The position numbers were made by a program, and so were the translations under genes. The notes under the pieces are model-generated. The model was not told the origin of the DNA. It was given only the letters and a program-made list of their open reading frames with translations, and ran no database searches. A stretch of 32,619 bases of DNA from Bradyrhizobium sp. (GTDB taxonomy: Bacteria; Pseudomonadota; Alphaproteobacteria; Rhizobiales; Xanthobacteraceae): assembly GCA_018971675.1 (NCBI GenBank), contig JAGXAF010000011.1:1-32619 (forward strand), read 5' to 3'. This document shows positions 1 through 32,619 of the stretch, one piece after another (within the stretch, counting starts at the first letter, position 1; each line of letters opens with the position of its first letter).

Positions 1-1279
1 AAAACAGCGGTTCCTGAGCCAGTATTTGCAATTGAACGAGCTCCGGCTCGGGCGCGGCGAGCAACGCCGCGCGCGTCTGACGTTGTATGTCGCTGCTAAC
101 CAACCCGTCGTATAGTAGCCATTTTGCGTCATGGGCCATCGATACCGCGAACACGACGATCAGCACGGCAGCGCTGGCGGCGCGGAGACGCGTGAACGGA
201 ACGCACTGAATGGCGGCGGCCACCAGTAGAAGCGCGCCGAATTGCGAGGGACACAGAAAACGTGTTTCGGCTCGGGTGACAGCGCCGTAGATGCCAGCGA
301 TCGCGTAAGGCGCCGCGCCGAGGACAACAATGGTCGTTCCGAGAACGACGAGCAGCATTAGATATCGGATTGAAGTGGGCGATTCCAACAACCACGATGT
401 TTTCAATCTGGAGGTACCGAGCCATGCGAACAACGCGGCCATCGCGAATACCGCAACCAAAGAGGCCTCGAATCCAAGGAATTTGAACCCTTCCGTACGG
501 GCGTAAGATACTGAGGCGACAAGGGCGCGGAGGTGCGACAAGAAGGCGGACTTGATGATGCTGATGTCATGCACCGGTGCATATTGGCCGGCATAGTGGC
601 CACTCTTGGCCATAACGGTGAATCGCAGCACGATGACCGCGGCGATAACAATCCCGAACGGAAACGTTCTTGCGATCCTGGAACGCCATTGTGTGCTCAT
701 GCCGTAAATGCACAGCAACCGTAACGGCTCTACCGCTATAAGCGTTTCCAGCGACAACGAAAAAAATAGGCACACGGGCGCGAACGCCCGAAGCCAGCGC
801 GACGACGAATACATCAGCAGATAAGACAGCAGATAAAAAAACAAAAAGAAATCGTAGACGGCATTTAACGTCAGCCGAATGGCGTAGAATGGACTTAGGT
901 AGAACAGCGCCGCCGTGAGTGCCGCAATGGGCCGCGTTTCAGCGGGACGCAACAAGATTCGATATAGCAATGCGCCATTGAGCAGATGGAAACCGAGCCC
1001 GGCGATCCGTGCGACGACATTAGGCGTATCCTGACCGAGGACGACGAAAAGATCCATCGGGACTGAATATCCGCCGTGCCCACCCGTCCACATCAAGGAG
1101 CTAACGCCAGCGAGGCCCTCAGTCCAAAACACATATTGCACGGTCCAGTCGTCGGCGATTAATCCGCGGGTAAACAAAGCCGGTAGACTGGTGAGAAAAG
1201 CCAGGGCGCCAGCGATCCACACCAAGGAACTGCCAGAACCGTTGATCGGGCGGTCATAGGCCAATTTGATATCGGTCAT
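1..1279 (-). CDS. Polytopic membrane protein, GT-C glycosyltransferase-like (C-terminus outside window)
   Basis: Manual reverse-strand translation from ATG at 1279 is open to the window edge: MTDIKLAYDRPINGSGSSLVWIAGALAFLTSLPALFTRGLIADDWTVQYVFW...; many hydrophobic segments and a DDW motif after the first TM segment. Absent from the ORF track because it has no stop in the window. Confidence 0.75.
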   Translation of the reverse strand, partial: MTDIKLAYDRPINGSGSSLVWIAGALAFLTSLPALFTRGLIADDWTVQYVFWTEGLAGVSSLMWTGGHGGYSVPMDLFVVLGQDTPNVVARIAGLGFHLLNGALLYRILLRPAETRPIAALTAALFYLSPFYAIRLTLNAVYDFFLFFYLLSYLLMYSSSRWLRAFAPVCLFFSLSLETLIAVEPLRLLCIYGMSTQWRSRIARTFPFGIVIAAVIVLRFTVMAKSGHYAGQYAPVHDISIIKSAFLSHLRALVASVSYARTEGFKFLGFEASLVAVFAMAALFAWLGTSRLKTSWLLESPTSIRYLMLLVVLGTTIVVLGAAPYAIAGIYGAVTRAETRFLCPSQFGALLLVAAAIQCVPFTRLRAASAAVLIVVFAVSMAHDAKWLLYDGLVSSDIQRQTRAALLAAPEPELVQLQILAQEPLF

Positions 1280-1676
1280 GTAGCGAGCGCCATATTTCGA
1301 TCAGGGGTTGAGATAATGGTCCAGCTGTGTTGTCGTGAATTCTACCGCGATTTCGTGCTGGACATGGCGTGGTCTCCGGTCCGGCGCTCCAACGCCAGAT
1401 GATTCGAGGTTGATCACCTCAAAGACGACGCTACCTTCAATTTCGACCAACCCTGCGACGGGACCGATGGTTAAGCCATAACCGCTCCGATCCGAAACGA
1501 CAAGCAGTGACGAAGTCGTGTGCCGTATGTATTCCCGACCAGGCTTTTCGTCTTGGTTCGGCTTGTTGGTTGCAGCCTCAGATGCGATGCGACGGGTCGT
1601 CTGAAGGCTGGTCCTATTGGCTTGGCGTTCTGGCGGCGCCAGTGATATGTACACGCATCCCAAGGGGAGGACGGAC

Positions 1677-1994
1677 ATGAGAGTTTTCTGCGCAGCGCTG
1701 ATCGTCGCTTCGTTGATTGGGCCTGTTTTCGCCCAGGACGACCACGTCCCGCGATACGGCGAAAAGCCGAAAGAGAAATCGCAGACGGAAATCAACGCGG
1801 ACAAGGCTGCTGCGAGAGCCTACCAGAATTCACTCGAGAATATCCCCGACCAGGGGCCCGTCGATCCCTGGAGCAATGCGCGCAGCACCGACGCGCCCAG
1901 GAACTCCGCCAAGCCCGCGGCCAAACCCGCCGCCAAATCGGCCGCCAAGGCTGCGCCGCACAAGGCGCCGAAAGCTGGCAACACTGCTGACTAG
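1677..1994 (+). CDS. Small secreted hypothetical protein with Ala/Lys/Pro-rich tail
   Basis: ATG at 1677 after AAGGGGAGG (Shine-Dalgarno-like); signal peptide MRVFCAALIVASLIGPVFAQ; low-complexity AKPAAKPAAKSAAKAAPHKAPKA tail. In frame with listed ORF 1617..1994. Confidence 0.65.
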   Translation: MRVFCAALIVASLIGPVFAQDDHVPRYGEKPKEKSQTEINADKAAARAYQNSLENIPDQGPVDPWSNARSTDAPRNSAKPAAKPAAKSAAKAAPHKAPKAGNTAD

Positions 1995-2081
1995 CGGCCG
2001 TCAGCGGGCCGCTTTGTGACGGCTCGGCCTTTATTCATTCCCGTGCCTGATGCGCTCCGTCACCCACGTGACCGCTCCGGT

Positions 2082-2390
2082 TCACACCTCCCGGGTGTCA
2101 AACAGGATCATATCGGCGCCGCCGGTCGCGAATTTCTGCACATCGGTCGCCGCTACTTTGCCTTCGGCGCTGCCGAATGCGGCCTGCACCGCGGCCACGC
2201 TGTCGAACGTCAGTATCGCGATCAAATGAAAAGCAGATGGGCCGGCCGGGGTCTCGACGGGTCCGTTGCTGACTTCATATCTTCGCAAGCCCGGTATCTT
2301 TTTTGCGAGCGGAACATGCATCTCGTAATAGTGCTTGTCGAAAGCAGCAGTATCCTTCGGCGTCTTGTACATTACCATGAGTTGCGCCAT
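2082..2390 (-). CDS. EthD family protein
   Basis: MAQLMVMYKTPKDTAAFDKHYYEMHVPLAKKIPGLRRYEVSNG is typical of EthD-family dimeric alpha/beta barrel proteins; start trimmed to internal Met. Confidence 0.8.
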   Translation of the reverse strand: MAQLMVMYKTPKDTAAFDKHYYEMHVPLAKKIPGLRRYEVSNGPVETPAGPSAFHLIAILTFDSVAAVQAAFGSAEGKVAATDVQKFATGGADMILFDTREV

Positions 2391-2578
2391 CGCGACCCTC
2401 CACATGGCTTCGGATTAACCGCTGCTGTCAGCTTTCAATCGCACCTGCGGCCTGTCAAGTAACAATACAAGGACAGACTGCGCAGATTGATTCCATTCAA
2501 GTCGTCGCCGCGCTGAAGGGGGATGGATGCGCGGATCAAGCCAGCGTATGACGCTACCGATATTGGAGGGCTTTCGCA

Positions 2579-3397
2579 TTGTTCTTTTTTCTCTCCAAGA
2601 TCGTCGGCCCGTGGCTGCTACCGACCAATTTCCTGATTGGGGCTGGCCTGCTCGGCGTAGCGTTGCTGGCCACGCGATATGCGCGCGCCGGACGCCGGCT
2701 GATGGTCTTCGCCATCCTGATGTTCGCGATCGCGGGTTTTTCGCCGTTGGGCAATTGGTTGCTCTATCCGCTGGAGCAGCGATTTCCACCGTGGAACGCC
2801 GGGCGCGGCGCGCCTTACGGCATTATCGTGCTGGGAGGGTCGATCGATGCCGATCTTTCGGCGGCGCGTGGCGGCGCCGTGGTCCGGAACGCGGCCGATC
2901 GCATCATCGCCGCTGCGGCGCTGGCGCGTCGATATCCGGATGCTCACGTCATCTTCTCCGGCGGCAGCGGGAATCTGATTTCGAACGACGCCCGGGAGGC
3001 TGACTATGCCGGCGCTTTATTTGAAAGCCTCGGTGTGGACAAGGCGCGGCTCACGATGGAGCGGCGCTCGCGTAACACCCAGGAGAACGCCGAGTTTTCC
3101 AAGGCACTTGCAGCGACGACAAGCGGCGAGCGCTGGCTGCTGGTGACGTCGGCCTATCATATGCCGCGCTCGATCGGCCTGTTTCGCAAGGCCGGCTTTG
3201 CGGTCGAAGCCTATCCGGTGGATTGGCGGGTTGGCGGTCGCAGCGACCTCTTTGCGTTCAAAACCGTCGCGGGCGAGGGGCTCGGTGATACCGACATCGG
3301 CCTGCGCGAATGGATCGGGCTCTTGGCCTATTGGCTGACCGGCAAGATCGACGAGCCGTTCCCGGGACCGACGACGAACCAGGGCATCAAGCGGTAA
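2579..3397 (+). CDS. YdcF/ElyC family protein (DUF218)
   Basis: Two N-terminal TM segments, then GIIVLGGSIDADLS...ADRIIAAAALARRYPDAHVIFSGGSGN...ERRSRNTQENAEFS...LLVTSAYHMPRS, typical of DUF218; TTG start. Confidence 0.85.
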   Translation: MFFFLSKIVGPWLLPTNFLIGAGLLGVALLATRYARAGRRLMVFAILMFAIAGFSPLGNWLLYPLEQRFPPWNAGRGAPYGIIVLGGSIDADLSAARGGAVVRNAADRIIAAAALARRYPDAHVIFSGGSGNLISNDAREADYAGALFESLGVDKARLTMERRSRNTQENAEFSKALAATTSGERWLLVTSAYHMPRSIGLFRKAGFAVEAYPVDWRVGGRSDLFAFKTVAGEGLGDTDIGLREWIGLLAYWLTGKIDEPFPGPTTNQGIKR

Positions 3398-3403
3398 ATT
3401 GGG

Positions 3404-6400
3404 TCAGGAGCGCATTTCCGGCGATGCGCTGCGCCGCCGCGCCCGCATGCTCCAATGCCGGAAACGGTCGAGATAGAGATAGACCACCGGCGTGGTGTAC
3501 AGGGTCAGGATTTGGCTCAACACCAGCCCGCCGATGATCGTAATACCGAGCGGCTGGCGGAACTCACTGCCTTCGCCCATCCCGACGATCAGCGGCACCG
3601 CGCCGAGCAGCGACGCCATGGTGGTCATCATGATCGGCCGGAATCGCAGCAGGCAGGCTTCGTAAATCGCCTCCGCCGGCGACAGGCCGCGCCCGCGCTC
3701 GGCATCGAGCGCGAAGTCGATCATCATGATGGCGTTTTTCTTCACGATCCCGATCAGAAGGATCACTCCGATCATGCCGATGATGTCGAACTGGGTGTGA
3801 AATAGCATCAAGGCCAGCACCGCGCCTACGCCCGCCGAGGGCAGGGTGGACAGGATCGTCAGCGGATGGACAAAGCTCTCATAGAGCATGCCGAGAGAGA
3901 TGTAGATCGTGGCGAACGCCGCGAGAATGAGAAACGGTTCGCTGCTGATCGATTGCTGGAAAATCTTGGCGACGCCCTGGAAAGAGCCGCGGATCGTCGA
4001 GGGCACTCCGATCCGGCCCATGGTCGCCTCGATCGCCGCGACCGCCGTGCTGAGCGATATGCCCAGCGGCAGATTGAACGAGATGGTGTTGGCGACCAGA
4101 CCATCCTGGTGGTTGACGACCAGCGCTGTGCGGCCTTGTCCGAAGGCGGCGACGCTCGACAGCGGGATCATCGTCTCCTGGCTGGTGCTGACCGCGGTGC
4201 CGGTCGAGGCCGCCACCTTGCCGGTGGCGCCGATCGAGTTGGTGGCCTGATTGCGCACTGCGCTGGCCGCGACCGAACTCGCTGACGTGGTCTGCGCCGA
4301 AGAGGCGATCGTTCCCGCCACGGCATTGGTCGTCTGCGAACCGCTGGCGGGCCTGGCCGAGGTACTGACATGGACATCCCGCAACGTCTGCGGGTCCTGC
4401 CAGTATTCCGGCGCCACTTCCATGACCACGTGGTATTGGTTGCGCGCCACGTAGATGGTTGAGACCTGCCGCTGGCCGAATGCGTCATAGAGCGTATTGT
4501 CGATCTGGCTGACGCTGATGCCGAGGCGTGCTGCGGTATCGCGGTCGATAGTCACCCCGGCTTGAAGCCCCTTGTCCTGCTGGTCGCTGCTGACGTCGGC
4601 GAGCGTCGGCACGCCCTGCAGCGCGGCGACGATCTTCGGCGTCCATTCATCCAGCTCCTCGAAGGTCGATCCTTGCAGCGTGTACTGGTATTGCGCACTG
4701 CCCGTGCGTCCGCCGGGGCCGAGATCGCCGACCGACTGCAGAAACAGGGTAGCGCCCGGCACCGCCGCGAGTTCGCCGCGCAACTGGCCGATCACCTGAT
4801 CGGCGGTCAAATCGCGCTGCCGACGCGGCTTTAGGGAAACGAACACGGTGCCGGTGTTGGTCGAGCCGCCGCCGGGGCCCACACCTCCGCCGGTAAAACC
4901 GACCGCGACGTTGACAGCCGGATTCTTCCGGACGATGTCCACGAGCTGCGTAAGCTTCTTCTGCATCAGTTGAAACGAGATACTCTGATCGGCCTGGATC
5001 GAGCCGATCAGCAATCCCGTATCCTGTTGCGGAATAAACCCCTTCGGAACGGTAGCGTAGAGGTAAAAGTTCAGGCCGAGCACGGCCCCCAATACCAGCA
5101 TTACCAGGCCGGGATGACGCAACGCCACGGTAAGCGTGCGCCGATAGAAGCCAAGCCAGGCCTCGAACACGCGCTCGCACGCGCGATAGATCCGTCCGCG
5201 TCGCCGCCCGCGCTCTACCCGCAGCAGCCTGGCGCACATCATCGGTGTCGTCGTCAGCGAAATTACCAGAGAGATCACGATGGCAACGGCAATGGTCATG
5301 GAGAATTCACGGAATAGCCTGCCGACCAGACCGCTCATCAGCAGGATCGGGACAAATACCGCGATCAGCGACACGCTCATCGAAAGCACTGTGAAACCGA
5401 CCTCGCGCGATCCCAAAAGGGCGGCCTGCAGCGGCGTCTCTCCCGCATCCAGGTGACGGGTGATGTTTTCCAGCACCACGATGGTGTCATCGACCACGAA
5501 TCCGGTCGCGACCGTGAGCGCCATCAGAGAGAAAATGTTCAGGCTGTATCCGAGCAGGTACATCACCGCGAATGTCGCGATCAGCGACACCGATACCGTC
5601 ACCACCGGGACCAGCGTCGCCCTCGCGCTGCGCAGAAACGCGAACACGACGAGAATGACCAGGGCAACGGCAATGATCAGCGTGATTTCGACATCGAACA
5701 GCGAGGCTCTGATCGTGGTCGATCGGTCGATCGCGAGGTTGATGTCGATCGCCGGCGACACCGAAGCCCGTAATAGCGGCATCAACGCCTTCACGCGGTC
5801 GACCATCTTGATAATGTTGGCGCCCGGCTGGCGATACACGATCATCATGACCGCGCGTTTGCCGTTGGAAAGGCCGAGCGTGTGCAAGTTCTCCACGGAA
5901 TCAAGCACCTCGCCGACGTCGGTCAGGCGCACTGCGGCGCCATTGCGATAGGCAACCACCAGTGATTTGTAGTCGACAGCCCTGAGAGCCTGATCATTGG
6001 AGTAGACCTGGTAGCGCTGTGCGCCAACGTCGATGCCGCCCTTGGGGCTGTGTGCGTTGGCGCTGCCGAGCGCGGCGCGAACGTCTTCGAGGCCAATGCC
6101 GTATTTGTAGAGCGCCTGCGGCGCGAGCTCGACCCGAACAGCAGGCAGCGATCCGCCGCTGACGCTCACCTCACCGACGCCTTCGACCTGCGACAGCTTC
6201 TGCGCCAGCACGGTGGAAGCTGCGTCATACAGTTCAGCGGGAGGCAGGGTGTCCGATGTCAGCGTATAGATCAGGATCGGCGCCGAAGCGGGGTTGAACT
6301 TGCGGTAGGTGGGATTGCTCCGCAGCGAGGTCGGCAGGTCGGCGCGCGAGGCATTGATCGCCGCCTGCACATCGCGCGCCGCGCCGTTGATGTCGCGATT

Positions 6401-6691
6401 GATGCTGAATTGCAGGTTGACACGCGCGGATCCGAGCGAACTCGACGACGTTATCTCGTTGACATCGGCAATCCGGCCGAGGTGACGCTCCAGCGGGCTG
6501 GCGACGGTGGTCGCGACATCAGCCGGACTCGCGCCCGGCAATGTCGCATGCACCGAAATGGTGGGGATATCGACATCGGGCAGCGGCGAAACCGGCAGCT
6601 TGAAAAAGGCAACGGTACCGGCGGCAACCAGCCCGAACGTCAGCAACGTGGTGGCGACTGGCCGACGGATGAACGGGCTTGACGGACTCAT
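3404..6691 (-). CDS. RND efflux transporter, MdtC/HAE1-like inner-membrane subunit
   Basis: 1095 aa; MSPSSPFIRRPVATTLLTFGLVAAGTVAFFKLPVSPLPDVDIPTISVHATLPGASPADVA, GFVVDDTIVVLENI, LIGIVKKNAIMMIDFAL. Confidence 0.95.
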   Translation of the reverse strand: MSPSSPFIRRPVATTLLTFGLVAAGTVAFFKLPVSPLPDVDIPTISVHATLPGASPADVATTVASPLERHLGRIADVNEITSSSSLGSARVNLQFSINRDINGAARDVQAAINASRADLPTSLRSNPTYRKFNPASAPILIYTLTSDTLPPAELYDAASTVLAQKLSQVEGVGEVSVSGGSLPAVRVELAPQALYKYGIGLEDVRAALGSANAHSPKGGIDVGAQRYQVYSNDQALRAVDYKSLVVAYRNGAAVRLTDVGEVLDSVENLHTLGLSNGKRAVMMIVYRQPGANIIKMVDRVKALMPLLRASVSPAIDINLAIDRSTTIRASLFDVEITLIIAVALVILVVFAFLRSARATLVPVVTVSVSLIATFAVMYLLGYSLNIFSLMALTVATGFVVDDTIVVLENITRHLDAGETPLQAALLGSREVGFTVLSMSVSLIAVFVPILLMSGLVGRLFREFSMTIAVAIVISLVISLTTTPMMCARLLRVERGRRRGRIYRACERVFEAWLGFYRRTLTVALRHPGLVMLVLGAVLGLNFYLYATVPKGFIPQQDTGLLIGSIQADQSISFQLMQKKLTQLVDIVRKNPAVNVAVGFTGGGVGPGGGSTNTGTVFVSLKPRRQRDLTADQVIGQLRGELAAVPGATLFLQSVGDLGPGGRTGSAQYQYTLQGSTFEELDEWTPKIVAALQGVPTLADVSSDQQDKGLQAGVTIDRDTAARLGISVSQIDNTLYDAFGQRQVSTIYVARNQYHVVMEVAPEYWQDPQTLRDVHVSTSARPASGSQTTNAVAGTIASSAQTTSASSVAASAVRNQATNSIGATGKVAASTGTAVSTSQETMIPLSSVAAFGQGRTALVVNHQDGLVANTISFNLPLGISLSTAVAAIEATMGRIGVPSTIRGSFQGVAKIFQQSISSEPFLILAAFATIYISLGMLYESFVHPLTILSTLPSAGVGAVLALMLFHTQFDIIGMIGVILLIGIVKKNAIMMIDFALDAERGRGLSPAEAIYEACLLRFRPIMMTTMASLLGAVPLIVGMGEGSEFRQPLGITIIGGLVLSQILTLYTTPVVYLYLDRFRHWSMRARRRSASPEMRS

Positions 6692-6842
6692 GCGTGAACT
6701 TTGACCTCGCGCACCTTATACGCCGCTGTCATCTGGTCCGTCCAACCGTTAGAACCGCCGAGACGGCTGTCGCAACTGCGGCCTAATCCGGCTAGGATTG
6801 TGGTAAAGCGCCGTAAGGCTGACCCCCTTGGGAACCTGCGCC

Positions 6843-7628
6843 ATGCAACAGCAAATGCCGTCGGAACAGCTCGATACGGCTGGACTGGTGACCGACCTGA
6901 ACACCCTGCTGCGGTTGAAGACGACAGTGATCGGGATGAAGATGTTCGCCCGCGCCGAGGAGATGGCCGCGATCCCGAAAATCCGACGTCCGAGCGCGGT
7001 CCACACCACCGACCAGATCGTCAGCATGGCTTCGCGACTGGGCTGGACGGTCGGCATCACCGCGGACGATCTGGTCGGTTCGCAGTGCCGCGCCGTGATC
7101 GGCCTCGCGCCGCAGGACGAGCAGTGGCTCAAGGGCGAGTCCTATGTCGGGGTCTGGCATGGCACGGCTGAGGATGCGCGCAAGCGCCAGGAGGCGCTGG
7201 ATGTGGTTCCGTTCGGACAGTATCAGGCGCTGGCGGTGAGCCCGCTGTCCAGTGGCCGGCTCAATCCGCCGGACATCTGTCTCGTCTACGCAACGCCCGG
7301 CCAGATGATCATCCTGATCAACGGCCTGCAATATACCGGTTACAGGAAATTCGAGTGGAGCGTGGTCGGCGAAACCGCATGCGCGGATTCCTGGGGACGG
7401 GCGTTGAAGACCGGCGAGCCTTCGCTCTCGCTGCCTTGCTTTGCCGAACGGCGTTATGGTGGCGTGCCGGATGAGGAGATGCTGATGGCCCTGCCGCCTT
7501 CGCATCTCGCCAAGGCGATTGTCGGCATGAAGCAGCTCGCCAAGAACGGCCTGCGATATCCGATCGCGCCCTATGGCATCCAGAACGACGTGCGCGCCGG
7601 CATGGGCGCATCGTACGGCAAGAAATAG
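6843..7628 (+). CDS. DUF169 domain-containing protein
   Basis: MQQQMPSEQLDTAGLVTDLNTLLRLKTTVIGMKMF...GLAPQDEQWLKG...PDICLVYATPGQMIILINGLQY; COG2043/DUF169-like. Internal ATG chosen over upstream TTG (6828). Confidence 0.75.
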   Translation: MQQQMPSEQLDTAGLVTDLNTLLRLKTTVIGMKMFARAEEMAAIPKIRRPSAVHTTDQIVSMASRLGWTVGITADDLVGSQCRAVIGLAPQDEQWLKGESYVGVWHGTAEDARKRQEALDVVPFGQYQALAVSPLSSGRLNPPDICLVYATPGQMIILINGLQYTGYRKFEWSVVGETACADSWGRALKTGEPSLSLPCFAERRYGGVPDEEMLMALPPSHLAKAIVGMKQLAKNGLRYPIAPYGIQNDVRAGMGASYGKK

Positions 7629-7651
7629 CTATTGCGGAATTGGCTTTAAAC

Positions 7652-7732
7652 CGTCATTGCGAGGAGCGCAGCGACGAAGCAATCCAGGGCCGCACGTGAA
7701 GCCCTGGATTGCTTCGCTACGCTCGCAATGAC
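7652..7732. repeat. Dispersed palindromic repeat, family A, copy 1
   Basis: CGTCATTGCGAGGAGCGCAGCGACGAAGCAATCCAG-loop-CTGGATTGCTTCGCTACGCTCGCAATGACA; 36-nt left arm identical to that at 22430..22507. Confidence 0.9.
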
Positions 7733-7756
7733 AGGGAAATCTTAAGGGATCGATTG

Positions 7757-8938
7757 ATGGAGCCTTCGTCGAAGTTCGACATCATTGTCTACGGCGCCAC
7801 CGGTTTCACCGGTCGGCTTGTCGCCGAATATCTCGCCGAGCAATACAGGAGCGACAAGGCTTTGAAGTGGGCGATGGCGGGGCGGAGCGTCGACAAGCTT
7901 AAATCGGTTCGCGACGCGATCGGCGCGCCGGCGGATATTCCCTTGATCGTCGCCGATGCCAACGATCCTGCCTCGCTCAAGGCCATGATCGGCCAGACCC
8001 GGTCTGTGGTGACCACTGTCGGCCCTTATCTGCTCTACGGCAACGAACTGGTGGCGGCATGCGCGGCTTCGGGCACCGACTATTTCGACCTGTGTGGCGA
8101 GGTGCCGTGGATGCGGCGGATGATCGACGCGCATCTCGACGCGGCGAAACGCTCCGGCGCACGGATCATGTTCTCCTGCGGCTATGATTCCGTGCCGTTC
8201 GAACTCGGCGCGTTTTTCGTTCAGGAGGAAGCCAAGCGTGTGTTCGGCGCGACAACTACGCGAGTTAAAGGCCGGGTGCGGCAGATGCGGGGCACGTTCT
8301 CCGGTGGCACCGCCGCCAGCGGCAGGGCGATCTTCGAGGCCGCGGCGAAGGATCCGGCTTTGCTTGCGCTGGTGCGCGATCCCTTCGCGTTGACGCCGGG
8401 ATTTGCGGGGCCAAAACAGCCACCGGCCAACAAGCCGGTGTTTGATGAGGATCTGAAGACGTGGTTGACGCCGTTTTTCATGGCCAACATCAACTCGCGG
8501 AACGTGCACCGATCCAACATGCTGCTCGGCTTTCCGTATGGACGCGACTTTGTTTACGACGAGATGCAGATCACAGGGTCTGGCGAGGAAGGCGAGGCGG
8601 AGGCCAGGCGTATCGCGGCGGCGAGCAACAGAATGGCATCCTCGGATGTCCCCAAGCCGGGGGAGGGCCCGTCGAAGGAGGAGCGTGAGAACGGGTTCTA
8701 CGATCTTCTCTACGTCGCGATCGCAACCGACGGCCGCCAGGTCCGCGCCTCGGTGAAGGGCGACCGCGATCCCGGTTACGGCTCGACCTCGAAGATGATC
8801 GCGGAATGTGCGATCTGCCTGTTGCGCGACGTGCCCGACGTGCCGGCGGGAATCTGGACGCCGGGCGCAGCGATGCGGCACCGGCTGATCAAGCGGCTTG
8901 TCGATCACGCCGGCCTGACATTTCAGGTCGAGGTGTGA
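7757..8938 (+). CDS. Saccharopine dehydrogenase-like / trans-acting enoyl reductase family protein
   Basis: MEPSSKFDIIVYGATGFTGRLVAEYLAEQ...GPYLLYGNELVAACAASGTDYFDLCGEVPWMRRMID; start trimmed from 7709, which lies inside repeat A. Confidence 0.85.
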   Translation: MEPSSKFDIIVYGATGFTGRLVAEYLAEQYRSDKALKWAMAGRSVDKLKSVRDAIGAPADIPLIVADANDPASLKAMIGQTRSVVTTVGPYLLYGNELVAACAASGTDYFDLCGEVPWMRRMIDAHLDAAKRSGARIMFSCGYDSVPFELGAFFVQEEAKRVFGATTTRVKGRVRQMRGTFSGGTAASGRAIFEAAAKDPALLALVRDPFALTPGFAGPKQPPANKPVFDEDLKTWLTPFFMANINSRNVHRSNMLLGFPYGRDFVYDEMQITGSGEEGEAEARRIAAASNRMASSDVPKPGEGPSKEERENGFYDLLYVAIATDGRQVRASVKGDRDPGYGSTSKMIAECAICLLRDVPDVPAGIWTPGAAMRHRLIKRLVDHAGLTFQVEV

Positions 8939-8966
8939 TGGCCTCTACGCACGAACCACGAGGCGC

Positions 8967-10232
8967 TCAGGAAGCCGACGCTGAGTCCGCGCGGACCGTC
9001 GGGTCGACAAAGATCCTGTAAGGCTGGGCGGCGGCGAACATGCCCCACATCGCTCCCAGCATCATCCAGAAGTGCCGCCAGTGGTCGGTGTCGATGATAA
9101 AGCTTTCGCCGACGGTGCCGAGGAAGGCTGCGAAGATCGCCAGATAGGTGCGCTGCCAGGGCACGCGGACGAAGATGTGCCGGAACCCGGTGATGACAGT
9201 GATGAACACCAGCGCGGGGTAGCAGACGCCGGAAAGCCAGCCGCCGGACATGAACGCGTTCAAATAGGAATTGTGCGTGTCCTCCGGGAAATAGGTGTGG
9301 AACTGGAGCGGACCAATGCCGAACGGCAAATCGAGCGCCATCTGGGCGCCGAGGATGTGCCGACCAAACCTACCGAAGCGGCCCTCGTCATAGCTTTGGT
9401 CGAAGCTCGCGCGCTGGTTGAACATCTCGCGGACGGAATCGAACGACAGCAGCACCGCCAGCAGCGCGGCGACGACAATAACGGCCGCGATCGTCGTCAG
9501 CACGATGCGGGAGCGTTGCGTGGATAGCGGACTGGTCACGACCATCATTGCCAGCATGAAGGCGGAGGTGAGAATAAGCCCGCCCCATGCCGCGCGCGAA
9601 AACGCCAGCAGAATCGCCAGCGCCATGACGCCGAACGCGATGGCGCTGCGAAAGGATTTGCCGAACCGGTCGGAGACCACGCTCTGGAGTACGAACAGTG
9701 CCGGCAGGATCAGGAACGCGCCCAGCACGTTGGGGTCCTTGAAGGTGCCGCGCGCGCGTTCATACAACGTCAAGAGATCATGCTCGCCGGGCACCAGATT
9801 GAAATAACCGGCGATCGCCGCCAGCGATGCGATCATGGCGCCCGTCACCAGCCCACGGCGCAGCATGTCGAGCCGCGCCTCGGTATCGTCCGCCAGCACC
9901 ATGGCGAAGAACAATACGGTCACGGCCATGTACCAGGAGGTCGCGATCCAGTCAGTGACCTCGGGGTGATCGAAAAAAGGGATGGCGCTGATCGAATATC
10001 CGATATTGAGCAGGATCAGCAACGCCAGCAGGGGCATAAAAACCAGCCGCAGCCGCATGCCCGTGGCAAAAAAGATCACGGTGGCGACAAGCGTCGAGAA
10101 TTCGTAGGGACTGGGCTCGATGAAGACGACGGCACCGGACGCGCCGACCAGCCACAGCAGCGCGCGTTGCAAGGCGAGAACGCCGGACGCCGCCGACGGC
10201 AGAACAGTATCGTCGATCGCCGCATACGCCAT
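8967..10232 (-). CDS. O-antigen ligase/polymerase (Wzy-like) membrane protein
   Basis: Multi-TM with Wzy_C-type motif YFPEDTHNSYLNAFMSGGWLSGVCYPALV. Confidence 0.85.
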   Translation of the reverse strand: MAYAAIDDTVLPSAASGVLALQRALLWLVGASGAVVFIEPSPYEFSTLVATVIFFATGMRLRLVFMPLLALLILLNIGYSISAIPFFDHPEVTDWIATSWYMAVTVLFFAMVLADDTEARLDMLRRGLVTGAMIASLAAIAGYFNLVPGEHDLLTLYERARGTFKDPNVLGAFLILPALFVLQSVVSDRFGKSFRSAIAFGVMALAILLAFSRAAWGGLILTSAFMLAMMVVTSPLSTQRSRIVLTTIAAVIVVAALLAVLLSFDSVREMFNQRASFDQSYDEGRFGRFGRHILGAQMALDLPFGIGPLQFHTYFPEDTHNSYLNAFMSGGWLSGVCYPALVFITVITGFRHIFVRVPWQRTYLAIFAAFLGTVGESFIIDTDHWRHFWMMLGAMWGMFAAAQPYRIFVDPTVRADSASAS

Positions 10233-10302
10233 GACACACCTGCAACCCTACGCAACGCAACACGACTTGTAACCTGGCCGGGCTGACAGGCCGGCCGAGC
10301 GC

Positions 10303-10346
10303 CTGGAGCCATTTCCGTTCCGATGGAATTGGAACGGGAGCTCCAG
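10303..10346. repeat. Imperfect palindrome abutting repeat family B
   Basis: CTGGAGCCATTTCCGTTCCGATGGAATTGGAACGGGAGCTCCAG; arms CTGGAG...CTCCAG with inner GTTCC...GGAAC. Confidence 0.7.
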
Positions 10347-10433
10347 ATTCTTGTTTTGACGCGTTTTCCTTACGCGAACCGGTATCCATCCACGGATCAG
10401 GTCCGAGGGCATGCTTCGCTCGAAAACGCTCTA
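10347..10433 (-). repeat. Dispersed repeat, family B, copy 1
   Basis: Minus-strand TAGAGCGTTTTCGAGCGAAGCATGCCCTCGGACCTGATCCGTGGATGGATACCGGTTCGCGTAAGGAAAACGCGTCAAAACAAGAAT; near-identical to 29376..29461. Confidence 0.9.
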
Positions 10434-12053
10434 GTAGGCGTTCTCGTTATTCGCGATCAAGGCCAGCGGCGTCTTGAAAAGAATGTACAGATCGAACAGC
10501 ACCGACCAGTTCTCGATGTAATAGAGGTCGAACTCGACGCGCTTCTGGATCTTTTCCTCGTTGTCGATCTCGCCGCGCCAGCCGTTGATCTGCGCCCAGC
10601 CGGTAATTCCGGGCTTGACGCGGTGGCGGGCAAAATAGCCGTCGACGGCTTCGTCGAACAACCGGGTCCGGACCTTGCCCTGAACCGCATGCGGCCTCGG
10701 GCCGACCAGCGAGAGATTGCCCTTGAACACCACGTTGAAGAGCTGCGGCAGCTCGTCGAGGCTGGTCTTGCGGATGAAGCGTCCGACGCGGGTGACGCGG
10801 CTGTCGTTTTTGGTCACGACCGTGGAGGCGAGCGGATCGGCCTGGTCGTGATAGAGCGAGCGGAACTTGAAGACGTCGATGCGATCATTGTTGAAGCCGA
10901 ACCGCTTCTGACGGAACAGCACCGGTCCCGGGCTGTCGAGTTTGACCGCTAGCGCGACCAGCGCCATCACCGGGGCGGCGAGCAGCAGCACGATCGCGCC
11001 GACGAAATGGTCGAACAGCCATTTCATTACCAGATCCCAGTCGGTGATCGGCGGCTCGAACACGTCGAGGGTGGGCACCGTGCCGAGATAGGAATAGGCG
11101 CGGGGGCGGAAGCGCAATTTGTTGCTATGGGCGGAAAGCCGGATATCGACCGGCAGCACCCACAGCTTCTTCAGCATGTCGAGGATCCGCGTCTCCGCCG
11201 AGATCGGCAGTGCGAACAGCACGAGATCGATGCGGGTACGGCGGGCGAACTCGATGATGTCGTCGACCTTGCCAAGTTTCGGCGCGCCGGCGCAGGTATC
11301 GAGCGCGCGGCTGTCATTGCGATCGTCAAACACGCCGAGGATATCGATGTCGGAATCGGGCTGCGCGCGCAGCGTCTCGACCAGCTTTTCGCCGTTCTGG
11401 TCCGAGCCGACGATGACGGTGCGGCGGTCCAGCCTGCCTTCGCGCGCCCAACTTCGCACCATCGCGCGCAGCACCAGCCGCTCGGCGATCAATGCGGCGA
11501 GACCCACAAAGAAGAACGCCGAGAGCCAGAGCCGTGGGGCCTCGCCGCCAGGCCTGGCGAAGAACGACGCGCCGGTGAAAAGCAGGAACACGAATGTCCA
11601 GGCTGAGATCATCCGCGTCATCCGCCGGAGCTGGCCGCGAAACGCCTGTATTTCATAGATGTCGGAGGCCTGGAAGCAGACCACGGCGGCGGCGCTTATG
11701 CCGAAAGTGGCTGCGATATATTCCCAACTGAATCCATTGAGCGGCGCGACAAAGGCCAGATGCAGCGCGATGCCGACCATATTCAGCAGCAAGAGATCGA
11801 CGAGCCGGACCGCGCCCACGATCACGACGGCCGAATAGGCCCGGCGGACTTTCTGATTGACGACCGCAAGTGCTGCCTGCGACAGCCGGCGGCGGCGTTC
11901 GATGCGTGGTTGATCCGCCGTCGCGGCGGTAGCAGCGGCCGTGGTTGCGGCATTCAGCATGGAGCGTGCGTTGATCGGTTCCACTGACGCTGGCCTGTTC
12001 TTGCGCGTGCATTCCTCGATGCATGCGAGAAGGCATAATGCCCCCTGCTTCAC
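10431..12053 (-). CDS. Undecaprenyl-phosphate hexose phosphotransferase (polyprenyl glycosylphosphotransferase, WcaJ/HfsE-like)
   Basis: N-terminal TM helices plus CoA-binding-like fold; C-terminal [11 protein letters not shown]...[32 protein letters not shown]...[17 protein letters not shown]. True start may be internal Met at 11960. Confidence 0.93.
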
Positions 12054-12101
12054 AGCCTAGGAGAGAAATCGGAAGAATCGGTTATCGCAGGTAAAGAACG
12101 G

Positions 12102-13235
12102 TTAACGATTCGCAAACGCGTCGCGGTAGCCGGCCAGTACGCCTTCGACCATCGCCTTCTGCGAAAAATGCTGGAAAACCCTCTCGCGAAGCGCTTTCGC
12201 GCGCGTCAGCGCGCCAGCCGGATTCTCCAGCGCGACCTTGACGGCATCAGCCATGGCGGATGCCATGCTTGGCGTGAACAGCGCGTCGGTATGGGGCCCG
12301 AAAATCTCGGGGATACCGCCAACATTGGCTGCTACCATGGGAATTCCGGCCGCCGCCGCCTCGATCACCACATAGGGCATCGAATCCCCGCGCGACGGCA
12401 CGACCAGCAGCGATCCCTTCGAAAAGGCAAAACGCGCCTTGACGTGACCAATGAAGCGCGCAGCTTCGCCAAGACCCAGTCGCTGAACTTGCGCCTTGAT
12501 CGCTTCGGTTTCCTCGCCGTCGCCGGCCAGCGTCAGCGTGACTGGCAGGCCGCCGCTGCGCAGCCGCGCCACCGCGTCCACCAGGAGGTCCGCCCCCTTG
12601 ATATGCCGGAACTCGCCGACATAGACGATATCGGTGGCATCTTGCGCTTTCGTGATCGGATCGAACTCTGCGGCGGCGACGCCGTTGAATACGCAGCGTA
12701 CCGGGCGTTTTGGCGTGCCGATGATGCGTTGATAGGTGTCGCGAGCGAATGCGCTTTCGAACAGGAACAGGTCGGTCCGGTTCATCAGCGCGCGTTCGAG
12801 GCGGCTGTAGAATGCGCCCATGATCGTGTTCGGCGGGTAGTGCAGCGAACCGCCATGCGGCGTGTAGACACGGATAGTCCGCTTCGAGGTGCCCTTCAAC
12901 CGTACGAAAGCGCCGGCTTTGGCGCCGTGGCCGTGCAGCACGTCCGGTTTCAACCGCTGGATCAATTGCATCATCCGTCCCCACACCACGGCATCCGTCG
13001 GGTGCGGTTCGCGGTGGATGGGGATGCGATGCACGCCGAGTTTCAGGCGCGGCGCGATTTCGGCCAGCGCCGCAGTCCCGCGCTCGCCGCCGGTCAGGCC
13101 GTCGGCGATCAGGCCGACATGGTGGCCGCGGTCGGCCTGGCCGTTGGCGACGTCGAGAATATGGCGGAAGATTCCGCCAACCGGCGCGCGCACCGCGTGC
13201 AGGATACGGAGCGGCTGTTCGGGAATTTCAGGCAT
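12102..13235 (-). CDS. Glycosyltransferase family 4 protein
   Basis: MPEIPEQPLRILHAVRAPVGGIFRHILDVANGQADRGHHVGLIADG...VVPSRGDSMPYVVIEAAAAGIPMVAANVGGIPEIF; GT4-type donor site. Confidence 0.93.
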   Translation of the reverse strand: MPEIPEQPLRILHAVRAPVGGIFRHILDVANGQADRGHHVGLIADGLTGGERGTAALAEIAPRLKLGVHRIPIHREPHPTDAVVWGRMMQLIQRLKPDVLHGHGAKAGAFVRLKGTSKRTIRVYTPHGGSLHYPPNTIMGAFYSRLERALMNRTDLFLFESAFARDTYQRIIGTPKRPVRCVFNGVAAAEFDPITKAQDATDIVYVGEFRHIKGADLLVDAVARLRSGGLPVTLTLAGDGEETEAIKAQVQRLGLGEAARFIGHVKARFAFSKGSLLVVPSRGDSMPYVVIEAAAAGIPMVAANVGGIPEIFGPHTDALFTPSMASAMADAVKVALENPAGALTRAKALRERVFQHFSQKAMVEGVLAGYRDAFANR

Positions 13236-13450
13236 GATCAGAGCCAGCGCTCCGCGACGAGCGCGCCTTGCATCGAAGGCCCCAGAAGGAAGCGTTGATT
13301 CCGATTAAGGGCTGCCATGGTTAACAAAGCGTGACCGCAGGGTAGCAGCCTCAACCGGCAGTTGGATTTCCGCCGGGTTAACCCCGCAGCAACCATAATG
13401 GAGTGTATTCGACCGAGGTCAGTGGGGCTGTGCGTCTGCGGGAGTGTGGG

Positions 13451-15700
13451 ATGCGTTTGGCGTTCTGGCGTACCAGCAAGGGCACTTCTGCCGAGGAAAA
13501 ACCGGCGGTGGAGCGGGTTGTGTCGGAGCCCGCGTCGACCGCTTATGCGTCTGCAACTGGTTTCATCGCCGGCGACATGGATTTGCATGCGCTCGGCCAG
13601 GCATTGCTGCGCAGGAAGCGCTGGATCATCGTCCCGACATTGCTGGCGGCCTTGCTCTCGATCGCCGCGGTCAATCTCGTCACGCCGCGCTATAAGTCCG
13701 AAGCGCGTATCCTGATCGACGGCCGCGAAAACATCTTCCTGCGCCCGAATGGCGAGCGCACGGAAGAACGAAACGCGCTAGACCCCGAAGCCGTTACCAG
13801 CCAGGTCCAGCTTCTGCTGTCGCGCGACCTCGCGCGCGAGATCATCAAGAAGAACAAGTTGGCGGAATTGCCGGAGTTCGATCCGGTGCTGCGCGGCCTG
13901 TCGCCGCTGAAATCGCTGCTGGCGCTGTTTGGGATCGGCCGCGATCCGTTCTCGCTTACGCCGGAAGAGCGGGTGCTCGACGCCTATTTCGATCGCTACA
14001 CCGCTTACGCGGTCGACAAGTCGCGCGTTGTCGTCATCGAATTCCAATCACGCGATCCGGAACTGGCTGCGCGCGTCGCCAACTCGATCGCCGACGGCTA
14101 TCTGGTGCTGCAGCAGAACGCGCGGCAAGAGCAGGCCAAGGCTGCCAGCCAATGGCTGGCCGGCGAGATCGATAATCTGCGCAGGAAGGTCGCTGACGCC
14201 GAATCCCGGGTCGAGGATTTCCGTTCCAAATCGAGTCTCTTCGTTGGCACCAACAACACCACGCTTTCCAACCAGCAGATGGGGGAATTGAACACGCAAC
14301 TGAACAACGCGCGGGCGCTGGAGTCCGACGCCGAGTCGAAAGCGCGCATGATTCGGGAGATGCTGCGGAGCGGCAAACCGATCGAGGCCTCCGAGGTACT
14401 CAATTCCGAACTGATGCGCCGGCTGTCCGAGCAGCGCGTCACACTGCGTGCGCAACTCGCCGAACAATCGGCGACGCTGCTCGACAACCATCCGCGCATC
14501 AAGGAATTGAAGGCGCAGTTGGCGGCGCTTGACGCCCAGATCCGCGACGAGGCCGGCAAGCTCTCGCGCTCGCTGGAAAACGATGCACGCATCGCCGCCG
14601 GCCGCGTCGACAGCCTCAGCGCCAGCCTCGATCAGTTGAAAAAGCAGGCGACCTCGGCCAACGGCCAGGACGTCCAGCTTCGGGCGCTCGAACGCGAGGC
14701 CAAGGCGCAGCGCGATCTGCTGGAGTCCTATCTGGCGAAGTACCGGGAGGCCAACACCCGCGAGAACATCGACGCCGCACCGGCCGACGGTCGCATCATC
14801 TCCCGCGCCAGCGTCTCCAATGCGCCGGCCTATCCGAAGAAATTGCCGATCGTTCTGATCGCGACGCTTGCGACCTTGCTGCTCAGCGCTGGCACCATAG
14901 CGACCGGTGAATTGTTGCGCATGACCGCGCCACGGCTGACGCCGCGCCCGGAAGGTGCTACCGCATCGGTGCGGCCCGTGGCCCGCGCGGATGTGATTGC
15001 CGCTGCCGAGGCCCGCGTCACCGCGCCTGGCCATGCTCCGAGCGCCAGCGAAATCAGCTCTTCCGAGGCCAAATCATCAAAGTCCGCGCCTTCGGCCGAC
15101 CTTTCCGAGATCGAACAGTTCGCCGGGATTCTGCGCGGCGCCGGTGAGGCGGGGCGCAAGGTCACGGTCCTCGGCACTGCCTCGGGCGAGAGCGCCGCCA
15201 TGACGGCGCTGACCCTGGCGCGGCTGCTCGCGCGTGATGCACGGGTGGTACTGGTGGACTTGTCGACGGCCTCGCGGACCGGCTCGGCGATTTCAACCGA
15301 CGCCATTGCGCCGGGACTGGCGGAGCTGATGCTGGGCGAGGCCTCGTTTTCGCAGGTGATTACTCGCGACCGGCAGTCGCGCGCCCATCTCGTTGGCCCA
15401 GGTCCTGGTTCGGACCGCACCTTGCTGCGATCGCCGCGGCTTGCTCTGGCGATCGATGCCCTGCTGCGGGTCTACGATCACGTCTTGCTGGACGCGGGTC
15501 TCGGCTCCGACCTGCCGGCGGAACTTCTGACCGCGCGGGCGCGGGCCGTGGTGGTTCCGGATGCTTCGATGCCCGCGGATGCACGTACCCTGATGTGCGA
15601 TCAATTGAAGGCGGCAGGCTTCTCCGACGTTACCATGCTGGGCAAGCCACAGTCTCCGTCGGACACCGTCGATCCCGGCCCGCAGGTCGTGGCGGCCTGA
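13451..15700 (+). CDS. Wzz/ExoP-type polysaccharide chain-length regulator with divergent BY-kinase-like C-terminal domain
   Basis: Wzz region DLHALGQALLRRKRWIIVPTLLAALLSIAAVNLVTPRYKSEARILIDGRENIF; coiled coil; second TM; C-terminal KVTVLGTASGESAAMTALTLARLLARDARVVLVDLSTA...DHVLLDAGLGSDLPAELL. Confidence 0.9.
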   Translation: MRLAFWRTSKGTSAEEKPAVERVVSEPASTAYASATGFIAGDMDLHALGQALLRRKRWIIVPTLLAALLSIAAVNLVTPRYKSEARILIDGRENIFLRPNGERTEERNALDPEAVTSQVQLLLSRDLAREIIKKNKLAELPEFDPVLRGLSPLKSLLALFGIGRDPFSLTPEERVLDAYFDRYTAYAVDKSRVVVIEFQSRDPELAARVANSIADGYLVLQQNARQEQAKAASQWLAGEIDNLRRKVADAESRVEDFRSKSSLFVGTNNTTLSNQQMGELNTQLNNARALESDAESKARMIREMLRSGKPIEASEVLNSELMRRLSEQRVTLRAQLAEQSATLLDNHPRIKELKAQLAALDAQIRDEAGKLSRSLENDARIAAGRVDSLSASLDQLKKQATSANGQDVQLRALEREAKAQRDLLESYLAKYREANTRENIDAAPADGRIISRASVSNAPAYPKKLPIVLIATLATLLLSAGTIATGELLRMTAPRLTPRPEGATASVRPVARADVIAAAEARVTAPGHAPSASEISSSEAKSSKSAPSADLSEIEQFAGILRGAGEAGRKVTVLGTASGESAAMTALTLARLLARDARVVLVDLSTASRTGSAISTDAIAPGLAELMLGEASFSQVITRDRQSRAHLVGPGPGSDRTLLRSPRLALAIDALLRVYDHVLLDAGLGSDLPAELLTARARAVVVPDASMPADARTLMCDQLKAAGFSDVTMLGKPQSPSDTVDPGPQVVAA

Positions 15701-15711
15701 TCGCGACCGAT

Positions 15712-16902
15712 CTAGCGAAACGCGCTGCGCAGTCTCTGCGCCATCTGCAGAAGCGCCGGATTGTGCTTCACCACGTGCTTGGCGCGGTTGATGCCGGACA
15801 TCGCCGCCGCAGCGAGCCGGCCGCGCGGCGTTAGCGCAATGAAGCTGTCGAAGATCGGCTCGTCGCTCTTGCAGAACAACCGCTTGTAGTCGTCCGATCC
15901 GATCCCGAGGTCGAGCGCCTCGTAGCCCAGTCCGGCATAATGATCGACGATGTCGCGCATCAGGATCAGTCCGGGACTGTGGCGTGAATTCTCCGACATC
16001 GTGTAGGTGTTGAACATCATCGAGAAGCGATGGCCGTCGGCGACGCCCGCGAACATCGCGATGACCTCGGCGTCGCATTCCAGCGCATGAATATCGATCG
16101 CGTGACCGCCGCCGGCGAGCGGTGCCAGGCAGGCACTGCGGATGAAGCTCTCGACGCCGGGTTCGGCGAATACATTTGGCAGCTTCTGTTCGGCCATCCG
16201 TAGCGGCTTGATGCGGAAAAACGCATCGAGCAGCCGTTTGATCGCGGCTCCGTCCGAAGCGATGCCGTAACGATAGCCGGGCAGGGCCTTCAGCTTGCGC
16301 TCCTTGCTCCTGAGGCGGCCACGAAGCGAATTGCTGATCCGCGCCGCCGGTTCGGCACCGGGCGCCATCGTCATCAGCGGACAATCGTTGACGGAGGTCT
16401 GGTGCGGCAGCAGCGCCATCGGGTTCTGCAGGTCGCGCCAGCGCGCCGGTTGCTGGTGCAGCGCCAGCACGTCGGCTCGTGCGTGCTCGTGGATGGCCGA
16501 CATGAGCGCGTCGAGATCGGCTTCGGTGACGCTGGGTGCGAACTCGCGGTCCCACAGCGCCATGTTGAAGGTTGCGTGCTTGCCGCCCATGAAGCTCGCG
16601 ATGCGAACGCCGTGTTCGTGCCGGAGCGTAAGCGGCAGCAGCAATAGTGGCCGATCCTCCCTGTCACGGGCGACGACGATGAAGGGCGAAAGGTTTTCGC
16701 GTTCACCGACCTGCGATTGCCATGGGCTGAGGAAATCGAACCGCTGATAGGGCGTCGAGAAATGCCGCTCGCCTTCGAGGCTGCGCCAGATCGTTTCGAC
16801 CCGGCCGAGATCGCCGAAAATATCGACGCCGGCGATGCGGCCTGGTTCCAACCGTGCCGCCGCTTCCGCCATCCGGCTTTCGGTCGCGGCCGCCATGGAC
16901 AT
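15712..16902 (-). CDS. GNAT/FemAB-like (BioF2/CelD-type) N-acyltransferase
   Basis: EPGVESFIRSACLAPLAGGGHAIDIHALECDAEVIAMFAGVADGHRFSMMFNTYTMSENSRHSPGLILMRDIVDHYAGLGYEALDLGIGSDDYKRLFCK is typical of CelD/BioF2-like acyltransferases. Confidence 0.85.
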   Translation of the reverse strand: MSMAAATESRMAEAAARLEPGRIAGVDIFGDLGRVETIWRSLEGERHFSTPYQRFDFLSPWQSQVGERENLSPFIVVARDREDRPLLLLPLTLRHEHGVRIASFMGGKHATFNMALWDREFAPSVTEADLDALMSAIHEHARADVLALHQQPARWRDLQNPMALLPHQTSVNDCPLMTMAPGAEPAARISNSLRGRLRSKERKLKALPGYRYGIASDGAAIKRLLDAFFRIKPLRMAEQKLPNVFAEPGVESFIRSACLAPLAGGGHAIDIHALECDAEVIAMFAGVADGHRFSMMFNTYTMSENSRHSPGLILMRDIVDHYAGLGYEALDLGIGSDDYKRLFCKSDEPIFDSFIALTPRGRLAAAAMSGINRAKHVVKHNPALLQMAQRLRSAFR

Positions 16903-17004
16903 TTAAAAGCTCGCCTGAGGGAATATTTGTTTGGCGTTGCCCGAACTTTGCAAAGAAATGTCAACAAAGGGTAATGACGATAAGGCAGCGCGAAGCGCTA
17001 TCTG

Positions 17005-18114
17005 GTGCATGGAAAGGCGAGGCGGTTGTCCGACGTCGGATTTTGGCTACGCGCCAGGGTGGAACTCGCTTATTTCAGCGGCTACGCCTCGATCATGCAG
17101 CGGCACACCGGCGGCGTCGGTGTCGTGCTGCGCTTTCAGCGCGTGCGGCCGCGCCGCGGCGATCGTTTTCAGCCGCTCAAATCGGCGGAAATCACCCCCC
17201 GATTTCTTGACCAGATCATCGTTGCGCTGAAACACTGGAAATTTGATATCGTCTCGTCCGACGAAGTCTGCCGGCGAGCGGTGACGCTGGCTTCGCCCCG
17301 TCGGTTTGTCTGCCTGACCTTCGACGGCGCCAGCAAGGATCTGATCACATCGGCCTATCCGGTGCTGTCGCAACACCGGGTGCCTTTCACGGTTTACCTG
17401 CCGACCGCATTTCCGGACGGGGTCGGCGAAGCCTGGTGGCTGGCGCTCGAAGCGGTCATCGCGCGGGAAAACCGTGTCAGCCTGGTGATCGACCGCAAGG
17501 AATTGCATTTCAATATTCCGAATGCAGCGGAAAAATACCAGCTCTATCATTTTCTCGAAAGCTGGATGCGCTCGCTGGCGGCGCCCGATCTGTCGGTGGC
17601 GATCAACGATCTCTGCAAGCGATATTCGGTGGACCTTGCGGCGCTCTCGCGCGCTTCGTCGCTGGACTGGAGCGATCTGGCGAGGCTGGCGGCCGATCCG
17701 CTGGTGACGATCGGAAGCGCGACCGTGAATTACCCTGTGCTGTCCAACCTGAAGAACGACACCGCGCAGCGCGAGATGATGATGGGTGCGGCGGTAGCGC
17801 GCGCGGTGTTCCAGCGGGAGGTCAGGCATTTCGCCTATCCGTTCGGCGACGCCGCCTCCTTTCGCCGGCAACATGCCGCGATGGCCGAGGAGGCGGGCTT
17901 TGTCAGTGCGGCGTCGGCGATATCGGGCGTGGTCGAGGCGGCGGGCCGGACCAGTCTTTACGCCCTGCCGCGTATCTCCTGGGACGGCCGGCTCCGGTCG
18001 CTGCGCGCGCTGCGCGTGATGCTCTCGGGCGCAGTGTTGCCGCGGCCGGCCATGCCGCCGCCGACCGGAACAGGCGACCTCCGGTCAGAGACACGACCGG
18101 ATGCGGCGTTTTGA
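17005..18114 (+). CDS. Polysaccharide deacetylase (NodB-fold) family protein, probably catalytically divergent
   Basis: VCLTFDGASKDLITSAYPVLSQHRVPFTVYLPTAF; LVTIGSATVNYPVLSNL; HFAYPFGDAASFRRQ; YALPRISWDGR. Start uncertain (GTG at 17005 or 17059). Confidence 0.85.
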   Translation: MHGKARRLSDVGFWLRARVELAYFSGYASIMQRHTGGVGVVLRFQRVRPRRGDRFQPLKSAEITPRFLDQIIVALKHWKFDIVSSDEVCRRAVTLASPRRFVCLTFDGASKDLITSAYPVLSQHRVPFTVYLPTAFPDGVGEAWWLALEAVIARENRVSLVIDRKELHFNIPNAAEKYQLYHFLESWMRSLAAPDLSVAINDLCKRYSVDLAALSRASSLDWSDLARLAADPLVTIGSATVNYPVLSNLKNDTAQREMMMGAAVARAVFQREVRHFAYPFGDAASFRRQHAAMAEEAGFVSAASAISGVVEAAGRTSLYALPRISWDGRLRSLRALRVMLSGAVLPRPAMPPPTGTGDLRSETRPDAAF

Positions 18115-18115
18115 G

Positions 18116-18322
18116 TTAGGCGTCGGGCCGCGCCATCCAGCTGACGATCGGCATCGCCGGCAGCACCCAGCCGATCCCGGCTACCACGTAAAAGATGGCC
18201 TGCAGCAGCCTGGAACTCGCCAGCCACGGGGTCTGCGCCGCTGTCATTCCCAACAGCGACCACACCACGACCAGTAGCAACAATGCGAGGGTTCCGATGA
18301 ATTTGCGGGTTCGTATCGCCAT
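18116..18322 (-). CDS. DUF2842 domain-containing small membrane protein
   Basis: MAIRTRKFIGTLALLLLVVVWSLLGMTAAQTPWLASSRLLQAIFYVVAGIGWVLPAMPIVSWMARPDA; two TM segments. Confidence 0.75.
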   Translation of the reverse strand: MAIRTRKFIGTLALLLLVVVWSLLGMTAAQTPWLASSRLLQAIFYVVAGIGWVLPAMPIVSWMARPDA

Positions 18323-18433
18323 GCCGGAAAGGTGCGGTTTGCCTAAGGGAGGCCTTGCGCCCGGGAAGAGGCGGACTATAAGTGCCACGCCAATTCATTC
18401 AAGCAGTACCGTTTGCCAGGCTCGACTTCAAAA

Positions 18434-19537
18434 ATGACCCTGTATTCCGCGTATTCCGCACAAAAAGCCCCAGCAACGACCGCGGTCCGGTGGTGGTTGC
18501 TGTCGATGGCGGCTCTGATTGCGATCATGGTGCTGGTCGGGGGGGCGACACGCCTCACCGAGTCCGGCCTATCGATCACCGAATGGAAGCCGGTCACGGG
18601 CGCGTTGCCGCCTCTCAATAACGAGCAGTGGTCAGAGGCCTTCGACGGCTACAAGGCGATCCCGCAATATCGCGAGCTCAACGCCGGCATGACTCTGGCC
18701 CAGTTCAAGTCCATCTTCTGGTGGGAGTGGAGCCACCGCCTGCTGGGACGCATGATCGGCGTGGTCTATCTGCTGCCGTTCCTCTGGTTCATGTGGCGGG
18801 GGTCGCTCGGCGGCGAATTGAAGCGCCGGTTATGGGTGATCTTCGCGCTCGGCGGGCTGCAGGGTGCAGTCGGCTGGTGGATGGTGGCGTCAGGCTTGTC
18901 GCAGCGGGTCGAGGTCTCGCAATATCGTCTCGCCACTCATCTGGTGCTGGCGCTGCTGATCTACTCGGCGATCGTCTGGACCCTGCGCCGGCTGGTGGTC
19001 GGGCCACCTGCCGTGGCGACCGCAAGGTTGAAAGCCACAAGTGTGATTTTGCTCGTGCTGACCTTCGTGCAGCTCTATCTGGGCGCGCTGGTCGCGGGTC
19101 TGCGCGCGGGAAAGGTCTACAACACTTGGCCCGATATCGACGGCGGGTTTATTCCCACCACGGCACGGTTGTTCTTTGAACAGCCGTGGTGGCGCAACCT
19201 GTTCGACAATACGCTCACCGTGCAGTTCGAGCATCGCATGGTCGCCTATACGCTGTTTGTGCTGGCGATCCTGCATGCCGTCGACGCGATCCGCGCGCGG
19301 GCCGATGGAACTGTCGTCAGGGGAGCGTTAGGGCTGGCGGCCGTGGTTACGCTGCAGGCCACGCTGGGCATTCTGACGCTGCTCAATCAGGCGCCGATCG
19401 ATCTTGCGCTGACGCATCAGGCGGTGGCGATCGCTGTCCTGACGTTTGCTGTCCTGCAGGCCGAGCGTCTGGCGGCGCGTCGCCAACCGAACGCGTTGGC
19501 ACAGGACCGGCCAATGCCGATCGGCCAGCCCGGTTGA
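18434..19537 (+). CDS. ctaA: Heme A synthase (COX15/CtaA)
   Basis: [35 protein letters not shown]...[26 protein letters not shown]...[11 protein letters not shown]...[11 protein letters not shown]; canonical COX15 His motifs. Confidence 0.95.
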
Positions 19538-19538
19538 C

Positions 19539-19569
19539 TTGAGCGATTCTGATTTGTGAAATCGCTCAA
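19539..19569 (+). terminator. Candidate 3'-end hairpin of ctaA
   Basis: Perfect 10-bp inverted repeat TTGAGCGATT-N11-AATCGCTCAA just after the TGA; no clean U-tract. Confidence 0.5.
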
Positions 19570-19792
19570 CCCGCCTGTTTTCGAGCGCTTCCCGGCCCAA
19601 TGCAGGCTTTAACGAAGTTGTGTGGGACGCAAGCGCGTTGGCAGCGGACGAACTGTTTCGCCTTGGGCGCTCTTTTGCTCGCAAGTCTGCGCGGGACGTG
19701 ACCGCTGACCTGTCTCGCCACGCAATAGCTTTTCCGGCTGGAAGCATATCATGACGTTGTCCGCGATCCGGCCGGGAGGATTGGTGATCAAC

Positions 19793-20122
19793 TCAGCAGT
19801 AACCGTACACGCCGCAGGCGTAGGGCAGGCGGTCCCAATAGCTAACATATGGGCCGCCATAATAAGGACCTTGATCCTCATAGGAATGGGTCGATCCATA
19901 GTAACCCGGCAGCGTCGCTGATCCCGGCATGATCGGGGTGTGAGGCGGCAGGTAGGGTGTAAACAGCACGTCCGGTTCTTCGTCGACCCGCACTTTCGCT
20001 TCGCCGTGGCGCGGCGGTGCCTTGTGATAGACGGGCCCTTGATAACGGGTCGGCAGATCGGCGGCGACGGCGGACCCTGCCGCAAAAACAGCGACAGCAA
20101 ATAGCGTCATCCTGCGCAGCAT
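19793..20122 (-). CDS. Small secreted Tyr/Pro/Gly-rich hypothetical protein
   Basis: MLRRMTLFAVAVFAAGSAVAADLPTRYQGPVYHKAPP...YYGGPYVSYWDRLPYACGVYGYC; clear signal peptide. Confidence 0.7.
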   Translation of the reverse strand: MLRRMTLFAVAVFAAGSAVAADLPTRYQGPVYHKAPPRHGEAKVRVDEEPDVLFTPYLPPHTPIMPGSATLPGYYGSTHSYEDQGPYYGGPYVSYWDRLPYACGVYGYC

Positions 20123-20399
20123 GACTTCGCTCCGAATCATGGGATCATGACAATGTCACGTTACGGTTGAACGACCAACGACGAGAGGGCCTTTCTCGAT
20201 CGACCGCGCGAATCCCTTCTTTTATGACTTCGCAACGGCGTCCAGGTGCCGCAGGCCGTCAATACCGGCCGACCTCGCTGCAGGGTCTGGTCGCCAGCGC
20301 CCGGTCGGCCGCCAGCCATCTGCTACAGACCCCGGTCGGCACTTCCCAAGGTCCAGCGTCTCGCCGACGGCCTGCTGGCCTCGCCAACCGCCCGCGAAC

Positions 20400-21680
20400 T
20401 CAGGCCGTCAGCGCCTGTTCAAGATCGGCGATCAGGTCTTCCTTGTCCTCGATGCCGATCGACAGCCGTACCACGTCGGGAGCAGCACCGGCCTTGGTCT
20501 TTTGCGCATCGTCGAGCTGGCTGTGCGTGGTCGACGCAGGGTGAATCACCAGCGAGCGGGTGTCGCCGACATTGGCGAGGTGCGAGAACAGCTTGAGGTT
20601 CGATACCAGGTTGACGCCGGCGTCGTAGCCGCCCTTGAGGCTGAACGTGAACAGCGCCCCGGCGCCCTTTGGGGCATATTTGCTTGCCAGGCTGTGGTAT
20701 TTGTCGCCCGGCAGCCCCGCATAGTTGACCGCCGCCACCTTTGCGTGACCCGCCAGGAATTCCGCGACCGCCCTGGCGTTCTCGCAGTGCTTCTGCATCC
20801 GCAGCGGCAGGGTTTCGATACCGGTCAGTATCAGGAATGCATTGAACGGCGACAGCGCCGGACCGAGATCGCGCAGGCCAAGCACGCGGCAGGCTATCGC
20901 GAAGGCAAAATTGCCAAAGGTCTCATGGATCCGTATGCCGTGATATTCGGGCCGCGGCTCGCTCAACATCGGATATTTGTTGCCCTTCGACCAGTCGAAG
21001 GTACCTGCATCCACAATGATTCCGCCCAGCGAGTTGCCGTGACCCGCGAGGAATTTCGTCAGCGAATGCACGACGATGTCGGCGCCATGGTCGATCGGCC
21101 GGATCAGGTAGGGCGTCGCCAGCGTGTTGTCGACGATCAGCGGTACACCGGCCTTGCGCGCGATTGCCGAGATCGCCGCGATGTCGGTGACACTGCCGGA
21201 AGGATTGGCGATGGACTCGATAAAGATCGCCTTGGTATGCGGCGTGACCGCGCGTTCGAAGCTGCCGATGTCATCGGGGTCGCCCCACATCACGTTCCAG
21301 CCAAAGCTCTTGAAGGCATGGGTGAACTGGTTGATTGATCCGCCATACAGTTTGCGCGCCGCGATGAACTCGTCACCAGGTCTCAGCAATTGCTGCAGCA
21401 CCACCACCTGGGCGGCGTGACCAGAGGCCACTGCGAGCGCCGCGGTGCCGCCTTCGAGGGCAGCAACGCGCTCTTCCAGTACCGCGTTGGTCGGGTTACC
21501 GATGCGGGTATAGATGTTGCCGAACGCTTGCAGCCCGAACAGCGAGGCGGCGTGATCGGCGTCGTTGAACACGAACGACGTGGTTTGATAGATCGGCGTC
21601 GCCCGTGCCCCCGTAGTGGGATCGGGCTGCGCGCCCGCATGCACCGCGAGCGTGGAAAATCCGGGAAGGCGATCGGTCAT
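20400..21680 (-). CDS. metY: O-acetylhomoserine aminocarboxypropyltransferase (PLP-dependent Cys/Met metabolism)
   Basis: MTDRLPGFSTLAVHAGAQPDPTTGARATPIYQTTSFVFNDADHAASLFGLQAFGNIYTRIGNPTNAVLEERVAALEGG; HSLTKFLAGHG PLP-lysine motif. Confidence 0.93.
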   Translation of the reverse strand: MTDRLPGFSTLAVHAGAQPDPTTGARATPIYQTTSFVFNDADHAASLFGLQAFGNIYTRIGNPTNAVLEERVAALEGGTAALAVASGHAAQVVVLQQLLRPGDEFIAARKLYGGSINQFTHAFKSFGWNVMWGDPDDIGSFERAVTPHTKAIFIESIANPSGSVTDIAAISAIARKAGVPLIVDNTLATPYLIRPIDHGADIVVHSLTKFLAGHGNSLGGIIVDAGTFDWSKGNKYPMLSEPRPEYHGIRIHETFGNFAFAIACRVLGLRDLGPALSPFNAFLILTGIETLPLRMQKHCENARAVAEFLAGHAKVAAVNYAGLPGDKYHSLASKYAPKGAGALFTFSLKGGYDAGVNLVSNLKLFSHLANVGDTRSLVIHPASTTHSQLDDAQKTKAGAAPDVVRLSIGIEDKEDLIADLEQALTA

Positions 21681-21825
21681 GCTTGTTTCCTTTGTGCGAG
21701 CCGCATCCGCAAGATGAGCATAGGGAACGAGAAACAATCGCGGCAGAGGCCGTTGCAGTCAAGGCGGCCGGATGCCCGGCAATTCCTGCCCGCTACCGGG
21801 AAATCCGGCTTCGCCGACCATGGCG

Positions 21826-22410
21826 TCACGAAAGGTCGTTCTTGTCTTTCGCGGCGCGATCGGACGCGGCGGTCTCGCCGCCGCTGACGCTGGTCCGGTT
21901 CAGCGAAAGCCGCATCCCCTGGGTCGGTATCGGCGCACGCTTTGAACTCAGCGTTCGGGAATTGACGCCCATCCAGGAAATCTCCGAGGACAACCTTCCA
22001 TATTCGATCTTGGGGCAGCGATTCATTACTACCTTGATGCCTGCGGCTTCCGCCTTCGCGGCCGCCTCGTCATCCCGCGCGCCGAGCTGCATCCAGATCA
22101 CTTTCGGCAATGTCACAAGCTTCAGCGCTTCATCGACCACGGGCGGGATGCGGCTTGAATTCCTGAAGATATCGATCATGTCGACGGGACGGCCGATATC
22201 GGCGAGCGAGGCGACGAAGGGTTTGCCGAGCAGGCTCTTGCCGACGTGGCCCGGATTGACCGGGATCATGTCATAACCGCGCTGCGCCAGATATTTGAAG
22301 GCGAAATAGCTCGGCCGGACGTTGACCGGCGAGGCGCCGACCATCGCGATGGACTTCACGGTGTTGAGGATTTCGCGGATGTAGCTGTCGAGATAAGCGT
22401 CATGGTTCAT
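21826..22410 (-). CDS. CoA-binding domain protein (YccU-like)
   Basis: SIAMVGASPVNVRPSYFAFKYLAQRGYDMIPVNPGHVGKSLLGKPFVASLADIGRPVDMIDIFRNS. Confidence 0.88.
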   Translation of the reverse strand: MNHDAYLDSYIREILNTVKSIAMVGASPVNVRPSYFAFKYLAQRGYDMIPVNPGHVGKSLLGKPFVASLADIGRPVDMIDIFRNSSRIPPVVDEALKLVTLPKVIWMQLGARDDEAAAKAEAAGIKVVMNRCPKIEYGRLSSEISWMGVNSRTLSSKRAPIPTQGMRLSLNRTSVSGGETAASDRAAKDKNDLS

Positions 22411-22429
22411 TCGGTCGGGTTCTTTCTTG

Positions 22430-22507
22430 CGTCATTGCGAGGAGCGCAGCGACGAAGCAATCCAGTTTCGCGTGGCACTGGATTGCTTCGCTGCGCTCGC
22501 AATGACG
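22430..22507. repeat. Dispersed palindromic repeat, family A, copy 2
   Basis: CGTCATTGCGAGGAGCGCAGCGACGAAGCAATCCAG-TTTCGCGTGGCA-CTGGATTGCTTCGCTGCGCTCGCAATGACG. Confidence 0.9.
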
Positions 22508-22519
22508 GTGGCGAGGCTT

Positions 22520-23344
22520 CTACTCGTCCTGCCATTTCGGCGCGCGCTTCTCGATGAAGGCGCCGATGCCTTCCTCCGCGTCGCGGGCCATCATGTTTTC
22601 GGTCATTACCTCTGCCGCATAACGATAGGCATCGGCAAGGCTCATTTCGGCCTGGCGATAGAACGCGGCCTTGCCCAGCTTGACCGTGTAGGCAGATTTC
22701 AGCGCGACCTTTTTCGCAAGCTCTATCGCGGCATCCCGCTCAGCGCCGGCGGTGACGACGCGATTGACGAGGCCGATGTCGAGCGCCCGGCTCGCGGAAA
22801 TCGGCTCACCGGTAAGCAGCATTTCCATGGCCTGCTTGCGCGGGACGTTGCGCGACAGCGCCACCATCGGAGTCGAACAGAACAGCCCGATATCGACGCC
22901 CGGCGTGGCAAAGCCCGCGGCTTCCGAGGCGACCGCGAGATCGCAGCTTGCCACGAGCTGACAGCCCGCTGCGGTGGCGATACCCTGGACGGCCGCGACC
23001 ACGGGCTTCGGCAGGTGCACGACCGCCTGCATCATTGCGCTGCAGGCGTTCATGATCTGCGCGAAATAGGCCCGTCCGCGATCGGCATCGCTGCGGCGCG
23101 CGGTCAATTCCTTCAAGTCGTGGCCCGCGGAAAAAGCCGGGCCGTTGGCGGCGATCACGACCGCGCGCACATTCCTGTCGTCGCGAATCTGATCGAGCGC
23201 GTCGTGCAGTTCGCCGATCAGTCCTTCGGACAGGCTGTTGCGGGCCGCGGGGCGATTGAGCGTGAGCAGGGCGATGCTATCGATTTTTTCACGCAGCAGG
23301 ATCGGCGATTGCTGCGTCGTGGCGCGGACAGTCTGACCAGTCAT
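22520..23344 (-). CDS. Enoyl-CoA hydratase/isomerase family protein
   Basis: IALLTLNRPAARNSLSEGLIGELHDALDQIRDD...GPAFSAGHDLKEL...KPVVAAVQGIATAAGCQLVASCDLAVASEAAGFATPGVDIGLFCSTP; crotonase fold. Confidence 0.93.
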   Translation of the reverse strand: MTGQTVRATTQQSPILLREKIDSIALLTLNRPAARNSLSEGLIGELHDALDQIRDDRNVRAVVIAANGPAFSAGHDLKELTARRSDADRGRAYFAQIMNACSAMMQAVVHLPKPVVAAVQGIATAAGCQLVASCDLAVASEAAGFATPGVDIGLFCSTPMVALSRNVPRKQAMEMLLTGEPISASRALDIGLVNRVVTAGAERDAAIELAKKVALKSAYTVKLGKAAFYRQAEMSLADAYRYAAEVMTENMMARDAEEGIGAFIEKRAPKWQDE

Positions 23345-23406
23345 GACAATATCCGGGTGGGCGAGGCCGTTATCTTAATGTAACAGACGGCCGCAGGCGA
23401 GGGCGG

Positions 23407-23844
23407 GTGCGCGATATGACAATGGCAAAAATGAGCGTGGCGGAACTCGAGCAGTTTCTCCATATCGAGTTTCCTCAAGCCTTCAGCGCCGGCGATATCG
23501 CGATCGAAAGCGTCGATGGTCAATCTTGTCTGCTTCGCCAGCGCTACAGCGACCGGATGTTGCGGCCGGGCGGAACGGTGTCCGGACCAACGCTGATGAC
23601 GCTGGCGGATCTTGCCATGTACGTGGTGCTGCTGTCGGCCATCGGTCCGATCGGGCTCGCGGTAACGACCAATCTCAACATCAATTTCCTGCGGAAGGGC
23701 CAGCCGGGGCGGGATGTGCTGGCGGCGGCGCGGCTGTTGAAGCTGGGCAAGCGGCTGGCGGTCGGAGAGGTCAGCCTGCTGTCGGGGACATCCCCTGACC
23801 CGATTGCGCACGTGACCTCGACCTATTCCATTCCAACGACTTAG
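23407..23844 (+). CDS. PaaI/YdiI-type hotdog thioesterase family protein
   Basis: MLRPGGTVSGPTLMTLADLAMYVVLLSAIGPIGLAVTTNLNINFLRKGQPGRDVLAAARLLKLGKRLAVGEVSL; start may be ATG 23416. Confidence 0.85.
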   Translation: MRDMTMAKMSVAELEQFLHIEFPQAFSAGDIAIESVDGQSCLLRQRYSDRMLRPGGTVSGPTLMTLADLAMYVVLLSAIGPIGLAVTTNLNINFLRKGQPGRDVLAAARLLKLGKRLAVGEVSLLSGTSPDPIAHVTSTYSIPTT

Positions 23845-23950
23845 TAGTTTTCACGGTAATATGATACAATATTTGTAAGCCATTGTTTTTACGTTGATAA
23901 TAATGGTCAATCAGCATTGACCTTGGCGATGAGACTATCTAGAAACGCGC

Positions 23951-23977
23951 GCAATCGGCGCGCTTCGCGCCGATTGC
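23951..23977 (+). promoter_or_regulatory. Leader hairpin upstream of rplM-rpsI
   Basis: Perfect 11-bp stem GCAATCGGCGC-GCTTC-GCGCCGATTGC about 21 nt before the rplM ATG. Confidence 0.5.
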
Positions 23978-23998
23978 CATTTTCACGGATTTTCACAC

Positions 23999-24463
23999 AT
24001 GAAAACGTTTTCGGCCAAGCCCGCCGAGGTGACGAAGAAGTGGGTTCTGATCGACGCCAAGGGTCTGGTGGTCGGACGGCTTGCCTCCCTGGTCGCGATG
24101 CGGCTCCGGGGCAAGCACCTTCCCACTTACACGCCTCATGTCGATTGTGGTGACCACGTCATTATCATCAACGCGGCGCACGCGGTGCTGACCGGTCGCA
24201 AGCGCGACAACAAGGTCTATCATAATCACACCGGTTTCATTGGCGGCATCAAGGAGCGCACCGCGAAGTCGATCCTCGAGGGTCGCTTCCCCGAGCGCGT
24301 GGTCGAAAAGGCGGTCGAGCGGATGATTCCGCGCGGCCCGCTCGGTCGCGTGCAACTCCGCAATCTGCGCGTCTATCCCGGCGCCGAGCATCCGCACGAA
24401 GCGCAGCAGCCCGAAACGCTCGACGTCGCAGCAATGAATCGCAAGAACATGAGGGTCGCATAA
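23999..24463 (+). CDS. rplM: 50S ribosomal protein L13
   Basis: [59 protein letters not shown]; canonical L13. Confidence 0.98.
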
Positions 24464-24464
24464 G

Positions 24465-24941
24465 ATGTCCGATACCATGCAGTCTCTCGATCAGTTGTCG
24501 GCGTTGAAGACCGCGGCTCCGGAAGCTCCGAAATACGTGAAGAAGGTCGACAAGTTTGGCCGCGCCTATGCTACCGGCAAGCGCAAGGACGCGGTTGCCC
24601 GGGTTTGGATCAAGCCGGGCGCCGGCAAGGTCACCGTTAACGCCCGTGAAGTCGAAGTCTATTTCGCTCGCCCGGTATTGCGGATGATGATCCAGCAGCC
24701 GCTGGTTGCCGCTGCACGTACCGGTCAGTACGACGTGGTCTGCACCGTGGCCGGCGGGGGTCTTTCGGGGCAGGCAGGGGCCGTACGCCACGGCTTGTCC
24801 AAGGCACTGACCTATTTCGAACCGGACCTGCGCGGCGTTCTGAAGAAGGGCGGCTTCCTGACCCGCGACTCGCGCGTGGTCGAGCGCAAGAAGTACGGCC
24901 GGGCCAAGGCGCGCAAGTCGTTCCAGTTCTCGAAGCGCTAA
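24465..24941 (+). CDS. rpsI: 30S ribosomal protein S9
   Basis: [36 protein letters not shown]...[19 protein letters not shown]...[24 protein letters not shown]; canonical S9. Confidence 0.98.
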
Positions 24942-24990
24942 TTGCTTCGCTAAAATTTGCTGCAAGAGCAGCATGCACAAGACTTCGGAG

Positions 24991-25012
24991 GGCGCTTTCG
25001 GGCGCCTTTTTT
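24991..25012 (+). terminator. Rho-independent terminator of rplM-rpsI
   Basis: GGCGC-TTTCGG-GCGCC followed by TTTTTT. Confidence 0.85.
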
Positions 25013-25210
25013 GCTTTTTAGGGGGCCGGCTGCGACAAGGCATCGTAAGCGGCATCGGAGCTTTTCGCGTGTTCAATTCAGTACATTGTTATGTCCGGTG
25101 ACATCAGCTGCTTATTTGACAATGAATAGAAGCAATTTTTTCTGAAAACTTGCGGCCTCGAGCAAACGGATTGCCAACATGCCCGTCCTAGGCTTTGCCG
25201 GTGCTGATGC

Positions 25211-26500
25211 GTGTCGTCCGATTTCGCCTCAGCGCGCAAAACTCGGACTGGCAGCGCATCCATGGTTCTAGATATCTCGACGGTTTATCTTGTCGCCTCC
25301 ATGATGGCGGCAATGCTTGGAGCCATGCTGATGTTTTTCGGCAGGCAGGAGAATATCCCTGCGCTGAAATGGTGGGGAACAGCCTATCTGCTCGGTGCAA
25401 CATCGGTCGCGCTTTGGACGCTGGCTGGAAACATGCTGGGAGGCAACGCATTTGGCGGAATGCTTTCACTGGCGCTGACCTCGGTCGGCTTCCTTGCCTG
25501 CGGCATGGTCTGGAATGCGTCGCGGGTGTTTCACGGCCGTAGCCCCAACCTGCCGGGCCTTGCGCTGGGAGCAATCATCTGGATCGCCGTGGTCATGATG
25601 CTGGCGCCGCAGGCTGCCGCGATGCGCATGACGATCGGCGCCGGCATTGTCGCTGTCTATGCCGCGCTGACGGCCTCGGAGTTGTGGACCGAGCGCCGCC
25701 GGACGCTGCAAAAACGCTGGCCCGCGGTCGGGGTGCCGGCTCTGCACGGCGTGGCACTGATGCTGCCGATCCTGCTCGGTGGTTTCCTGCGCCCGCACGA
25801 CGCGCAGTTCGGCAGCAGCATCTGGGTGACGATATTCTCCATTGAGCTCGTGCTCTATGCGGTCGGCACCGTGTTCGTCATTTTCATGCTGGTGTCGGAG
25901 CGCGCGGTGACCGCGCACAAGACCGCGGCCTCGATGGACCCGCTGACCGGCATGTTCAATCGCCGCGGCTTTTCCGAGGCTACCGCGCGCGTGATCGAGC
26001 GCGAGGCGAATGCTGGCCGCCCGGTGACGGTGCTGATCTTCGATATCGACCATTTCAAGTCGATCAATGACCGCTTCGGCCATCCTGCGGGCGACGAGAT
26101 TCTCAAGCTGTTCTCCACGATCGTGACCAATGCGCTGCGGATCAGCGATCTGTCGGGACGCATCGGCGGTGAGGAGTTCGCGGCATTGCTGCCCTGTTCG
26201 CTGGAGGAAGGTGTGCTGGCGGCCGAGCGCGTGCGCGAGGCATTCGAAGCGTCGGGAATTGCGGTCGACGACGGCCCGGTCGATACCACCGTCAGCATCG
26301 GCGTTGCCGGCGGCCCGGCGGGTACCGAACTGGAGGTGCTGCTGGCGGCTGCCGACACCGCGCTGTACCAGGCCAAGCGCGGGGGACGAAATCGCGTCGA
26401 GGCCGCTGAGGAACTGCCGTTATCGCTGGAACATTGGCGGCGCAAGACCGCGGGCCTTGCCAGCAACGCGCAGCGGCCGGCCATTGCCGGCCTCGTATAG
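25211..26500 (+). CDS. Membrane-anchored GGDEF diguanylate cyclase
   Basis: N-terminal TM helices; DPLTGMFNRRGFSEA...FDIDHFKSINDRFGHPAGDEIL...RISDLSGRIGGEEFAALLP (intact GGEEF, with an RxxD I-site 5 residues upstream). Start may be 25262 (MVLDISTVYLV). Confidence 0.93.
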   Translation: MSSDFASARKTRTGSASMVLDISTVYLVASMMAAMLGAMLMFFGRQENIPALKWWGTAYLLGATSVALWTLAGNMLGGNAFGGMLSLALTSVGFLACGMVWNASRVFHGRSPNLPGLALGAIIWIAVVMMLAPQAAAMRMTIGAGIVAVYAALTASELWTERRRTLQKRWPAVGVPALHGVALMLPILLGGFLRPHDAQFGSSIWVTIFSIELVLYAVGTVFVIFMLVSERAVTAHKTAASMDPLTGMFNRRGFSEATARVIEREANAGRPVTVLIFDIDHFKSINDRFGHPAGDEILKLFSTIVTNALRISDLSGRIGGEEFAALLPCSLEEGVLAAERVREAFEASGIAVDDGPVDTTVSIGVAGGPAGTELEVLLAAADTALYQAKRGGRNRVEAAEELPLSLEHWRRKTAGLASNAQRPAIAGLV

Positions 26501-26556
26501 CGCAAAACCGCTCGTGGTAACCAGCCGTTTACCATTCGCTCCATATTCTAACGACT

Positions 26557-26793
26557 ATGGACTCTCCGCGAAGACGAAACGCTCAGGCCGTCCTGGTGTC
26601 GCTCGAAGCCGACGCAAAATCTGCACGTGGAGGATTTGCCTGCCTGTTCTCGAACTCGGACGAATATGAGAGTGCGCTGATCTCGGAACGGCGCGCGCAG
26701 GGCCGCTACAATCATCCGCGCGGCCGCTGGCCGATTCTGATATTCATTGGCTGTTCGTTGTTGTTGGCAGGCTCCGTGCTGCTTTTGAATTGA
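26557..26793 (+). CDS. Small hypothetical protein with one C-terminal TM segment
   Basis: MDSPRRRNAQAVLVSLEADAKSARGGFACLFSNSDEYESALISERRAQGRYNHPRGRWPILIFIGCSLLLAGSVLLLN. Confidence 0.5.
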   Translation: MDSPRRRNAQAVLVSLEADAKSARGGFACLFSNSDEYESALISERRAQGRYNHPRGRWPILIFIGCSLLLAGSVLLLN

Positions 26794-26914
26794 TTGGTTC
26801 CGCGCGCGGTCGGAAACAGGACTTGGGCATCGTAAGGTTGCCGCCATGGCACCGCCTTTTTCTTTGACGGCGGTTGGGCTAGAAAAACGGCTCTCAATCG
26901 GAGGGCCATTCTCG

Positions 26915-27211
26915 ATGATCACCGAAATCGCCCAAATCGACGTCAAGCCCGGCACCGAAAAGGATTTCGAAGAGGCGGTCGCAAAGGCTCGGCCGCTGTT
27001 CCTGCGCGCCAAAGGGGGCAAGGGGTTCGAGCTCCACAGGTCGGTCGAGAGGCCGTCGCGCTATCGGCTGATGGCCAAATGGGAGACGCTGGAAAATCAC
27101 ACCGTCGATTTCAGGGGCTCTGAAGACTTTGCCGCATGGCGCGGTCTGGTCGGTCAATATTTTGCCGCACCGCCGGAGGTGGAGCACACCGAGACGGTGC
27201 TGGTGACCTGA
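26915..27211 (+). CDS. Antibiotic biosynthesis monooxygenase (ABM) family protein
   Basis: MITEIAQIDVKPGTEKDFEEAVAKARPLFLRAKGGKGFELHRSVERPSRYRLMAKWETLENHTVDFRGSEDFAAWR. Confidence 0.88.
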   Translation: MITEIAQIDVKPGTEKDFEEAVAKARPLFLRAKGGKGFELHRSVERPSRYRLMAKWETLENHTVDFRGSEDFAAWRGLVGQYFAAPPEVEHTETVLVT

Positions 27212-27225
27212 GGGGCGCCTCAGGT
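27206..27225. terminator. Palindrome containing both stop codons of a convergent gene pair
   Basis: ACCTGAGG-GGCG-CCTCAGGT; plus-strand TGA at 27209-27211 and minus-strand TGA at 27222-27220. Confidence 0.6.
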
Positions 27226-28350
27226 TGGAGCCGTTTCCCGCGAGATTCCCCCGGCCTTGAAATAGTCGATGATGACTTTTGCGATCGCCATCAAGGGCAG
27301 CGCCAGCGCCAGCCCCCAGATTCCGAATACCACGCCGAGCAGGATCTGGAACCCGAATAATGTGGCCGGAGGAATGTCGAGTGCCTGCCGCTGGATGATC
27401 GGCGTCAGGACATAGCTCTCGAGCGCATGCACGCCGAGGAACAGGATGAACGCGCTCAGCGCGGCGACCCATCCGGACGCAAGGCTTGCCAGCACCACGA
27501 TCGTCCCGGCGAGCAGGGCGCCGACGGTGGGGATGAAGGCGAGCAGGCCGGCCTGGATGCCCAGGATGAACGAACTCTCGATGCCGATCAGCGCAAGCCC
27601 AACCCAGGTCACCAGGAAAACCGCCGTCATGGTCAGCATCTGCGCGATCAACCAGCGCTCCAGCGTATCGCTGATCCGATCCAAGATGGCGGTTGCGAGG
27701 GCACGATGCCGCTCAGGCGCCATGAACAAAAGCCCATTGCGGTAGACGCTTGGCTGCGCGGCGAAGGTCAGTCCGAGGAACAACACGATAAAGAAATTGC
27801 CGACGGCGCTGACCGCGCCAAGTAGCAGCCTCAAGGTCTGGCTGACAATTGCGCCACCACTGGAAGCGATGGTGCTCGCGCTCGGCAAATTGCGTGTCGT
27901 AGGCGCGCCGGGTGTCGCCGGGGAAGAGGAGGACGTTGACGTGGCGGAGGCATTGCCGAGTTCGAAATAGCTGGCATCGATCCCGTTTTTCTCCAGAAAG
28001 GCTTTGACGCTTGTTAATTGCGATTTGATCGTTTCGCTCAGCGCCGTAGCCTGTCGCGCGATGGTGGAACCGCCGAGAAACACCACGCCTCCCGACAGGC
28101 CTGCCAAGACCAGGCAGACGACAACCAGCCGCAGGGCATGGGGAAGTCGGATCGCGCGGCCGAGCAGATTGGTCATGGCATTAAGCGCGACGCCGAGCAG
28201 AATGCCGGCGAAGATCAGAAACAGGGTGGCTGCGAAATGCCACATAAACAGCAACAGCGCGGCAAATCCGGCCACGCCGATGCCGCCCACCGATATCGCC
28301 CATGCCAGATCGCTGCGGGCGGAAACACCATCGTCAATCGGCACCGGCAA
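27220..28350 (-). CDS. AI-2E family transporter (PerM-like permease)
   Basis: FLIVLFLGLTFAAQPSVYRNGLLFMAPERHRALATAILDRISDTLERWLIAQMLTMTAVF...GIQAGLLAFIPTVGALLAG. Confidence 0.92.
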   Translation of the reverse strand: MPVPIDDGVSARSDLAWAISVGGIGVAGFAALLLFMWHFAATLFLIFAGILLGVALNAMTNLLGRAIRLPHALRLVVVCLVLAGLSGGVVFLGGSTIARQATALSETIKSQLTSVKAFLEKNGIDASYFELGNASATSTSSSSPATPGAPTTRNLPSASTIASSGGAIVSQTLRLLLGAVSAVGNFFIVLFLGLTFAAQPSVYRNGLLFMAPERHRALATAILDRISDTLERWLIAQMLTMTAVFLVTWVGLALIGIESSFILGIQAGLLAFIPTVGALLAGTIVVLASLASGWVAALSAFILFLGVHALESYVLTPIIQRQALDIPPATLFGFQILLGVVFGIWGLALALPLMAIAKVIIDYFKAGGISRETAPT

Positions 28351-28610
28351 ATGACTTCCTTGTTTGAGGTCTGTTCGGCTCGTACTCTTTCGTCAAACAG
28401 GCGCGAGATCAAGCCGGGAAGGGGAGCAAGCCCACGGCACCTGGCTCACGGCCAGCCAGCGGCCCATGATCGTTGCGGGCATGAAAGGCGGCATAAAATG
28501 TTGATCCGGCGATAGCAGGCGGGCATGATCGACTGGATACAAGCCCGGTGCAGACGATCCTGGCCTGGGATTGAGGCTGAGACCGGGAATGAGACCTGGA
28601 AAGTGGAGCC

Positions 28611-29378
28611 ATGAGACGGCCGGTCGTCGGTGTGATCGGAAACGCCTATCGCATCGAAAATCGCTTCGCGACACAGATGGTCGGCGAGCGGAATCTCCGC
28701 GCGGTCGCGGAGGTTGCAGGTGCGCTGCCGTTGATGTTTGCCGGCTCGCCCGAAATTACAGATATCGGCGCGCTGCTGGATGCGGTTGATGGCATCGTGT
28801 TGACCGGCGCGCGAGCCAACGTTCACCCGACCCGCTTCAAGACCGAGCCGCACGCCAGGCACGAACCCTATGACATCCATCGCGACGATGTGGCGCTGGC
28901 CTTGTCGGAAGCCTGCGTCGCCCGCGGCGTGCCACTGTTCGGTATCTGCCGCGGCTTGCAGGAAATGAATGTTGCCTTCGGCGGTTCGCTGCATCCCGAG
29001 ATCCGCGAATTGCCCGGCCGTATGAATCACCGGATGCCGCGACTTGAAAATGGCGAAATCCATCCCGATCCCAAGGTGATCTTTGCCGACCGCCACGATG
29101 TCAGCCTTATCCCGGGTGGCGCTTTCGCAAAGCTGCTCGGCCGCGAGACCATTCGCGTCAATTCGCTGCACGGGCAAGGCATCCTGGAGCCGGGTGAACG
29201 CGTTGTCATCGAGGGCGTCGCCGAAGACGGAACCATCGAGGCAATCCGTATCGCCGATGCCCCCGGTTTCGCGCTCGGGGTGCAATGGCATGCGGAATAC
29301 GATCCGCAACGCAATCCGATCAATCGCGCGCTTTTTGAGGCGTTTGGCGCAGCGGTGCAGGCTACCCGGCAGCGGTAG
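28611..29378 (+). CDS. Gamma-glutamyl-gamma-aminobutyrate hydrolase-like class I glutamine amidotransferase (peptidase C26)
   Basis: RPVVGVIGNAYRIENRFATQMVGERNLRAVAEVAGALPLMFAG...VDGIVLTGARANVHP...GVPLFGICRGLQEMNVAFGGSLHPE...NSLHGQGI...GVQWHAEYD. Confidence 0.92.
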   Translation: MRRPVVGVIGNAYRIENRFATQMVGERNLRAVAEVAGALPLMFAGSPEITDIGALLDAVDGIVLTGARANVHPTRFKTEPHARHEPYDIHRDDVALALSEACVARGVPLFGICRGLQEMNVAFGGSLHPEIRELPGRMNHRMPRLENGEIHPDPKVIFADRHDVSLIPGGAFAKLLGRETIRVNSLHGQGILEPGERVVIEGVAEDGTIEAIRIADAPGFALGVQWHAEYDPQRNPINRALFEAFGAAVQATRQR

Positions 29379-29461
29379 AGCGTTTTCGAGCGAAGCAAGC
29401 CCTCGGACTTGATCCGTGGGTGGATACCGGTTCGCGTGAAGAAACGCGTCAAAACAAGAAT
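29376..29461 (+). repeat. Dispersed repeat, family B, copy 2
   Basis: TAGAGCGTTTTCGAGCGAAGCAAGCCCTCGGACTTGATCCGTGGGTGGATACCGGTTCGCGTGAAGAAACGCGTCAAAACAAGAAT; about 5 substitutions and one indel against copy 1 by eye. Confidence 0.9.
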
Positions 29462-29474
29462 ACCATCCAGGTGA

Positions 29475-29505
29475 CGAAAAAAGGGCGTCCATTTCGGACG
29501 CCCTT
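29475..29505 (-). terminator. Rho-independent terminator of glnA
   Basis: Minus strand AAGGGCGTCC-GAAAT-GGACGCCCTT running into TTTTTTCGTC. Confidence 0.88.
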
Positions 29506-29540
29506 CCATTCTCTTGCCATGCCTTGGCGGCGCCAGTCGA

Positions 29541-30950
29541 TTACAGCGAGTAATACATCTCGAATTCGACCGGATGTGGGGTCATTTCGAAACGCTCGAC
29601 TTCGGTCATCTTCAGTTCGATATAGCTGTCGATAAAATCGTCATCGAACACGCCGCCGTTCTTCAGGAAGCCGCGGTCCTTGTCGAGATTCTCGAGCGCC
29701 TCGCGCAGCGAACCGCACACCGTCGGGATCGCCTTCAGCTCTTCCTTGGGCAGGTCGTAGAGATCCTTGTCCATCGCCGAGCCGGGATCGAGCTTGTTCT
29801 TGATGCCGTCGAGGCCAGCCATCAGCATCGCGGCGAAACCCAGATACGGGTTGGCCATCGGGTCGGGGAAGCGCACCTCGACGCGCTTGGCCTTGGGATT
29901 GGAGGTATAGGGGATACGGCAAGAGGCTGAGCGGTTGCGCGCGGAGTAGGCGAGCAGCACGGGCGCTTCGTAGCCGGGGACCAGGCGCTTGTAGGAGTTG
30001 GTCGAGGGGTTGGTGAAGGCGTTGATCGCCTTGGCGTGCTTGATGATGCCGGCGATGTAGGACAGGCAGGTCTCCGACAGGTCGGCGTATTTGTTGCCGG
30101 CGAACACCGGCTTGCCGTCCTTCCAGATCGACTGATGGCAGTGCATGCCCGAGCCGTTGTCGCCATAAACAGGCTTCGGCATGAAGGTGGCGGTCTTGCC
30201 GTAGACATGCGCGACCTGGTGGATGCAGTATTTGTAGATTTGCATCTGGTCGGCCATCAGCGTCAGCGTGTCGAATTTCATGCCGAGTTCGTGCTGGGCG
30301 GATGCCACCTCGTGGTGATGCTTCTCGACCTTGACGCCCATCTTGGCCATCGCGCCAAGCATTTCCGAACGCATGTCCTGCACCGAATCCTGCGGCGGTA
30401 CCGGGAAGTAGCCGGCCTTGGTTCGGATGCGATGACCGAGGTTGCCGCCCTCATATTCGGTGTCCGAATTGATCGGTAGTTCTGAAGAATCCAGCTTGAA
30501 GCCGGTGTTGTACGGCGTTGTCTGGAAGCGGACGTCGTCGAATACGAAGAATTCGGCTTCCGGCCCGAAGAACACGGTGTCGCCGACACCCATCGACTTG
30601 ACCATGGCTTCCGCCTTCTTGGCCATGCCGCGCGGATCGCGGTTATACGGCTCGCCGGTGGTCGGCTCCAGCACATCGCAGGTGATGACCATGGTGGTTT
30701 CCGCGAAGAACGGATCCAGGGTCGCGGTGACGGGATCGGGCATCAGGCACATGTCGGATTCGTTGATCGCCTTCCAGCCCGCGATCGACGAACCGTCGAA
30801 CATCACGCCTTCGGCGAACGTCTCGTCCTCGATCATGCCGACGTCGAACGTAACATGCTGCCACTTGCCGCGTGGATCAGTGAAACGCAGGTCGACGTAT
30901 TTGACGTCGTTGTCCTTGATCGATTTCAGGACGTCTTTGGCGGTCTTCAT
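29541..30950 (-). CDS. glnA: Glutamine synthetase type I
   Basis: [37 protein letters not shown]...[18 protein letters not shown]...[42 protein letters not shown]...DKDLYDLP adenylylation motif. Confidence 0.98.
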
Positions 30951-31071
30951 GAATACCCCTCTTGGCTGCCGGTCGGTTTTCAGGTGATGGTGAGATTTCG
31001 TAAACAATTCGGCGGCGGGAGCAGCCTTGTTTTCTTGTTTTTAAGTAACGACTTGCGGGATAGCACCCGGC

Positions 31072-31527
<456 letters not shown>

Positions 31528-31590
31528 CTAACCGGACGACGCGGAGCGGGATTCCAGAGCTGGCTTCATTGCCAGAGAGTCGGCTTTCTC

Positions 31591-31610
31591 AAAAGCAGGG
31601 TCTATGCCAA
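31591..31610 (-). promoter_or_regulatory. Sigma54-type (-24/-12) promoter of glnB
   Basis: Minus strand TTGGCATAGACCCTGCTTTT; GG and GC separated by 10 nt as in the TGGCAC-N5-TTGC consensus. Confidence 0.75.
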
Positions 31611-31646
31611 GTTATTAGGGCGCCAGATTTTTAATTGTTTATCAGA

Positions 31647-31663
31647 CGGTTAGCACCTAACCG
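31647..31663. promoter_or_regulatory. Palindromic operator/enhancer candidate 1
   Basis: CGGTTAG-CAC-CTAACCG, perfect 7-bp arms. Confidence 0.55.
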
Positions 31664-31698
31664 CCGGAGTTTGGCAGGAGAGATTTACAATGCCGGCC

Positions 31699-31713
31699 GC
31701 CTAATGGTTAGGC
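31699..31713. promoter_or_regulatory. Palindromic operator/enhancer candidate 2
   Basis: GCCTAA-TGG-TTAGGC, perfect 6-bp arms; centre about 51 bp from site 1. Confidence 0.5.
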
Positions 31714-31804
31714 AAATAGCCCAATCGATGTGCACTCGAGGGATTAGAACCTCGCGAGACCGGCAATTTGCCTTGGAATGAGGCGGTTAGATCAGGAATT
31801 TGGC

Positions 31805-32619
31805 ATGGAAGTTTTGACCACGGCTGAAATGGAGCGCGCCGATCGGCTCGCCATTGCCGCCGGAACGCCCGGCTTCGCGCTGATGCTCAGTGCGGGCCAG
31901 GCCGTGGCGCAGGCCGCGATGGAGCTTGTGGACGAGGGGCCGATCCTGGTCGTGGCCGGCGGCGGCAACAATGGCGGCGACGGGTTGGTGGCCGCGGCCG
32001 AACTGGCTGCGCGCGGCCGCGAGGTTTCGGTCATTCTGCTGTGCGACCGCGATAGCCTGCAGGGCGATGCGGCGTCGGCGGCGCGCGGATGGAAACATCC
32101 GGTGCTGCCGTTCAATCCGCAGGCGATCGGGAGGCCGGCCTTGATCATCGATGCGATGTTCGGTGCCGGTCTCGACCGGCCGGTGAAGGACGATCCTTTC
32201 GATATGATTGAGGCGATCAACGCCAACGGGGCGCCGGTCTTGAGCGTTGATCTGCCGAGCGGCATCAATGGCACTACCGGCGCCGTGATGGGGGCGGCCG
32301 TCCGTGCCACCGAAACCGTGACCTTCTTCCGGCAGAAGCCCGCGCATCTGTTGCTGCCGGGCAGGCTGCATTGCGGCCGGGTCCGCGTGGCCGATATCGG
32401 TATCGAAGCCCAGGTGCTTGGCGAGATCGCACCACAGACTTTTGAGAACACCCCGGAGGTCTGGCGCAGCGCTTTTCCGGTGCCGCAGGTCGACGGGCAC
32501 AAATATAGCCGCGGGCACGCCGTCATTGTCTCGGGCGATGTCATGACGACCGGTGCCGCGCGAATGTCGGCGCGGGGGGCATTGCGGGCCGGCGCCGGGC
32601 TGGTGACGCTGGCCACGCC
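31805..32619 (+). CDS. nnr: Bifunctional NAD(P)HX epimerase/dehydratase (Nnr/YjeF), C-terminus outside window
   Basis: Manual translation open to edge: MEVLTTAEMERADRLAIAAGTPGFALMLSAGQAVAQAAMELVDEGPILVVAGGGNNGGDGLVAAAELAARGREVSVILL...DLPSGINGTTG...HKYSRGHAVIVSGD. Not in the ORF track. Confidence 0.93.
   Translation, partial: MEVLTTAEMERADRLAIAAGTPGFALMLSAGQAVAQAAMELVDEGPILVVAGGGNNGGDGLVAAAELAARGREVSVILLCDRDSLQGDAASAARGWKHPVLPFNPQAIGRPALIIDAMFGAGLDRPVKDDPFDMIEAINANGAPVLSVDLPSGINGTTGAVMGAAVRATETVTFFRQKPAHLLLPGRLHCGRVRVADIGIEAQVLGEIAPQTFENTPEVWRSAFPVPQVDGHKYSRGHAVIVSGDVMTTGAARMSARGALRAGAGLVTLAT

Follow-up and report, generated by a model that had tools for sequence, protein, structure and literature searches.

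A conserved pseudo-deacetylase without its metal site in a probable polar-adhesin cluster of Bradyrhizobium and related genera

In the Caulobacter holdfast system, the deacetylase HfsH was reported to be cytosolic, and the N-acyltransferase HfsK was proposed to acylate the amines that HfsH exposes (PMC5362036). In Bradyrhizobium ottawaense, the core upp cluster comprises uppABDEF, with uppC located apart, and polar root attachment needs uppC/uppE (PMC12727192); the corresponding genes of Rhodopseudomonas palustris are RPA2750 (uppE) and RPA4833 (uppC) (PMC9133744). Carbohydrate esterase family 4 (CE4) pseudoenzymes are already known, e.g., BA0150, EcCDA and BA3943. None was found, in the literature searched, in an adhesin cluster of an alphaproteobacterium whose sister genera carry an intact counterpart in the same slot.

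The window (the whole stretch of Bradyrhizobium sp. DNA analyzed, 32,619 nucleotides) harbored an exopolysaccharide cluster with the following features, the last two of which, flanking markers of the deacetylase slot, were assigned by reading the sequence:

8967 to 10232, minus strand: Wzy_C / O-antigen-ligase-type polymerase
10431 to 12053, minus strand: WcaJ/HfsE/UppE-type polyprenyl-phosphate glycosylphosphotransferase
12102 to 13235, minus strand: GT4 glycosyltransferase
13403 to 15700, plus strand: Wzz/GumC-type chain-length/export protein
15712 to 16902, minus strand: GNAT acyltransferase (PF13480, HfsK-like), divergent neighbor of the pseudo-deacetylase gene
16942 to 16978, plus strand: strongly conserved element in the non-coding gap from the GNAT gene to the divergent pseudo-deacetylase gene
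17026 to 18114, plus strand: pseudo-deacetylase coding sequence, NodB2-type fold, metal site lost (the mechanical open reading frame begins at GTG 17005)
18116 to 18388, minus strand: putative DUF2842-type small protein
18413 to 19537, plus strand: putative COX15/CtaA-type gene

The HfsE/UppE-type transferase, Wzy, Wzz/GumC, GT4 and GNAT genes thus occurred together as a set of the unipolar polysaccharide (UPP)/holdfast type. Across the family, the conserved gene order was UppE/WcaJ, GT4, Wza (in some genomes), GumC/Wzz, GNAT, deacetylase, DUF2842 and COX15. The initiating transferase scored strongly, above the cut-off of the WcaJ model and below that of the HfsE model. The Wza gene was absent from the window and located on another contig (G000:C239); it lay inside the cluster in three genomes (G015, G124 and G155) and, in three others that belong to a Rhodopseudomonas-like genus (g52), close to the end of the chromosome. 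The latter position fits uppC of R. palustris, since RPA4833 carries a very late locus tag and would lie there. Given its gene content and position, and especially the HfsE/WcaJ-type initiating transferase and the placement of Wza, the cluster is probably the locus of the UPP adhesin, a polar root-attachment glue. The sequence-only reading had set a pseudo-deacetylase in an exopolysaccharide locus, which both the motif loss and the gene content of the cluster support.

The mechanical open reading frame (17005-18114, plus strand) was intact, with 369 codons counted from the GTG. The earlier claim of an intact 369-residue frame therefore stood as to integrity, while its start is probably wrong: judging from aligned orthologues, translation more likely begins at TTG 17026 than at GTG 17005, because a TTG near that point was common to many Bradyrhizobium orthologues and an orthologue at 92% identity had no in-frame GTG at the upstream position. 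An ATG further upstream (conserved ATGTCAACAAAG) was discarded as the start codon because just 29 of 94 loci had it in frame.

The product of 17005-18114 is a NodB2-type (PgaB/IcaB/PplD-like) relative of polysaccharide deacetylases. It matched PF01522 with E=8.6e-12 (45.5 bits against a curated cut-off of 23.1), and AlphaFold models (18 sequences used), whose confidence was modest at a mean pLDDT of 59 and 66, had matches below E=0.001 to 13 solved structures. Each of these was a polysaccharide deacetylase of the NodB2 class or a relative (PgaB, IcaB, BpsB, PplD, BC0361, BA0330 and a further B. anthracis protein), so that the NodB fold first recognized from the letters was confirmed by profile score and model matches alike. 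The N-terminal sequence, read by eye, displayed no recognizable signal peptide, which suggests a cytoplasmic protein.

The residues of the catalytic site were located as follows (all on the plus strand):

17137 to 17142: motif 5, positions 45-46, Gln-Arg (His-His in canonical relatives); the position-45 His is lost
17323 to 17328: motif 1, positions 107-108; the catalytic-base Asp107 is kept and the metal Asp is replaced by Gly108
17713 to 17733: motif 2, positions 237-243, GSATVNY; the metal His residues are replaced by Ala239 and Tyr243
17971 to 17973: Arg323 of ALPRIS, retained by the pseudo clade and by every canonical relative

Accordingly, the Asp-His-His metal triad was missing (Gly108, Ala239 and Tyr243). 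The sequence-only reading had correctly identified the loss of the second Asp in TFDGASKD, the replacement of both His residues in GSATVNYPVL and the retention of HFAYPFGD, but its list of altered residues was incomplete, as the loss of the N-terminal motif-5 His had escaped it. In the NodB2 class, motif 5 is N-terminal (PMC10967932), and in the profile of canonical relatives LHHVRP aligned with ILMYHAI of PplD; the corresponding RFQRVRP of the window protein, with Gln45, has thereby lost the motif-5 His. With three metal ligands and this His gone, metal-dependent deacetylation by the window protein is very unlikely. The retention of Asp107, Arg323 and the AYPFG and ALPR segments nonetheless argues that the pocket still matters.

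Orthologues of the gene were found at 61-74% identity in all 36 same-genus genomes searched beside the window's own and also in one Rhodopseudomonas genome; named relatives such as B. elkanii, B. jicamae, B. liaoningense and B. erythrophlei mark the genus as Bradyrhizobium. Further genera of the family harbored orthologues at 46-62% identity, and a more diverged one (41%) was present in G098. A sample of about 300 genomes from the order yielded no member of the pseudo clade outside the family, where the best matches were 39% identical, the motifs having been read for some of them only.

Residues were counted in 119 distinct pseudo orthologues (from Bradyrhizobium, Rhodopseudomonas and related genera) and 69 canonical relatives. 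The metal Asp was Gly in 119/119 orthologues, and His occupied the first metal position in none of the 119, the second in 4 and the motif-5 position in a single one, against 69/69 canonical relatives for the latter. Canonical relatives kept all five ligand and catalytic residues in every case (69/69), and no intermediate between the two residue sets was seen among the 119 and 69 sequences. Asp107, by contrast with the lost metal site, was Asp in 118/119 orthologues, and Arg323 was Arg in 115/116; fold stability alone could account for the conservation of these two residues. On these counts, the loss of the metal site is ancient and clade-wide. The substitutions at the metal ligands, whose conservation the sequence-only reading had left to be checked, were fixed across the clade, and intact residues were confined to other genera or to a separate paralogue. 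Recurrence of the pattern in 119 distinct orthologues shows that it is not due to chance, and rules out a sequencing error or a recent mutation.

A still-working deacetylase with ligands supplied from shifted positions, the other event by which the original proposal could fail, would need substitute residues. A few orthologues had a His at position 46 or 242, which lends this idea weak support, but no alternative ligand set appeared among the clade-conserved columns, neither Asp108 nor His239 had a conserved substitute, and a canonical copy exists in parallel. Such an enzyme is thus highly improbable.

In the tree, which was unrooted and had long branches (L098, L081 and L082), the pseudo sequences, L057 included, all fell on one side of a single branch with SH-aLRT 100. 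The median NG86 dN/dS of the pseudo-deacetylase was 0.157, versus 0.138 in the relocated canonical paralogue described below, both from pairwise comparisons in which pairs share branches. Values of about 0.16 rule out a pseudogene and show, at the level of the coding sequences, purifying selection on the pseudo-deacetylase. In addition, 57 columns were at least 97% conserved in the pseudo clade, and the class-specific Gly261, Trp326 and Asp327 were fixed or nearly so.

The same slot held an intact enzyme in other genera. A canonical deacetylase was found in the same cluster, usually in the same slot, at L083-L087, L091-L097, L100 and L153-L155, as well as in the same cluster of two further families of the order (L099 and L157); the DUF2842, GNAT or COX15 match was missing at some of these loci. 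With an intact enzyme occupying this slot of the exopolysaccharide cluster in other genera, the window gene would most simply be the in-place descendant of an active-type cluster enzyme, "active" referring here and below to intact motifs, for in-slot and relocated copies alike.

A second, canonical copy was found at another site, identified by its intact motifs (LHQVRP, LDDGYRD and GAHSITH):

G000:C127, 6295 to 7287 (locus L138, 6172 to 7329): canonical relocated paralogue

It was 37% identical to the window protein over residues 15-344, with the same domain layout, and was flanked by OmpA-like and SDR genes, with no polysaccharide cluster nearby. Enzymes resembling those of aromatic-CoA oxygenation (box) genes also lay beside it. 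The relocated copies formed one clade of 42 sequences (SH-aLRT 100), whose neighbors in the unrooted tree were canonical enzymes from other genera and families. The second copy may have arisen by duplication, preceding or following the loss of the metal site, or may have been acquired horizontally. Among 250 family genomes, 69 of the 71 with the pseudo form also harbored the relocated copy, and 23 had the relocated copy alone (Fisher p about 1e-38, uncorrected for phylogeny; for some genomes the pseudo and paralogue calls of this table were made by identity, residues having been inspected in the 119 pseudo and 69 canonical sequences).

In 22 genomes that lacked the pseudo gene (including G079, G099, G105, G166 and G200; loci L175-L182, L184, L185 and L187-L198), the GNAT gene directly adjoined DUF2842 and WcaJ was still present. 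No remnant of the pseudo-deacetylase gene was found at these loci. Clean deletion had taken place in several genera, with both the cluster and the relocated intact copy kept, so the pseudo-deacetylase gene is not essential. The non-coding element upstream of the gene (16942-16978) bears on these deletions. Its core, TGTCAACAAAGNGTAATGAC, spans 16959-16978, and it contains the near-inverted repeat TGTCA-N11-TGAC and occurred once in each of the three genomes G000, G015 and G008. It was present at 23/24 pseudo-type loci, 11/22 deletion loci, 0/15 paralogue loci and 0/19 canonical loci, the last set including L098, which is in fact pseudo. Presence of the element at half of the deletion loci and at no canonical locus supports deletion of the pseudo gene as a secondary event. 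The element is possibly an operator or leader of the adhesin cluster.

These deletions, together with the long branches of some sequences and an intact copy elsewhere that could make the dead one redundant, are what might be expected of a decaying duplicate with little function, heading for loss. The presence of the gene in every same-genus genome searched, its dN/dS and its strongly conserved columns speak against decay, which we consider improbable.

The best explanation of the whole is that the dead copy acts as a sugar-binding pseudoenzyme modulating adhesin modification, a tentative reading to which we assign a probability of about 0.45. The gene would descend from an HfsH-like polysaccharide deacetylase that was active in a UPP-type polar-adhesin cluster. 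At the base of the Bradyrhizobium/Rhodopseudomonas group, all three metal ligands and the motif-5 His would have disappeared from the in-cluster copy, and deacetylase function would have stayed with a second, intact copy located elsewhere on the chromosome. The dead copy would then have been retained as a cytoplasmic sugar-binding pseudoenzyme, its probable ligand being the same lipid-linked glycan intermediate, held through the preserved pocket (Asp107, Arg323 and the AYPFG loop). It may tune the modification of the adhesin by offering amino-sugar residues to the neighboring HfsK-like GNAT and/or the relocated deacetylase, or by masking them.

Two other roles for a retained protein were weighed, and the sugar-binding modulating role was favored over a pure scaffold, and the latter over a new metal-free reaction. 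A purely structural protein, stabilizing the biosynthetic complex through a pocket without any role, has a precedent in BA0330 and BA0331, which display no detectable deacetylase activity and, with the catalytic Asp changed, complement mutants (PMC4505593). Yet a pure scaffold would have no obvious use for the catalytic Asp and the ALPR Arg, which rank with the best-conserved positions in the clade, and we regard this role as rather unlikely. The same near-invariance of Asp107 and Arg323 despite the lost metal site, as well as the fixation or near-fixation of Gly261, Trp326 and Asp327, would suit a metal-independent reaction (e.g., a cyclase, transacylase or epimerase step) using Asp107, Arg323 and the new Tyr243. 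SwsB, a CE4 relative without the catalytic base, is a lactam cyclase with no deacetylase activity (PMC12444981), and the NodB-fold protein 3CL6 is metal-independent (PMC10967932). No new acid/base pair was fixed, however: Tyr243 was swapped for Gly, Asn, Ser or His in 12/117 sequences, and position 45 varied in the pseudo clade (Glu, Gln, Asp, Ala and others). Such a reaction is therefore a little less likely than the scaffold, and slightly less likely still is its extension to the whole clade, in which the in-cluster deacetylase would have become a new metal-independent UPP-modifying enzyme, with the old activity residing in the relocated copy.

Maintained by selection while an intact copy is present elsewhere, the gene would be a naturally repurposed "dead" enzyme, not a broken gene, and the automatic annotation "polysaccharide deacetylase" is wrong for the pseudo clade. 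The locus also constitutes a natural experiment, in which one syntenic adhesin-type slot holds an intact enzyme, a conserved dead version or nothing depending on the genus, with an intact copy elsewhere. Catalysis and binding in polar-adhesin modification can thereby be separated in the tractable Bradyrhizobium and Rhodopseudomonas.

Among described systems, the HfsH/HfsK pair of the Caulobacter and Hirschia holdfast is alike in having a deacetylase in the polar-adhesin core cluster, an HfsE-type transferase and an HfsK-like GNAT; in the window cluster, the PF13480 GNAT is directly divergent from the deacetylase slot. HfsH differs in keeping all five CE4 motifs (PMC8449245), whereas the window protein is altered in motifs 1, 2 and 5. 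The best structure matches, PgaB, IcaB, BpsB and PplD (PDB 3VUS, 4F9D, 4WCJ, 5BU6 and 6DQ3), share its fold, motif order and N-terminal position of motif 5, but possess the Asp/His/His metal site that it lacks. BA0150 (4M1B), EcCDA (2VYO) and BA3943 (6HM9) likewise have the NodB fold and have been classed as inactive or as pseudoenzymes; the window protein is set apart from them by its NodB2 motif layout, its alphaproteobacterial adhesin-type cluster and the intact same-slot enzyme of related genera. Finally, BA0330 and BA0331 combine the NodB2 fold with a non-enzymatic role, as proposed for the window protein, although both of them are lipoproteins and, in BA0330, the residues for zinc binding and catalysis are still in place (PMC4505593).
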